Made by a program: the position numbers and the translations under genes. A stretch of DNA of 64,000 nt from Spirochaetaceae bacterium (GTDB taxonomy: Bacteria; Spirochaetota; Spirochaetia; Treponematales; Rectinemataceae), in assembly GCA_026418115.1 (NCBI GenBank), contig JAOABY010000002.1, forward strand, positions 1 through 64,000, given 5' to 3'. This document shows positions 1 through 64,000 of the stretch, in pieces. The notes under the pieces were generated by a model. That model searched no databases. It saw only the letters and a program-made list of their open reading frames with translations, and was not told the origin of the DNA. Numbering within the stretch: position 1 is the stretch's first letter; each line of letters begins with the position of its first letter.

Positions 1-165
1 TATGTAAAGAGCGACTATACTCCTCTCTACAACTGGCTCAAGGGATCAACCAGCAGAAGACTCATCCTGTTCCATTCCGCTGCCTATGACTATGGCATTC
101 TTCTCATGCGCCAGTTCCCGAACAGAGTCAGTTTTGGCGATCTCCAGCCAGTCTTTGCACGGTAA
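1..165 (+). CDS. C-terminal fragment of an unidentified protein (gene starts upstream of the window)
   Basis: Frame 1 open from base 1 to TAA at 163-165; translation YVKSDYTPLYNWLKGSTSRRLILFHSAAYDYGILLMRQFPNRVSFGDLQPVFAR*. Confidence 0.5.
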   Translation, partial: YVKSDYTPLYNWLKGSTSRRLILFHSAAYDYGILLMRQFPNRVSFGDLQPVFAR

Positions 166-245
166 GATTGCATGAGCAGCGCGCACCACCGCCCGGTGGC
201 GCGCTTTCCGATTGCCAAGTGCGCAGATGGCGTATATAGTACCTC

Positions 246-1484
246 TTGATGCTGCATGATGATCATGATGTCGTCCGCGCCCGCTTCATCAGGGAAAGAA
301 ACCAGCGTCTCATATTGAGACTGATGTTCCGGGCCGGCCTTCTGTCCCAGAGCAGAGCGGTACAGAAAACAGGCCTCAAGGCGCCGACCGTTTTCCGGAT
401 TTTTACTGAGCTGGAACAGAAAGGGCTCATTGAAGCAGCAAACGGCAGTGATGCCGGTCGGCATGGTGAAGATTCCCAGCCTGCGCGCAAGGGAAGACGG
501 CCTCTCGAGTACAGGCTCAAGGCTGATGCCGCCTATGTAGTGGGTATTGATTTCTGGGCCCGCTCCGCTGCTGCAGTGGTGCAGGATTTTGCCGGTAATC
601 AGATAGCGTCACGAAGTCTCTGTTTTTCCTCTCCTCCTTCCGCTGATGAAGCGTGTGCAATCATTGAACATCTCATTCGCGACATGGTCGAGGGGGCCGA
701 AATTGATTCGCAGCGCCTTCTGGGAATCGGAGTCGGCGCGCCTGGCTCGGTGGGTGCCTCAACAGGGGTCGTTCATTTCTATTCAAGAATTCCGGGCATG
801 ATAGAGTACCCTCTCGGTGCGCGACTTCAGGAAGCCTTTGCAGCGCCCGTCATCGTTACCAACAATGCATCCATCGCCGCCTTGGCTGAAGAACGATATG
901 GCAAGGCGCATGGAGCTGCCTCGCTGTTCTGCTTCCTGGTGCGGGCAGGTGTCGGAGGTGCCTATCTCCAGAATGGCAAACTGATTTCGGACCGAAGCCG
1001 CACGGCCTTCGAGGTAGGGCATCTCTCCATGGACCCCCATGGCAGGGAATGTTCCTGCGGGAACCGTGGCTGCCTAGAACTCTATCTCAACGAGGATGCT
1101 GCCTGTGCTGCGCTGAGTGCCCTGGCTCCCTGCCCCGACATGGAAGCACTCGATGCCCTCATCGCGCAGGGAAGCCCGCAAGTCGAGCGGCTCCTCGAGC
1201 CTCTCCTTGAAGCAGCGAGCCATGCAGTCAAGGATATCCGCAGGCTGCTGGCACCGGAAGCCATCGCGATCATCACAAGATCAAAGGCATTCTCCGAGCT
1301 CATCGTCAAGGCGGCGTCTGCCGATCTGGTGAATTCCGATGCACGATTCGGCCCTTCCGGCGCACGTCTCATTGCCTCAGAGTACAACGCCCAGCTGGCA
1401 TGCAAGGCTGCGTGCGATCTTGTGTATGAAGCTTTCTTCAGTCATGGTCTCGAACGATCGGATCAAGGAGGACGCGAACAGTGA
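246..1484 (+). CDS. ROK family transcriptional regulator/sugar kinase
   Basis: N-terminal HTH-like segment plus ROK domain with zinc signature CSCGNRGCLE. Confidence 0.9.
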   Translation: MMLHDDHDVVRARFIRERNQRLILRLMFRAGLLSQSRAVQKTGLKAPTVFRIFTELEQKGLIEAANGSDAGRHGEDSQPARKGRRPLEYRLKADAAYVVGIDFWARSAAAVVQDFAGNQIASRSLCFSSPPSADEACAIIEHLIRDMVEGAEIDSQRLLGIGVGAPGSVGASTGVVHFYSRIPGMIEYPLGARLQEAFAAPVIVTNNASIAALAEERYGKAHGAASLFCFLVRAGVGGAYLQNGKLISDRSRTAFEVGHLSMDPHGRECSCGNRGCLELYLNEDAACAALSALAPCPDMEALDALIAQGSPQVERLLEPLLEAASHAVKDIRRLLAPEAIAIITRSKAFSELIVKAASADLVNSDARFGPSGARLIASEYNAQLACKAACDLVYEAFFSHGLERSDQGGREQ

Positions 1485-2263
1485 TCCGTTCATGCTCCTG
1501 GAATGTGAATGGGCTGCGAGCCGCAATGGGAAAAGGATTTCTGGACTGGGTTGCATCTACCGATGCTGACTTCATATGCCTGCAGGAAACCAAACTTCAG
1601 GAAGAGCAGCTCACGGAAGACATGCGGCATCCCCTCGGCGCTGACGGACGCAGGTATGCGAGCTTCTGGTCACATGCAAGCCGCAAGGGATATGCGGGCA
1701 CCGCGCTGTACACCCGCAGGGACCCCCTCTCGGTAACCACGCTCGGCATTCAGGAATTCGACGACGAGGGCCGCACAGTCGTCGCCGATTTTGGCGATTT
1801 CGTACTCGTGAGCGCGTATTTCCCCAACAGCCAGGAAGCCGGCGCCAGGCTTGACTACAAATTGCGCTTCTGCAATGCAATACTGGAATTCTGCGAACGC
1901 ATCCGCGCCTCCGGGCGCCATGTCATCATCGCGGGCGACTACAACATTGCCCATACACCCATCGATCTGGCCCGCCCCGAACAGAATGAGGGCAATGCAG
2001 GATATCTCCCCGAAGAACGAGCATGGATGGATACCTTTACCGGACGGGGCTATATCGATACCTTCCGCCATCTCTGCAGGGAACCTGGCCACTATACCTG
2101 GTGGAGTTATCGAGCACCAAAGGCCAGAGAGAAAAATATCGGCTGGCGTCTCGATTACCACTGTGTTGATCCGGAACTTGGCCCTGCAATCCGACAGGCG
2201 ACCATACATCCCGAGGTGCTGGGCTCCGATCATTGTCCAGTAGGACTTGTGCTCGACATCTAG
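1481..2263 (+). CDS. xth: Exodeoxyribonuclease III
   Basis: CSWNVNGLRA, LQETKLQ, GDYNIAHTPID, SDHCPVGL motifs; GTG start overlapping the upstream stop, SD aaggagga. Confidence 0.92.
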   Translation: MIRSCSWNVNGLRAAMGKGFLDWVASTDADFICLQETKLQEEQLTEDMRHPLGADGRRYASFWSHASRKGYAGTALYTRRDPLSVTTLGIQEFDDEGRTVVADFGDFVLVSAYFPNSQEAGARLDYKLRFCNAILEFCERIRASGRHVIIAGDYNIAHTPIDLARPEQNEGNAGYLPEERAWMDTFTGRGYIDTFRHLCREPGHYTWWSYRAPKAREKNIGWRLDYHCVDPELGPAIRQATIHPEVLGSDHCPVGLVLDI

Positions 2264-2285
2264 CTTGCTGCAAGGAGGCATCCGC

Positions 2286-2840
2286 ATGCGCATCCGCTAT
2301 AATGCACCAGTTACGCTCACCATGGCCCTGCTGTCGGCACTTGTGCTCCTGGCAGGTCAGTTCCTGTCACAGAATTTTGTGGTGCGCTACTTCTCGACAC
2401 CTGCTCCCTTCAATTCCAGAGCACTGCTTGATTACCTCAAGCTATTCACGCATTTGCTGGGCCATGCCAACATCCAGCACTACATTGCCAACTTCACCAT
2501 GATTCTGCTGCTCGGCCCGATACTCGAGGCGGTATATGGCAGCGGCTTCATACTTTTGAGCGTGCTCCTGACCGCGCTTGCCACTGGTCTGGCGAATGTC
2601 CTGCTGTTCCCCAACGTAATACTGCTGGGAGCTTCCGGCGTGGTATTCATGATGATCGTGCTCTCATCCATCACCAATTTCCAGAAGGGAGAGGTACCGC
2701 TTACCTTCATACTGGTGATGATCGTCTATCTTGGAGGACAGGTCTGGGATGCACTGACCAAAGTAGACAATATCTCGCAGTTCTCGCACATCATCGGCGG
2801 ACTGGTCGGCAGCATACTCGGTTTTTTCCGCAAGAAATGA
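2286..2840 (+). CDS. Rhomboid-family intramembrane serine protease-like membrane protein
   Basis: Several TM segments; GHANIQHYIANF, GASG (GxSG catalytic motif), SHIIGGLVGS with candidate catalytic His; SD caaggagg upstream of ATG 2286. Confidence 0.75.
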   Translation: MRIRYNAPVTLTMALLSALVLLAGQFLSQNFVVRYFSTPAPFNSRALLDYLKLFTHLLGHANIQHYIANFTMILLLGPILEAVYGSGFILLSVLLTALATGLANVLLFPNVILLGASGVVFMMIVLSSITNFQKGEVPLTFILVMIVYLGGQVWDALTKVDNISQFSHIIGGLVGSILGFFRKK

Positions 2841-2852
2841 GGAGGTTTTTAC

Positions 2853-4088
2853 ATGTACGGACGCATCAGGGAAGAATTGGCCGCGAAACTCGAGTCGATC
2901 AGGAATGATGGGCTCTACAAGCATGAGCGTGTCATCGTGACACCACAGGGAGCTGCCATTCGCGTCGCTGACGGCAAGGAGGTGCTGAATTTCTGTGCCA
3001 ACAACTATCTTGGCCTCGCGAACGACGAAAGGATCCGGAAGGCGGCAATCCGTGCAATGGAAGCATACGGCTACGGGCTGTCTTCGGTTCGGTTCATCTG
3101 CGGCACACAGTCCCAGCACAAGGATCTGGAGCGTGCAGTGGCCGATTTCCTCGGCATGGAGGATGCCATTCTCTTTTCTTCATGCTTTGACGCAAACGGT
3201 GCCGTCTTCGAGCCGCTGCTCGATGAAGACTGCGCCATCATCACCGACAGCCTCAACCACGCCTCGATCATCGATGGCGTGAGGCTCTGCAAGGCGCAGC
3301 GCTGGATCTACAAGCATGCCGACATGCGTGATGTTGAGGAAGTGGATCCCGAAACCGGCAAGGCACTCAAGGGACTGGAACGCTGTCTCAAGGAAAGCCA
3401 GCATTGCCGCATCAGGATGATCGCTACCGACGGTGTATTTTCCATGGATGGCGATATTGCGGACCTCCAGGCTATCTGCGACCTGGCAGAAAAGTATGAT
3501 GCCCTGGTCATGGTGGATGATTCGCACGCGACCGGATTCATGGGAGCCCATGGCAGAGGAACCTGGGAACACTGCGGAGTGGCAGGACGTGTAGATATTA
3601 TCACGACAACCTTCGGCAAGGCGCTGGGAGGAGCATCGGGAGGCGTGATCGCCTCGCGCAGGGAGATCGTCGAATACCTGAGACAGAAGGCACGTCCCTA
3701 TCTCTTCTCGAATACGCTTGCGCCCTCGATTGTTGGTGGTACGCTGCAGGCACTCGCGCTTCTCAACGAGTCCACAGAGCTGCGAGACAGGCTCGAATCG
3801 AACACGATTCGCTTCCGCCGTGCCATGACAGCTGCCGGCTTTGATATCAGACCCGGTGTGCATCCCATATGCCCGGTCATGCTGTATGATGAGAAGCTGG
3901 CGCACCTCATGGCAGACCGGCTTCTGGAAGAAGGCATCTATGTGATCGGCTTCTCATTCCCGGTAGTGCCACGCGGCAAGGCACGCATTCGTGTCCAGAT
4001 TTCGGCAGCGCATACCGAAGAGCAGATCGACAGGGCAGTCGCTGCGTTCACCAAGGTTGGCAGGGAACTGGGCGTGCTCCATTCGTAA
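2853..4088 (+). CDS. kbl: Glycine C-acetyltransferase (2-amino-3-ketobutyrate CoA ligase)
   Basis: [37 protein letters not shown] motifs; alpha-oxoamine synthase family. Confidence 0.93.
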
Positions 4089-4110
4089 GCCGACAAAGCC
4101 CACTGCAGCA

Positions 4111-4157
4111 GGGCTGGCTGCCTGCAGCTAATGAGCGGTGCTCTGCAGGGCCAGCCC
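4111..4157 (+). terminator. Strong hairpin downstream of kbl, possible terminator
   Basis: gggctggc(tg)cctgcag ... ctgcagg gccagccc; 15 paired bases, weak T tail. Confidence 0.55.
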
Positions 4158-4238
4158 GGCTCTTTACCCGAATGCATTATTTTGCTATTTTATGCAATAC
4201 AGCGCAAACACTTGAGAACTCAACGAGGGGTGAGTACC

Positions 4239-4526
4239 ATGCCTACCTACGAATATGAGTGCCGAACCTGCAGCCACACCTTCGAAGCATTTCAGGCCAT
4301 CAGTGAGGAGCCAATCAAGGTATGTCCCGAATGTGGCGGTCCTGTGAAAAGGCTCATCGGTGGTGGTACCGGCATCATTTTCAAAGGTTCCGGATTCTAC
4401 ATCACCGATTCCAAAAAGGCATCCTCTGCCACCACTTCGGGTACCAAAACAGCCCGGAGCGAACCAGCCGGCTGCAGCACCTGCGCTGCCTCCGACAGCT
4501 GCGCGACAAAAGCGGAAAGCGCCTGA
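4239..4526 (+). CDS. FmdB-family zinc ribbon protein
   Basis: MPTYEYECRTCSHTFE ... CPECGGPVKRLIGGG, typical FmdB/CxxC_CxxC_SSSS regulator. Confidence 0.92.
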   Translation: MPTYEYECRTCSHTFEAFQAISEEPIKVCPECGGPVKRLIGGGTGIIFKGSGFYITDSKKASSATTSGTKTARSEPAGCSTCAASDSCATKAESA

Positions 4527-4562
4527 GCGGCATGCGCCATCAAGGCTACAAGGATCGATAGT

Positions 4563-5459
4563 CTATTCTCGAGTGGATGGCGCGAGCTCCAGCTCCATGC
4601 CGAGTTCGCGCCGTACTTCTTCCAGAGAAATGGTCAGCAGCGCAGGATCCGAAATAAGCCTGTTGAACACTGCCGCTGCTTTCGCAAAGTAGAAACCGTC
4701 AGCTATCCGCTCATCAATTGACACCCGGAAATCCATGTATCTCTGACGTATGGGGTTGGGGCCATGCCTGACCTCCTTGGCATGCAGCTTGCCGAGAACG
4801 ATGAACATGCCACAGGTTCCCCATTCATAGAGGTGGTGGAATGGGGCATCAAGTCCCAGTGATCCAAGATTGGCAAAATACGCGGTAGAGTACATCGGAT
4901 CCATGCGGAGCAGGCTCCAGGGAGCGAGATTCAGCGTATCGAGCAGGCGGTAGACTCCCATCAGCAATGCCTTGCCGCCAGGAATGTGGTGAAAAATGCT
5001 CACAAAACGCTCGCCGTCACCTTCTCCATGAGCTCTCGCATTCCGGATACACTCCTGCGTCTTTCTGCAGACAGTATCGAGGTCATCGTGGGGATCGAGG
5101 AATACCTTCGCATTGACCTCGGGAGCATCGACCTCGAATTTCTGCTTTACAATGAAGGCAAAGGCGATATGGTTTCTATCATAGAACGCGCGCCGGTGAA
5201 TGAAGCGGTTCAGCCGCGGCAGCAGCGCGACCGTTCTGAGTGCGGCAGCAAGAATGAGACCGAACAGGGTCAGCTCTTCTGCCAGTTCCGGATGGCTGTT
5301 TTTCCTCAACCTGATAAAAGCCAGAGCGTTCTCGAGATTGATCTCCTTGTTGTAGTAGACCGCTGATTCATTCCGGCCTCGCATGAGGTAGGGCATCATT
5401 GCGTTGAGCGCATGGAGACCCCGTACTCTGCGGCCATCGCATCGATCGAAGAAAAGCAT
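4563..5459 (-). CDS. Stand-alone 2-oxoacid dehydrogenase acyltransferase/CAT-like fold protein
   Basis: GSLGLDAPFHHLYEWGTCGMFIVLGK and RVSIDERIADGFYFAKA resemble the E2 catalytic C-terminus. Confidence 0.7.
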   Translation of the reverse strand: MLFFDRCDGRRVRGLHALNAMMPYLMRGRNESAVYYNKEINLENALAFIRLRKNSHPELAEELTLFGLILAAALRTVALLPRLNRFIHRRAFYDRNHIAFAFIVKQKFEVDAPEVNAKVFLDPHDDLDTVCRKTQECIRNARAHGEGDGERFVSIFHHIPGGKALLMGVYRLLDTLNLAPWSLLRMDPMYSTAYFANLGSLGLDAPFHHLYEWGTCGMFIVLGKLHAKEVRHGPNPIRQRYMDFRVSIDERIADGFYFAKAAAVFNRLISDPALLTISLEEVRRELGMELELAPSTRE

Positions 5460-5506
5460 GCGCGTACTATACCGGTATGAGGTTTTTTGGTAAACAGTTG
5501 TTTGCA

Positions 5507-5537
5507 GCTGCCTGGCATCGGCTGATAGCCAGGCAGC
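5507..5537 (-). terminator. Perfect 10-bp hairpin downstream of the cupin gene
   Basis: gctgcctggc ATCGGCTGATA gccaggcagc; no immediate T run. Confidence 0.5.
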
Positions 5538-5571
5538 GTCCGGAAAGGCGAAGGGAAACCGGCCGGCTGTG

Positions 5572-5919
5572 TCAGGCTTCTGTGACGATGACAGCAAGAA
5601 ATTTCAGAGGAATCTGCTCTCTGTTGATGATGGAGTGCTGGGCACCGCCTCCCGTAATCACGACATCACCGGGGCCAACCTCGGTCATGCTGTCGCCTTC
5701 ATCCACCAGTCCTCTGCCTTCAAGAATCCAGTAGTATTCTGTCTCTGCTTCATGGCGGTGAGGTCCTATGCCTGCTCCCGGGGGAATCGTGATCTCGGTC
5801 ACGAGTCGTACATGAGGACAGAGAGCATCTGGCGGTACCGATGCGACCGTGCAGATGCCCGGTCCTCCCCTCATGTGTTCCCTCTGCTCGAATACCCGTT
5901 GCTCTGCCTTGAGTATCAT
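5572..5919 (-). CDS. Cupin domain protein
   Basis: IPPGAGIGPHRHEAETEYYWILEGRG ... VGPGDVVITGGGAQHSI. Confidence 0.88.
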   Translation of the reverse strand: MILKAEQRVFEQREHMRGGPGICTVASVPPDALCPHVRLVTEITIPPGAGIGPHRHEAETEYYWILEGRGLVDEGDSMTEVGPGDVVITGGGAQHSIINREQIPLKFLAVIVTEA

Positions 5920-6629
5920 GGTCTGGCTCCTCTCCTCGCCTCGCGGATCAATCCCAGGGCGAGTCCTTCCATCGGATCGATAAAGGGTACCTCTACATCA
6001 GACTGGGTCAGCACGAGCGGCACTTCGGTACAACCTGCAATGATGCACTGTGCGCCTTGCGCAACGAGGTGTCGTGCGGCCGTGCGCAAGGCTTCCCTGG
6101 GACCTTCTCCAGTGTTGCCTGCCTTGATGCCTTCCTTGCCGTAAATGGCTTCCATGACCAGTGATTCGTGCAGGTGCCAGTCGGGCCAGAGAACCTCGAA
6201 AGCCGGCAGATGTTGCTCAAACAATGCAGTATGCCGGGTCCCCATGGTCCCCAGAATCCCGATTGTGCGGATGTTGCTGTACTGAGTCTCCAGCGTGCGG
6301 GCCAGTTCTTCAAAGGCCGAGAGGAAACGGAGTCGGGTATGTTGCCGCAGCGCTGGAAGAAAGGCGTGGGCGGTCATGCAGGGGATTCCAGCGATATCGG
6401 CGCCTGCAGCCATGAGGCGCCTGGCACTGGCGAGCATGGCCGGCAAGGGGTCGGTACCCTTTCCCAGAAGCCACGCAGTCCTGTCGGGGATCGAGGGATC
6501 GGACTCCACGATGACATGCAGATGTTCCTGATCTGTGGGGGCATGGTCCAGCTTCACGAGCCTGCTGAAGAACCATGCAGTAGCATCAGGCCCCATGCCT
6601 CCCAGAATGCCAATAACTCCTGTAGACAT
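5916..6629 (-). CDS. Aspartate/glutamate racemase family protein
   Basis: GILGGMGPDAT, GIPCMTAHAF, IAGCTEVPLVL; ATGA overlap with cupin gene. Confidence 0.92.
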   Translation of the reverse strand: MSTGVIGILGGMGPDATAWFFSRLVKLDHAPTDQEHLHVIVESDPSIPDRTAWLLGKGTDPLPAMLASARRLMAAGADIAGIPCMTAHAFLPALRQHTRLRFLSAFEELARTLETQYSNIRTIGILGTMGTRHTALFEQHLPAFEVLWPDWHLHESLVMEAIYGKEGIKAGNTGEGPREALRTAARHLVAQGAQCIIAGCTEVPLVLTQSDVEVPFIDPMEGLALGLIREARRGARP

Positions 6630-6754
6630 GCTCTAACTATGACTTCGGTTTGCCAATCTGTCAAATATCATCTTGCACATAAGGCAAACATCGTGCATCA
6701 TGTAAAAAGTTGCGTTGGCAAACGCATAACCAACATGGTCAAGGAGGCTTTGCC

Positions 6755-8065
6755 ATGGCTGCTGAAAAGAGGCGAGGTGCCCTGGATTGGTATTTCAAGA
6801 CCAATCTGCTGGCACGCATTCTGATCGGTCTCGTGCTGGGCGCGATCGTGGGCATTATTCTGGGGTTCTTCCCCTCTGCGGTGAAACCGTTCGTCGATAA
6901 TTCAAAATTCTTCGGCGACCTTTTCATCAGGCTGCTCAAGATGATCGTTGTGCCGGTGATCCTGTTCTCTCTGATTTCGGGTGCCGCAAGCATCGCTCCT
7001 TCAAGGCTCGGAAAAGTCGGCGTCAAGGTCATGGTCTACTATCTGCTCACCAGCGCGTTCGCTGTGCTGATAGGCCTGATATTCGCGAACATTTTCCAGC
7101 CGGGCGCAGGATTCAACGTGGTGGGTGACGCGGCAGTGAAAGGAAAGGAAGCGGCAGCGCCGACCATTCTCCAGATCCTGTTGAACATCGTGCCGACGAA
7201 CCCCTTCGAGTCCATCATGAAGGGCGATGTGCTGCCGATCATCTTCTTCGCAGTGGTGTTCGGTATCGGAATTTCCTATGTGAAGGATTCGAAGCAGCAG
7301 GCGCTCGCAAAGGCAGGAACCACCCTGCTTGATGCCACCAACGCTGCAGCAGAGGCGATGTACAAGGTTGTCAGCGGCATCATGCAGTATGCCCCCATTG
7401 GTGTCTTCGTGCTCATTGCCCAGGTATTCGCGCAGCAGGGACCCAAGGCGATCGGCCCCCTCCTCATGGTTACCCTGGCGACGTATCTTGCGCTCATCGT
7501 GCACGCGGTCGGCGTATATGGAGGTCTCCTGTCTGTCTTCAGGCTTGGATTCTTCAAATTCCTGAAGGGCGCAAACGAGGCGATGATCACTGCGTTCGTC
7601 ACCCGCTCATCGAGCGGTACGCTGCCCGTAACCATGCGCTGCAGTGAGGAGAATCTCGGCATCCCCCGCTCGATCAGCTCCTTTACGCTGCCGCTCGGTG
7701 CCACCATCAATATGGATGGTACTGCCATCTATCTCGGCGTGTGCGCAATGTTCATCGGCTATGCGACCAATCAGCCGCTGACCATTAACCAGCAGCTCAC
7801 GGTCATCATCACGGCGACGCTGGCAAGCATCGGCACGGCAGGCGTGCCTGGAGCGGGCGCCATCATGCTGCTCATGGTGCTTGAATCGATCGGTCTCAAG
7901 GTGGCTGAAGGTTCCGCAGTTGCTGCAGCGTATGCCATGATTCTCGGTATCGATGCACTGCTCGACATGGGCCGCACCTGCATCAACGTTACTGGCGACA
8001 TGGCCGGTTCCGCGATTGTGGCCAAGTCCGAAGGCGAGCTTGATATGGCCAAGTGGAAGAAGTAA
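6755..8065 (+). CDS. Dicarboxylate/amino acid:cation symporter (DAACS family)
   Basis: [43 protein letters not shown] signatures; SD aaggagg. Confidence 0.95.
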
Positions 8066-8115
8066 AAGCTCCATAAGGGCATTCTGACGAGCCTGCGCCC
8101 GTCGCATTGATGCAG

Positions 8116-8151
8116 AAAAGCCGCTGTGCCGCGCCGGCATGGCGGCTTTTT
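8116..8151 (+). terminator. Rho-independent terminator, possibly bidirectional
   Basis: aaaagccgc ... gcggctttttt with inner tgccg cgc cggca; lies between convergent symporter and PfkB gene ends. Confidence 0.85.
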
Positions 8152-8161
8152 CATATCAGGT

Positions 8162-9091
8162 TCATGCAAACAGAGAGCCGGGCTTGAGCACGGCTGCATT
8201 GAGCGCACCCAATCTGGTACCCTCAAGCACTGCTTCCTGAAGGGATTTCCCACGTTCCAGCATACGGGCAAGGCCTGCTCCAAATGCATCGCCGGAGCCT
8301 ATGGGATTCAGTGTCCTTGCGTGCACAAAGACTTCCTGTTCGCGCAGCGTGGTGCCGTCCCAATAGAGTGTGGGTCGTGTTCCGCGAGTCACGACAAGCC
8401 AGGAACCATAGCTCGTGTAGAAATGGCTGCCTGCTTCTGCAACAAGTGCGCGGGCGCGCGATTCCTCGCTCAGTGAGTCATAGGGTATGCCCAAGGTCTG
8501 GGCCAGTTCTTCAAGATTGGGTTTGACGCAGACAGGTTTGTATGCGAGGCATGCAAGAAGATCGTGCCGTTTGAGGTCCAGGTACAGGTGTTTGCCTGCC
8601 TGCGCGGCAAGTCGTGCGAGGGTGGCCATTGCAGCGGGAGGGTAGCCCTGCGCTACGGTTCCAGAGAGGAGAACTGTCGTGACCTGAGGCAGAATTTCCC
8701 TGTAGCGGTCTAGCAATCGTGCAAAGGTACTATCGTCCACGGGCAGAGACTCCTCTACCAGCTCGGTAGCCTGCTCCATGCTTTCTTCCACCAGTGTGGT
8801 ACAGAACCTGATGGGCGAGTGAGAGTCTACCCATGCGACTTCGAGATGATCCTCTTTGCACAGGGAGAGAAACCACTCCCTGGTCGGACCGCCAAGATGC
8901 GTGAGATGCAGCGCTCTTTCGCCGAGCTGGGTGAGCACTCTGCTGGCACAGATACCCTTGCCTGCCGCATCGATGCGCCAGTGTGAGGTGCGATTGACTT
9001 CCCCTCGCCTGATGCGTTCATACACCAGTGTCTTCTGGAGAACAGGATTCAGGCAGACACACAGGAAAACAGGTTCAGATGAGGTGGCCAT
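8162..9091 (-). CDS. PfkB family kinase (1-phosphofructokinase/tagatose-6-P kinase-like)
   Basis: AAGKGICASRVLTQLG and NPIGSGDAFGAGLA (PfkB signature 2). Confidence 0.88.
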   Translation of the reverse strand: MATSSEPVFLCVCLNPVLQKTLVYERIRRGEVNRTSHWRIDAAGKGICASRVLTQLGERALHLTHLGGPTREWFLSLCKEDHLEVAWVDSHSPIRFCTTLVEESMEQATELVEESLPVDDSTFARLLDRYREILPQVTTVLLSGTVAQGYPPAAMATLARLAAQAGKHLYLDLKRHDLLACLAYKPVCVKPNLEELAQTLGIPYDSLSEESRARALVAEAGSHFYTSYGSWLVVTRGTRPTLYWDGTTLREQEVFVHARTLNPIGSGDAFGAGLARMLERGKSLQEAVLEGTRLGALNAAVLKPGSLFA

Positions 9092-9131
9092 TATCTGAAT
9101 CTACACTTTCAAGACCAGAATGCCGAGAGGG

Positions 9132-9181
9132 CAGCCGGCCCTGCCGCCTCCATGTCTCACACTTCGGCGGTTGGCCGGCTG
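9132..9181 (-). terminator. Stem-loop between E2 and PfkB genes
   Basis: cagccggcc/ggccggctg perfect 9-bp stem with inner ccgcc/ggcgg. Confidence 0.5.
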
Positions 9182-9213
9182 TCAGGCTGCGAACTTCGCA
9201 GAATTCCCTATCT

Positions 9214-10566
9214 TCAGAGCGCCCGCACGGGAGCGCGCAGCAGGCTTGCGAGATGCTGGAGGAAGCGCGCTGCATAGGCACCATCCACAATGCGGTGATC
9301 CGCACTGATGCTGAGTTCTATGAATGGAGCAAAGCAGAGCTCGCCGGAGTGGGCTGCAAGTCTCTCGCTCCCAAGCCCGCTGGGGGAGCGCTCCACAGGT
9401 TTCCTGACAATGGCACCGACTGCAAGAATGCCGCACTGGGGTGGATTCACGATCGCTCTGAATCTCGTGATGCCGAACATGCCGAGGTTGGAAATCGTAA
9501 AGGTACCGCCCTGCATTGCGTCCGGTGACAGCGTTCTGTTTCTGGCACCTTCAGCAAGTGATGCAAGTTCAACTGCAAGTTCCGTCAGCCGCTTCTGCTC
9601 GCATGCGCGGAGCACCGGCACCATCAGTCCATCCGGGCTGTCGACCGCGATGGCAAGGTCGGCATGAGGATGCACCAGTACCTTGCCATCGCCCAGCCAG
9701 GTACTGTTCAGCATGGGGAAGGCCATGAGTGCCTGCGCAGTCAGCTTCGCAATGAGGGCTGTCATGGAAACCTTGGGGCCATCACCTCTGAAAGCCTCCA
9801 GCGCGTCGAGCAGGCCCTGCGCTTCAACCTCGATGGCAAGCGTGAACTGGGGAATATCATGCCAGCTTTGAGCCAGGCGCTCGGCGGCAACCTGTCGTGG
9901 CCTGCTCAGGTTGATGATGGTGCCTTCGCCAGATGCAGGAGCCTCCGGCCTGGCTGCCTCCGAAGCAAGACGGCGCGCCGTAGCGGATACTGCAGTCGCA
10001 GCGGTCACAGCCTCAGGCGAAGCCTGTTGCGCGGCGACAAGCACGTCAGCTGCAACAATTGCGCCCAATGGCCCGCTTCCCTTGAGATCGCTGAGTGGTA
10101 CTCCCGACTGCTCTGCCAGGCTGCGCGCATAGGGACTGGCCAGGATGAAGCCCGCCTCTTGGGAGTGGGCTGGATGCGCGGCGGCTGGTCTCGGTAGCGG
10201 GGCAGCAGCGGATTGTGGTTGAGGAGCCTTCTTCGGTTGCTCGGGGGCAGACGGTGGCACAGCCCCCTTCTCAGGCTGGCTTGTGGCAGCAGAAGCTCCA
10301 GACACCGGTGCCATTGCTCCCTTGCTGTCAGCCGTTTCCATGAGGGCGACTACGGTACCGACCGGTACTGTCTGCATCGGTCCTACCAGAATGCGGGCCA
10401 GTACGCCTGACTGGGCTGCCTCATACGGAATGACCGCCTTGTCGTTTTCCACATAGAACAGCACATCACCTTTTGCCACAGTATCGCCAGGCTTCTTCGC
10501 CCATTCGGTGATGGTGCCTTCGGTCATGGTCAGGCCGAGCTGAGGCATCAGAATTTCAAGTGCCAT
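9214..10566 (-). CDS. Dihydrolipoamide acyltransferase E2 of a 2-oxoacid dehydrogenase complex
   Basis: Lipoyl domain VENDKAVI, peripheral-subunit-binding domain ASPYARSLAEQSGV, catalytic SADHRIVDGA. Confidence 0.93.
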   Translation of the reverse strand: MALEILMPQLGLTMTEGTITEWAKKPGDTVAKGDVLFYVENDKAVIPYEAAQSGVLARILVGPMQTVPVGTVVALMETADSKGAMAPVSGASAATSQPEKGAVPPSAPEQPKKAPQPQSAAAPLPRPAAAHPAHSQEAGFILASPYARSLAEQSGVPLSDLKGSGPLGAIVAADVLVAAQQASPEAVTAATAVSATARRLASEAARPEAPASGEGTIINLSRPRQVAAERLAQSWHDIPQFTLAIEVEAQGLLDALEAFRGDGPKVSMTALIAKLTAQALMAFPMLNSTWLGDGKVLVHPHADLAIAVDSPDGLMVPVLRACEQKRLTELAVELASLAEGARNRTLSPDAMQGGTFTISNLGMFGITRFRAIVNPPQCGILAVGAIVRKPVERSPSGLGSERLAAHSGELCFAPFIELSISADHRIVDGAYAARFLQHLASLLRAPVRAL

Positions 10567-10569
10567 GGT

Positions 10570-11550
10570 TCAGACCTCCCGGTGCAGGACCCTGTAGACA
10601 GCTCGCCTGACATCATCCTTCTGCGGTGCCACGAATTTCTCAAGCACAGGGCTGAAGGGAATCGGTACATTCTTTGCGCCAACCCGGAGCACTGGTGCAT
10701 CAAGCCACCAGAAGGCCTGTTCCTGGATCGTTGCCGCGATTTCGGCACCCAGCCCTCCTGTGACTACCGCCTCATGTGCGACCACACAACGGTGCGTCTT
10801 TTTGACGGATTCTAGTACGGTGGCTCGGTCAAAGGGCTTGAGGGTCAGCAGGTCGATGATTTCGACATCAATACCCTCGGATGCCAGTTCTGTAGCTACT
10901 TCCTCGCATTTCTGCACCATCAGCGAATAGGTGACGATGGTGACATCGCGGCCAGGCCGGCGAATTTCCGCCTTGCCGATCGGTGTCAGGTATTCTTCCT
11001 CGGGAACAGGGCCTTTCTGTGGGTACAGCACCTTGTGTTCGAAGTAGATTACAGGGTCGTTCAGACGGATTGCCGACTTCAGAAGCCCCTTTGCGGTCGC
11101 GGGACTCGAGGGGGCTACGATGATGAGGCCCGGAATGTTCTGCAGCCAGCCTTCCACACTCTGCGAGTGCTGTGCCGCTGCCTGGTTGATGATGCCGTCA
11201 GGTGCGCGTATGACGAGGGGAATATTCGCCTGGCCACCGAACATGTAGCGGTTTTTGGCAATCTGATTAGCCAGCTCATCAAAGGCTACGCCGATGAAGT
11301 CCGCAAAATGCATATCTGCCACCGGTCTGGTGCCGGTGAGTGCCGCTCCCAGAGCAGCTCCCACGATGGCTGTCTCCGAAATCGGAACATCCCGTATGCG
11401 GTCACCGAATTCCTCAGGCAGGCCTTTGAACTGGCCGAAAATGCCTCCCTGCCGTACGATATCCTCGCCATAGACAAATACCGTGGGATCACGGCGCATC
11501 TCTTCGCGCATGGCCTCGAGGGTTGCTTCTGAAAAGGTAATCGTTCTCAT
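10570..11550 (-). CDS. 2-oxoacid dehydrogenase E1 beta subunit
   Basis: FVYGEDIVRQGGIFGQFKGL, RAPDGIINQAAAQHSQS; TPP-dependent E1 beta. Confidence 0.94.
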   Translation of the reverse strand: MRTITFSEATLEAMREEMRRDPTVFVYGEDIVRQGGIFGQFKGLPEEFGDRIRDVPISETAIVGAALGAALTGTRPVADMHFADFIGVAFDELANQIAKNRYMFGGQANIPLVIRAPDGIINQAAAQHSQSVEGWLQNIPGLIIVAPSSPATAKGLLKSAIRLNDPVIYFEHKVLYPQKGPVPEEEYLTPIGKAEIRRPGRDVTIVTYSLMVQKCEEVATELASEGIDVEIIDLLTLKPFDRATVLESVKKTHRCVVAHEAVVTGGLGAEIAATIQEQAFWWLDAPVLRVGAKNVPIPFSPVLEKFVAPQKDDVRRAVYRVLHREV

Positions 11551-12578
11551 GCGATGACCTCCGGGAATTCCTTCGGCGAGAAGGAGAAAAGGTCTTCGAG
11601 CGCTTCTTCCGGCTCAGGATAGGGGCTCGACTCGGCAAATGCGACAGCAGCAAGTATCTCTTCTTCGGCCTCGGCGTACAGCTTCGCAAGGCCGGCATCA
11701 TTGAGCGTTCCTTCTTCCATCAGCACTTTGCTGAAGAGCTTGATGGGGTCCCTTTCGTTGACCATTTTCTGGACTTCTTCGCGTGTGCGGTACTTTTCGG
11801 GATCGCCCACATAGTGGCCTTTGACGCGGTAGGTGAGGCACTCGAGCAGCGCAGGACCTTTGCCTTCTCTTGCCCTGCCGATGAGATAGCTGGCAGCATC
11901 GTAGACCTGGCGCACGTCATTGCCATCTACTGTATATCCCTCGATGCCGTAACCCTTGGCGCGGTCAGCGACGTGCTGAGCCGAGAGTCCATAGCTCACC
12001 GGTGTGGTGGAAGCGTACTGGTTGTTTTCGTTGACAAAGAGCACTGGCAGCTTCCAGATGGCAGCAAGATTGAGCGCTTCGTGGAAGGTGCCGCGATTCG
12101 ATGCTCCATCTCCGAAGAAACAGACCGCTACCTGATTCGTGCGGCGAATCTGCGCAGAGAGAGCTGCTCCTACTGCAATATTGAAACCACCGCCTACCAC
12201 GCCGTTCGCTCCCAGCATGCCCACCGAAAAGTCGGCTATGTGCATCGAGCCGCCCTTGCCCTTGCAGTAGCCGGTCTTTCGGCCGAACAATTCGGCCATC
12301 ATGCGTGCGGTCTGGGCTCCTTTGGCAATCGCATGACCATGGCCACGGTGTGTAGAAGTGATCCAGTCCTCTTTGCCGAGATTTGCCATGACGCCGGTCG
12401 CAATGGCTTCCTCGCCGATGTAGAGATGTACGAAGCCGGGAATTTTCTTGTTGAGGAACAGCTCCTCTACCTTTGTTTCAAATGTTCTGATGCGGATCAT
12501 GGTCCTGAGGAGTTCCATCTTTCGTTCGGATGGAAGCGCAATGTAACGCTCAGGAAATACCGCTTGTGTGCTTTCCAT
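11547..12578 (-). CDS. 2-oxoacid dehydrogenase E1 alpha subunit
   Basis: HLYIGEEAIATGV, HRGHGHAIAKGA, FFGDGASNRGTFHEALN. Confidence 0.94.
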   Translation of the reverse strand: MESTQAVFPERYIALPSERKMELLRTMIRIRTFETKVEELFLNKKIPGFVHLYIGEEAIATGVMANLGKEDWITSTHRGHGHAIAKGAQTARMMAELFGRKTGYCKGKGGSMHIADFSVGMLGANGVVGGGFNIAVGAALSAQIRRTNQVAVCFFGDGASNRGTFHEALNLAAIWKLPVLFVNENNQYASTTPVSYGLSAQHVADRAKGYGIEGYTVDGNDVRQVYDAASYLIGRAREGKGPALLECLTYRVKGHYVGDPEKYRTREEVQKMVNERDPIKLFSKVLMEEGTLNDAGLAKLYAEAEEEILAAVAFAESSPYPEPEEALEDLFSFSPKEFPEVIA

Positions 12579-12623
12579 GTACATTCCTCCCAAATGTTGC
12601 CTGTACTGAAATCTCCCAACCTC

Positions 12624-13919
12624 TCATGGAGTGTAGAGCCTGGACATGACCGGCAGCAGGAGGGAGAGGTCGGGAATGAGTACGACTACTGCCAATGCAA
12701 GCACCGCTACCAGCACCATGGGCAGGACGAACCTGACCATCTCGTCGTTGATGTTGCTTTTGATCAGATTGGCCGTGACATAGAGATTGACAGCTACTGG
12801 CGGTGTGATCTGCCCTATTGCGAGAGCGATGACAAGACAGACGCCGAAATACAGCGGATCGATGCCAAGCGCAGTCAGTGCCGGCATAATGATGGGCATG
12901 AAAACATAGGTGATGGAAATTGCGTCGAGGAACATGCCAGCAATGAGCATGACGATCATGGTGAGCAGCATGAACACCAGTTTGCTGGTGGTCAGACTCG
13001 ACACAAGGTTGGCAGCAGCATCGATGACTCCCAGCGTAGAGGCGGCCCATGAGAATATGCCTGCCATCGATACCACGAACATGACCACTGCACTGCCGAC
13101 GACCGTTTCTACCAGAGTCTTGTAGATCACATCGAAGGTAATCGTCTTGTACACGAAAATACCCACGAACAGGGCATAGAAGACGCCCATTATGGCCGAT
13201 TCGGTAGGTGTGGCAATGCCTGCATAGATGGAGCCAAGGATGATGACCGGCGCGAGCAGGGCCCAGAATGATTCAAGAAATGCCTTGAAAATCTCCTTTG
13301 GCGTGCCGCTCTCGGCAGAACCACGGAAGTCGTATTTCCTCGAGATGATGTACACCATCAGAATCAGGAAGATGCCTACCAGAATGCCTGGTATGATGCC
13401 GCCGAGAAAGAGCGCGCCAACCGAGACATTGGTCAGATTGCCATAGACGATAAAGGCTATTGATGGCGGAATGATGATCGACAGACCTGCTCCCGCCGCG
13501 ATGGTTGCTGCAGCAAAGTACTTGTTGTAGCCCTGCTTGATCATGGGGGTGATGAACACCAGCCCGAGCGCTGCTGCAGTAGCCGGACCTGAGCCGGACA
13601 CCGCTCCCCAGAAGATGCAGGTAATGACGCCTGCAATGGCAAGTCCCCCGCGCCTGCGGCCCGTGATCAGCATGATGAAGCGTGAAATGCCATCGACAAT
13701 GCGTGCCTTCTCCATCAGGGTGCCCGCAAGGATGAAGAACGGAATGGCGATAAGGGGGAATTTTGCGATATTGGCTTCAAAATTGCGGGAGATCATCGGG
13801 ATGCCGAGATCGAAGGTGACAATCGCGCCGATGCCGGCGGTTCCCAATGCTATGCCGATCGGTACACCAATGACTATCAGGACTATAAAGACTCCGAAAA
13901 CCAGAAGAGGTGCCATCAC
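12624..13919 (-). CDS. dctM: TRAP transporter large permease (DctM)
   Basis: GSGPATAAALG, IIIPPSIAFIVYGN, TPTESAIMGVFYAL, ITPPVAVNLYV. Confidence 0.95.
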   Translation of the reverse strand: MMAPLLVFGVFIVLIVIGVPIGIALGTAGIGAIVTFDLGIPMISRNFEANIAKFPLIAIPFFILAGTLMEKARIVDGISRFIMLITGRRRGGLAIAGVITCIFWGAVSGSGPATAAALGLVFITPMIKQGYNKYFAAATIAAGAGLSIIIPPSIAFIVYGNLTNVSVGALFLGGIIPGILVGIFLILMVYIISRKYDFRGSAESGTPKEIFKAFLESFWALLAPVIILGSIYAGIATPTESAIMGVFYALFVGIFVYKTITFDVIYKTLVETVVGSAVVMFVVSMAGIFSWAASTLGVIDAAANLVSSLTTSKLVFMLLTMIVMLIAGMFLDAISITYVFMPIIMPALTALGIDPLYFGVCLVIALAIGQITPPVAVNLYVTANLIKSNINDEMVRFVLPMVLVAVLALAVVVLIPDLSLLLPVMSRLYTP

Positions 13920-14416
13920 ACTGCCTCCCCGGAATCGGATTCCGGCTTGCCATCGAGCTTTTTCAGCTCACTGATCGTGCTGGCAATCAGTTCCCTGATG
14001 ACTACAAGTGAGAAGAGGGGAGTGCCCAGACTGTAGATCCATGTCGGTATGCCCAGGGCCTCCGATGTGGTGTGGTAGAACGTGATGTTGCGATAGATCT
14101 CACGGACCGAATTGTAGATGATAAAACAGAAGATAATGATGCCCAGGATTGCCGAGCTCACCAGAACTACGCGCTTGGCATGCGGACCGAATTTGTCAAA
14201 GAGATTGGACATCTTGAGGTTTGATCCTCTGCGGAATGCAATCGAGATGCCGAGCAGCGTGATCCAGACAAAGAGACTTACGGTGATTTCTTCCGTGAAT
14301 GCGAAACTCTGCTTGAAAAAATACCGGTTAATGACATTGATGAATGCGATGACCGCCATGATACCAAGAAACAGCGCACCCAGCAGTTCATCCAGATGGA
14401 ATCTGCGTTGCTTCAT
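13916..14416 (-). CDS. dctQ: TRAP transporter small permease (DctQ)
   Basis: NVINRYFFKQSFAFTEEITVSLFVWITLLG; overlaps dctM start. Confidence 0.92.
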   Translation of the reverse strand: MKQRRFHLDELLGALFLGIMAVIAFINVINRYFFKQSFAFTEEITVSLFVWITLLGISIAFRRGSNLKMSNLFDKFGPHAKRVVLVSSAILGIIIFCFIIYNSVREIYRNITFYHTTSEALGIPTWIYSLGTPLFSLVVIRELIASTISELKKLDGKPESDSGEAV

Positions 14417-14438
14417 GAAAGCAGGCCTCCTTACGACA

Positions 14439-14514
14439 TGGCCGGCAGAAGCCGGCCACAGGTTGTGGGATGAGCGATCTCACATTGAAACGCCGGCCAG
14501 CGGAGGTGGCCGGC
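14439..14514 (-). repeat. Two tandem hairpins with the same 8-bp stem (TGGCCGGC/GCCGGCCA) between dctP and dctQ
   Basis: tggccggc AGAA gccggcca at 14439-14458 and gccggcca GCGGAGG tggccggc at 14492-14514. Confidence 0.8.
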
Positions 14515-14529
14515 CTTTCAGGGCTGTGC

Positions 14530-15582
14530 CTATTTCATATCCTCAATAGCCAGTTCATAGAGGTCCTTGCCGATCAGCGGAATCCACTTCGTATAGACTG
14601 TCTTGGTCTTGTCCTGGAATGCCTTGCGCTGCTCAGGGGTGAGATTGGTGATCACCATGCCTTTGGCAATGGCCGGACCGAATGGTTCGGGCGGCAGCTG
14701 GGTGACCTTGAATTTATTCTTCAGCACGTTGAGTGAGATATCGCCATCCAGCCAGGCGCGCGCGAGAGCCTTCTCATATTCGGCAGCTTCGAGTGCCGCC
14801 TCCTGGATCGCTGCCTTGATGTCATCGGGGAACTGGTTCCAGAGCCGCATGTTGCATCCGAAGATGAGCGGGTCAATCGCGTAGTTCCAGTTGGTCATGT
14901 ATTTGTGATATTCCCAGATTTTGACCACGGTGAGCACTGATTTGGGGTTTTCCTGACCATCGACGACACCCTGTTGGAAGGCAGTGACGGCGTCTGCCCA
15001 GTTCATGTTGACGGAGTCGGCACCAAGCGCCTTGAAAATGTCGATGAAAATGGGGGAGCCAACCACACGGATCTTGAGTCCGGCTACATCCTCGGGGCGT
15101 TTGACTTCGCGCTTGGAATTGGTGAGCTGTCGGAATCCATTCTCGCCCCAGGCGAGGAACTTGACGCCGCCACGTTCGACATCGGCGATAATGCGCTGGC
15201 CGGCCTTTCCTCTCTCGATCTTGTCGACATTCTCATAGGTATTGATGAAGAAGGGCAGGCTGAACAGGTTGAGTGAACGGATGACCGATGATGCGTTAAT
15301 GGTGGAGTCTACTACGAAATCAATGGCGCCATCGGCAACTGCCTGGTACCAGTTGGTCTGCTTGCCGGCGAGCAGCGAGGATCCGAAGTAGGGTTTGATG
15401 TTGATCTGACCCTTGGTCTTTTCGGCAACCAGATCTGCAAATTTCTGAGCTCCAATGCCCCAGTCGTAGGCTGGGCCCACGTTGACCTGCATGGTGTATT
15501 CTTTCTTGGGTGTGAACGCTGCCAGCGGCAGGACCGCTGCCAGCAAGGCTGCTGACACGAGTGCAAATTTGGCGAATCTCAT
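14530..15582 (-). CDS. dctP: TRAP transporter substrate-binding protein (DctP family)
   Basis: Signal peptide MRFAKFALVSAALLAAVLPLAAF; VAGLKIRVVGSPIFIDIFKALGADSVNMNWADAVTAFQQGVVDGQENP. Confidence 0.94.
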   Translation of the reverse strand: MRFAKFALVSAALLAAVLPLAAFTPKKEYTMQVNVGPAYDWGIGAQKFADLVAEKTKGQINIKPYFGSSLLAGKQTNWYQAVADGAIDFVVDSTINASSVIRSLNLFSLPFFINTYENVDKIERGKAGQRIIADVERGGVKFLAWGENGFRQLTNSKREVKRPEDVAGLKIRVVGSPIFIDIFKALGADSVNMNWADAVTAFQQGVVDGQENPKSVLTVVKIWEYHKYMTNWNYAIDPLIFGCNMRLWNQFPDDIKAAIQEAALEAAEYEKALARAWLDGDISLNVLKNKFKVTQLPPEPFGPAIAKGMVITNLTPEQRKAFQDKTKTVYTKWIPLIGKDLYELAIEDMK

Positions 15583-15675
15583 ACGTTTATCCTCCTGCAA
15601 TGTATCTTCGGACAGATGCAGTCACCAGTCAATGCTTCTGCATGGGAATTGCCATGAATATTTGCCATACAGGGG

Positions 15676-15687
15676 GTTTGCGCAAAC
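15676..15687. promoter_or_regulatory. Perfect 12-bp palindrome GTTTGCGCAAAC, candidate operator upstream of dctP
   Basis: Palindrome in an AT-rich region between dctP and argG with nearby ATGCAT and TTGCA/TGCAA repeats. Confidence 0.5.
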
Positions 15688-15897
15688 AAATGCATATTTT
15701 TGCAATACTACTTGCATAAAGTCTCGCATATTTGATAAAGTATAAATATGCTATCTGTGATGAATGTTCATGCGGTCATTCTCTTCCACAAGGCGGCCCG
15801 CCTCCGTAGAAGCCGACGATAGTCCTTGCCTGTTGCGGCAGGCGTCTCAGTGGCCCTGTACGGGCCAGAAATTCCAAACCATGCAAGGAGCACATAT

Positions 15898-17172
15898 ATG
15901 AAGAAGATTGTATTGGCATATTCCGGTGGCCTCGATACCACCGTCATCGTACCCTGGCTCAAGGAACACTATGACTGCGAAGTCATCGCGGTGTGTGGCG
16001 ATGTAGGTCAGGAAGCCGATTTCGAGGCAATAGGCAAGAGAGCGCTCGCTTCTGGCGCATCCAAGTTCATCAGGCTCGACCAGAAAGAAGAATTCGTAAA
16101 GACCTACCTGTGGGCGCTGGTCAAGGCCGGTACACCCTACGAGAAGAAATACCTGCTCGGTACCAGTGCTGCCAGGCCACTTCTCGCAAAAGGCCTCGCA
16201 GAAGTGGCACTGGCAGAGGGAGCCGATGCAGTTGCACACGGTTGTACTGGCAAGGGCAATGATCAGGTTCGCTTCGAGCTCGGCGTCAAGGCATTTGCAC
16301 CGGAGATGGAAGTCATCGCCCCCTGGAGAATCTGGGATATCCAGAGCAGGGAAGAGGAGATTGCCTATCTTGAGGATCATGGCATCCCCGTTCCTATGAA
16401 AAAGGAAGATTCCTACAGTCGCGATGATAATCTCTGGCATATCAGCCATGAAGGCCTTGATCTCGAGGACCCCGCCAATGAGCCGCACTTTGATGGCATG
16501 CTCAAGATGTGCGTACCGCCCGAAAAGGCTCCCGACAAGGCAGAGTACGTGACCATCGGGTTCGAGAAAGGCGTGCCGGTTTCGGTGAATGGCCAGAAAC
16601 TCGATCCTGTCTCCATTGTGCATACCCTGAACAAAATAGGCGGCAAGCACGGCATCGGCATTGTCGATATGGTTGAGAACCGCGTGGTAGGCATGAAATC
16701 GCGGGGTGTGTATGAGACTCCGGGCGGCACCATCATCATGGAAGCTCACGACAGGCTCGAGATGCTCTGTCTGGACAAGAAGACGCTGTCCTTCAAGATG
16801 ACAGTGGCCCAGCGCTTTGCAGAGATCCTGTATGAAGGCGAATGGTTCAGCCCGCTGTGCAAGGCGCTCTGTGCCTTTGTCGACAGCACGCAGGAAGTGG
16901 TAACCGGTCAGGTCACCCTCAAGCTCTATAAGGGCAATATCATCTTTGCAGGCGCCACTTCTCCGTACTCACTCTATGATGCGAGCCTGGCCAGCTTTAC
17001 CACCGGTCCCCTGTTCTCGCACAAGGATTCGACCGGCTTCATCAATCTCTTCGGTCTGCCGACCAAGGTGAGGGCGCGGCTCAATGAGCGCATCAAAAAG
17101 CATGGCGTGGCAGCCGGCCCCGATGTGGTCAAGCCGGGGAGCTCCGGCTATACTGCTCCTGCAGGAGACTGA
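15898..17172 (+). CDS. argG: Argininosuccinate synthase
   Basis: [47 protein letters not shown]. Confidence 0.97.
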
Positions 17173-17178
17173 GCGCTG

Positions 17179-18591
17179 ATGGCGACATTGTGGCAGGTAG
17201 GCGGCGGCCCGGGGCTCGACCCCGCGGTCGACCGCTTTCTCTCAAGTATTGCGGTGGATTCGCGCCTTGTGCTGGAGGATATCGTCTGTTCCCAAGCGCA
17301 TGCAATCATGCTGGGAGAGCAGGGGATACTCCCCGCCCAGGACGCGGCTGCGTTAGTGGACGAGCTGTCCAGAATTCGGCGGGAGATTGAGGAGGGGACG
17401 CTCACGGTCGATCAGCAGGCAGAGGATGTCCACAGTTTTCTCGAAGCTGAGCTCACCAGGCGGCTTGGCGATATCGGCAAGAGCATTCATGCAGGTCGTA
17501 GCCGAAACGACCAGGTGGCTGCTGCCTTCCGTCTGCATGTGAGAAACTCCTGCGTATCGACACGGCGCAAGGTGCTCGAATCGCTCCGTGCATGCCTTAC
17601 GCTTGCTGAGGCACATACAGGCACCCTCATGCCAGGCTATACGCACCTGCAGCGGGCCCAGCCAGTGACGCTGGCGCATCACGTACTCGCCTGGTGCGTA
17701 GCGCTCGAGCGCGATGCCGGCCGGCTGGCTGATGCAGCACGGCGTGCCGATGAAAGCCCCCTGGGTTCCGGTGCGCTGGCCGGAAGCGGTCTGCCGATCG
17801 ATCGCGAACGGACTGCCTCACTCATCGGCTTTGCAAAACCCTCCGCCAACACCATGGACGCAGTGGCGGATCGCGACTGGGTTATCGAATATGCTTCTGC
17901 TGCGGCAACGCTGATGATGCACCTTTCACGTGCCTGCGAGGATATTGTGCTCTGGTCGAGCTCGGAGTACGGTTTTGTCCGCATCGGGCCGAAGGCAAGT
18001 ACCGGCTCGAGCATCATGCCCCAGAAGCGCAACCCTGACCCTGCGGAGCTCATCCGCGGCAAGGCAGGACGCGTGTTCGGAGGGCTGCAGGCACTGTTGG
18101 TCATGGAGAAAGGTCTCCCCTATGCGTATAATCGCGACCTGCAGGAAGACAAGGAGCTCTTCTTCGACATCGAGACCGCCGTCAATGGGGCGCTCGAAAC
18201 TTTCAGCGTGCTGGTCACGAGCCTGGAGCCCGATGTCGGCAGGATGCGTGCAGCACTGCGGGGAGGCTTCCCTGAAGCGACCGATGTTGCAGAACTTCTA
18301 GTCAAGCATGGCATTCCGTTCAGAACCTCGTACCAGGCGGCAAAGCTGCTCGTGCAGCGATGTGTTGAGGCGAACAAATCGCTGAGCGAGATAGTGGAGG
18401 AAGACCTTGCTGTCCATGAAGCCTTTGCAGCAACCGGTCTTTCTGCAGCAGAGGTGGCAGCATACCTCGACCTGGAAGCATGTGTGCAGCGTCGCATGCA
18501 GGTAGGAGGTCCTGCTCCCTTGCGCACACGTGAGCAGATCGAACGGCTCTCAGCCTGGATAGCAGAGGAACTGGCACAGGCCAGCCTCTAA
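17179..18591 (+). CDS. argH: Argininosuccinate lyase
   Basis: AGRSRNDQVAAAFRL, GSSIMPQKRNPDPAELIRGK. Confidence 0.97.
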   Translation: MATLWQVGGGPGLDPAVDRFLSSIAVDSRLVLEDIVCSQAHAIMLGEQGILPAQDAAALVDELSRIRREIEEGTLTVDQQAEDVHSFLEAELTRRLGDIGKSIHAGRSRNDQVAAAFRLHVRNSCVSTRRKVLESLRACLTLAEAHTGTLMPGYTHLQRAQPVTLAHHVLAWCVALERDAGRLADAARRADESPLGSGALAGSGLPIDRERTASLIGFAKPSANTMDAVADRDWVIEYASAAATLMMHLSRACEDIVLWSSSEYGFVRIGPKASTGSSIMPQKRNPDPAELIRGKAGRVFGGLQALLVMEKGLPYAYNRDLQEDKELFFDIETAVNGALETFSVLVTSLEPDVGRMRAALRGGFPEATDVAELLVKHGIPFRTSYQAAKLLVQRCVEANKSLSEIVEEDLAVHEAFAATGLSAAEVAAYLDLEACVQRRMQVGGPAPLRTREQIERLSAWIAEELAQASL

Positions 18592-18634
18592 GATCCTATC
18601 GAACCGGATCACCACACCGAAGGAGTCGCCCCGC

Positions 18635-18658
18635 ACGCCGAACCGGAGATTTCGGCGT
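18635..18658 (+). terminator. Hairpin downstream of argH
   Basis: acgccgaa CCGGAGAT ttcggcgt, perfect 8-bp stem, short mixed T tail. Confidence 0.5.
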
Positions 18659-18787
18659 CATTCTCTATCGATTTGGTTCCGGCAGATTCGATACCAGCCT
18701 GGCAGTGCACGTCACTCAGTCTGTAAGGCTTGCTGTCCTGATGACAGTGGGATATAGTGGGCTACTGGTGCCGTACCATTCAACCGA

Positions 18788-20641
18788 TTGACCGGCACCG
18801 GTGGAACAATAGTGAAACAAGGTTATCAGCGCACCATTCTGCAGTATCTTGCCCGCTACAGACTTCTCGCCATACCTGGCATGGTGGTCATGCTGCTCAT
18901 TACTGCGGGGCAGCTTGCAGGCCCCTATATTCTCAAACTCATCATTGACAATGCAGTACCCAGGGGAGATCTGGGGCTTCTCCTGCAGTATGCGCTCGCA
19001 TTTCTGGGTATAGTGACGCTGACTGGTGTCCTGAGCTACTTCGGCCAGCTGCTGCTCGCCAGGCTGGGACTGTCCATAGTCACGCTTATCAAGGAAGATC
19101 TCTTCAACCATCTGCTCAAACTTCCAGTGTCCTATTTTGATCAGCATCCGGTTGGCGAGCTCATGGCCCGCACCGAGAATGACACCGAACGTGTAAGGGA
19201 GCTTTTTTCCACCCTCGGCGTGTCGCTTCTGGTGAACTTTCTCACCATGCTCGGCATCTTTGTCGTCACATTCACCATCGTTCCCATGCTTGCCCTCGTG
19301 ATGCTAGGTGTGGCGGTGGTGCTGTTTGTTCTGCTCAGTGTGTTCTTTGCGAAGATATTTCCTCTGTATGATCAGTCACGCTCCCTCTATGCCATGGTGA
19401 ATGCGCGAGTCACCGAATTCATCCAGGGGGTCGAGGTGCTCAAGGCTTTTGGCAGACGCAGGTGGGCAGAAGAGAGACTCGACGAGACCGGCAAACGGAA
19501 GATGCGCAACGATGTGCGTATTTCTCTCTTGGAATACTCGGCCATGTCTGCACTCAATGCGCTCGTCGGACCGCTGTTCATTGTGGCTCTGCTGCTGCTG
19601 TATGCTCCCGAAGTAATCGGAGGAGCCATGACGCTGGGTACGCTCCTTCTCTTCGTGGAGTATGGAGCACGACTGCTCCGACCGATTGCAGAAATTGCCG
19701 AGAGCCTCCGCAGCCTTCAGCAGGCTCGCACTTCATTGCGCCGTATCTGTTCGATCATGGCTCTTCCCGAGGAGTCACATCGGGGAGAGGGTAACAGGCC
19801 CGATTTTCAGAATGATCTTGTCTTTGATCATGTATGGTTTGCCTATAGAGACGAGGATTGGATACTCAAGGATCTGTCTTTTTCCATTCCCAAGGGCAGC
19901 TTCACTGCCATCGTGGGACCGAGCGGATCAGGCAAGTCCACCATCATCAGTCTGCTCTGTGCCTTTGCCCACCCTCAGCGCGGCGAGATTCTGGTAGACG
20001 GCAGGCCGCTGCGTGATGCCGATGTGTTGGCCTGGCGCAGGAAAATCGGGCTGGTGCTGCAGGAACCCTATCTCTTCCCCGGAGAGCTGCTCGAGAACAT
20101 CAGGCTCTACAATCGGGATATTCCGGAACAGAAGGTGCAGAAGGCCCTCGAACGGGTGCATGCCAGCCATATAGTCGCCAGCCTGCCCGATGGCATGGCA
20201 GCAAATCTGTGGGAGCGGGGAGGCAATCTTTCTGCGGGTGAGCGTCAGCTCATGTCATTCGCCCGAGCGCTGGCAGCGGATCCGGAACTCATCATCCTCG
20301 ATGAGGCCACGAGCAACGTAGACATGCATACGGAAGCAAGAATCAAGGAGAGCATTGGAGTCTTGCGCCAGGGGCGTACCATGGTGGTGGTCGCACATCG
20401 ACTCTCGTCAATACTTGAGGCCGACAGAATTCTGTTTCTGCGGGAAGGCAGGCTGATTGCCGAAGGGACGCATGCAGAACTGTACGCTGCTCTCCCCGAG
20501 TACAGGACACTTGTCGATCAGCAGTTTCCATCGAGCCGATCAAGACAGGGCAAACATGCTGAAGACGAGCTGGAGGGGGATCCTCAAGGCATCCCTGTAC
20601 CGGTTGGCAAAGGAAGCGGCAGTACGGGGAGTGACGCATGA
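18788..20641 (+). CDS. ABC transporter, fused permease/ATP-binding protein
   Basis: TMD plus Walker A GPSGSGKST, signature LSAGERQ, Walker B LIILDEATSNVD; true start may be GTG at 18812. Confidence 0.93.
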   Translation: MTGTGGTIVKQGYQRTILQYLARYRLLAIPGMVVMLLITAGQLAGPYILKLIIDNAVPRGDLGLLLQYALAFLGIVTLTGVLSYFGQLLLARLGLSIVTLIKEDLFNHLLKLPVSYFDQHPVGELMARTENDTERVRELFSTLGVSLLVNFLTMLGIFVVTFTIVPMLALVMLGVAVVLFVLLSVFFAKIFPLYDQSRSLYAMVNARVTEFIQGVEVLKAFGRRRWAEERLDETGKRKMRNDVRISLLEYSAMSALNALVGPLFIVALLLLYAPEVIGGAMTLGTLLLFVEYGARLLRPIAEIAESLRSLQQARTSLRRICSIMALPEESHRGEGNRPDFQNDLVFDHVWFAYRDEDWILKDLSFSIPKGSFTAIVGPSGSGKSTIISLLCAFAHPQRGEILVDGRPLRDADVLAWRRKIGLVLQEPYLFPGELLENIRLYNRDIPEQKVQKALERVHASHIVASLPDGMAANLWERGGNLSAGERQLMSFARALAADPELIILDEATSNVDMHTEARIKESIGVLRQGRTMVVVAHRLSSILEADRILFLREGRLIAEGTHAELYAALPEYRTLVDQQFPSSRSRQGKHAEDELEGDPQGIPVPVGKGSGSTGSDA

Positions 20642-22545
20642 AATACCCCCATCTTGCCTGGATACGATCGGTATGGCGTGAAAAGCAGGGGTTGATATGG
20701 CTGCTCCTCCTGCTCACCCTGCTCTCAAGCGCAGTCGCTGTCGCGTTCCCGCTTGTGACAAAGTATCTCTTTGATGTACTGGAGACAAAGGTAGTCGATG
20801 CAGCCGGAGCGGATGCAGCCATGGCCCAGGTGAAACGCATTGCGCTCATGTTTGTGGCGATAGGCCTCGCAGGCTTTGTGGCGGGTACCTTCCCGGGCAT
20901 ACGAGGGTCTCTCAATTCCGTGTTTGACTACCTGGTACGCACACGATACTTCAAAATCGTGCTCCGCAAGCGGGCGGACTTCTTTGCCACGTTCAGATCC
21001 GGTGACATCATCGCAAGGCTCACTTCGGATATTGCTGATGTACCGAAACTTTCCTGGTTCCTCTGCTCAGGCATCTTCAGAGCGGTCGAGTCGGCCAGCA
21101 AGGTGACCTTCTGCGTGGCAGCCATGTTCAGCCTTGACTGGAGGCTCGCGCTTGCCTCCCTGGTTTCTCTGCCATTCATGCTGCTTGTATTCGTGCGTAC
21201 ACAGAACCTGATCTACGACAGGGTCGCTCGCAATGAGAAGGCTATTTCCGGCATCAATGACCAGCTCGAGATGAGCTTTTCGGGAGCGCGGGTGATCAAG
21301 GCGTTTGCTGCGGAAACGCAGTATGCAGGGTTTTTCAGGGATGCGCTCGCCAGGCGTTTCAAAACGGAAATGGATGTCATCAGGCTCGATACCGTGATGC
21401 ATCTGATTTACCAGTATATTGACTATGTTGCACAGATCGCCCTTGTCTTTGCCGGAGGCATTCTGGTAACCAGGCGAGAAATCAGCATAGGAACTTTCTA
21501 TGCTTTCTACAATTATCTCAATATGCTGATCTACCCCATCCTCGATATTCCCACGCTGTTCACGAGCGGCAAGCGATCCTTCGTCAATATTGACCGCCTT
21601 GAAGAAATGAGAAATTTCGGGGAACGCAAGGGGGAAGGGGACAGCAGCCCAGGTAGACCGCAGTCTGGGGACCAGGCTCCTTTCCTGAAAGCAGACAATG
21701 GGCGAATGCCTGGCGCGGCTGGCGTCCAGACCTCCTGGACAGGAGCCAGAGAGCAGAAGCGGCCTGCTTTCCGCTCCCTTGTGTTCGAGCATGTGTGGTT
21801 CACCTATCCCGGCCGCGGCAATCCTGCCCTTCAGAATATCAGCTTCAGTATCTCCGCAGGTGAGAAGATTCTGGTCATAGGTCCCATAGGCTGTGGCAAG
21901 ACAACCATGGTGAAACTGGCGCTCGGCATTCTCGAGCCCAGCAGCGGCCGCATACTGCTCGATGGCGCTCCGCTTGATCCTGAAGATGAGACATGGCGCA
22001 GCATGGTAGGCTATGTCCCGCAGGATCCCTTGCTCTTTTCTGGCACGATACGGGACAACATTCTTTTTGGGGATCGTTCCGAAACCCTTTCGGACAGGGA
22101 TCTCATGCGCATTGTTGAGGCATCACGCCTGACTGCAGATATCGGACAGTTCCCGGATGGTCTTGAGACGACACTGGGTCAGCGTGGCTCACGGGTGTCG
22201 GGAGGACAGCGCCAGCGCATCGCCATTGCGCGTGCTCTGGCAGGCTTCCCCTCTCTGCTGCTGTTCGATGACATGACTGCCGCGCTGGACAGCACCAATG
22301 AGGAGCTCCTGTGGCAATCGCTTTCGTCCATGCCCGAGTTCGCCAAGGCTGCGGTACTGGCTGTGTCGCATCGCCTGTCCAGCATCCAGTATGTCGACAA
22401 GGTCCTGTACCTTGAGGGCGGATGTCTCTGTGCCTTCGGAAAGCATGAAGAGCTCCTCGCCACCTGTGAAGGATACCGCACCTTTGTGGCTCGGCATCTT
22501 CAGGCCGGCACAGATACCGGATCAATTCCGGAAGCACAGACTTGA
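20638..22545 (+). CDS. ABC transporter, fused permease/ATP-binding protein (partner half-transporter)
   Basis: Walker A GPIGCGKTT, VSGGQRQRIAIARAL, LLLFDDMTAALD; ATGA overlap with preceding half-transporter. Confidence 0.93.
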   Translation: MKYPHLAWIRSVWREKQGLIWLLLLLTLLSSAVAVAFPLVTKYLFDVLETKVVDAAGADAAMAQVKRIALMFVAIGLAGFVAGTFPGIRGSLNSVFDYLVRTRYFKIVLRKRADFFATFRSGDIIARLTSDIADVPKLSWFLCSGIFRAVESASKVTFCVAAMFSLDWRLALASLVSLPFMLLVFVRTQNLIYDRVARNEKAISGINDQLEMSFSGARVIKAFAAETQYAGFFRDALARRFKTEMDVIRLDTVMHLIYQYIDYVAQIALVFAGGILVTRREISIGTFYAFYNYLNMLIYPILDIPTLFTSGKRSFVNIDRLEEMRNFGERKGEGDSSPGRPQSGDQAPFLKADNGRMPGAAGVQTSWTGAREQKRPAFRSLVFEHVWFTYPGRGNPALQNISFSISAGEKILVIGPIGCGKTTMVKLALGILEPSSGRILLDGAPLDPEDETWRSMVGYVPQDPLLFSGTIRDNILFGDRSETLSDRDLMRIVEASRLTADIGQFPDGLETTLGQRGSRVSGGQRQRIAIARALAGFPSLLLFDDMTAALDSTNEELLWQSLSSMPEFAKAAVLAVSHRLSSIQYVDKVLYLEGGCLCAFGKHEELLATCEGYRTFVARHLQAGTDTGSIPEAQT

Positions 22546-22579
22546 CCACACCCATCGGCCTCTCTACAATTGATCCGCC

Positions 22580-23599
22580 ATGAAACGAAGCATCCTTTCT
22601 GCGCTTATTCTTGTAACAGCCCTTGTATGTGCTGCTCCATCTGGCGCACAGTCCAGAATCGTAGTGGGCGGTCGCGGTGTGCCCATGCTTGCAGATGCAC
22701 TGTACCTCTTCCCCGGCGTGGGGCCCTCGATAGTTGCCTTTGCCAGCGCTGATCAGGGGTTGGGAATTTTCATGTCTGCGATCGATCCCACTTTCAGTGC
22801 CAAGGCCCGCTTCGACAAGAGTGCCGGACCCGAAGTCTATGCTTCCTTCAAACCCGACGTCATCATCCTCAAGGAAATGATGCGTTCCCAGCTCAAGCCC
22901 AGTCTCGATGCACTCGGGCTCAGGCAGGTCTATCTCAACCTGGAAACGCCGGAAGATTACTATAAAGATCTGGCAACGCTTGGAAATCTCTTCGGCCAGG
23001 AAGCCCGGGCGCGTGAAGTCATAGCCTGGTTCCAGACCAGAGAGCAGAACATTACACGTCGAGCCTCCTCGATTCCGCAAGGTCAGAAACCTCGCGTGCT
23101 GGTACTGCAGCACGGAACGGGAGGAGAAGGAATCTGGCAGGTGCCACCCGCATCCTGGATTCAGACGCTCATGGTGGAAAGGGCGGGAGGAGTGCCGGTA
23201 TGGAAACAGGCCAATCCCGGCAATGGATGGGCTACCGTGGGACCGGAACAGATTGCCGCCTGGAATCCCGATATTGTGCTGATCATCCGCTATGGTGGTG
23301 ATTCGCGGGAATCGGCACGAGGCTTTGCAAAGGATCCTCGGCTGGCAGGTCTTGCAGCGGTGCGGAATGGGAAGGTATTTGGCTTCCCTCAGGATTTCTA
23401 CAGCTGGGACCAGCCCGATACCCGCTGGATTCTGGGTTTCACCTGGCTCGCAAGAACGATTCAGCCAACCTTGTTCGGCGATATTGATCTGGCAGGTTTC
23501 ACGAGGGAATTCTATTCCTTCCTGTATGGCTTTGATGCAGCAACCTTCGATCGCATCATCCGGCCCAAACTCGCCGGCGATCTGGGCGTGCCATTCTGA
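22580..23599 (+). CDS. ABC transporter periplasmic binding protein (iron/siderophore/cobalamin type)
   Basis: Signal peptide; FKPDVIILKEMM, WNPDIVLII; followed by FecCD and FecE-like genes. Confidence 0.85.
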   Translation: MKRSILSALILVTALVCAAPSGAQSRIVVGGRGVPMLADALYLFPGVGPSIVAFASADQGLGIFMSAIDPTFSAKARFDKSAGPEVYASFKPDVIILKEMMRSQLKPSLDALGLRQVYLNLETPEDYYKDLATLGNLFGQEARAREVIAWFQTREQNITRRASSIPQGQKPRVLVLQHGTGGEGIWQVPPASWIQTLMVERAGGVPVWKQANPGNGWATVGPEQIAAWNPDIVLIIRYGGDSRESARGFAKDPRLAGLAAVRNGKVFGFPQDFYSWDQPDTRWILGFTWLARTIQPTLFGDIDLAGFTREFYSFLYGFDAATFDRIIRPKLAGDLGVPF

Positions 23600-23611
23600 G
23601 CAGGCAGAGCA

Positions 23612-24622
23612 GTGGAATCTACGGTGGTGAAGGCCTCTCGACAGGGTATCCGCTCCTGGGCAATTGCAGTGGCACTATTGCTTGCCGCAGTGCTCTGTCT
23701 GTTTACCGGCAGATATCCTGCTGCAGGTGTGCTGGATCCGCGCATCCTGGCGCAAGATACGCTGGCACGGCAGGTGGTGCTGAACATGCGCCTGCCCCGT
23801 GTGCTGGGAGCCATGCTGCTGGGAGCCATGCTGGGAAGCGCAGGAGCAGCCCTGCAGACCATCTTCGGCAATCCTCTGGTCGATGCGGGTTTTCTCGGAG
23901 TTTCGCCAGGCGCGGCTTTTGGCGCTGCACTTGCACTCGTGCTCGGCTTCCAGTCATTCAGCCTGGTCGCACTCAGTGCCTTTCTTGCTGCGCTTGCAGG
24001 ATTGGGCCTTACCCTGTGGCTGTCGGAGCGCTTCCGATATGGTGGCCAGATTTTGAGGCTTGTCCTGGCCGGCATGGCCGTTTCCGCATTCTTTTCTTCC
24101 CTGCTTTCGATGATCAAGTATGTAGCTGATCCTCTCAGGCAGCTACCGGACATTGTATTCTGGACCATGGGTTCGCTGGTGCCGATGAACTGGGCAAGAC
24201 TTGGTGCAGTCGGTCCGCCTGTGCTCGTGTCCCTCGGAGTACTCTTCGTGATGCGCTGGCGCGTGAATCTGCTCTCTCTGGACGATACGGTATCCCACTC
24301 GCTGGGCGTACGCGCACCTCTCGAACGCAGGCTCGTGAGCGTGGCGGCTGCAGCCGGTGTAGGCGCAATTACAGCGGTGAGTGGCATTGTAGCGTGGGTG
24401 GGGCTGGTGGTACCTCAGATCGTAAGGGCACTCGATGGCCCCGATGGCAGGCATGTGATGCCACACTCGATGCTGCTGGGAGCGCTTTTTCTACTTATCT
24501 GCGATACGCTTGCGCGCACGCTGCTTGCCGGCGAGATACCGCTTGGTGCGTTGACCTCACTGGTAGGTGCGGCCAGTTTTGCCGTGCTGCTGACCCTCCG
24601 CAAGGTGGAGCTTGCGCGATGA
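23612..24622 (+). CDS. FecCD/BtuC-family ABC transporter permease
   Basis: NMRLPRVLGAMLLGAMLGSAGAALQTIFGNPLVDAGFLGVSPGAAFGA. Confidence 0.95.
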   Translation: MESTVVKASRQGIRSWAIAVALLLAAVLCLFTGRYPAAGVLDPRILAQDTLARQVVLNMRLPRVLGAMLLGAMLGSAGAALQTIFGNPLVDAGFLGVSPGAAFGAALALVLGFQSFSLVALSAFLAALAGLGLTLWLSERFRYGGQILRLVLAGMAVSAFFSSLLSMIKYVADPLRQLPDIVFWTMGSLVPMNWARLGAVGPPVLVSLGVLFVMRWRVNLLSLDDTVSHSLGVRAPLERRLVSVAAAAGVGAITAVSGIVAWVGLVVPQIVRALDGPDGRHVMPHSMLLGALFLLICDTLARTLLAGEIPLGALTSLVGAASFAVLLTLRKVELAR

Positions 24623-25434
24623 ATACCTCTGCCGTGACAACCGGGGCAGGAGTGCCAGCACTGACCTGCAATGGAATCGAGTTTGCTTGGCCTGCCCGAG
24701 GTAAGGTGCTGGAAGGAGTACATCTGGATCTCCGGTATGGTGAGTCTCTGGCGCTACTGGGACCCAATGGTGCAGGAAAGACGACACTGCTCTCTCTGGT
24801 GAGCGGCAGGCTGCACCCACTTGCAGGGGAAATCCTGGTGGATGGCGTGCCGCTCCGGCAAATGGGTCCACTCGCGCGAGCACGAAAGATCGCTCTCCTG
24901 CCACAGCTCGAGAAATTGCCCTTTAATTACAATGTGCTGGATTTTGTGCTCATGGGTCGTACACCCCACATGGGAGCTTTCAGCTTGCCCTCGCATGATG
25001 ATGAGCTGGCAGCCCGTGCTGCAATGGAAGAATTGGGGGTCGCTGGTCTGGCAGATCGCCACATCGGTGAGCTTTCGGGAGGTGAATTCCAGCTCGTGAG
25101 GATAGCACGCTGTCTCGCCCAGGGTGCAGATATCCTGGTGATGGATGAACCTGTATCGATGCTCGATCCCGCTCATGCGCGGCAGGTAGCCGATGCCATA
25201 CTCACGCTCCGTGATTCGGGGAAGGCTATTCTCTATTCGATTCATGATCTGGCACTGCCTCTCTTTCTGGGAAGCAAGGCGATGCTCCTGCGTGAAGGCA
25301 AGGTAGTCTGGCACGGCCCTTCCAGGGGACTTGCAGAACCGACGATGCTCGAACAGTGCTATGGCACGCCATTCGGCATGGCATCATTGCCGACAGCATT
25401 CTGCAGGTCTTGCATCGATCCCTCTCTCGGTTGA
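24619..25434 (+). CDS. ABC transporter ATP-binding protein (FecE/BtuD type)
   Basis: GPNGAGKTTLLSLVSG, LSGGEFQLVRIARCLAQ, ILVMDEPVSMLD. Confidence 0.94.
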   Translation: MNTSAVTTGAGVPALTCNGIEFAWPARGKVLEGVHLDLRYGESLALLGPNGAGKTTLLSLVSGRLHPLAGEILVDGVPLRQMGPLARARKIALLPQLEKLPFNYNVLDFVLMGRTPHMGAFSLPSHDDELAARAAMEELGVAGLADRHIGELSGGEFQLVRIARCLAQGADILVMDEPVSMLDPAHARQVADAILTLRDSGKAILYSIHDLALPLFLGSKAMLLREGKVVWHGPSRGLAEPTMLEQCYGTPFGMASLPTAFCRSCIDPSLG

Positions 25435-25444
25435 TACTGCAGCC

Positions 25445-25927
25445 ATGGCGCATCATGTTCCTGAAAAGACCAATGCCGTGCGCATGCTCGAGTCGATGGG
25501 AGTCGCTTTCGAGCTGCGCACATACGAGGTTGACGATGATCTTTCGGCTGCTCATGTTGCGGCTGAGCTTGGGTTCGATCCGGCGAGGGTATTCAAGACC
25601 ATCGTGCTGACTGGTCCCCGGGTGGGCCATTTCGTTGCAATCATTCCCGGTTCCTGCGAGATAGATCTGAAAAAGGCTGCAAGAGCAGCAGGAGACAAGA
25701 CCTGCGACCTTCTGCCGCTGCGCGAGCTTGAACCCTTGACTGGCTATGTGAGGGGTGGGTGTTCTCCCATCGGCATGAAAAAGAAACTGCCTACCTTGCT
25801 TGATGAATCTGCCTTCCTGTTTGAAAGCATTTCGGTGAGCGCGGGCAGGAGGGGCCTGCAGATGATCCTGGCTCCTGATGATCTCGTGAGGGCATCAGAT
25901 GCAGTGGTTGCCGATCTGACTCGATAA
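25445..25927 (+). CDS. ybaK: Cys-tRNA(Pro)/Cys-tRNA(Cys) deacylase, YbaK/EbsC family
   Basis: FKTIVLTGP, GYVRGGCSPIGMKKKLPT. Confidence 0.93.
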   Translation: MAHHVPEKTNAVRMLESMGVAFELRTYEVDDDLSAAHVAAELGFDPARVFKTIVLTGPRVGHFVAIIPGSCEIDLKKAARAAGDKTCDLLPLRELEPLTGYVRGGCSPIGMKKKLPTLLDESAFLFESISVSAGRRGLQMILAPDDLVRASDAVVADLTR

Positions 25928-25934
25928 CAGCGGT

Positions 25935-27509
25935 TCATGCACTTGCGTAGAGAGCAAAACCATTCTTGCCATTGCTCTTTCTTTCGTACATCGCTTTGTC
26001 TGCCTTGGTCAGGAGCTCGTCCAGCGTGGTGCCGTCATCGGGATACAGCGCACCACCGGCAGTACCGCTGATACTGATCGAGTTGCCATCGATGGAGAAT
26101 GGTTCCTCGAATATCCTCAAAATGCGCTCTATGCCTCGTTCGGCATCCTGACGTTCATGGATGCTGGCAAAGAGAATGGCGATCTCATCACCGCCAAATC
26201 GTGCGACCGTGTAATCGTGCACGTTGAAACGGACCAGTGTGTCTTCCTGTCTGGTGATCCTCATCAGCCGCTTTGAGAGTTGCACAAGGAGCTTGTCACC
26301 CACCGAGTGTCCATACCGGTCATTGATCTGCTTGAAATTATCAAGATCCAGGATGAAGAGCGCCATTTTGTGCATGTAGCGGTCGGCGTGTCCCTGTGCA
26401 GTAATGAATCGCTCATAGAGGAGGCGTCTGTTCGGCAAGGTCGTCAAGGCATCATGGGTAGCCATTTCCTTGAGTTTCTTCTTCATCTGGCTCAGTTCAT
26501 TGATCTCTTCGATGCTCGCCACCATGGAAGCATTCGCCGAGTGGTGCAGGGGCATGGCGGAAAAAAGGATATTGAGGAAGTTGCCGTCAGCGAATCTGCA
26601 CTCAAGCTCTCTTGAGGTTACCATGTTGCCGTTCGAAATCCGTTCCAGAATTTCGGCAGGGATGTTCGTATCGGTCCAGATAGGCAGATCGACAAACCGT
26701 GTGCCTATGACCTCTGCGGGATCCAGTTTGAGTATTCTGGTGAAGGCATTGTTTGTTTCTGTGATTCTGCCTGTCTGCAGATCGACTGTTATCATGCCAT
26801 TGGGAGCCAGTTCGAACAGAATGCCCTTCTTCTTGCCTTCCACTTCGTATTCATGCAGCAGTGTTCTGCTCACCATCAGCAGCAGGCTGATATTTGCAAG
26901 TACCTCCAGGACAAGGAAGGTCATGGAAGGGATGGTGATCCTCCACGCGTTTTCGGAAATGCCTGCCAGGTTGGAGGAAGGAATAAGGTTCCAGACAATC
27001 CTCACGCCTGCCTGGAATGCAAAGAGCAGGAACACGATTCCCGACATGTGAATGGCATTCTTCATGCCTGCCTTCTCATGCCTCAGAACAAGCAGTGCAA
27101 TCTGCCCCCATATAAACGCCATCATGAAATCAAAAATGAGATTCCTTGCCCACTGCATCGGCCAGACCACTGCAAATACCGTGTACACGATCATGCCCGT
27201 CACAAGTGTCGAAACATGGCGCGCTCTGACAGATGGCTTGCCAAGAAATGCTTCGAGTCCTGCCAGCAAGGCGAGCCAGCCCGCAAAGATGAGGCCGCTC
27301 GATACAATGTCAGTGAAGGCGCTCGGGAGGTAGTCACGGAGCGTGATGATGAGGAAGCCCGCCATCTCGAGCAGCGAGCCCAGAAACCACAGGCCGAGAC
27401 CCTGGAAGTGTACATGCTCGTCCTTCCACAACACATATCGCGTAATTGCGGCTATGAAGCTTATGAGCACGAACACGGAAGAGAGTGTGTAGGAATCGAG
27501 CATTTCCAT
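25935..27509 (-). CDS. Membrane-bound PAS-GGDEF diguanylate cyclase
   Basis: About 7 TM N-terminus, PAS-like region FELAPNGMITVDLQTGRITETNNAF, GGDEF domain with RFGGDEIAILF. Confidence 0.92.
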   Translation of the reverse strand: MEMLDSYTLSSVFVLISFIAAITRYVLWKDEHVHFQGLGLWFLGSLLEMAGFLIITLRDYLPSAFTDIVSSGLIFAGWLALLAGLEAFLGKPSVRARHVSTLVTGMIVYTVFAVVWPMQWARNLIFDFMMAFIWGQIALLVLRHEKAGMKNAIHMSGIVFLLFAFQAGVRIVWNLIPSSNLAGISENAWRITIPSMTFLVLEVLANISLLLMVSRTLLHEYEVEGKKKGILFELAPNGMITVDLQTGRITETNNAFTRILKLDPAEVIGTRFVDLPIWTDTNIPAEILERISNGNMVTSRELECRFADGNFLNILFSAMPLHHSANASMVASIEEINELSQMKKKLKEMATHDALTTLPNRRLLYERFITAQGHADRYMHKMALFILDLDNFKQINDRYGHSVGDKLLVQLSKRLMRITRQEDTLVRFNVHDYTVARFGGDEIAILFASIHERQDAERGIERILRIFEEPFSIDGNSISISGTAGGALYPDDGTTLDELLTKADKAMYERKSNGKNGFALYASA

Positions 27510-27626
27510 TATTCCTCATACATATGATAAGTAGATTTGCGGAAAATTTCCAATCAGAAATGGAAATCGCAGTTGATTTCAGGGCATTTTTTCCGAATTC
27601 AGGACGCAGAGGCAGTAAAGGACCGG

Positions 27627-27661
27627 AAAAAGAAAGGGGAAGGCTCCCTTGGACCTTCCCC
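27627..27661 (-). terminator. Rho-independent terminator at the end of the purine cluster (downstream of ygeW)
   Basis: Minus strand: ggggaagg tccaagggag ccttcccc TTTCTTTTT. Confidence 0.8.
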
Positions 27662-27737
27662 CTGACGATAGCATACATGAAGGTGTATCTGCCACCGCAC
27701 TACCCGCGATGGTGCATCATGCTTGCCATGTCTGACT

Positions 27738-28940
27738 TCAGATGCCGAACACTCTCTGTTTGCCTCTTGCCAGAATACTCTCGAGCATGGATGCTGGGTT
27801 CTGGAACTTTCCGAGCAGGATCATGGCCGCGATGATGTAGGGCTTGTAGCTCGCTTCGCGGTAGGTGTCGTCACGATAGCGGTCGAAGACGCTGGCGGCA
27901 ACTTCGCCGGCCTTGCAGGAGACACCGGTGATATCAGCTGGCAGGCAGTGCATGTAGAGTGCCTTGCCGCCCTTGGTGAGCTTCATCTTCTCTTCGGTGC
28001 ATTCCCAATCCTGGAACTTGGCGTTGTTGGCGAGACACTCCTTTTCGAGATCCTTGAGGCCTTCCTTGTCGCCTGCATGGAGGAGTGGTACGCGGCGGAG
28101 CATGACATCATAGGGCGCCCAGCTCTTCGGGTAGACAATGTCTGCATCCTTGAAGGCTTCGTCCATGGAGTCGGTGTAGGTGAAGGAGCCGCCGGATTCC
28201 CTAGCCTGCTTCTTCGAGAGCTCGACGACATCGGGGATGAGGTCGTAGCCTTTGGGATGGGCGAGCACGATATCCATGCCGAATCGGCTTGCGAGCCCGA
28301 TGACGCCCTGCGGTACCGAGAGCGGCTTGCCGTAGGAGGGGCTGTATGCCCAGCTCATGACGATCTTTTTGCCTTTGAGCTTGTCGAGGCCGCCATAGTA
28401 GTGGGCAAGGTGCAGGAAGTCAGCCATCGACTGGGTCGGGTGGTCGATATCGCTCTGCAGGTTGACGATGGTGGGGCGAGAGGGCAGGACGCCTGCCTTG
28501 ACGCCGTCATCGAGGGCCTGGGCGACTTCGCGCTGGTAGCGGTCGCCTTCACCGAGATACATGTCGTCCCGGATGCCGATTGCTTCGGTGAGGAAGCTGA
28601 TCATGTTGGCGGTCTCGCGCACGGTTTCACCATGGGCTATCTGGCTCTTGCCTTCATCGAGGTCCTGGATGTAGAGGCCGAGCAGGTCGCAGGCCGAGGC
28701 GAAGGAGAAGCGGGTTCTGGTCGAGTTGTCGCGGAAGTTCGACACGGCGATACCCGAATCGAAAATGCGCGGGCTGATGTTCTGCTCCCGCATGGTCCGG
28801 AGAATGTCGGCAACGAGGAAGGTGGCCTCGATTTCATCCGATGATTTTTCCCAGGTAAGAAGGAAGTCCTTACCTGCCATATTGATGCGCTTGCCGCGCA
28901 GCTGCTCGATCATCGAGCGGATGGTTGCTGTGTCCATCAT
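27738..28940 (-). CDS. ygeW: Knotted carbamoyltransferase YgeW
   Basis: FRDNSTRTRFSFASACDLLGL, VNLQSDIDHPTQSMADFLHLAHYYGG, YMHCLPADITG. Confidence 0.95.
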   Translation of the reverse strand: MMDTATIRSMIEQLRGKRINMAGKDFLLTWEKSSDEIEATFLVADILRTMREQNISPRIFDSGIAVSNFRDNSTRTRFSFASACDLLGLYIQDLDEGKSQIAHGETVRETANMISFLTEAIGIRDDMYLGEGDRYQREVAQALDDGVKAGVLPSRPTIVNLQSDIDHPTQSMADFLHLAHYYGGLDKLKGKKIVMSWAYSPSYGKPLSVPQGVIGLASRFGMDIVLAHPKGYDLIPDVVELSKKQARESGGSFTYTDSMDEAFKDADIVYPKSWAPYDVMLRRVPLLHAGDKEGLKDLEKECLANNAKFQDWECTEEKMKLTKGGKALYMHCLPADITGVSCKAGEVAASVFDRYRDDTYREASYKPYIIAAMILLGKFQNPASMLESILARGKQRVFGI

Positions 28941-29018
28941 GACCTCCCTTAAAATTCATGTGCTGGGCATGCATAGTGCCGGACTGTTGCGACCGGCTCG
29001 GGCATGCCTCTGCACCAG

Positions 29019-30413
29019 TTACAGAATGCCTGCCTTTCGATACATGCGCTCGCAGGCTGAGAGCGCGTTTCTCTTGATCATGTCCTCGTCTGCGTTGACG
29101 AGGCGACCGTGCCGCACCACCTGTCGACCATTGACGATCAGGTGATCGACTTCGTGATTGTAGCCCGAGAATATCAGTGCAGCCAGTGGATCCGACAGAG
29201 CACCGGCGTACTCGAGCTTCATCACATCGAAGAGCGCAAGGTCGGCAAGCCTGCCTTCCTCGATTGCGCCTGCCTGGTCAAAACCGAGGATCCGTGCACC
29301 GCCTTCGGTGGCAAGGTGCAGCGCCTCTCCTGCGGTGAGGCCTGCGGAGCCATAGCGAACCCTCTGCAGCAGCAGTGCCTGTCGCACTTCGCCCAGCATG
29401 TCCGAGGTGTCGTTCGATGCAGATCCATCAACGGCGAGCCCTACCGGCACACCCCTATCGAGCATGTCGCGTACGCGGCAGATGCCGGATCCCAGTCTCA
29501 TGTTCGAGGAGGGGCAGTGTGCCACACCCGTGCCGGTCTTTGCCAGGAACTCGAGTTCTTCATCATTGAAGAAGATGCCATGGGCATACCATACATCGGA
29601 ACCCACGAAGTCGCAGTCCTGCATGACCTGGAGTGGGCGACGATGATACACCTGCACGCAGTAGTCATCCTCGTCAGAGGTTTCGGCAAGATGAGTGTGA
29701 AGTCGTGCGCCGTAGCGCCGCGCAAGCGCAGCCGACTGGCTCATGAGTCGCTCGCTCACCGAGAAGGGGGAGCAGGGAGCGAGGGCAACCTTGCGCATGG
29801 CGTCGGGTGCCGGATCATGAAAGCGGCGCAGGGTTTCCTCGCTGTGCATCAGGATGGTTTCCTCGTCCTGTACGGTGGTGTCGGGCGGCAGACCACCATC
29901 CTTTTTCGACCGCGACATGGAGCCGCGCGTGGGCGCGAACCTGAGGCCGATGTCAGCGGCTGCCCGGAACTGGAGGCTCGGTATGTCGCCTGCAAAGCCA
30001 GCAGGATAGAGATAGTGGTGGTCGGTGCTGAGCGTGCAGCCGGTCTTGGCGAGTTCCGCCATTGCGAGCATACTCGACCAGTACACAGCTTCGGGATCGA
30101 GGAATTTCCAGATCTCGTACAGGTACACCAGCCAGTCGAAGAGCTTGGCATCCTGGACGGCGGGGAGATTGCGGGTGAGGGTCTGGTAGAAGTGGTGATG
30201 GGTATTCACCAGGCCCGGCACCACGACATGGCGCGAGGCATCGATGACGGTGGCACCTTCGGGAGCCTGCAGGTTCGATGCAATGCGCGCGATCCTGTTC
30301 CCCTCGATGAGAATGTCGGTACCACGGAGCAAGCTGAAACGGTGACGTGATGAAGCCGCGGTGTCTAGCCTGGCAGGCACCGCGACCGCAAAGCAATCCT
30401 TCAGCAGGATCAC
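29019..30413 (-). CDS. Amidohydrolase, 8-oxoguanine deaminase-like
   Basis: PGLVNTHHHFYQTLTRNLPAVQDAKLFDWL, LHTHLAETSDED, HCPSSNMRLGSG, GLAVDGSASND. Confidence 0.9.
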   Translation of the reverse strand: MILLKDCFAVAVPARLDTAASSRHRFSLLRGTDILIEGNRIARIASNLQAPEGATVIDASRHVVVPGLVNTHHHFYQTLTRNLPAVQDAKLFDWLVYLYEIWKFLDPEAVYWSSMLAMAELAKTGCTLSTDHHYLYPAGFAGDIPSLQFRAAADIGLRFAPTRGSMSRSKKDGGLPPDTTVQDEETILMHSEETLRRFHDPAPDAMRKVALAPCSPFSVSERLMSQSAALARRYGARLHTHLAETSDEDDYCVQVYHRRPLQVMQDCDFVGSDVWYAHGIFFNDEELEFLAKTGTGVAHCPSSNMRLGSGICRVRDMLDRGVPVGLAVDGSASNDTSDMLGEVRQALLLQRVRYGSAGLTAGEALHLATEGGARILGFDQAGAIEEGRLADLALFDVMKLEYAGALSDPLAALIFSGYNHEVDHLIVNGRQVVRHGRLVNADEDMIKRNALSACERMYRKAGIL

Positions 30414-31867
30414 TTCAGAACCTCCGCATTGAAGTCTTCTATGAGCCGATCGAGCTCATCAGCCTGGCGATGGAGACCGCCCCAGTAGTTGCGGTAATCA
30501 TCCCACTGGGCGCGAAGCTCGTTCAGATCCTTGCCAAGCTGCTCGATCCAGGTGAAGTACTTGAGGTTGTGGGCGCGTCGGCGATCCACATGGGTCATAT
30601 CGAAGACATAGTCGACCGACAGACCCTGCAGGCGGTCGTAATCGCGATCAGCCTGCCGCTGATCGTATGGCCCGCGCTCGGCAGTCAGCTCGGCGAGTCT
30701 CGACTGATACATGGCCATGGAATCGGTGAACATGGTGAAGACGACATCATCTTCGCCCAGCTCGTAGTACTTGGCAAACTTGATGGCAGCCAGCAGATTG
30801 CCCACACCGGAAATGCCGAGCCAGTCGAGCCGCTCGACCACGGAGGGATCAGCGCCTGCCTCAATCAGAAGCTTGCGGCCTGCCGGTTCGTTGAACAGTC
30901 TGATGAAGCGCATGGGCAGCTCGTCATCGACGCCGATGGCGGCATCCGTGTCGCGGAAGTTGTGAATCCAGGGGATGTGCTTGTCACCGATACCTTCGAT
31001 GCGGTGGCCGCCAAAGCCATTTTCAAGAATGGTGGGGCACTGCAGCGCTTCGCCAACCGCCAGGCGTGCGCCAGGGAAGTGCTCCTTGATGTAGGAACCG
31101 GAACCGAGGGTGCCTGCCGATCCGGAAGACAGGACGACGCCGCCGATGTGGGCATTGGGGCCGCCGATTTCACGGAAGACCTCTTCCATGGCGGGCCCGG
31201 TGATCTGATAGTGCCAGAGGTGGTTGGGCAGCTGATCGAACTGATTGAAGATCACGACATCATGGCGAGTGCGCTGCAGCTCTACGCATTTGTCGAAGAT
31301 TTCCTTGACATTGGACTCGCAGCCTGGAGTAGCAATGACTTCCTCAGCCATGGTCTTGAGCCACTCAAAGCGTTCCCAGCTCATTTCGGCGGGGAGAATC
31401 GCCACGCTTGGGCAGGAGAGAAGCCTGGAAATATAGGCGCCGCCACGGCAGTAGTTGCCCGTGCTGGGCCAGACGGCCTTCTTGGTGGTGGGATCGAAGC
31501 GTCCGGTCACCAGTTCGGGAGCAAGGCAGGCATAGGCTGCGCCAACTTTATGCGCACCGGTCGGGAACCATTTGCCGCACAGCCCGACGATTCGTGCTTT
31601 GGTACCGGTGATGGCGCGGGGAATTTCAAGATAATTGACCTTGCCGAACCCCCCGCCGAATTCTTTGGCTTCGTTATGCCAGTTGACGCGGAAAAGGTTG
31701 CGGGGATGGACATCCCAGAGCCCGATGTTCGAAAGCTCCTTCTTGATGGATTCCGGGATTTTCGAGGGATCACGCATCTGCGCGAAGGTGGGAAGCAAAA
31801 TGCCTTTCTGGCGGCAGCGCTCGATATTCTTTCTGCGCTGCTGCTCGTTGACGTTGAGATCGATCAT
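30410..31867 (-). CDS. PLP-dependent fold-type II enzyme (beta family), function unknown
   Basis: Candidate PLP lysine in PTGAHKVGAAYA, phosphate-binding loop SSGSAGTLGSG; SD caaggag before ATG. Confidence 0.85.
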   Translation of the reverse strand: MIDLNVNEQQRRKNIERCRQKGILLPTFAQMRDPSKIPESIKKELSNIGLWDVHPRNLFRVNWHNEAKEFGGGFGKVNYLEIPRAITGTKARIVGLCGKWFPTGAHKVGAAYACLAPELVTGRFDPTTKKAVWPSTGNYCRGGAYISRLLSCPSVAILPAEMSWERFEWLKTMAEEVIATPGCESNVKEIFDKCVELQRTRHDVVIFNQFDQLPNHLWHYQITGPAMEEVFREIGGPNAHIGGVVLSSGSAGTLGSGSYIKEHFPGARLAVGEALQCPTILENGFGGHRIEGIGDKHIPWIHNFRDTDAAIGVDDELPMRFIRLFNEPAGRKLLIEAGADPSVVERLDWLGISGVGNLLAAIKFAKYYELGEDDVVFTMFTDSMAMYQSRLAELTAERGPYDQRQADRDYDRLQGLSVDYVFDMTHVDRRRAHNLKYFTWIEQLGKDLNELRAQWDDYRNYWGGLHRQADELDRLIEDFNAEVLK

Positions 31868-32101
31868 CGATGACTCCTTGCTGCGAAGCTTTCTGAAATT
31901 CCTACAGTCCACAGAGCAGCTCTGCCACCGATTTTGAGTGCTGGTGACCATGAGCAGCTGTAAACCTGGAACCGCGCCCATGGGCGCATAATCTCCCAAA
32001 GTATAGCACAAGTTCATGCAATTGAGGAGTGGCGGGCTGCTGACGGCAGTATCATGATGTCGGCCTTTGACAACACCTGAGGCGGATCCTACAATACTGT
32101 C

Positions 32102-32806
32102 ATGCGGCATGTCGTGTTTCTTTCCGGAGCAGGTATTTCTGCCGAATCAGGTATCAGTACGTTCCGCGATTCTGGCGGCCTCTGGGACACCTATGACGTC
32201 ATGGAGGTCTGCAGTGCGGGAGCCTTCCAGCGCAATCGCCACTTCATCATGGACTTCTACAACAAGAGGCGGAAAGATCTTGCTACAGTACAGCCCAATC
32301 CTGCCCATTTCATGATTGCTGCGCTGCAGCGGGAATTCCCGGGCCGGGTGCTCAATCTTACCCAGAATGTGGACGATCTTTTCGAGAAGGCCGGCTGTCA
32401 GCACACCATTCATCTGCATGGAGAACTCACCAAGGCGCGGTGCGAGCGCTGCGGTTTCGTGTGGCATATCGGCTACAGAGATATAGATCCCGAGGAGCGA
32501 TGCCCCAGCTGCAAGGGCTCGAGTGTTCGCCACCATGTCGTGATGTTTCATGAGGAAGCACCAGAGTACGAACATCTTTACGCAGCCATTGAAGGTCTTG
32601 CGCATGATGGCATGCTGGTGGTCATCGGCACTTCCGGTTTTGTGCTCCCCATAGATGAGTTCGCACGCATGGCCCCTCACAGCATTCTCAACAACCTCGA
32701 GCCACTTCCTACCATAGATGAGAGTGCATTCAAAGTCCGGCTGTATGAGCCAGCTACAAGCGCTGCTCCCAAAATTGCCGCGATGGTGAGGGAATATCTG
32801 GGCTGA
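32102..32806 (+). CDS. cobB: Sir2-family NAD-dependent protein deacylase
   Basis: FLSGAGISAESGISTFRDSGGLW, LTQNVDDLFEKAG, HLHGEL, CERCG/CPSC zinc site. Confidence 0.93.
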   Translation: MRHVVFLSGAGISAESGISTFRDSGGLWDTYDVMEVCSAGAFQRNRHFIMDFYNKRRKDLATVQPNPAHFMIAALQREFPGRVLNLTQNVDDLFEKAGCQHTIHLHGELTKARCERCGFVWHIGYRDIDPEERCPSCKGSSVRHHVVMFHEEAPEYEHLYAAIEGLAHDGMLVVIGTSGFVLPIDEFARMAPHSILNNLEPLPTIDESAFKVRLYEPATSAAPKIAAMVREYLG

Positions 32807-32836
32807 TGCAGAGTCCAGCCCAGATTTGCAGATAGA

Positions 32837-32867
32837 AACAGGCCCCGTGCCAGCCACGGGGCCTGTT
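32837..32867. terminator. Strong terminator-like hairpin between convergent sir2 and the PLP-enzyme gene
   Basis: aacaggccccgtg CCAGC cacggggcctgtt: perfect 13-bp stem, 5-nt loop. Confidence 0.75.
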
Positions 32868-32938
32868 CGTGCCGATATGCTTTGGGAGCGCCCTGTCTGA
32901 CCGGCTTCAGCCAGAGCAGGCGTCCTTGTGATACTGTC

Positions 32939-34132
32939 TCAGATCTCGAGTCCCACTCCCCGTGCAGCAGATCGGATGTCTTTCAGGCCGCTGCCGGTGA
33001 GCATAACTACGATGTGGGACTGTGGATCGAGCTCGGCTCTGGCTTTCAGGAATCCTGCATAGGCGCAGGCGCTCGAAGGTTCTGCAAAGAGCCCCGACAT
33101 GCGTGCCAGAGATCGCTGAGCCTCAAGGATGTCCGCATCGCTTACCACCACGGCATGTCCCTTGTGCTGGCGCAGCTTGTTGAGCGTGTAGTAGCCATTG
33201 CGCGGGATGTCCACGGATATGGAATCGGCTATCGTCGAAGAGGGGATTGCCTCGAAACGCCCTGTCGCGAGGGCTCGGGCAATGGCGCTGGAGCCTTCTG
33301 CCTGTGCTGCCCAGATCGTTGGCATGTGCTCGATCCAGCCAAGGCGCAACAGGTCTTCGAACCCTCTGATAACGCCGGCAATGATGACACCGTCGCCAGT
33401 GGGGACAAAGACATGATCCGGGGCGCGATAGACCGTGTCTGTACGTACAGATGCAGCCCCCTGTGATGCGAGCGCGGCTCCCAGGTCTCGCGCTATCTCG
33501 AAGCTCGCTGTCTTTTTGCCCTCGATGGTGAGAGGATTGTAGGCCGTATTGCGGGAGAGCATGCCGGTTGCCCTGGAATAGGCGAGTGACTGGTCAAAGG
33601 CGAGGTCATAGGTGCCGTCAACCTCGACCAGCTCTGCCCCATACTGCAGTATCTGCACGCGTTTGGCGATGGGGGCAGCCTTGGGCACATATACCTTGAT
33701 GCGTATACCGGCAGCCGCGCCAATGCATGCCATGCTCGAGGCGGCATTGCCCGTGGAGGCAAGTACAATCTCTCCTATCCCGAACTTGCGAGCAAAGGCG
33801 GCTACCAGCCAGCTTGCCCTGTCCTTGTAGGAGCCAGAGGGGTTGCAGGTGTCGTCCTTGAGCCAGAGATGGGGCATGCCGAGCTCGGCACGCAGGCGTT
33901 CCGGCGCCCAGAGGGGTGTCTCACCCACCGGAATCGGCGGGAAGTACGGTGCTTCCACTGGAAGGGGGAGAGAGCCCAGTGCGGGATCGTCCCCTTCCCA
34001 TGTGCACTCCAGCACGCCACGTAGCGGCTCATCGGGGCGCTGCGATGTCGCGCAGACGTCGCAGACATAGCGCCCCGGCTCGATGGCATAGGTGCTGCCG
34101 CAGGTGGGGCAGCGGTAGTGCCAGTGGGTCAC
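32939..34132 (-). CDS. Threonine synthase-like PLP-dependent enzyme with N-terminal zinc ribbon
   Basis: YRCPTCGSTYAIEPGRYVCDVC; LWLKDDTCNPSGSYKDRAS (PLP Lys), VLASTGNAASSMA. Confidence 0.9.
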   Translation of the reverse strand: MTHWHYRCPTCGSTYAIEPGRYVCDVCATSQRPDEPLRGVLECTWEGDDPALGSLPLPVEAPYFPPIPVGETPLWAPERLRAELGMPHLWLKDDTCNPSGSYKDRASWLVAAFARKFGIGEIVLASTGNAASSMACIGAAAGIRIKVYVPKAAPIAKRVQILQYGAELVEVDGTYDLAFDQSLAYSRATGMLSRNTAYNPLTIEGKKTASFEIARDLGAALASQGAASVRTDTVYRAPDHVFVPTGDGVIIAGVIRGFEDLLRLGWIEHMPTIWAAQAEGSSAIARALATGRFEAIPSSTIADSISVDIPRNGYYTLNKLRQHKGHAVVVSDADILEAQRSLARMSGLFAEPSSACAYAGFLKARAELDPQSHIVVMLTGSGLKDIRSAARGVGLEI

Positions 34133-34144
34133 GGCATGCCTCGC

Positions 34145-35353
34145 TTACTTCCGCGCTTCAAGAGCGTAGGGCAGGGCAGCATAGAAGGCTGCAGCGATCT
34201 CGAGGTCGTCAATGCGGTTGATTTCATTGGGAGCGTGAGCCTGCGCCTCGTCGCCGGGGCCGAATCCGATGACAGGGATTCTGTGGCGGCCGCAGATGGC
34301 GACGCCATTAGTCGAGAAGGTCCACTTGTCGACGACGGGAGCCTTGCCGAAGAGCGCGGTATAGGCATCCACGCCAGACTGCACGAGCATATGATCGGCG
34401 GGGATCTTCCAGGTGGGGAAATAGAGCTCCTGATGGTACTCGGTGCCGGTCCATGCAGGCTTGCGGTACTCAGGCATGTACACCTTGAAGTTGTCCACAC
34501 CAGCCTCGCGCAGGGAGTCTTCGACCTGCCTTATGGCAATCTCGTCGGTCTCGCCCCAGGTGAGGCGGCGATCGCAGTAGAGCATGGCCTGGTCGGGCAC
34601 GGCACATTGGCTCGGGCCATGGACGTTGATCTGGCTGACCGTGATGGTACCTTTGCCAAGGAAATTGTCGTCATCCGGCTGCAGCCGCTCATTCAGTTTT
34701 TCGATGGCGAGGGCAGCGCGGGCAGCCTTGTAGGCGGCGCTGTCTCCACGCTCGGGAGCCGAGCCATGGCAGGAGATGCCTTTGATGTCGATCTGGATTT
34801 CCATGCGGCCGCGATGCCCGCGATACAGCCGGCACGAGGTCGGCTCGGTGGAGACGGCAAAATCGGGGACGAACTTCTCTTCTTCAATAAGGTATTTCCA
34901 GCACATGCCGTCACAGTCTTCTTCAATGGTGGTAAAGGCAAACCAGACTTCGTATTCTCCGGAATAGCCGAGATCCTTGAGGATGCGCGCAGCGGTGATC
35001 ATCGAGGCAGCACCGCCAAGCTGATCCGATGCGCCACGGCCGTGCACGAGCCCGTCTTTGATGAGTCCCGAGAAGGGGGACAGTTTCCACTGGGAGGGAT
35101 CTCCTACGCCAACCGTATCGATGTGTGCATCAAACACCAGTTTTTTGGGCCCCTTGCCGACGCGGCCAAGCAGCGAACCAAGACCGTCGATCCAGAGGTC
35201 TTCCATCCCTGCTTCCTCGCAGAGCTGCTTGAGCAGCATGATGCGATCTTTCTCGGTCGTGGAGAAGCCGGGAACCTGGATGATCTTGCTCAGGTTCTGG
35301 GCGGTGTAGTCGCGGTACTGCCGCGCCAACTCGCGAATTCTTGTGCTGTCCAT
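34145..35353 (-). CDS. ygeY: YgeY-family selenium-metabolism-linked M20 hydrolase
   Basis: FDAHIDTVGVGDPSQW, HGRGASDQLGGAASMI, EEDCDG; context with ssnA/ygfK. Confidence 0.93.
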   Translation of the reverse strand: MDSTRIRELARQYRDYTAQNLSKIIQVPGFSTTEKDRIMLLKQLCEEAGMEDLWIDGLGSLLGRVGKGPKKLVFDAHIDTVGVGDPSQWKLSPFSGLIKDGLVHGRGASDQLGGAASMITAARILKDLGYSGEYEVWFAFTTIEEDCDGMCWKYLIEEEKFVPDFAVSTEPTSCRLYRGHRGRMEIQIDIKGISCHGSAPERGDSAAYKAARAALAIEKLNERLQPDDDNFLGKGTITVSQINVHGPSQCAVPDQAMLYCDRRLTWGETDEIAIRQVEDSLREAGVDNFKVYMPEYRKPAWTGTEYHQELYFPTWKIPADHMLVQSGVDAYTALFGKAPVVDKWTFSTNGVAICGRHRIPVIGFGPGDEAQAHAPNEINRIDDLEIAAAFYAALPYALEARK

Positions 35354-35356
35354 ATA

Positions 35357-36715
35357 TTACCTCGCTTCCATTCTTCTCCAGAGCCGTATGGCCTGGATGC
35401 GTGCAAATGACTGAATCTGTACATCATCGAAGAGCGGCCTGTGGTCCAGGATGCGGATGCTGCCTGCCACCATGACGGTCCGCGCACTGCGTGAGGACAT
35501 GCCGAAGGCCATATGCCCGGCGATGTTCTCTCCGGTCAGGGGGGTGGGAGGATCATAGTCCCAGAGGACCAGGTCGGCTGGCGCTCCTTCTCTGACCGTA
35601 CCGAAGCCCGGGAAGTCCGGCGAAAAATCCTGCGCGAAATAGCGCTGGATGAGGCGATTGCCCCGATGCAGCACCTTGAGGAAATCTCCCGGCCACCACG
35701 GCCCCTGGCTCTCACGATGGCGGAACACTGCGAACTTGAATTCCTCCAGCATGTCCGCTCCCATCCCGTCCGTACCCAGCACCACATTGCGGAAGCTGGG
35801 CAGGTTATGATTGTAGCCCACTGCATTGTTCATGTTCGAGCGTGCATTGTGAGCCAGGAAGGCATCCCGTGCATTCATGATCTCGATTTCGGAAGGACTG
35901 AGCCAGACGCCGTGCCCGATGATGCTACGCTCGTTGAGTGCGCCTGCAGCCTCCATGCGCTCTACCGGATCCTTGCCAAAGCGATGGCGGGCATCGACTG
36001 CATCGAACTTGTCCTCGGCCAGATGGATGTGGAGACCGCGACCAGTCTGGCGTACGGCATCAGCGAGCGCTTCCAGCGTCTCCTGGCCCACGGTGAAGCT
36101 CGCATGGGCTCCTATGGATACCTCGACCAGAGGTTTCCTGCCGAAGGCGCGGATGGCATCTACCTCTCGTGCAAAACGCAGGTTTTCGGCGACGCCTGCG
36201 CGGGCCCCCTCCAAGCCATTGCGGTCTGTGGTCTCATAGCAGAGAATGCCCCGGACGCCGGTCTGTTCATACGCTTCTCGTATGATCGAGAGGCTGCCAT
36301 CGATGCACTCCGGTCCGGCATGATGATCCACCAGGCTGGTCACTCCCGCCTTCAGCGCGTCGGCGCAGCCGGCGAGCGCACTTGCGTGCAGGATTTCCGG
36401 ATCGATTGCCCGATCCAGTCGCCACCAGAGATGGTCCAGCAGCTGCGCGAAATCCTTGGATGGCTTGATGGCAACCAGCATGCCGCGAGCAAGGGCGGAG
36501 TACAGGTGGGTATGACTGCAGACAAGACCTGCCGAAAGGTAGCCACCTTCGCCCGCAACCTTGGCCTGAGGATACTGCTCGTACAGATTCTGTCCAATTT
36601 TGGCGATAGTGCCGGCATGCTCACCTTCGCCAGCTTCCCACACCAGGACATCGGTCGGCTCCGAGACCGATGGCGGTTCGAACTCAAGTATCTGAACCTT
36701 GCGGAACAGGATCAT
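35357..36715 (-). CDS. ssnA: Putative aminohydrolase SsnA
   Basis: LSAGLVCSHTHLYSALARGM, HHAGPECIDGSLS, LHIHLAEDKFDAVD, LGTDGMGADM; ATGA overlap with ygfK. Confidence 0.93.
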   Translation of the reverse strand: MILFRKVQILEFEPPSVSEPTDVLVWEAGEGEHAGTIAKIGQNLYEQYPQAKVAGEGGYLSAGLVCSHTHLYSALARGMLVAIKPSKDFAQLLDHLWWRLDRAIDPEILHASALAGCADALKAGVTSLVDHHAGPECIDGSLSIIREAYEQTGVRGILCYETTDRNGLEGARAGVAENLRFAREVDAIRAFGRKPLVEVSIGAHASFTVGQETLEALADAVRQTGRGLHIHLAEDKFDAVDARHRFGKDPVERMEAAGALNERSIIGHGVWLSPSEIEIMNARDAFLAHNARSNMNNAVGYNHNLPSFRNVVLGTDGMGADMLEEFKFAVFRHRESQGPWWPGDFLKVLHRGNRLIQRYFAQDFSPDFPGFGTVREGAPADLVLWDYDPPTPLTGENIAGHMAFGMSSRSARTVMVAGSIRILDHRPLFDDVQIQSFARIQAIRLWRRMEAR

Positions 36716-39700
36716 GCATGTACCTCCACAAGATAACGGTGCTCTGCCCATACGGTGCGTGCCAGGGCGATCATGGCCCTCTCTCCCGTGCGCGAAACAA
36801 CGCCGTTCCAGGCAGGATACGGCAGTTCGACCACCGGTCCGGCAACCGCCGATCTCAGTACAAGGGTTGGACGGTCTTCATCATCGCAGAAGGCAAAGCC
36901 TGCGTTCTGCGAGGCAGCCAGCTCTTCCCTGCTGTCGAACAGCGTAGGCTTGCCGCTGTATGGCTCGCCATTCCAGGGGCAGAAGAAGCCGCAGTTGCCA
37001 CACTCATTGCAGAGGCGGTCGATATGCAGAATCTGTGCAGGCTGGTCGAAGGCACGGCCAGTTTCAAGCACCATGTTGGAGCGGTTCGGGCAGACCTCGA
37101 CACAGCGCAGGCATGCCGAGTCGCAGTGCAGACAGCGTTCGGCTTCACGGACAACGAACTCTGGGTCTCCCGATGCGAGAGAGGGCAGGAATGCTCCGCG
37201 GCTTGCGCGCGCTTCCGGTGACCATGCAGGGGCGCGGTAGTCCTGATCAGCCGGCTCAATGCCGTGACGGGCCAGTATTGCACGCGCAGCTGCACGGCCG
37301 TCTGCCTCTGCCGCAATAATGGAGGAAGGACCGCGCCGTGCATCTCCTCCTACATAGACACCGGGTGCTGCTTCCATGGTCTTGGGATCTGCAACCGGCA
37401 GGCCATTCCGGCCAATTTCGATGCCACATGCCTTGAAGAATTCGGGATCGGGCTCCTCACCAACCGCCGTGACGAGAAGATCGCAGGGCAGGCTGAAGGT
37501 TTCCTCGGTTGGCACTGGTTTTCGCCTGCCGGAGGCATCCTTCTCACCCAGTTTCATGCGTCTGAGCGTGACGGTGCCTGCATCCATGCTTTCCGGCAGA
37601 CTGAGCTCGAGGAAAACCTCATCTTCTGTTCCCTGAGCCTGTGCAAGCGCCTGTGCCTCATGCAGCGAGAGAGAAAGCTCTTCGAGATCGGCCGGCATCT
37701 CGCGACGTGTCCGTCGATATGACCAGCGAACAGATACGACGCCAGGAATCCGTACCGCCATGCGGACTGCATCGCACGCCGTATTGCCGCCGCCTACTAC
37801 GAGCACATTCCTGATGCCCTGCATGGATGCCATGCCTTCCTGCATGCAGGCTTCCAGGAAGTCCAAGGCATGGACTACCTTGATTCCTTCACCCTGTAGA
37901 GGAAGTTCCCTTGCTCTGGCAGCGCCGGAGGCGATGAACAGGCTGTCAAAGCCCTGGCGCAGCAGTTCATCGGGGTTTCGTATCTCCACGCCGAATCTGA
38001 AAGTCACTCCCAGCTTTTCGAGCCGCTGCACATCCGCTGCCAGATCCTCTCGGGCAATTCTGAAAGAGGGAATGATGTGGGCAGGCACGCCACCCGGGGC
38101 AGGCCTCCGATCGAACACCACGACTTTCTGTCCATGATGGGCAAGATGCCAGGCGCAGGCCAGACCTGCAGGTCCGGCACCGATTACCGCGGTTGCGCCT
38201 CGGGGAACATGGGGGTATGCGGGCTGCATGTTGTCCACTGGTCTGGCTGCACGAACGGTGGCGAGTTTGACGTCTCTGATTCGTACTGCTCCTTCATAAT
38301 CGACTCTTGAGCAGTGCTCCTGACAGACATGGTCGCAGAGGACGCCGGTGATGGCAGGCAGTGGATTGTCCGACAGGATGATGGCGAGCCCCCGGTCGGC
38401 ATCTCCTGCTCCAGTTGCCGCAATGTACGCAGGTGCCTTCTGATGCACAGGACATGCCTCAATACATGGGGCAGCGAAGCAGTCGAACAGGGGAAGCGGA
38501 CCGGCGATGGCAGCGGTACCTTCCTTCCATTCCCTGCGGTACCAGGGTGCATCAAAGACACCTTCTGCAAGGGCATCGAGCGCCACGGGGTCGGAAGTGT
38601 CCGGCGCAAACTGCAAGGCATGGAGTACCTGCCTGACCATGTGGGCCATACGCTGGTAACCGCCCGGTTTGAGCAGATCGGTAGCGATGGTGAGCGGGCC
38701 CAGCCCGGCCTTGATAAGATCGGCTGCGTTGTAGGCGGCCACTCCACCGCAATAGGAGAAACGTGCAGCGAATTCAGGCACTGCCTTTGCAAGTTTCGCA
38801 GCCAGATGAATGGTGAGGGGGAAGAGAGCCCTACCGGACATGTAGCGCTCGCCTCCCGGCAGTCGGCAGCCATCGTTCACATTGGCGAGAGTATTCGACA
38901 GCTTGATGCCGAAACGTCTTCCCCGCGCGGCTGCAGTTTCACTCAGGCTCCGGATGAGACGGATGGCGATATCAAACTGCAGGTCATGCTCGAAACTTTC
39001 GCGCTTGAGGACTATGTCAGTCCATCCGAGTCTGTTCAGAATGCTGCGCGCTTCATCGAAGCCCAGCAGTGTCGGATTGAGCTTGATGTAGGTGTCGAAG
39101 CCTTTTTCCTCCAGAAGGTAGCGCCCGATCCTTTCGATCTCATCAGGCGGGCAGCCATGCATGGTGGAGAGGGTGACCGAATGTACTGGCCTCACCGGCA
39201 TGTGCGCCGCTATTTCCCGAGCCTTCTCCCGCTGTTCCTCACCAAAGGCAAGGCCGAACAAATCGCTCTCCACAAAGCTGGAAAGCTGCTGGATGGCTGC
39301 TTCCCAGTAGGCTGTGTTTTCCGGCCTTCGCATGCCCTCGATGAAGGCGTCCATCTTTTCGCTCTTTATGCCCTCCAGGGTGTAGCCAACCGACATGTTG
39401 AACATGAAGTCGCCGGGTTTGTGCGACCACATGCGCGCAAGCAGGTTGATCGTCAGCCAGGCATTGAGGTATTCCATGCGGGCCTGGTCCAGGGTGAGCT
39501 CGGTCGACCATTCGACGTTATGGCCTTCATCAAGCGCATCGATGCAGGGTTTCTCAATATCGAGCGTGTCGTTGACCTGGACGGTCTTGAGCTCGAAGAC
39601 ACGGGCGCCGGAAAGATAGGCTGCGATCAGGTTCGGCGCGATCTGGGTATGCGGACCCGCTGCAGGCCCCAGAGGGATGCTGACGCTGGAGGACATTACC

Positions 39701-39846
39701 TTCAGGCCGGATGACTCCTTCTCCTGTGCAAACACATGGCGCCAGGTGGACTCCGGTATCTCGAAGATAGTCTTCTTGGCGAGGTACTCGCCTGCCAGGC
39801 GCTCCAGCAGGGCAGGCAAGGCAGTCGTTTTCATCACTTTGCTCAT
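36712..39846 (-). CDS. ygfK: YgfK-type putative selenate reductase subunit (FAD/Fe-S oxidoreductase)
   Basis: GltD-like NAD(P)/FAD domains GAGPAGLACAWHL and GGGNTACDAVRMA; cysteine clusters CIEACPVHQ, CLRCVEVCPNR, CNECGNCGFFCPW. Confidence 0.92.
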   Translation of the reverse strand: MSKVMKTTALPALLERLAGEYLAKKTIFEIPESTWRHVFAQEKESSGLKVMSSSVSIPLGPAAGPHTQIAPNLIAAYLSGARVFELKTVQVNDTLDIEKPCIDALDEGHNVEWSTELTLDQARMEYLNAWLTINLLARMWSHKPGDFMFNMSVGYTLEGIKSEKMDAFIEGMRRPENTAYWEAAIQQLSSFVESDLFGLAFGEEQREKAREIAAHMPVRPVHSVTLSTMHGCPPDEIERIGRYLLEEKGFDTYIKLNPTLLGFDEARSILNRLGWTDIVLKRESFEHDLQFDIAIRLIRSLSETAAARGRRFGIKLSNTLANVNDGCRLPGGERYMSGRALFPLTIHLAAKLAKAVPEFAARFSYCGGVAAYNAADLIKAGLGPLTIATDLLKPGGYQRMAHMVRQVLHALQFAPDTSDPVALDALAEGVFDAPWYRREWKEGTAAIAGPLPLFDCFAAPCIEACPVHQKAPAYIAATGAGDADRGLAIILSDNPLPAITGVLCDHVCQEHCSRVDYEGAVRIRDVKLATVRAARPVDNMQPAYPHVPRGATAVIGAGPAGLACAWHLAHHGQKVVVFDRRPAPGGVPAHIIPSFRIAREDLAADVQRLEKLGVTFRFGVEIRNPDELLRQGFDSLFIASGAARARELPLQGEGIKVVHALDFLEACMQEGMASMQGIRNVLVVGGGNTACDAVRMAVRIPGVVSVRWSYRRTRREMPADLEELSLSLHEAQALAQAQGTEDEVFLELSLPESMDAGTVTLRRMKLGEKDASGRRKPVPTEETFSLPCDLLVTAVGEEPDPEFFKACGIEIGRNGLPVADPKTMEAAPGVYVGGDARRGPSSIIAAEADGRAAARAILARHGIEPADQDYRAPAWSPEARASRGAFLPSLASGDPEFVVREAERCLHCDSACLRCVEVCPNRSNMVLETGRAFDQPAQILHIDRLCNECGNCGFFCPWNGEPYSGKPTLFDSREELAASQNAGFAFCDDEDRPTLVLRSAVAGPVVELPYPAWNGVVSRTGERAMIALARTVWAEHRYLVEVHA

Positions 39847-41258
39847 CGATACCCCCACGTTATGAATCTTCCATAGCCGGGGCGGGCGAGAATGGCCCCA
39901 GCGTCACTTGTCAAAGTCGCGTTTCCAGTGCCGCCAAGTCTGGCTGCGAGCAATTGCCCGGCAAATACGCACTGGCCGCGCACGAATGTACCTTCTATAC
40001 GGCCTGCAAGCCTCATGCCGGCGAAGGGTGTAATGGTGCTCTTGCTCATCATGGATGAGGGAGTAAACCAGGTGGTGCGCTCCGGATTGACCAGCACGAT
40101 ATCAGCATCTTTGCCGGGTGCCAGTGATCCCTTGCCCTGCCAGATGCCGTATCTTCTGGCTGCTGCACCGCTCGTTACGTCGAGGAAGCGTGCAAGGGTG
40201 AGGCGCCGGGCGAACAACCCTTCCGAAAGCAGGTAGGGGAACATGGTTCCCGTGCCGGGGATTCCGCCATAGGCAGTGAGCGGATTGCCAGTGAATTTTT
40301 CGTAGTCGGGTGCGCCGGCATGATCTGAGGCTACAAAGGCAATGAGCCCTTCCTGGAGCATATGCCACAGCAGCGCCTTCTGTTCAGGCGACTTCACGGG
40401 AGGAGCCGTCTTGAGGGCTGCATCATGGCGCATGAAATCGTGCTCATCGAAGGCGAGGTAGTGAGCGCATGTCTCGCAGGAAGCGCCGCGTCCGACCGCG
40501 ACCTTTGCTGCTTCTGCCGTGCCGACGTGCACGATGTGGAGTTGTTTGGCATGCATGCCGGCAAGGCGCACTGCACGCCGCACTGCGGCGATTTCAGCTT
40601 CCATTGGTCTGGTTGCATAGTAGTCTATCCACTGGGGCGCAGACGAACCGCGAAGCTGCTGGCGTTCTCTGGCAGCCTGCTCTACAACGTCCGGATCCTC
40701 AGCGTGCAGGAGAAGAGGACGGCCTGCCTCGGCGCAAGCCTGTATCGCTGCTGCGAAGGCTGCGTCATCCACGGCGGGGAAGGTATCCATGCCTGATATG
40801 AAGTAGCACTTGAAGCCAACTACCCGTTCTGCAAGTGCATGGACATGTTCACGCATTTTTTCCGGCGTAATGCCTCCATGGATGCCGCCGTAGAAAGCAT
40901 AGTCTACCAGAGCCTTTTCCCGTATCACCGACAGCTTGTGCTCCAGTGCGTGCAGGCTGGTGACCGGCGGCAGCGAGGTGCAGGGCATATCCACCACAGT
41001 CGTCACGCCTCCCCTGGCGGCTTCGGCTGAACCATGCAGGAAATCTTCCCTGTGGGTAAAGCCGGGTTCATCGAAATGCACATGAGGATCAATGGCTCCT
41101 GGGAATACCAGCATGCCTTGCGCGTCGATGGTCTCCGCTTCTTCGTGAGGCGAGCCTGACTCTCTGATCCAGGCGATCTTGCCATCCTGGATGCCGATAT
41201 CAACCTTCCGGAAATCCTTTTCGCCGGGAAGGGCGGCAGCAGCATTCGTGATAACCAT
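39843..41258 (-). CDS. Dihydropyrimidinase/hydantoinase/allantoinase family amidohydrolase
   Basis: FPGAIDPHVHFDEPGFTHREDF, GGVTTVVDMPC, ASDHAGAPDYEK. Confidence 0.9.
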   Translation of the reverse strand: MVITNAAAALPGEKDFRKVDIGIQDGKIAWIRESGSPHEEAETIDAQGMLVFPGAIDPHVHFDEPGFTHREDFLHGSAEAARGGVTTVVDMPCTSLPPVTSLHALEHKLSVIREKALVDYAFYGGIHGGITPEKMREHVHALAERVVGFKCYFISGMDTFPAVDDAAFAAAIQACAEAGRPLLLHAEDPDVVEQAARERQQLRGSSAPQWIDYYATRPMEAEIAAVRRAVRLAGMHAKQLHIVHVGTAEAAKVAVGRGASCETCAHYLAFDEHDFMRHDAALKTAPPVKSPEQKALLWHMLQEGLIAFVASDHAGAPDYEKFTGNPLTAYGGIPGTGTMFPYLLSEGLFARRLTLARFLDVTSGAAARRYGIWQGKGSLAPGKDADIVLVNPERTTWFTPSSMMSKSTITPFAGMRLAGRIEGTFVRGQCVFAGQLLAARLGGTGNATLTSDAGAILARPGYGRFITWGYR

Positions 41259-41262
41259 TATT

Positions 41263-43623
41263 TCAGCCTTCCTTTCCAGCCAGAAGCTGCGAAACCTTCT
41301 CCGGAATAAGAGGAAGGTTGTAGTACTCGATACCGGTTCCGCGAGCTGCTCTTACCGCATCCAGCACGGCAAAATAGCCGGCAATGCCGTACTGCAGGGG
41401 AGGCTCGCCCACCGCCTTGGAGTTGTAGGGTGTGGTGGGATTTTCCACTGGCGGTAGGAACTCGATATCGATCTCGCCCGGCATGAATTCATTGTCAGGT
41501 ACCTTGTAGGTCGACAGAGTATCGGAAAGCGGTTTGCCCTTGCCATCGAAGCGGAGGTCCTCAAGCAGCGCCCATCCCAGGCCCTGGGCAAGTGCGCCTT
41601 CCACCTGTCCTCTGTCCACCGAGACATCGATACTGTCGCCGATGTCGTGCACGATGGTCACCCGGTCGAGTCGGTAGGTATGGCGCAGAAGATCTATGGT
41701 CGCTTCCACCAATGCCGCTCCATAGACGTGGTAGGCAAATGGCTTGCCCCGTTCGGCCTTCATGTCGTACTGCAGGAAGGGAGTCGCGAAGAAGCCGTGC
41801 GCGGACAGATCGATGCGGGCCTGATGTGCCGCTTCAATCAGGCTCTCCCATCGCAGGCTGGTTGGCTGTCCCCTGCGGTAGATCATGCCATTCGCGATGT
41901 CCAGTTCCTCTGGCGAAGCGTCAAGCATTTCTGCAGCCTTTGCGAGCAGTCGGGAGCGAATCTCCGTGCAGGCAATCCGTGCAGCCTGGCCGTTCAGATC
42001 CGAGCCTGTGCTTGCTGCGGTTGGTACCGTATTGGCGACAGTGAGCGTCGTGGTGCGCTGGACGTGCACCTTCTCGATGGGCACCCCGAGGGTCCGTGCT
42101 GCAACAAGGGCGACCTTTCTTGCCACCTGCTGTCCCATCTCGATGGCACCCGTACTGACAAGGACTGAGCCATCGCTGTAGACATGTACCAGCGCTCCTC
42201 CCTGATTCATCATAAGCTTGGTGAAGCTGATGCCGAATGCCACAGGGATCATGGCCAGGCCTTTCTTCTCCAGTCGGTGAGTGGCGTTGAAGTCGTTCAC
42301 GCGCTGTCTGGCCTGGAGGTAGTGCGCCTTGTCGAGCAGGCGCTCGACTGCCTCGCTCGCCCGCACGCGCTCGAGCTTCATGCCATAGTAGGTCTCGTCT
42401 CCCTCTCGGTAGAGGTTCCTGCGCTTGATCTCCACAGGGTCGACACCCATGCGCTGCGCCAGGGCATCGATTGCCGATTCGATCACGAAAAATGCCTGAG
42501 GAGCTCCAAACCCGCGGAATGCAGTAAAAGAAGGCAGATTGGTGCGGCACATAAGGCCGGTAACCCTGACGTTGGGAACCTTGTAGGCTCCCGTGGCGTG
42601 AAGCACCGTGCGTCCCAGAATAGCCGGAGACAGGTCACAGGTGCAACCCGAGTTCTGATAGTAGGTGGCCTCAAAGGCGAGAATCATGCCGTTGCGGTCG
42701 GCGCCGATGCGGAAATCGCTGGAGTAGGGGTGCCGCTTGCCGGTCGCGCGCATGTCTTCCTTGCGGTTGAGGTAGAGTTCCACAGGTCTGCCGGTGATCC
42801 ACGCTGCCAGGGCTGCCAGTGATGCCCAGTTGGCAGCCTGGTCTTCCTTGCCGCCAAAGGCGCCTCCAAGCCTGCGGGCTTCAACTTCAACCATATTCAT
42901 GGGCAGGCCAAGCACCGTCGCCACTGCACGCTGAACACCTGTCGGTCCCTGGGTACTGGATATCACCCGTACCCGCCTGCCATCGATCACTTCTGCGATG
43001 GCCCCCTGGGTTTCCAGGTACACATGCTCCTGGCCACCAGAATCTACCCTTCCTTCCACTACATAGTCGCAGCGGGCAAAGGCGTCCTCTACGTTCCCAT
43101 AGGCTATGGTACGCGGTGGGAAGATGAGGTCTCCCTTTGCTGCTGCTTCTCGCGGATCGAGTACGGCAGGCAGCTCTTCGCTTGCAATGGTAATGAGGCT
43201 TGCAGCCCTGCGGGCAAGAGATCTGGTAGCGGCAACAACGAGTACCAGAGGCTGGCCCCAGTATTCCCATTCTTCTTCGGGAAGCAGAGGCTCATCAGCC
43301 TTGTTGGTGCCAATCTGATTCGTGCCGGGGATGTCTTTTGCCGTGATGATCCGCACCGAGGGGTCGAGTGCGAGGGCTGCTTCGGTGTGAAGTGCTAGAA
43401 TTCGGCCTCTCGCACTATCGGAGAGGCGCACTGCTGCCTGCAGACAGCCTGCAGGCAGGGGAATATCATCAATATACTGAGTAGCTCCCGTCACATTCGG
43501 CACTGATTCGGGCACGACTCCAGAACCAGCTGCCATGGCAGCAGCTTTCGTGGAAGCCGGAGCCGCGCTCCCATCGGAGGTTGCGGATTCCATGGATTTT
43601 CTGTGGTGTGCTGCATGGTTCAT
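41263..43623 (-). CDS. Xanthine dehydrogenase-type molybdopterin-binding subunit
   Basis: RLGGAFGGKEDQAANWASLAALAAW, TAFRGFGAPQAFFVIE, FLPPVENPTTPYNSKAVGEPP. Confidence 0.95.
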   Translation of the reverse strand: MNHAAHHRKSMESATSDGSAAPASTKAAAMAAGSGVVPESVPNVTGATQYIDDIPLPAGCLQAAVRLSDSARGRILALHTEAALALDPSVRIITAKDIPGTNQIGTNKADEPLLPEEEWEYWGQPLVLVVAATRSLARRAASLITIASEELPAVLDPREAAAKGDLIFPPRTIAYGNVEDAFARCDYVVEGRVDSGGQEHVYLETQGAIAEVIDGRRVRVISSTQGPTGVQRAVATVLGLPMNMVEVEARRLGGAFGGKEDQAANWASLAALAAWITGRPVELYLNRKEDMRATGKRHPYSSDFRIGADRNGMILAFEATYYQNSGCTCDLSPAILGRTVLHATGAYKVPNVRVTGLMCRTNLPSFTAFRGFGAPQAFFVIESAIDALAQRMGVDPVEIKRRNLYREGDETYYGMKLERVRASEAVERLLDKAHYLQARQRVNDFNATHRLEKKGLAMIPVAFGISFTKLMMNQGGALVHVYSDGSVLVSTGAIEMGQQVARKVALVAARTLGVPIEKVHVQRTTTLTVANTVPTAASTGSDLNGQAARIACTEIRSRLLAKAAEMLDASPEELDIANGMIYRRGQPTSLRWESLIEAAHQARIDLSAHGFFATPFLQYDMKAERGKPFAYHVYGAALVEATIDLLRHTYRLDRVTIVHDIGDSIDVSVDRGQVEGALAQGLGWALLEDLRFDGKGKPLSDTLSTYKVPDNEFMPGEIDIEFLPPVENPTTPYNSKAVGEPPLQYGIAGYFAVLDAVRAARGTGIEYYNLPLIPEKVSQLLAGKEG

Positions 43624-45134
43624 GGGAAGAGCTCCTCTGCAATACCGCTGGACTCAAAAAGGCGTACGAAGTGCGCCAGGATGAGCTGATGCACCATTCT
43701 GCGGCGATATTCCGCCGAACCTCGTACATCATCGATCGGGCTTACGGATGCAGCAGCGGCCTGCGCGGTTGCGAGTGCCAGTCGTGCGAGCGCCTTCGGG
43801 TCATCCTGAGGCACCATGGCACCTTCGAGAACATCCCTTGCTGCATCAGAAAGGATGGGAATGGGCGCAACACCGCCAAGGCTGAGCCGCACGCCCCTGC
43901 ACCTTCCTTCTTCTATCGTGAAGACCAGCGCCGTGTTGACAGCAGCGATGTCCAGGTTGCGCCGTTTGCTGATTTTCTCGAAGGAGAACTGCAGGGAGCC
44001 ATTGGCGCTGCGTCCTGCGGGCAGGCGGATAGCCTTGAGTACTTCACTTGGCGCAAGGTCGAGTTTTTTATACCCCAGGAAGAAGGCTTCGATGGGAATC
44101 AGTCGCTCACTGTCGGATGCCAGATCAGAGGGCGCGGTCACGAGTGTCGCGCCAAGAGCCATCAGCATTGCAGTCATGTCGGCTACAGGAGATGCATTGA
44201 CGATGTTGCCGCCAACAGTCGCAAGGTTGCGGATGAGCGTACTGGCGAATGCCGTTTCGTAGCGTGCAATGCCTGGTACTTCCGAGCGAACCAGAGGGGA
44301 AGAGAAAAAGTCGCGTACGGTTACTGCTGCTCCCACCTCCAGCCACTGCTGTTGGGCATCGGCATGGTAGCGAATATGAGCCAGGGCAGGATGACGCTTG
44401 ATCAGGAGTGGCGCAAAGCCGGCATCCGGATCGGGATTCCGGACATAGTAATCGGTCCCGCCTCCTACCACAGCCGAAGCGCCGATTCTCTCGCTTGGCT
44501 GCATCAAGGCAGTTGCAGGCGCAGCAAAATCCGCGGGGACGTGGCCCGGCCCTCTGGCAAGATACTCCAGCACCGAGGATGGCAGCACCTGAGCCTCGAC
44601 AAGTGCCTTGAGGCGTTCGACGGGATCGAGTGGCAGATCTGCAAATTCCTGCACCAGTCTCCGGGCCGCTCTTCGAATTGCTGCATAGCCGGTACAGCGG
44701 CAGAGATTGCCGTCCACGGCTCTCAGCGCCCCTGCGAGATCCGCTACCTGAGGCTCGGCGAGCCACGATGTCAGCGCCATGATGAAACCAGGCGTGCAGA
44801 ACCCGCACTGGCTTGCATTCTCATCGAGAAAGGCACGCATGACGGGTGTGAGCCCATCCCGGGCGCCTTCAACAAGACCTTCCAGGGTCAGCAGATGTTT
44901 TCCTTCAAGATCGCCGGTTGCGAGCAGGCAGGAAGGAACTGCCCGATAGCGGGGAATGCCTCCGGAAGTCCATTCACCGACTATGACGGCACAGGCTCCG
45001 CAATCGCCTTCGCGGCAGCCCTCCTTGGTTGCAGTGAGGTGGAGTTCCCCACGGATGACATCGAGCGCCGGTATACCTGGGGCTGCCTTGGCGACATGCC
45101 AAGAACTATTCACGAGCAATCGTACAGGTTCCAT
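43620..45134 (-). CDS. Xanthine dehydrogenase fused [2Fe-2S] and FAD subunit
   Basis: GCREGDCGACAVIVG, SQCGFCTPGFIMAL, DGNLCRCTGY, and FAD domain RNLATVGGNIVNASPVADM. Confidence 0.95.
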   Translation of the reverse strand: MEPVRLLVNSSWHVAKAAPGIPALDVIRGELHLTATKEGCREGDCGACAVIVGEWTSGGIPRYRAVPSCLLATGDLEGKHLLTLEGLVEGARDGLTPVMRAFLDENASQCGFCTPGFIMALTSWLAEPQVADLAGALRAVDGNLCRCTGYAAIRRAARRLVQEFADLPLDPVERLKALVEAQVLPSSVLEYLARGPGHVPADFAAPATALMQPSERIGASAVVGGGTDYYVRNPDPDAGFAPLLIKRHPALAHIRYHADAQQQWLEVGAAVTVRDFFSSPLVRSEVPGIARYETAFASTLIRNLATVGGNIVNASPVADMTAMLMALGATLVTAPSDLASDSERLIPIEAFFLGYKKLDLAPSEVLKAIRLPAGRSANGSLQFSFEKISKRRNLDIAAVNTALVFTIEEGRCRGVRLSLGGVAPIPILSDAARDVLEGAMVPQDDPKALARLALATAQAAAASVSPIDDVRGSAEYRRRMVHQLILAHFVRLFESSGIAEELFP

Positions 45135-45201
45135 GATACTTTCAGCTCCCGAGTCGAAGATTATACTACCGATTGCCGGATTCGTTCAGCAGGGGCACAG
45201 T

Positions 45202-45237
45202 CCACTGCGCACACTGCGAAGCCGGTTTCTGCCCCAC
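45202..45237. repeat. 36-bp direct repeat copy 1
   Basis: ccactgcgcacactgcgaagccggtttctgccccac. Confidence 0.95.
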
Positions 45238-45266
45238 ATTGCATTTTGCAAAAAACGATAGTTTTC

Positions 45267-45302
45267 CCACTGCGCACACTACGAAGCCGGTTTCTGCCCC
45301 AC
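45267..45302. repeat. 36-bp direct repeat copy 2 (1 mismatch, 65-bp period)
   Basis: ccactgcgcacactAcgaagccggtttctgccccac. Confidence 0.95.
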
Positions 45303-45303
45303 C

Positions 45304-47022
45304 TCATGATTCGGCATAGAGCCCGACCGGCCGGAAAGAATCCACATCAATCAGGCCGCGATCCGTGATCTTGAGGCTGGGTATCACGGGCAAGGCCATG
45401 AATGAAAGCGTCATGAGAGGGGAGGTCGCGGTGAGTCCTTCCTCTTCAAACAGGGCTTCGAAGCGCCGCATGCGCTCGATAACAAAATCAGCATCCTGGT
45501 CGCTCATGAGGCCGGCGACCGGCAGCGGCAGATCGAGGATTACTTCATCCCCCACCGTGTAGACGAGCCCGCCTCTGATCTTGTTGAGATGGCGTGCTGC
45601 CTTGAAGATGGAGATGTCGTCCACCCCCGCGACTATCATATTATGCGAATCGTGGCTGATGGTGCTCGCAATCGCGCCATGCCTGAGACCCAGCCCTCTG
45701 ATGAATCCCTTGCCGATGTTGCCCGAGCCTGTATGCCGCTCAATCACGAATATCTTGAGCAGATCCTGTGCGGGGTCCGCCTGCAGCAGCCCTTCGTGAG
45801 AGGGCGGCAGGGCGATCTCATGGCCGGTCAGCAGAGAATCGCGGTTGACCCTGATGACGCGTACGGGCTTTCCCTTGTCCGGAATCGCAAAGTCCTCAAT
45901 GGTGAGCCACTTGATATTGACGGAGTCGCGCAGCGCGACCTGGAGCGGCGAAAACTGCCAGACGAGCCGGCCATCTCTGGCAACCACTTCGCCTCCCTTG
46001 ATGACCACCGAAACCCTGAAATCGTCGAACGACTTGAAGGCGATAAAATCGGCTCGGTAACCCGGCGCAATGGCGCCAAGCGAACGGATGCCGAACCATC
46101 GTGCCGCATTGGTGGAGGCGATGCGGATGGCATCTATAGGGTCCACACCGTGCTCGAGCAGGAGTCGCAGCGAAAAGTCGATGTGTCCCTCATCTCGCAG
46201 GTCGTTGGAGTGGCGGTCATCGGAGCAGAGCATGAATCGACTCGCATTGTCCCTCGTGATTGCCGGCACCAGCGCGCGCACATCCTTGGCGGTCGAGCCT
46301 TCGCGTAGCATGATATACATGCCCTTGGCCAGTTTTTCCAGTGCTTCTTCAGGTGTGGTGCACTCATGGTCCGATCCGACACCCGCAGCGATATAGGCCG
46401 AGAGCGCTCTGCCCCTCAGGCCGGGGGAGTGGCCATCGACCGGTCGCCCTGCGCTCTGAAACAGCGCGATCTTGTCCATAAGCTGTGGATCACGAGCCAG
46501 TACACCGGGATAGTTCATCACCTCGCCCAGGCCGAGTACACGAGGCTCCTGCAGGAACTGGTGCATATCAGAGGCATAGAGCGACGCTCCTGCCGTATCG
46601 AAATCGGTTGCCGGCACGCAGGACGGCACCATGAAGTAGACATCGAGCGGTATGTCGCGCGATGAGTTGAGCATGTAGCGCATGCCGTCGTAACCCATCA
46701 CGTTGACAATCTCATGCGGATCGGCAATGACCGTGGTGGTACCATGTGGCAGGACCACTTTCGCGTACTCACCAGGCGTCAGAAGGGACGATTCGATGTG
46801 CACATGAGCATCAACAAGCCCCGGGGCCAGGAACATGCCCTCCAAGTCGACGGTACGTCTGGCCTTGAGCCCGTCATTCACCCCAACAACCCGTCCATCC
46901 TTCACTGATATCGTCGCGTCTTCAATGAGCCTGCCCCCCAGCACATCGACAACGGTACAGTGTGCATAATTCACATCGCAGATGATCTCACCCGCGGCTG
47001 CTTCAATAAGATGTCTGTTCAT
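45304..47022 (-). CDS. ade: Adenine deaminase
   Basis: APGLVDAHVHIESSLLTPGEYAKVVLPHGTTTVIADPHEIVNV, HSPGLRG, CSDDRHSNDLRDEGHID. Confidence 0.96.
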   Translation of the reverse strand: MNRHLIEAAAGEIICDVNYAHCTVVDVLGGRLIEDATISVKDGRVVGVNDGLKARRTVDLEGMFLAPGLVDAHVHIESSLLTPGEYAKVVLPHGTTTVIADPHEIVNVMGYDGMRYMLNSSRDIPLDVYFMVPSCVPATDFDTAGASLYASDMHQFLQEPRVLGLGEVMNYPGVLARDPQLMDKIALFQSAGRPVDGHSPGLRGRALSAYIAAGVGSDHECTTPEEALEKLAKGMYIMLREGSTAKDVRALVPAITRDNASRFMLCSDDRHSNDLRDEGHIDFSLRLLLEHGVDPIDAIRIASTNAARWFGIRSLGAIAPGYRADFIAFKSFDDFRVSVVIKGGEVVARDGRLVWQFSPLQVALRDSVNIKWLTIEDFAIPDKGKPVRVIRVNRDSLLTGHEIALPPSHEGLLQADPAQDLLKIFVIERHTGSGNIGKGFIRGLGLRHGAIASTISHDSHNMIVAGVDDISIFKAARHLNKIRGGLVYTVGDEVILDLPLPVAGLMSDQDADFVIERMRRFEALFEEEGLTATSPLMTLSFMALPVIPSLKITDRGLIDVDSFRPVGLYAES

Positions 47023-47084
47023 GCCAGTGTTTGCTCCTTCCGTTCAGTCTCGCCTGGCAGCGACAGGGTGGACACGCGTTGCGT

Positions 47085-48035
47085 TCACTTGTCCTCTCGC
47101 ATGTAGGAAGTGCCCAGGGCGGCTGGTGCACCTACCCGCTTGGAAAGTGCTTCCCACCATGTCATGACTACAAGTACGAGAATCGTCCCGATGTAGGGCA
47201 TCATGTTCAGGAAGTTTGCAGGAATGTTGGTGCCCGATGCCTGCAGGCGGAACTGCACGGCGTTGATGCCGCCAAACAGCAATGCTCCCCATATGGCCCG
47301 TGCGGGGTTCCACATGGAGAAGATCACCAGAGCGATGACAATCCAGCCACGCCCTCCCGTGATGTTTTCCGACCAGCCGGGGGTGTAGGAGAGCGACAGA
47401 TGCGCGCCTCCCAGTGCGATGAGGATGCCTCCCAGCACAGTGTAGCGATACCGCGTCCTCACGACATCAATGCCCATCGCATCCGCAGTCTGCGGGTCCT
47501 CGCCTACCGAGCGAAGCCAGAGACCAGGCCTTGTCTTGTAAAGGAAAAACCATGCCAGGGGGATGAGGAGGTAGGTAAGGTAGGTGAGCAGGTCCTGCTG
47601 CACCAGCGCCCCCAGAATGGGAATATCCTTGAGTCCGGCTGGAGCAAGCGGCGTGATGCGCTCTGCCCGCAGCCCTACCAGCCGGAAATTGTTGGTGGCA
47701 GGGCCAAGCCGCTGTCCCAGGAAGGACGCGAATCCCGTGCCAAACAGGGTAATCGAAAGGCCCGAGACGACCTGGTTTGCCCGCATGGTTGTGGTAAGGA
47801 ATGCGTGCAGCAGCGCCATGAGCGCGCCCACAGCCATTGCCACCAGCAAGGCCAGCAGAATGCTGTGGCTGTAGAAGACGGTCGCAAAGGCCGAGAGCGC
47901 ACCAAGCAGCATGATGCCCTCCACTCCCAGATTGAGGATGCCGCTGCGCTCGGTCAGTATTTCGCCTATTGTGGCAAGCGTCAGGCTCGTGCCTGCGCGA
48001 ATGGTAATGGTAAGAATTGAGGTCAGGAGATCCAT
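47085..48035 (-). CDS. Nucleoside-type ABC transporter permease (BMP-associated)
   Basis: TLATIGEILTERSGILNLGVEGIMLLGA; inner-membrane permease of NupQ/YufQ type. Confidence 0.92.
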   Translation of the reverse strand: MDLLTSILTITIRAGTSLTLATIGEILTERSGILNLGVEGIMLLGALSAFATVFYSHSILLALLVAMAVGALMALLHAFLTTTMRANQVVSGLSITLFGTGFASFLGQRLGPATNNFRLVGLRAERITPLAPAGLKDIPILGALVQQDLLTYLTYLLIPLAWFFLYKTRPGLWLRSVGEDPQTADAMGIDVVRTRYRYTVLGGILIALGGAHLSLSYTPGWSENITGGRGWIVIALVIFSMWNPARAIWGALLFGGINAVQFRLQASGTNIPANFLNMMPYIGTILVLVVMTWWEALSKRVGAPAALGTSYMREDK

Positions 48036-48048
48036 GCCGTTCCTCCTC

Positions 48049-49131
48049 TCATGCTGTACAGGCGGCAGCCGGCTCGCGGCGCAGCACCTTGACGCGATAT
48101 TCAGTGAACAGAGACCCTGCAAGCATGGGGAAGAGTATGAGCCCCTGCATGACGACGCCCATAGCTGCCGGCAATCCCATGACAAACTGAATCTGATCGC
48201 CGCCGACAGCGAGCCCGCCCAGAGCGAGCGCCACAAAAGGCACGGCCAGAGGATTCAGCTGACTCATCCATGCCACAATGATGGCAGTGTAGCCATAGCC
48301 GATGGACAGCCCCTGTTGGAGGCGGTGTGAGATGCCTGTTACCTCGAAAGCTCCCGCCAGGCCGCAAATGGCGCCCGAGAGCATGATTGCCAGCACGATA
48401 TTGCGTTCCACTGCAATGCCCTGGTAGCGCGCTGCCTTCTGGCTCGCACCGATAATTTGAAGTTCAAACCCCCAGCGGGTGCGCTTGAAGACGATCCAGA
48501 GCACCACTGCCAGGATGAGCGCCACCCAGAGCCCTGCATGTGCCCTGCCAAACAGACGAGGCAGCCACGCTGCTTCCGAAAACATCCTTGAGCCGGGGAA
48601 GCCATAACCTTTCGGATCCCGCCACGGGCCGTAGTAGAGATATTCGGAGTATAGAATGGCGATATAGTTCATCATCAGCGTGACGAGGGTCTCGTCCACC
48701 TTGAGCGATGTCTTGAGCAGTGCCGATATGCCGGCCCACAATGCGCCGGCGAGCATGCCTCCCAGCACCGCAGCCCACAGCAGTGAGCGGCCGGGCAGGA
48801 ATGGCTCCATAAACAGCGCAATGCCAGCCGCTGCCACACCGCCCAGCGTGAGCTGTCCCTCGGCGCCGATATTCCAGAACTTGAGGCGGAAGGCAATGCC
48901 CACTCCCAGGCCTGTGAGCATCAGGGGAATGGACTTTACAAGGGTTTCGGAGAAACCATGGATATTGCCGAATGCGCCTGCCGCCATGGCTGCAAAGGTC
49001 TTGAGCGGATCTGCTCCGAACACCAGGAGCAGGATTGCCGTGAGCACCAGGGATACAAGAAACGATACCACTGGCACGAGCACCATCGCTGCCACCGAAG
49101 TGGTCTTGCGCTTTTCGAAGACGATTCTCAT
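48049..49131 (-). CDS. Nucleoside-type ABC transporter permease (BMP-associated)
   Basis: FWNIGAEGQLTLGG, VDETLVTLMMNYIAILYSEYL; NupP/YufP type. Confidence 0.93.
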   Translation of the reverse strand: MRIVFEKRKTTSVAAMVLVPVVSFLVSLVLTAILLLVFGADPLKTFAAMAAGAFGNIHGFSETLVKSIPLMLTGLGVGIAFRLKFWNIGAEGQLTLGGVAAAGIALFMEPFLPGRSLLWAAVLGGMLAGALWAGISALLKTSLKVDETLVTLMMNYIAILYSEYLYYGPWRDPKGYGFPGSRMFSEAAWLPRLFGRAHAGLWVALILAVVLWIVFKRTRWGFELQIIGASQKAARYQGIAVERNIVLAIMLSGAICGLAGAFEVTGISHRLQQGLSIGYGYTAIIVAWMSQLNPLAVPFVALALGGLAVGGDQIQFVMGLPAAMGVVMQGLILFPMLAGSLFTEYRVKVLRREPAAACTA

Positions 49132-50657
49132 GCTGACTCCTTTCCGCTCATGCCTGCCATCAGCATGCCGATATGTTCCATATCCGCTCCTTCGGCGGGG
49201 AAGACATCCATGATGCGCCCTTCAAACAACACTGCAATTCTGTCCGAGACCTGCAGCAGCTCTTCGAGGTCTTCCGAGAAGAAGAGTACGCCCAGGCCGT
49301 TGTCTCTCTGCGCGACGAGCTGGCGCCTCACTGTCTCCGTCGCACCCACATCCAGACCGCGCGAGGGATAGACGGCGACCATGACGGTTTTCACAGCTCC
49401 TATCTCGCGAGCCAGAATGGTCTTCTGGATGTTGCCTCCCGAGAGGAACTTGACCTGGGTCTGGGGCGAGGGGGTGGCGATGCGGAAGGCATCGATGAGT
49501 CTGCGCGCCATGTCCATGATGCGGCGTGGCAGAAGGAAAATACCCGCTGCCAGGGGTTTTGACCGGTACTGTTTCATCGCAAGGTTGGAAGCGACACTGA
49601 GATCTCCCACTGCGCCAACAGAAGCACGGTCCTGCGGTATGTGCGCCACGCCCTGCCGGATGATCTGCAGAGGGCTGGCGTTGGTCATGTCCTTACCGGC
49701 TATGCGCAAGGTACCCGATGTTGCCTTGCGCAGGCCCGTCACCACTTCTGCGAGTTCGCGCTGGCCATTGCCCGCGACTCCTGCAATGCCCAGCACCTCA
49801 CCCGCATGGAGGGAAAGGCATACATCTTTCAGTGCCGGCAGGCCGCGATCGTTGAGTGCCGACACGTGGTCAAGTTCAAGTACGACCTCGCCTGGCTGGC
49901 GTGGTTGCTTTTCGATCTGGAAAAGGATCTCACGCCCTACCATGAGGGTCGCAAGCTCTCGAGGAGAGGTATTTCTGGTGCTGGTCTCTGCGACTACCTT
50001 ACCCTTGCGAAGGACCATGACTCTGTCTGAGAATTCCGTCACCTCTTCCATTTTATGGGTGATGAAGATGGCAGACTTGCCCTCGGCACGCATTGCGTGT
50101 ACCACCCGGCTCAGTTCTCTCGATTCCTGGGGAGTGAGCACTGCGGTAGGCTCGTCGAGAATGAGAATTTCGGCGTTGCGGTAGAGCAGTTTGAGGATCT
50201 CCACCCGCTGCTGCTCACCGACAGAGAGCTGCCAGATGCTGGCATCAGGATCCACCTTGAGATGGTAGCGTGCGGAGAGATCCATCAGACGGGCACGCAC
50301 CTTGTTCCAGTCTGGCACGAAGGATTCAGTATCGAGCCCGAGGATGATGTTCTCAAGCACGGTCATCGAGTCAACGAGTTTGAAGTTCTGGTGCACCATG
50401 CCGATGCCGAGTTTCTGGGCATCGCGGGGGGACTGTATGGCTGCCAACCTGCCATCAATGTAGATTTCGCCGGCATCCGGTCGGTACAGACCACAGAGAA
50501 TGTTCATGAGGGTGCTCTTGCCCGCGCCATTCTCTCCCAGCAGAGCCAGAACTTCGCCGCGGTACAGCACGAGGTCCACGCAATCGTTGGCGAGGACACC
50601 AGGAAAGGATTTGGAAATCCCCCTCATCTCGACTTTCGGAATCGTTCGTTCATCCAT
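49128..50657 (-). CDS. Nucleoside-type ABC transporter ATP-binding protein (two NBDs)
   Basis: GISKSFPGVLANDCVDL, GENGAGKSTLMNILCGLYRPDAGEI, second NBD LSGGNIQKTILAREI. Confidence 0.95.
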   Translation of the reverse strand: MDERTIPKVEMRGISKSFPGVLANDCVDLVLYRGEVLALLGENGAGKSTLMNILCGLYRPDAGEIYIDGRLAAIQSPRDAQKLGIGMVHQNFKLVDSMTVLENIILGLDTESFVPDWNKVRARLMDLSARYHLKVDPDASIWQLSVGEQQRVEILKLLYRNAEILILDEPTAVLTPQESRELSRVVHAMRAEGKSAIFITHKMEEVTEFSDRVMVLRKGKVVAETSTRNTSPRELATLMVGREILFQIEKQPRQPGEVVLELDHVSALNDRGLPALKDVCLSLHAGEVLGIAGVAGNGQRELAEVVTGLRKATSGTLRIAGKDMTNASPLQIIRQGVAHIPQDRASVGAVGDLSVASNLAMKQYRSKPLAAGIFLLPRRIMDMARRLIDAFRIATPSPQTQVKFLSGGNIQKTILAREIGAVKTVMVAVYPSRGLDVGATETVRRQLVAQRDNGLGVLFFSEDLEELLQVSDRIAVLFEGRIMDVFPAEGADMEHIGMLMAGMSGKESA

Positions 50658-50747
50658 GCTGCCGTTCCTGCACCATCGGGTTGCGGCACGCACCCATGGC
50701 GTGCCTGTGTTGCCGGGGGCCGCTCGCGGCCGGACCCCGGAAGGTAC

Positions 50748-50785
50748 AAAAAACCGGCATGCGTCCTGGGGCGGAGGCATGCCGG
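50748..50785 (-). terminator. Rho-independent terminator between bmpA-like gene and downstream ABC genes
   Basis: Minus strand: ccggcatgc CTCCGCCCCAGGAC gcatgccgg TTTTTT. Confidence 0.88.
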
Positions 50786-50798
50786 CAGAACAGAGGAC

Positions 50799-51872
50799 TT
50801 ACTGTACTTTGCCGACTACACCTTCGACAAACCAGTCCATGGAGAGCTGTTTGTCATCGGGGATGACCTCGCCAGCCTTGTAGACGACCTTGCCGCTCTG
50901 ATCCTTGATCGGTCCGGTGAAGATGCTCCATCCGCCGAGAATCTTCTTCTGTGCGGTTTCAACTTCCTTCTTTACAGCGTCAGGTACCTTGGGGCTGATC
51001 GCCGAGAGCTTCGCGATGCCATCCTTCAGACCGCCCCAGTACTGGTGGGTTTTCCAGGTTCCATCGAGTACCTGCCTGATTGTCTCGATGTAGTAGGTCT
51101 CCCAGTTCCATACCGCACTGGCGAGCACACTGTCGCCCACGAACTTGCCCATGTCGGAATCGTAGCCGATGGAGAACTTGCCGCGTTCCTGGGCAGCCTT
51201 CTGGGGTTCGGTGGTGTCCTGGTGCTGGGCGATGATGTCGCATCCCGCATCGAGCAGGGCTACGGCAGCCTCGCGTTCCTTGACGGGGTCATACCAGGTA
51301 TTGGTCCATACGACCTGGACCTGAGCCCTTGGATTGACCGAGCGGACTCCGAGAGTAAAGCCGTTGATGCCGCGCACGACCTCGGGGATGGGGAAGGCGG
51401 CGACATAGCCGATCTTGTTCGACTTTGTCATGCGGCCGGCGATGATGCCGGTGAGATAGCGCGCTTCCTCGATGCGTCCGAAATAGGTGGCCATGTTCGG
51501 CGCCGTCTTGTAGCCGGAGCAGTGCTCAAAGATCACTTTCGGGAAATCCTTGGCGACTGCGAGTGTCGGATCCATGTAGCCGAAGCTGGTGGTGAAAATC
51601 ACGTCATAGCCCTGGATGGCATACTGACGGATCACACGCTCGGCATCGGGACCTTCTGGCACATTCTCGATATACTTCGTCTCGATCTTGTCGCCGAAGT
51701 ATTTCTGCAGGGCGAGCCTTCCGCGCTCATGCTCATAGGTCCATCCCAGATCTCCCGGGGGGCCGATGTAGACGAATGCGACTTTGAGAGGTTTCCTGGC
51801 TTGTGCGGTGGCGGGCAACACGAGCGAAACCATCATGAGAACCGCGAGCAGACCCAGTACAGTCTTTCTCAT
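50799..51872 (-). CDS. BMP-family ABC transporter substrate-binding protein
   Basis: Signal peptide; VAFVYIGPPGDLGWTYEHERGRLALQKYFGDKIETKYIENVPEG, VIRQYAIQGYDVIFTTSFGYMD. Confidence 0.95.
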   Translation of the reverse strand: MRKTVLGLLAVLMMVSLVLPATAQARKPLKVAFVYIGPPGDLGWTYEHERGRLALQKYFGDKIETKYIENVPEGPDAERVIRQYAIQGYDVIFTTSFGYMDPTLAVAKDFPKVIFEHCSGYKTAPNMATYFGRIEEARYLTGIIAGRMTKSNKIGYVAAFPIPEVVRGINGFTLGVRSVNPRAQVQVVWTNTWYDPVKEREAAVALLDAGCDIIAQHQDTTEPQKAAQERGKFSIGYDSDMGKFVGDSVLASAVWNWETYYIETIRQVLDGTWKTHQYWGGLKDGIAKLSAISPKVPDAVKKEVETAQKKILGGWSIFTGPIKDQSGKVVYKAGEVIPDDKQLSMDWFVEGVVGKVQ

Positions 51873-51899
51873 CGAATGGCTCCTTGTATGACAAGTGGA

Positions 51900-51940
51900 T
51901 GGCGTACAACCGACGGCGATACGCCACGCCCGAACGGGCG
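51900..51940 (-). promoter_or_regulatory. Structured 5' leader of the bmpA-like gene (two adjacent hairpins)
   Basis: cgcccg aa cgggcg (51927-51940) and tggcgta ... tacgcca (51900-51926). Confidence 0.55.
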
Positions 51941-51947
51941 CCATATC

Positions 51948-51976
51948 AGTGTAGAACGCTTTGGGTGCGCTGTCAA
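51948..51976 (-). promoter_or_regulatory. Sigma70-type promoter for the bmpA-like gene
   Basis: TTGACA - 17 nt - TACACT on the minus strand. Confidence 0.8.
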
Positions 51977-52002
51977 ATGCTAATCGAATCGTACCTCCGG
52001 AG

Positions 52003-53334
52003 TCAGAAAATCCTTGTTGGCTCATATCGATCCTGGTTGGTGCCATCGCCGAGCTGACCCCAGGTGTTGTCGCCCATGGCATACACCGAGCCGTCGGCTT
52101 TCATGAAAAAGGAATGTCTGCCGCCAGCCTCGATGGCAATGACGTCGGTAGCGATGATGAAGGGTGAAGCATGATCCATTCCAAGACCGTCACCCAGCTG
52201 CCCATCAGCGTTTCTGCCGGCACCGAGCAAGGTGCCATCTGTCTTGAGGATGAGAGTGTGCCAGGCGCCGCATGACACTGCCGCGACATCGGTCATCACT
52301 GTGACAGGGGTAGTACTGCCGGTGGTGGTGCCGTTACCGAACTGCCCGTACTGGTTTCTTCCCGTGGCCAGCAAGGTGCCATCCTGTTGCAGTATCATCG
52401 AATAGTGCTCGCCGACGGCGACAGCTGCGACATTGTTCATTATGAACACGGGGCTCGTGCTGTCTGCTACAGAACCTGTGCCGAGCTGGCCGTACTGATT
52501 TCTGCCGGTCGCGTAGAGCGAGCCGTCATCACAGAGGATCATGGAATGCTCATCGCCGGGAGCGGTTGTGCTGACATGATTCATGATGAAGTACGGCACA
52601 TTCCTGGTCTGGCAGAGTGGATCGCCGAGTCTTCCATAGGTTCCATCGCCTGTTGCATACAGAGCTCCGCCAGCTTTCAGAATGAAGGTGTGAAAGGCAC
52701 CACCCTGCACAGCCAGCACTCCAGCATCGATGTATACGGGCACAGACCGCTCGGTCCATGTGCCGTCACCCAGCTCGCCCCATTCGTTGAGCCCTGCGGC
52801 CCAGAGTGTGCCGTCAGTTTTGATGATATGGGTATGGAAACCGCCAGCCGACATTGCCTTGACAGCATCCATGATCTTTGCGGGAGTGCTGCGATTCCAT
52901 GGCTGGCCATCGCCGAGCTGACCATTCTGGTTGGAGCCTGTAGCCCAGAGTGAACCATCGCTCTTCAGAAAAAGCGTATGCTGGGACCCCGCTGAGATGC
53001 TGGTGATGCAAACTGGCTTCCAGAGCGCGTAGAGAGTGACGTTCGCATTGCCAATGGTGAAGGTGTCTCCTGGCGAGTAACTTGTGCCCGTACCAAGAGC
53101 ATTCGTGTTCCAGCCCTCGAAGGTGTGGTTGTCTCGTGTAAGGTTGCCGGTATTGCCGAGCACCGTTACGGTGGCGCCTGGGGCGTACTGGTTGCCGTCA
53201 ACTGGAACTGAACCGCTGGTAGCGCCATTCGGATGATAGGTTACGGTATGGGTCGTCACTCCTGGATAGGGAGGACAGGCGAGCAGCAGCAGCGAGCACA
53301 GGAGCGGCAGCCACTTCGTAATCCGTCTGCACAT
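52003..53334 (-). CDS. RCC1-repeat lipoprotein with N-terminal InlB B-repeat (Listeria-Bacteroides repeat) domain
   Basis: Lipobox-like LLLLAC; YHPNGATSGSVPVDGNQYAPGATVTVLGNTGNLTRDNHTFEGWN; seven ~48-aa RCC1 units with HTxxLKxDGxLxAxGxNxxGQLGDG. Confidence 0.9.
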   Translation of the reverse strand: MCRRITKWLPLLCSLLLLACPPYPGVTTHTVTYHPNGATSGSVPVDGNQYAPGATVTVLGNTGNLTRDNHTFEGWNTNALGTGTSYSPGDTFTIGNANVTLYALWKPVCITSISAGSQHTLFLKSDGSLWATGSNQNGQLGDGQPWNRSTPAKIMDAVKAMSAGGFHTHIIKTDGTLWAAGLNEWGELGDGTWTERSVPVYIDAGVLAVQGGAFHTFILKAGGALYATGDGTYGRLGDPLCQTRNVPYFIMNHVSTTAPGDEHSMILCDDGSLYATGRNQYGQLGTGSVADSTSPVFIMNNVAAVAVGEHYSMILQQDGTLLATGRNQYGQFGNGTTTGSTTPVTVMTDVAAVSCGAWHTLILKTDGTLLGAGRNADGQLGDGLGMDHASPFIIATDVIAIEAGGRHSFFMKADGSVYAMGDNTWGQLGDGTNQDRYEPTRIF

Positions 53335-53416
53335 GACGAATTCCTCCTGCCCAGCCCTCACTGACACTACCTGCCCCTGAAGTCTGCGCCAGCATGATGC
53401 GCTCTTCCCATTTCAA

Positions 53417-53445
53417 CCTATAGTGTGATGCTGGAGAGCTTGCAA
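53417..53445 (-). promoter_or_regulatory. Sigma70-type promoter for the RCC1 gene
   Basis: TTGCAA - 17 nt - TATAGG on the minus strand. Confidence 0.6.
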
Positions 53446-53509
53446 GCCGGAACGGATGAGGCGCTCAGGTTTAAGTATTCCAGACAGGGGAGTGAGCCTT
53501 TTTCTACCC

Positions 53510-54289
53510 TCACTTGTTGGTGACAAAGGCTTCCTGGCTCGCTCCGGGGACCGACTTGGCGGTCAGTAGCCACTTTTTTGCTTCCTCAGCGGATGGATAG
53601 GGGCCTACCTTGACCTGATAATAGCTTTTGCCACTGATATCCTTGATGGTGATGATCGCGCTCAGATTGCGGGACGTAAACTCATCTCTGAGTTTTTCGG
53701 CAGTCGACTTTGAGGAAAAGCTGCCGACCTGAATCCAGTAATTGCCCGCCTGGGTGGCCTCGGGAGCGGGTGGCGAAACCTTGATAGCTGGCTCCGTTTT
53801 GGTAGGCGAGGGCGGAGCAGCCTGCGCAGCAGGGGTTGGCGCAGGTGGCGCAGGTTGTTTTACCGCAGGTTTAGCCGGGGCGGGAGCGGAAGCCGGAGGT
53901 TCAGCAGGTTTGGCAACGGGCTTCGTCTCCGTCGCAGCAGGAGCTGTGCCTGTCGTACCAGAGGTGGTCGGTGCAGCGCTACCGGTGGACGGGCTGGTAT
54001 TCGATCCGCTGGCAGGAGAGACAATGACAATACGCGTATCGCTGCCGGAAGGGGAGTTCTGACTGGTTTCCTGTGTGCCGCTGCCTGATGGTTCGACGAC
54101 GATGGTCGGCAGCGCGACATAATCAGTGGGCTCCTGGGGTTTTGCAGGCGAGCGACCCGTGATATCAAAGGGCTTGAGATCCGCATTCGCGACGGGAGGG
54201 AAAAGAAGCAGCGCTGCCGCTACTACAATCACGGCAAAGCCACACACAGCTATTGCAATCCACACGATCCTTCTGGAACGGTCAGACAT
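53510..54289 (-). CDS. Single-TM, Pro/Ala/Ser/Thr-rich protein with C-terminal SPOR domain
   Basis: N-terminal TM IVWIAIAVCGFAVIVVAAALLLF; C-terminal NYWIQVGSFSSKSTAEKLRDEFTSRNLSAIITIKDISGKSYYQVKVGPY. Confidence 0.92.
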   Translation of the reverse strand: MSDRSRRIVWIAIAVCGFAVIVVAAALLLFPPVANADLKPFDITGRSPAKPQEPTDYVALPTIVVEPSGSGTQETSQNSPSGSDTRIVIVSPASGSNTSPSTGSAAPTTSGTTGTAPAATETKPVAKPAEPPASAPAPAKPAVKQPAPPAPTPAAQAAPPSPTKTEPAIKVSPPAPEATQAGNYWIQVGSFSSKSTAEKLRDEFTSRNLSAIITIKDISGKSYYQVKVGPYPSAEEAKKWLLTAKSVPGASQEAFVTNK

Positions 54290-54359
54290 GTCCGCACCTC
54301 GCTCTGATATTCATCGGCAGATTCGGGATGAAATTCAAGGGTTCCCGCACCGCAACGGC

Positions 54360-54977
54360 TCAGCTGTGGTGCTCCCTGTCTCCGGATCTCGTCATGTGCA
54401 GCAGCACTCTGTCGAGACCCTCGCCCAGCTCTACCAATGACCCGGAATTCCGGACATACCAGACTCGGGGAGTCTGGCGTGGGCGCAGGGTCCACAGCTG
54501 GCGCTGGCTCCAGATGCGGCTGATCGCATGGAGTATGCTGGCGCCATCTCGTCCTGCAGCTCTCTGCAGCCGCAGGTAGAGCGGGGCCTTGACTTCAATC
54601 ACTGCTTCACAGCGGTTGAGGTGGGGGAAACGGTAGAGGAGTGCGGCATTGATGCAGAGCTGCTCTGTCCCCGCTGCCTCTGCTGCCTCGAGGCGGGCGT
54701 CAAGGAGTGAGAGCATCCGGGGATGCACAATCGACTCGAGTCGGCGCATTGCAGCCGCATCGCGAAACACCAGCGCACCGAGTATCTTTCTGTTGATGCG
54801 GCCATCGCCATCGAGAATGCCCGATCCAAATTCACGGGTAAGCCGTTCGGTTTCCAGACTCAGTGCTTCGTGTCCAAGCCGGTCCACATCGATGATTTCC
54901 CAACCCCGTTCTGCCAGAAGATTGGCTGCCTCGTTCTTGCCTGCACAGTAGCCGCCTGTCAGCCCAATAATTCTCAT
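54360..54977 (-). CDS. coaE: Dephospho-CoA kinase (divergent)
   Basis: MRIIGLTGGYCAGKNEAANLLAERGWEIIDVDRLGHEAL; IVHPRML. Confidence 0.88.
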   Translation of the reverse strand: MRIIGLTGGYCAGKNEAANLLAERGWEIIDVDRLGHEALSLETERLTREFGSGILDGDGRINRKILGALVFRDAAAMRRLESIVHPRMLSLLDARLEAAEAAGTEQLCINAALLYRFPHLNRCEAVIEVKAPLYLRLQRAAGRDGASILHAISRIWSQRQLWTLRPRQTPRVWYVRNSGSLVELGEGLDRVLLHMTRSGDREHHS

Positions 54978-55009
54978 GCCGTCAGTTCCTCCTCCTGCTC
55001 CCTGCCATT

Positions 55010-57946
55010 TCACACGTGCATGGCGCCCCATGAAGGAGCAGACTCTATGCTCACCCGCAGAGGTATTTCGAGCTGCACCGCATGCTCCATCTCGTGACGG
55101 ATCAGCGCCATGGCGCGCTCCGCCAGTTGTACGGGTGCTTCAAAAATCAGTTCATCATGAACCTGGAGCAGCATCTTTACCTCGGGTATGGCCTGCTCCA
55201 GCGCCTTTTGGACACGGATCATGGCGATCTTCACAATGTCGGCTGCAGTGCCCTGGATGGGGGTATTCACCGCCACTCGCTGTGCGCCCTGCTGCTCGGT
55301 CTTGTTGCGTGAAGTAATAGCAAGGATGCGTCTGCGTCGTCCGAAGAGTGTGGTCACATGTTCCGTGCTTTCGGCTTCCTCGATTGTCTTCCTTATAAAA
55401 TCTGCGATTCCAGCATAGGTTGCGAAGTAGGCATCGATGAAGGCCTTGGCACGCCCATTCGGGATACCCAGATCCCTGGCGAGCCTGAAGGCACTCATGC
55501 CGTAGATCACGCCGAAATTGATGGTTTTTGCGATACGACGCTGGCTTGCATCCACCTCGGACTCAGGTATGCCGAATATGAAGGAAGCGGTTCGCCTGTG
55601 GATGTCGACTCCCTCCCGGAAGGCGGCCAGCAGGTTGGGATCTCTGGAAAGATGGGCCAGCACAGCGAGCTCGATCTGCGAGTAATCGGCGGATATGAGC
55701 ACATGACCGGGTTCGGCGATGAAGGCGTCACGGATACGGCGCCCTTCCTCCTCCCGAATCGGGATGTTCTGAAGGTTTGGATCCCTGCTGGACAGTCGGC
55801 CGGTAGCTGCGCCTGTCTGCAGGTAGGTAGTGTGGATGCGCCCCCATCGTTCCGCAAGCTGGGCGAGTGGCTCGACATAGGTGCTCTTGAGCTTGGCGAG
55901 CATGCGGTAGCGCAGAATCAGCTCGGGTACGGGATCGAGCGGAGCGAGCTCTTCCAGCACCGATACATCGGTTGAGATGCCGGTTCTGGTTCGCTTCTGG
56001 ATCGGGAGTTTGCGCTCTCCAAACAGCACCTCTGCGAGCTGTTTGGGTGACGCGATGTTGAAAGGATGACCGACGAGCTTATAGATCTCCTGCTCGATTC
56101 TTCCCATCTCAATTTCCAGTTCCGCACCATAGGCACGGAGCTTTCCGGCATCGACCCGAATGCCATGCTCCTCCATTTCGGCAAGAATGGGAATGAGGGG
56201 CATCTCGATTTCGTAGAATACCTTGCTGAGCCCTTCAGACTCCAGGGCTTCCCTGAAATGCCTGTAGAGTCTGTAGGTGAAGTCGGCATCCTCGCAGGCG
56301 TACTGAGTAGCGGGGGACAGAGCAACATCAGCGAACGTGCTGCCTTTGGGGACCACCTCATCGAATGCCAGGCCTTCGAGGCCAAGGTGGCGGGAGGCGA
56401 GGGTCGAGAGGCTGAAGGAGAGAGCCTCGGCGTCGAGTACCCATGCCGCGATCATGGTGTCGAACAGGGGGCGTCTGACGCGGATGCCTAGTCTGGCCAA
56501 GACGTGAAGGTCGAACTTGATGTTGTGACCGACGAGCACAAGCTCTGTCCCCGTTGCTGCTGGTGCTGCGGCGGTTGTTTGCACCTCCTTGCTGGGGGCT
56601 GCAGCGGAGCCTGCCCAGGCCTGATAGTCTGTCTCCATGCCGGCCAGGCGGGCGAGCGCATGGCGGGCTGCTTCGATCCCCACGCTCTGTCCCTCTGGAT
56701 TGATGAGCGGCACATACCAGGCGATTCCCTCTTCGCAGCACAGCGAAAAACCGACCAGGTCTGCATGCAGGGGATCCAGCGACGTGGTTTCAGTATCCAG
56801 CGCGCATACGCCGGCAGCAAGACAGCGATCAATTACGCGCGTCAGGGTTGCAGCATCGAGTACCGCTTCGTAATGGGCGGGGACAGAGCTGCGCGAACCG
56901 GCTGCCTCGAGGCGAACGCTCGCTGGTTCGGATGGTCGAGAGGTCTCAAGGCTCGGCGACAGGGACGGTGCAAAGGGCTGAGCCTGCTCCAGCTCTGTCC
57001 CCATCGCTGCCTGTGCAGCAGGTGCAGCGGTTCCGGCAGCAGATACTGTGCTGAGATAGCGGCTGACCGTGACGGCCTCGGGTACCAGGCTTTTCATGTC
57101 ATCAGCAAGGAAGAGGGGAGCTGCTCTGGTGTGATCCAGTCTCGCCACCAGTGCATCCGGTTCGACCATACATTCTGGTACGCTCTCGCAGAGCGTCACC
57201 AGTTCGCGTGAGACAAAGGCATCCTGCTTCCCTGCTTCCAGCTTCCGCCGGAGGGATTCCGGCTCTATTTCCTCCAGGTGCTCATAGATTGCGTCCAGAC
57301 TGCCGAACTGCGCCAGCAGTTTCTGCGCGGTCTTGTCGCCGATGCCCTTTACTCCCGGCACATTATCTGAGACATCCCCTACGAGCGAGAGATAATCCCG
57401 GATCTGCGCAGGGGTCACACCCCATTCGGTGAACACGCCCTCGGCATCGATTTCCCGGAAACCGAATCCTTCTGCAGGCCTCAGCGCTCGTGTTCCGTTC
57501 CCAACCAGCTGGAGCAGATCCTTGTCGCCCGACACGATGAAGCATGCACGGCCTTCGCGCTCGCATTTTCTGGCCAGTGTCGCAATCACATCATCAGCCT
57601 CATACCCCTCGCACCGCAAGGCAGGCACGCTGAGCGCCTCGAGCAGAGCTTCCACCTTTGGGAACTGGGCCAGCAGGTCATCTGGCGTCTTCTGCCTAGT
57701 TGCCTTGTACGCCTCGAACTGCTGATGCCTGAATGTTGGGCCTCTGGAGTCGAGCACAGCTGCGAACAGCGCAGGCTTCCGCTGCTCGAACAGCGAGAAC
57801 AGAAAGCGGAAAAATCCATACACCGCCGAGACATTCTCACCGCGGGAATTGCGCAGCGGCTTGCGGATGAAGGCAAAATATGCCCGATAGACAAAAGCAT
57901 ACACATCGAGCAGATAGAGTGGCGCTTTATCATGCGGCTGGGACAT
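55010..57946 (-). CDS. polA: DNA polymerase I
   Basis: 5' nuclease domain, 3'-5' exonuclease motifs DTETTSLDP/GHNIKFDL/YACEDADFTY, polymerase motifs ADYSQIELAVLAHLS, LLQVHDELIFE. Confidence 0.97.
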   Translation of the reverse strand: MSQPHDKAPLYLLDVYAFVYRAYFAFIRKPLRNSRGENVSAVYGFFRFLFSLFEQRKPALFAAVLDSRGPTFRHQQFEAYKATRQKTPDDLLAQFPKVEALLEALSVPALRCEGYEADDVIATLARKCEREGRACFIVSGDKDLLQLVGNGTRALRPAEGFGFREIDAEGVFTEWGVTPAQIRDYLSLVGDVSDNVPGVKGIGDKTAQKLLAQFGSLDAIYEHLEEIEPESLRRKLEAGKQDAFVSRELVTLCESVPECMVEPDALVARLDHTRAAPLFLADDMKSLVPEAVTVSRYLSTVSAAGTAAPAAQAAMGTELEQAQPFAPSLSPSLETSRPSEPASVRLEAAGSRSSVPAHYEAVLDAATLTRVIDRCLAAGVCALDTETTSLDPLHADLVGFSLCCEEGIAWYVPLINPEGQSVGIEAARHALARLAGMETDYQAWAGSAAAPSKEVQTTAAAPAATGTELVLVGHNIKFDLHVLARLGIRVRRPLFDTMIAAWVLDAEALSFSLSTLASRHLGLEGLAFDEVVPKGSTFADVALSPATQYACEDADFTYRLYRHFREALESEGLSKVFYEIEMPLIPILAEMEEHGIRVDAGKLRAYGAELEIEMGRIEQEIYKLVGHPFNIASPKQLAEVLFGERKLPIQKRTRTGISTDVSVLEELAPLDPVPELILRYRMLAKLKSTYVEPLAQLAERWGRIHTTYLQTGAATGRLSSRDPNLQNIPIREEEGRRIRDAFIAEPGHVLISADYSQIELAVLAHLSRDPNLLAAFREGVDIHRRTASFIFGIPESEVDASQRRIAKTINFGVIYGMSAFRLARDLGIPNGRAKAFIDAYFATYAGIADFIRKTIEEAESTEHVTTLFGRRRRILAITSRNKTEQQGAQRVAVNTPIQGTAADIVKIAMIRVQKALEQAIPEVKMLLQVHDELIFEAPVQLAERAMALIRHEMEHAVQLEIPLRVSIESAPSWGAMHV

Positions 57947-58038
57947 GGGCAGTCTCCTTGTGTGCAATCGTGTGGTGCAGGGATGGGAAGTGAGGCAACT
58001 GACCGTGCAATTGAAGCGGTGTCGCCATTGTAGCCAAA

Positions 58039-58569
58039 TCAGCGGCTGCGCCGCCGGGCTTCTTCCCAGGTTTCGATAAGCTGGTACGCATTGTTGATCC
58101 GTGCACTCATCTCGGTAGCGCGCCGCAGAGCCTCAGGCTCATGCGTATGCCGGTCGGGATGGTGCTGTTTCAGAAGTTCCTTGTAGCGTGCCTTGACCTC
58201 GGCAAAGGGTGCATAGGGTGGAAGACCCAGAAAACGGTATGCATCTTCGACAGCCTTGCGTTCCTGGGCAAAGCGGGGATCCTCAGTGAACCGCCCCGAT
58301 CCTCCTGGTCTCTCATGCCATCGTGACTGCTGCCCGGTAGTTTCCTCGAAGGGACTATGTCCTGGTCTGCTGCCCGTTCGGTTTTGCTCGCGATCGGGAT
58401 TGAGAAACTGTTCCAGCTCCTCCCATGCATCGGCCAGATCAGGGTCGGAGAAGGGTTCGCGGCTGCCGAAGATACTGCTTCCATCGGCACCTGTCGCCGA
58501 GTTCACCCAGGATTTCACAAGCCTCTCGAGTCGTTCGAACAGCTGGTCCACACTCACCTCGCCATACAA
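58039..58569 (-). CDS. Protein with C-terminal J domain (DnaJ-like)
   Basis: YRFLGLPPYAPFAEVKARYKELLKQHHPDRHTHEPEALRRATEMSARINNAY with HPD motif. Confidence 0.88.
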   Translation of the reverse strand: MYGEVSVDQLFERLERLVKSWVNSATGADGSSIFGSREPFSDPDLADAWEELEQFLNPDREQNRTGSRPGHSPFEETTGQQSRWHERPGGSGRFTEDPRFAQERKAVEDAYRFLGLPPYAPFAEVKARYKELLKQHHPDRHTHEPEALRRATEMSARINNAYQLIETWEEARRRSR

Positions 58570-58695
58570 TACAGGAACATGCTAGCATGCAGATATCGCA
58601 GCGCTCTCACTATGCCAGGCTGCGAAGTGCGCCTGGTTCGCATCAGGCTGCGCACGCATCATAAGCATAGTCCACAGCCCTATTGGAGGCAAGCC

Positions 58696-59931
58696 ATGGC
58701 GGAACAGACACCCCGCTGCATCGTCCTCGGAGGCATCAATCTCGATATCCAGGGCTTTGCCGGAAACTGGGGAGGGGACAGAGCTGAGGAAACCGGCTCC
58801 AGTCAACGTTTTCTGCTGCGTGATCCCATACTGCATGACTCCAATCCGGGGCGTGTGCACCGCACGCCGGGAGGGGTGGGGAGAAATATCGCCGAAAATC
58901 TGGCACGGCTTGAGCTCTGTCCCCAGCTGGTCACTGTAGTCGGAACCGGCGCGTCCTGGCGCAGTCTGATTCGTCATACCCGAGCGCTCGGAATAGGGCT
59001 CGACTGCTCGATCAGTATCCCTGGAGCGCCTCTGCCCGTCTACCTCTGTATACTGCAGGCGGATTGCGGCCTTCACACCGCAATCAGCGACATGCGGGCA
59101 CTTGAGGCCCTCACGCCGGAAAGGCTCGAGCCGCTTCTGCCTCAGCTTGCGTCTGCCGATTGCCTTGTAGTCGATGCCAATCTGCCTCAACCTACCATTG
59201 CATGGATTGCTGCGAACTTCGGGCGGCAGCGGGGCTCGCGGGGGAGCTCACTGGGGACAGAGCTCTCTGATGGCATGAGACGCCCTCTGCTGGTTGCCGA
59301 TACCGTCTCCGCTGCCAAGGCTGCCAGAATGCGCGACTGCCTGGGTGCGTTTGATATTGTCAAACCCAACCTTGCAGAAATGGCAGTACTGGCGGACACC
59401 ACGATGGAGCCGGGCGGCCATGCTAATAGCGCCTCATTTGGCGCGCCATCCGATGTACCTCAAATCCCGGAATCTGCTTCCACCCTTGCCCTGGCACGCG
59501 CGCTCGCGGACCGCCTCCAGGCGCTCGGCAGAATGCCCGGCAGGCTTTTTCTCTCTCTGGGGACAGAGGGCATGTTATACCGATCGGCGAGCGAGGAAGG
59601 TCATCTGATGCTGCCACCTGCATCGCTCAGGCCGCCAATCGTCAATCGTTCGGGAGCAGGCGACGCCGCCTGTGCAGCCATCACCTGGGCTCATGTTCGG
59701 GCCAGAGCGTACGGGCTCACACCTTCAACAGAGCGGCAGGGGGAAGCACGAGGAACAGAGCTCGATCGTGCTCTGTCTCCGCGCTTCGCGGCAGCCCTCG
59801 CCATCAGCGCTGCGGTGCTTACCGCTTCCTCCCGCCGCACGGTGCATCGCAGGCTCTGTCCCCGCCTGCTGTGCGAAGCTGCTGCGGGATGGTATCCTGA
59901 GCTTGCGGAGCATATAAAGGAATTCATATAG
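58696..59931 (+). CDS. psuK: PfkB-family carbohydrate kinase, probable pseudouridine kinase
   Basis: IVLGGINLDIQG, HDSNPGRVHRTPGGVGRNIAENLARL, NRSGAGDAACAAI; adjacent to psuG. Confidence 0.87.
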   Translation: MAEQTPRCIVLGGINLDIQGFAGNWGGDRAEETGSSQRFLLRDPILHDSNPGRVHRTPGGVGRNIAENLARLELCPQLVTVVGTGASWRSLIRHTRALGIGLDCSISIPGAPLPVYLCILQADCGLHTAISDMRALEALTPERLEPLLPQLASADCLVVDANLPQPTIAWIAANFGRQRGSRGSSLGTELSDGMRRPLLVADTVSAAKAARMRDCLGAFDIVKPNLAEMAVLADTTMEPGGHANSASFGAPSDVPQIPESASTLALARALADRLQALGRMPGRLFLSLGTEGMLYRSASEEGHLMLPPASLRPPIVNRSGAGDAACAAITWAHVRARAYGLTPSTERQGEARGTELDRALSPRFAAALAISAAVLTASSRRTVHRRLCPRLLCEAAAGWYPELAEHIKEFI

Positions 59932-59945
59932 AAAGAGGAGCAGCC

Positions 59946-60866
59946 ATGAACCGGTATCTCGACGTGAGTGAAGAAGTTGCCGTTGCGCTCAAGACTGATA
60001 TGCCAGTGGTAGCATTGGAGTCTACCATTATCAGCCATGGCATGCCCTGGCCGCGAAACCTTGAGACAGCCCTTGCGGTGGAGCAGGCTGTGCGTGAAGA
60101 AGGTGCCGTTCCTGCTACCATTGCCATCATCAGAGGACGGATCAAAATCGGACTGACCCGTGAGGAACTCCAGGCCTTTGCAGATGGCTCCCTGCATCCC
60201 ATTAAGGTTTCTCGCCGTGATCTTCCTGCTGTCATAGCCCGTCAGGAGAACGGGGCGACTACGGTAGCCGGCACCATGATCGCAGCAGCAATGGCCGGCA
60301 TTCGTGTCTTTGCTACCGGTGGCATAGGTGGGGTACACCGCGGTGCTGAACATTCCTGGGATGTCTCCGCCGATCTTGAGGAACTGGCCATGACCTCAGT
60401 TGCAGTCGTGTGCGCAGGCGCAAAGGCCATCCTCGATCTGCCCAAGACCACGGAGTACCTTGAAACCCGAGGTGTGCCCGTAATTGGCTACGGTACGGAT
60501 GAGCTGCCCGCATTCTACTCGAGAGAATCCGGCATAGCTCTGTCCCTCCGCGCCGACACCCCTGAAGCCGTAGCCCGCATGCTTGCCGCAAAATGGAACC
60601 TGGGGCTTGCAGGTGGGGCCGTGATCGCCAATCCAATCCCCAATGAGCAGGCCATGCCAGGCGAGATCATTGAAAAAGCCATTTCCACCGCGCTCGCGGA
60701 GCTTGCACCCAGGAATATACAGGGCGCAGCAGTGACCCCCTATCTGCTGGCTCGAGTGGCGGAGCTCACCGGCGGCGATTCGCTGGACAGCAACATTGCA
60801 CTCGTGATGAACAATGCGCGCCTTGCAGCCCGCATTGCGGCAGCACTCACTGCCATGGAGGACTGA
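59946..60866 (+). CDS. psuG: Pseudouridine-5'-phosphate glycosidase
   Basis: VVALESTIISHGMPWPRNLETA, FATGGIGGVHRGAEHSWDVSADLEEL, SVAVVCAGAKAILDLPKTTEYLETRGVPV. Confidence 0.96.
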   Translation: MNRYLDVSEEVAVALKTDMPVVALESTIISHGMPWPRNLETALAVEQAVREEGAVPATIAIIRGRIKIGLTREELQAFADGSLHPIKVSRRDLPAVIARQENGATTVAGTMIAAAMAGIRVFATGGIGGVHRGAEHSWDVSADLEELAMTSVAVVCAGAKAILDLPKTTEYLETRGVPVIGYGTDELPAFYSRESGIALSLRADTPEAVARMLAAKWNLGLAGGAVIANPIPNEQAMPGEIIEKAISTALAELAPRNIQGAAVTPYLLARVAELTGGDSLDSNIALVMNNARLAARIAAALTAMED

Positions 60867-60871
60867 ACACC

Positions 60872-61996
60872 ATGCGCACCTCTACAGTATGGTGGACCGA
60901 CCTGCATACCAGACCTGGGCGCAGCCTTCTGGCAAAATTCGAGCAGCTCCTGGTTGCAGCCGGAATAGATACCATCGATGTTGCCCACAAGTTTGTCGCC
61001 ATCAAGATCCACTTTGGCGAACCGGGCAACCTTGCCTACATTCGACCCAACTATGCCCGCACCCTTGTGAGCATGCTGCAGCAGCGCAAGGCCATTCCCT
61101 TCCTTACCGATTGCAATACGCTCTACAAGGGACGCCGTGCCAATGCAGTCGACCACCTGCAGAGCGCCTGGGAGAACGGATTTGAACCCCTCACAATAGG
61201 CTGCCCGATCATCATCGCCGATGGGCTCAAAGGCACCGACCAGCGCGACATTCCTACCGGCTGCAGGCACTGTCCCACTGCCCATATCGGCAGTGCCATT
61301 GCGGATGCGGATATCATCATCTCGATGAACCATTTCAAGGGGCACGAGCTGACAGGCATCGGGGGAGCACTCAAGAATATCGGGATGGGTTCGGGCTCTG
61401 TCCCCGGAAAACTCGCCATGCACTCCGACAGCAAGCCGACCATCCGCGAGCAGCACTGCACCGGCTGTGGCCAGTGCGAACGCAACTGTGCGCACGATGC
61501 AATCCATGTGAACAGCGGCAAGGCAAGCATCGACTATGTGCGCTGTGTCGGCTGCGGCCAATGCATTGCAGTCTGCATGTTCCGCGCCGCAGTGCCGCGG
61601 TGGGACTCGAAGACCACCCAGGAAAAGATCATGGAGTATGCGAAAGCCGTGCTGACAGGCAAGCCTTCCTTTCACATCAATTTTGTGACCTCGGTATCCC
61701 CCAATTGCGACTGCAACGCCGACAATGATATCCCCCTCGTCCATGACCTTGGCATTGCCGCATCATTTGATCCTGTGGCGCTGGATCAGGCTTGTGCTGA
61801 TATGGTGAACGCTGCTCCGGTCAACCCTGCAAGCAGCATCGCCGAGGCCTGGATGCGTGCGGACTCCCACCGTACAGACTCGCAACCCGACAAGTTCACG
61901 CTTGCCCAGCCCCGCACCGACTGGCGACTTGGCCTTGCATATGCCGAGGAGATCGGTCTGGGCAGCAGAAACTATCAACTTGAGATACTGCACTAG
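60872..61996 (+). CDS. DUF362 domain 4Fe-4S binding protein
   Basis: VAIKIHFGEPGN, SMNHFKGHELTGIGGALKNIGMG, CTGCGQCERNC and CVGCGQCIAVC. Confidence 0.93.
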   Translation: MRTSTVWWTDLHTRPGRSLLAKFEQLLVAAGIDTIDVAHKFVAIKIHFGEPGNLAYIRPNYARTLVSMLQQRKAIPFLTDCNTLYKGRRANAVDHLQSAWENGFEPLTIGCPIIIADGLKGTDQRDIPTGCRHCPTAHIGSAIADADIIISMNHFKGHELTGIGGALKNIGMGSGSVPGKLAMHSDSKPTIREQHCTGCGQCERNCAHDAIHVNSGKASIDYVRCVGCGQCIAVCMFRAAVPRWDSKTTQEKIMEYAKAVLTGKPSFHINFVTSVSPNCDCNADNDIPLVHDLGIAASFDPVALDQACADMVNAAPVNPASSIAEAWMRADSHRTDSQPDKFTLAQPRTDWRLGLAYAEEIGLGSRNYQLEILH

Positions 61997-62011
61997 AAAG
62001 GAGCATGGGAA

Positions 62012-62839
62012 ATGAAGCTGCTGCGCTGTCTCCATAAGGATCGCATCTGGAATGGGACGCTCGATGCTGAAGATGGCCAAACCTTCACAGTCCTGCAATC
62101 CGGGGATCAGGGCACCGGCATCACCCCGAAGGTAATGCTCAGGGATGCTGCGCCAGTGCTGAGGGAGGATGGTTCGATACAGCTGGGTGAGCCTGTGGGC
62201 TCTGTCCCCCTCGATCAGGTACGAATCCTCGCGCCCTGTGTGCCGAGCAAGGCTGTCTGTATCGGGCTCAATTACCGCGATCATGCCAGGGAGCTTGGAT
62301 TGCCTTTGCCCGCAGCGCCTGTCGTGTTTCTCAAACCTTCAACCTCTCTGCTCGATCCTGATGGTACCATTCAGTATCCTGATCTCTCGCACAGAGTCGA
62401 CTATGAGGCGGAGCTTGTAGTAGTCATCGGGAGGACCGCCCGGCATGTGAAGCCAGAGGCTGCTACGGCCCATATCCTTGGCTACACCTGCGGCAACGAC
62501 GTCACTGCCCGTGATCTTCAGCCAAAAGACGGCCAGTGGACTGTAGCGAAATCCTTTGATACGTTCATGCCGCTGGGCCCGTGGATTGCAACAGACCTCG
62601 ATCCAGCTCACCTGGAAATCAGGGCAATCCACAATGGCAGGGTAGTGCAGCACTCGAATACATTCAATCTCATTTTTGGCGTATGCGATCTTGTTGCCTA
62701 CCTGTCGAGCATCATGACGCTGCTTCCCGGTGATGTCATCATGACGGGCACTCCCTCCGGCATAGGGCCGATGCAGCGTGGCGACCGGATCGCCATCGAA
62801 ATCGAGGGCATCGGCCGGCTGGAAAACACCGTAGGCTAG
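62012..62839 (+). CDS. Fumarylacetoacetate hydrolase family protein
   Basis: AVCIGLNYRDHARELG, VFLKPSTSLLDP, VDYEAELVVVIGRTARHV, GDVIMTGTPSGIGPM. Confidence 0.95.
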   Translation: MKLLRCLHKDRIWNGTLDAEDGQTFTVLQSGDQGTGITPKVMLRDAAPVLREDGSIQLGEPVGSVPLDQVRILAPCVPSKAVCIGLNYRDHARELGLPLPAAPVVFLKPSTSLLDPDGTIQYPDLSHRVDYEAELVVVIGRTARHVKPEAATAHILGYTCGNDVTARDLQPKDGQWTVAKSFDTFMPLGPWIATDLDPAHLEIRAIHNGRVVQHSNTFNLIFGVCDLVAYLSSIMTLLPGDVIMTGTPSGIGPMQRGDRIAIEIEGIGRLENTVG

Positions 62840-62982
62840 ATCCGGCATCCCCGGGCACGCCGGGCAAATCGGCTGTGGGCGGGCAATGGGGACAGAGCAT
62901 GGAGGGGTGATAGGGACCGAGCATGAAGCGCGCCTGCCAGGGACAGCAGGCGGGCAACACAAGGGGACAGAGGCTGAATACA

Positions 62983-63897
62983 ATGGTACTTTCAAGGGTT
63001 GTGTCGATTTTTCTGCTCATGGCGGTTGGCTACCTTGCACGCAGGGCAAGAGTCATTGAGGCACAGGGAATCAAGACCATTTCCTCGATCGTGCTCAACG
63101 TGACACTGCCATTCACCATTCTTTTCAGTTTCGACAGAAGCATCCCCTTTTCCGCGGCGGCCGACCTTGTCCGCATGGCGATCTTCTCACTGGCCATCCA
63201 TGGGCTGCTGGCCGCTGCAACCCGGTTCGCATATGGCAGGCTCATGTTTCGTGCAGAACCCCTGTCGAGCCGCAAGATTCTTGCCTACATCACCATCTTT
63301 TCAAACTGTGGCTTCATGGGCTTTCCCGTCACCGAGAGCGTGTTCGGCAAGATCGGGGTCATGTATGCCTCGATCTATGTCATTATTTTCAACATTTTCG
63401 TGTGGACCTACGGTGTCGCACTTCTGGCCGGCAGCGAGACTGCCCGTCCTCCTCTCAAGGCTATAGTGCTGAATCCGGGAAATATCGCGGTGGTGGCAGG
63501 ACTCGCGCTGTGGCTCGCTCCCTTCCAGCTTCCAGAAACCATTACCTATGCGTTCAATCTCGTCGCGAACTGTACGACCCCTCTTTCGATGATCGTCGTA
63601 GGTGCCACGCTCGGTGGCCTGCCTCTGAAAGGGCTGTTCAAGGGGACAGAGGTCTGGATAGGAACCATTATAAGGCTTGCTCTGGTGCCTGCTGTAATCT
63701 GGTTGCTCTTCCAGGCTTTTGGTCAGTATGGAATGGCTGCCCGGGTCGCGGTATTCCTGACAGCGATGCCCGCTGCAGCCCAGACCGTCATCTTCGCCGA
63801 GCGCTACGAAGCCGATATCGCGCTTGCCAGTCGCATCGTTTTCATCTCGACCGTGCTCTCAGTGCTCACCATTCCCATCGCCGCTCAGTTGCTCTGA
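62983..63897 (+). CDS. AEC (auxin efflux carrier) family transporter
   Basis: MAVGYLARRARVIEAQGIKTISSIVLNVTLPFTILFSF; SNCGFMGFPVTESVFG; multiple TM segments. Confidence 0.9.
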   Translation: MVLSRVVSIFLLMAVGYLARRARVIEAQGIKTISSIVLNVTLPFTILFSFDRSIPFSAAADLVRMAIFSLAIHGLLAAATRFAYGRLMFRAEPLSSRKILAYITIFSNCGFMGFPVTESVFGKIGVMYASIYVIIFNIFVWTYGVALLAGSETARPPLKAIVLNPGNIAVVAGLALWLAPFQLPETITYAFNLVANCTTPLSMIVVGATLGGLPLKGLFKGTEVWIGTIIRLALVPAVIWLLFQAFGQYGMAARVAVFLTAMPAAAQTVIFAERYEADIALASRIVFISTVLSVLTIPIAAQLL

Positions 63898-64000
63898 GGA
63901 GCCCTGCCAGGAAGCCCTGTTGCTCGCAGGCTGGAAATGTGCAAGCTAGCCAGTGTCCTGCCGGCCCCAGAAATGCCGGGGAACCGAAGCGGAGCTGCTG

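Follow-up and report, generated by a model that had tools for sequence, protein, structure and literature searches.

A 12-nt motif recurring inside genes around divergent RAYT genes of spirochaetes, a candidate RAYT partner site

In the source genome, 12-nt sites form a dense population around the gene of a RAYT, a REP-associated tyrosine transposase that belongs to the Y1 HUH endonucleases of single-stranded DNA; the sites lie within about 15 kb of this gene. Their clustering, their locus-specific spelling and the in-place position of most copies within genes point to an unrecognised partner site of a common, poorly understood enzyme family. As read from sequence, the best explanation overall, to which we assign a probability of about 0.6, would be that the motif serves a divergent RAYT as its cognate site and is maintained by a RAYT-dependent drive. 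That the motif is the partner site of the RAYT appears very probable in itself. That the copies are written by in-place drive is a more tentative proposal, which we would put somewhat below even odds.

The repeat unit is the 12-mer RGGGACAGAGCT. In 407 aligned copies of GGGACAGAGC, information is limited to a preceding purine, ten core positions and a trailing T; no palindrome, hairpin, conserved flank or longer element was found among them. The window (the whole stretch of DNA that was analysed, 64,000 nt) contains 17 copies of the motif, all at 54662-63653 and 15 of them inside genes, which were named by Pfam (Table 1). GGGACAGAGC itself occurs 14 times in the window, between 54662 and 62898, against 0.29 expected from dinucleotide shuffles, and the commonest 9-mer is GGGACAGAG. 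As all GGGACAGAGC copies of the window lie in its final 10 kb, they represent a regional feature that crosses coaE, polA, psuK, psuG and their neighbours. polA carries five motif copies; coaE, psuG, the DUF362 gene, the FAA-hydrolase gene and the transporter gene carry one each. The repeat is thus not specific to psuK, the gene for which the earlier note described it.

Table 1. Copies of the motif in the window, with the psuK gene and the outcome of comparison with homologues.
Feature	Position	Strand	Comparison or remark
coaE (dephospho-CoA kinase gene) copy, GGGGACAGAGC(A)	54662..54672	-	in place in 7/8 homologues
polA copy	56313..56323	+	in place, no gap; many of its 12 nt deviate from the sequence common to five relatives
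polA copy, peptide GTEL	56542..56552	-	stretch mostly absent in homologues
polA copy (AGGGACAGAGC)	56684..56694	-	in place
polA copy	56879..56889	+	variable linker
polA copy, peptide GTEL	56992..57002	-	variable linker
psuK (PfkB-family pseudouridine kinase), 411 aa, frame intact	58696..59931	+	PF00294; alignment with 29 homologues
psuK copy 1, within insertion of ~20 aa	58774..58784	+	an insertion when set against any of the 8 compared relatives
psuK copy 2	58914..58924	-	in place; ELCPQL instead of conserved GL..E(M/L); 8/8 relatives
psuK copy 3	59253..59263	+	loop of genus-wide variable length; homologue alignment
psuK copy 4 (GGGGACAGAGG)	59559..59569	+	in place, conserved LSLGTEG segment; 8/8 relatives
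psuK, two degenerate forms	59751..59780	.	variable loop
psuK copy 5 (RLCPRLLC)	59853..59863	-	in place; 8/8 relatives
psuG copy (AGGGACAGAGC)	60537..60547	-	in place; 9/9 relatives
DUF362/4Fe-4S gene copy	61395..61405	-	Pfam gene name
FAA-hydrolase gene copy	62199..62209	-	Pfam gene name
Intergenic copy	62888..62898	+	
Copy directly ahead of transporter gene start (GGGGACAGAGG)	62963..62973	+	
Transporter-gene copy (GGGGACAGAGG)	63642..63652	+	in place; FKGTEVWIG vs FSRTEVWIG

Over the whole genome (2.17 Mb in 141 contigs), the 11-mer GGGGACAGAGC has 47 exact copies and the reversed pattern has 0. A single stretch, C64:54.6-74 kb on the contig of the window, holds 37 of the 47. With a slightly looser motif, this C64 cluster comprises 48 copies and extends to about 74 kb; the 54 kb of contig ahead of it are free of copies. 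A second population is found on contig C44, in the spellings RGGGACAGAGC and RGGGACGGAGC. Copies spelled GGGGACGGAGC lie close to contig ends at C22:41-47 kb and C112:5.6-7.5 kb; they are probably more pieces of motif populations split by the assembly. Just past the window, at C64:64011-64098, three copies follow each other in direct order with a spacing of 34 and 43 nt. Searches for tRNAs and Rfam families returned none that accounts for the region.

Amid the C64 cluster, about 5 kb past the end of the window, lies a RAYT-like gene of a Y1 HUH endonuclease (C64:68919-69473). The genome has only two Y1_Tnp genes, one per motif cluster, the other being on C44 near 5.1 kb. The Y1_Tnp (HUH) domain PF01797 is recognised with 51-62 bits, for a cut-off of 23. 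Scored with the NCBIfam RAYT model NF047646, whose cut-off is 80, the two source-genome proteins reach 72.1 and 73.6 bits and a relative reaches 79.1. The C64 protein contains HVH at residues 59-61 and YIARNP at 119-124, corresponding to the HUH and class 2 Y---NP motifs and conserved in alignments; Y---NP is the signature of class 2 TnpAY1 (PMC6006769). The closest solved structure to a profile of 24 relatives is TnpAREP (4ER8, E=1.8e-8); phmmer with a single RAYT gave no match in the PDB. Among the guide residues of E. coli TnpAREP, W94, Q95, E100, H101 and R104, the tryptophan alone is kept in the 4ER8 alignment, and these guide-reading residues are reported to be conserved in some subclasses only (PMC6006769). 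The RAYT proteins are short (~150-209 aa), without the long C-terminal domain described for subclass 2.1. Their genes are low-copy and non-IS: the two are different from each other, and each has orthologues in Rectinema subterraneum. Altogether, both Y1_Tnp proteins of the source genome look like divergent RAYTs.

The association of motif and RAYT was followed over 82 RAYT loci, nearly all from spirochaetes; a genome scan contributed 80 further loci. A de novo word search finds GGGACAGA or GGGACGGA (GGGAC[AG]GA), or a near variant, enriched at most of the 82 loci, and at many of them one of these two words is among the top 8-mers. When 52 loci are pooled, the density of the locus-specific word is about one per kb up to 6 kb from the RAYT and about half that at 9-10 kb, with the reversed control near 0. 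In one genome of the order that consists of a single contig, 14 copies lie at most 10 kb from a RAYT, for 0.42 expected. In a set of 41 genomes that comprises the source genome and its relatives up to order level, RAYT carriers are richer in GGGGACAGA, measured against the reversed word (P=0.001). A forward copy stands at most 160 nt upstream of the start of 65 out of 81 RAYT genes, at a median distance of 73 nt; the same test yields a reverse copy in 9 and a control-window copy in 4. About 10% of the copies, taken over all loci, fall outside long reading frames. Several RAYT loci have few or zero motif copies, and one assembly without a RAYT (G001, 71% complete) is still enriched in the motif. 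Rectinema subterraneum is among the RAYT loci, with a contig matching the same-genus genome G002, and the genes of the motif region are syntenic within the genus.

Several RAYT genes are preceded by direct arrays of the motif with a spacing of ~30-43 nt. At loci L096-L175, a second short element (TTGAAGCA, GCAAGC or TTCAATC) is placed between the forward copy and the RAYT start; it is present at about half of the loci having a forward copy. An orientation bias of the motif relative to the RAYT was rejected, being significant in the pooled data (P=9e-4) and failing the per-locus test (P=0.12).

The spelling of the motif is specific to the locus. After GGGAC, the loci read AGAGC, AGAGG, GGAGG, GGAGC, AGACC, AGACA, AGTCC or AGTGC. 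These spellings track the RAYT tree, with 14 changes against 29.5 after shuffling (0 of 200 shuffles as low). Two RAYT loci of one and the same genome are told apart by it: L154 has 16 copies with AGAGC and 0 with AGTCC, L095 has 0 and 13, respectively. In 32 of 42 loci, the copy ahead of the RAYT has the spelling of the population around it. Residues 99, 100 and 103 are among the RAYT columns that covary with spelling, a covariation confounded by phylogeny; they align to the segment of E. coli TnpAREP that holds its guide-reading residues (PMC6006769). We count this residue-spelling covariation as supporting evidence and no more.

How the copies sit relative to homologous sequence can be followed in psuK, for which the earlier note had listed five of them, at 58774(+), 58914(-), 59253(+), 59559(+) and 59853(-), next to two decayed-looking forms. 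All are present, the copy at 59559 with a GG end and the decayed-looking forms at 59751 (two mismatches) and 59768-59770 (one or two mismatches). The proposal that they lie mostly within lineage-specific insertions fails for three out of five: copies 58914, 59559 and 59853 align without gaps to motif-free PsuK homologues. Of the extra, repeat-bearing loops also proposed, the one at 58774 holds, as its segment of ~20 aa is missing in all but one of the 29 aligned PsuK homologues, the exception having an unrelated tandem insertion there. The loops at 59253 and 59751 do not, since they differ in length across the genus and are therefore not lineage-specific. The repeat was also expected to bound such insertions, and in the single clear one of psuK it sits inside. 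The exceptional homologue, L028 of the relative G019, carries at the position of the 58774 insertion a tandem AEVGLT insertion of unrelated sequence; the 58774 loop thus tolerates insertions. We infer that the psuK copies are tolerated by-products and not a feature of the kinase.

When all coding copies are compared with motif-free homologues, 80% of the comparisons are in place (92% in random windows); as a rule, the copies do not lie in segments that homologues lack. Repeat-bearing insertions, the mechanism suggested before, do exist and are enriched 2.7-fold at motif sites, with 16.5% of comparisons against 6.0% in random control windows, and they form a minority overall. At the nucleotide level, relatives differ chiefly by substitutions. 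Copies unique to the source genome can depart from the common sequence of relatives at several of the 12 bases without any gap, as does the one at polA 56313. Conservation is lower in motif codons than in the flanks (0.64 vs 0.80 at ≥70% identity), partly by construction because shared sites were excluded. A mismatch test on close pairs gives no clear preference to either point mutation or replacement of the whole 12-mer as a short tract.

Where a RAYT is present exact copies predominate, and where none was found they erode. Within the corresponding syntenic stretch across the genus, loci of genomes that have a RAYT there hold 114 exact copies and 5 excess one-mismatch copies, and loci grouped as RAYT-less have 27 and 13 (P=1e-5 for the contrast), in a comparison of nine related, non-independent genomes with partly incomplete assemblies. 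A search for RAYT genes found none in four of the five genomes of the RAYT-less group; the fifth, G008, has a RAYT elsewhere in its genome, and its short locus adds zero copies. The predominance of exact copies alongside a RAYT argues against insertion followed by decay in the source genome. Correspondingly, the decay assumed in the earlier note is contradicted for the C64 population, where 49 copies are exact and one-mismatch forms (10) are no more numerous than with the reversed pattern (10). Insertion followed by decay is rejected for most copies.

In the explanation that we favour, the RAYT would bind and nick single strands at the 12-nt site, and a RAYT-dependent bias in transmission or conversion would create and keep copies near the RAYT gene. 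Such a bias would act as a molecular drive on the neighbourhood of that gene, comparable to DNA uptake sequences (DUS), and could occasionally bring short insertions or tandem duplications. The confinement of the copies to the surroundings of the RAYT gene would be part of this drive. We advance only tentatively that a RAYT group with a hairpin-free 12-nt partner site may constitute a selfish local system in which host genes around the RAYT are rewritten in place and core proteins, PolA and PsuK among them, change in sequence. It would be a counterpart of DUS that is regional and driven by the RAYT.

One alternative, which adds a transposase to the idea of the earlier note, is a miniature mobile element, where the RAYT pastes short motif-bearing single-stranded pieces nearby and the inserted sequence is later mostly trimmed or decayed. 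The excess of insertions at motif sites agrees with it, as do psuK 58774, one polA copy and the tandem arrays spaced by 30-43 nt ahead of RAYT genes. So does a topoisomerase-subunit-like gene at C64:73-74 kb, which has long lineage-specific insertions, each with at least two motif copies; judged from such segments, insertion does occur. We nevertheless consider this element unlikely, as four fifths of the comparisons are in place with unchanged length, nothing past the 12-mer is common to the copies and decayed forms are scarce in the presence of a RAYT. The exact conservation and in-place origin of the copies are also what selection on a binding site would produce. A site beneficial to the host (e.g. 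for chromosome organisation, recombination or repair), kept by ordinary selection with the RAYT as a neighbour or secondary user, is nonetheless rather improbable: the clusters accompany RAYT genes at differing chromosomal places and gene neighbourhoods, the spelling tracks the RAYT protein also among loci that share a genome, and erosion of sites with RAYT loss is seen, in a small sample.

A classical genome-wide DNA uptake sequence of natural transformation would match the length, density, in-place origin and dialects of the motif, which resemble those of neisserial DUS (PMC2397512, PMC3630211). The genome also has a ComEC homologue. Such homologues occur in many bacteria. The confinement of the sites to RAYT surroundings, with 37 of the 47 copies packed into 20 kb out of a genome of 2.17 Mb and the first 54 kb of the contig devoid of them, makes an uptake sequence very improbable. 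Chance, base composition, codon use or an assembly artefact might be suspected in an assembly of 141 contigs. They are refuted by shuffled and reversed-word controls near zero, by the same clustering in a single-contig genome of the same order and by the synteny of the genes within the genus.

Among known systems, REP/REPIN sequences with their RAYT (TnpAREP) are similar in that a low-copy, non-IS Y1 HUH gene is linked to a family of short repeats, which adjoin the gene and exist in a variant proper to each RAYT (PMC2817692, PMC3116915, PMC6006769). Known REPs, however, are palindromic, extragenic, about 20-40 nt long and genome-wide (PMC2817692, PMC3116915, PMC6006769), whereas the motif here is 12 nt long, non-palindromic, mostly intragenic and local to the RAYT. 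The link to a RAYT with its specific variant is shared; the missing palindrome and the location in genes rule out a REP proper. In a survey of the superfamily, subclasses 2.1 and 2.3 were without a REP-like partner (PMC6006769). The DUS of Neisseriaceae and Pasteurellaceae are likewise 10-12 nt long, present about once per kb, intragenic and arising in place, with several mismatches to homologues and species-specific dialects that are kept exact (PMC2397512, PMC3630211). DUS are genome-wide and linked to competence; our motif is not distributed genome-wide, being local and linked to a RAYT.

IS200/IS605 elements and their miniature derivatives employ a nuclease of the same HUH/Y1 superfamily. 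They differ from the present case, in which hairpin ends, a defined element surrounding the gene and a repeated inserted unit longer than 12 nt are all missing, and in which the proteins have the class 2 Y---NP motif. In Rickettsia, palindromic elements of roughly 100-150 bp are inserted into protein-coding genes and keep the frame. The motif shares with them the location in coding genes and the intact frame, mostly without insertion and without palindrome. HIP1 of cyanobacteria, also a short over-represented sequence, largely coding and gained in place, is palindromic, genome-wide and without a linked transposase, in contrast to the non-palindromic, local and transposase-linked motif. The open-access papers that were searched yielded no description of the motif. 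A Thiomargarita paper contains GGGGACAG; none of the passages inspected concerns the motif.

RAYT genes occur commonly in bacteria and persist there for long; what benefit they bring is a standing question. A short, exact and computable partner site would predict the binding target of a RAYT and so make this question testable. Natural spelling variants with matching proteins exist, and relatives with and without a RAYT offer a comparison. The pairing would also mean that, across tens of kilobases, the sequences of core proteins are altered by a process besides selection on protein function.

The pairing of motif and RAYT may reach far beyond spirochaetes. Near the RAYT-like gene of Acetoanaerobium noterae (L178), AGGGACGGTT occurs seven times in 20 kb, and GGGTCAGGCCTTGCC occurs four times at that of Legionella adelaidensis (L176). 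In Skermanella mucosa (L179), GGGGTCAG is repeated directly ahead of the RAYT-like gene, and in Sporomusa termitida (L177), GGGGTCAGGCCT is found upstream of it.
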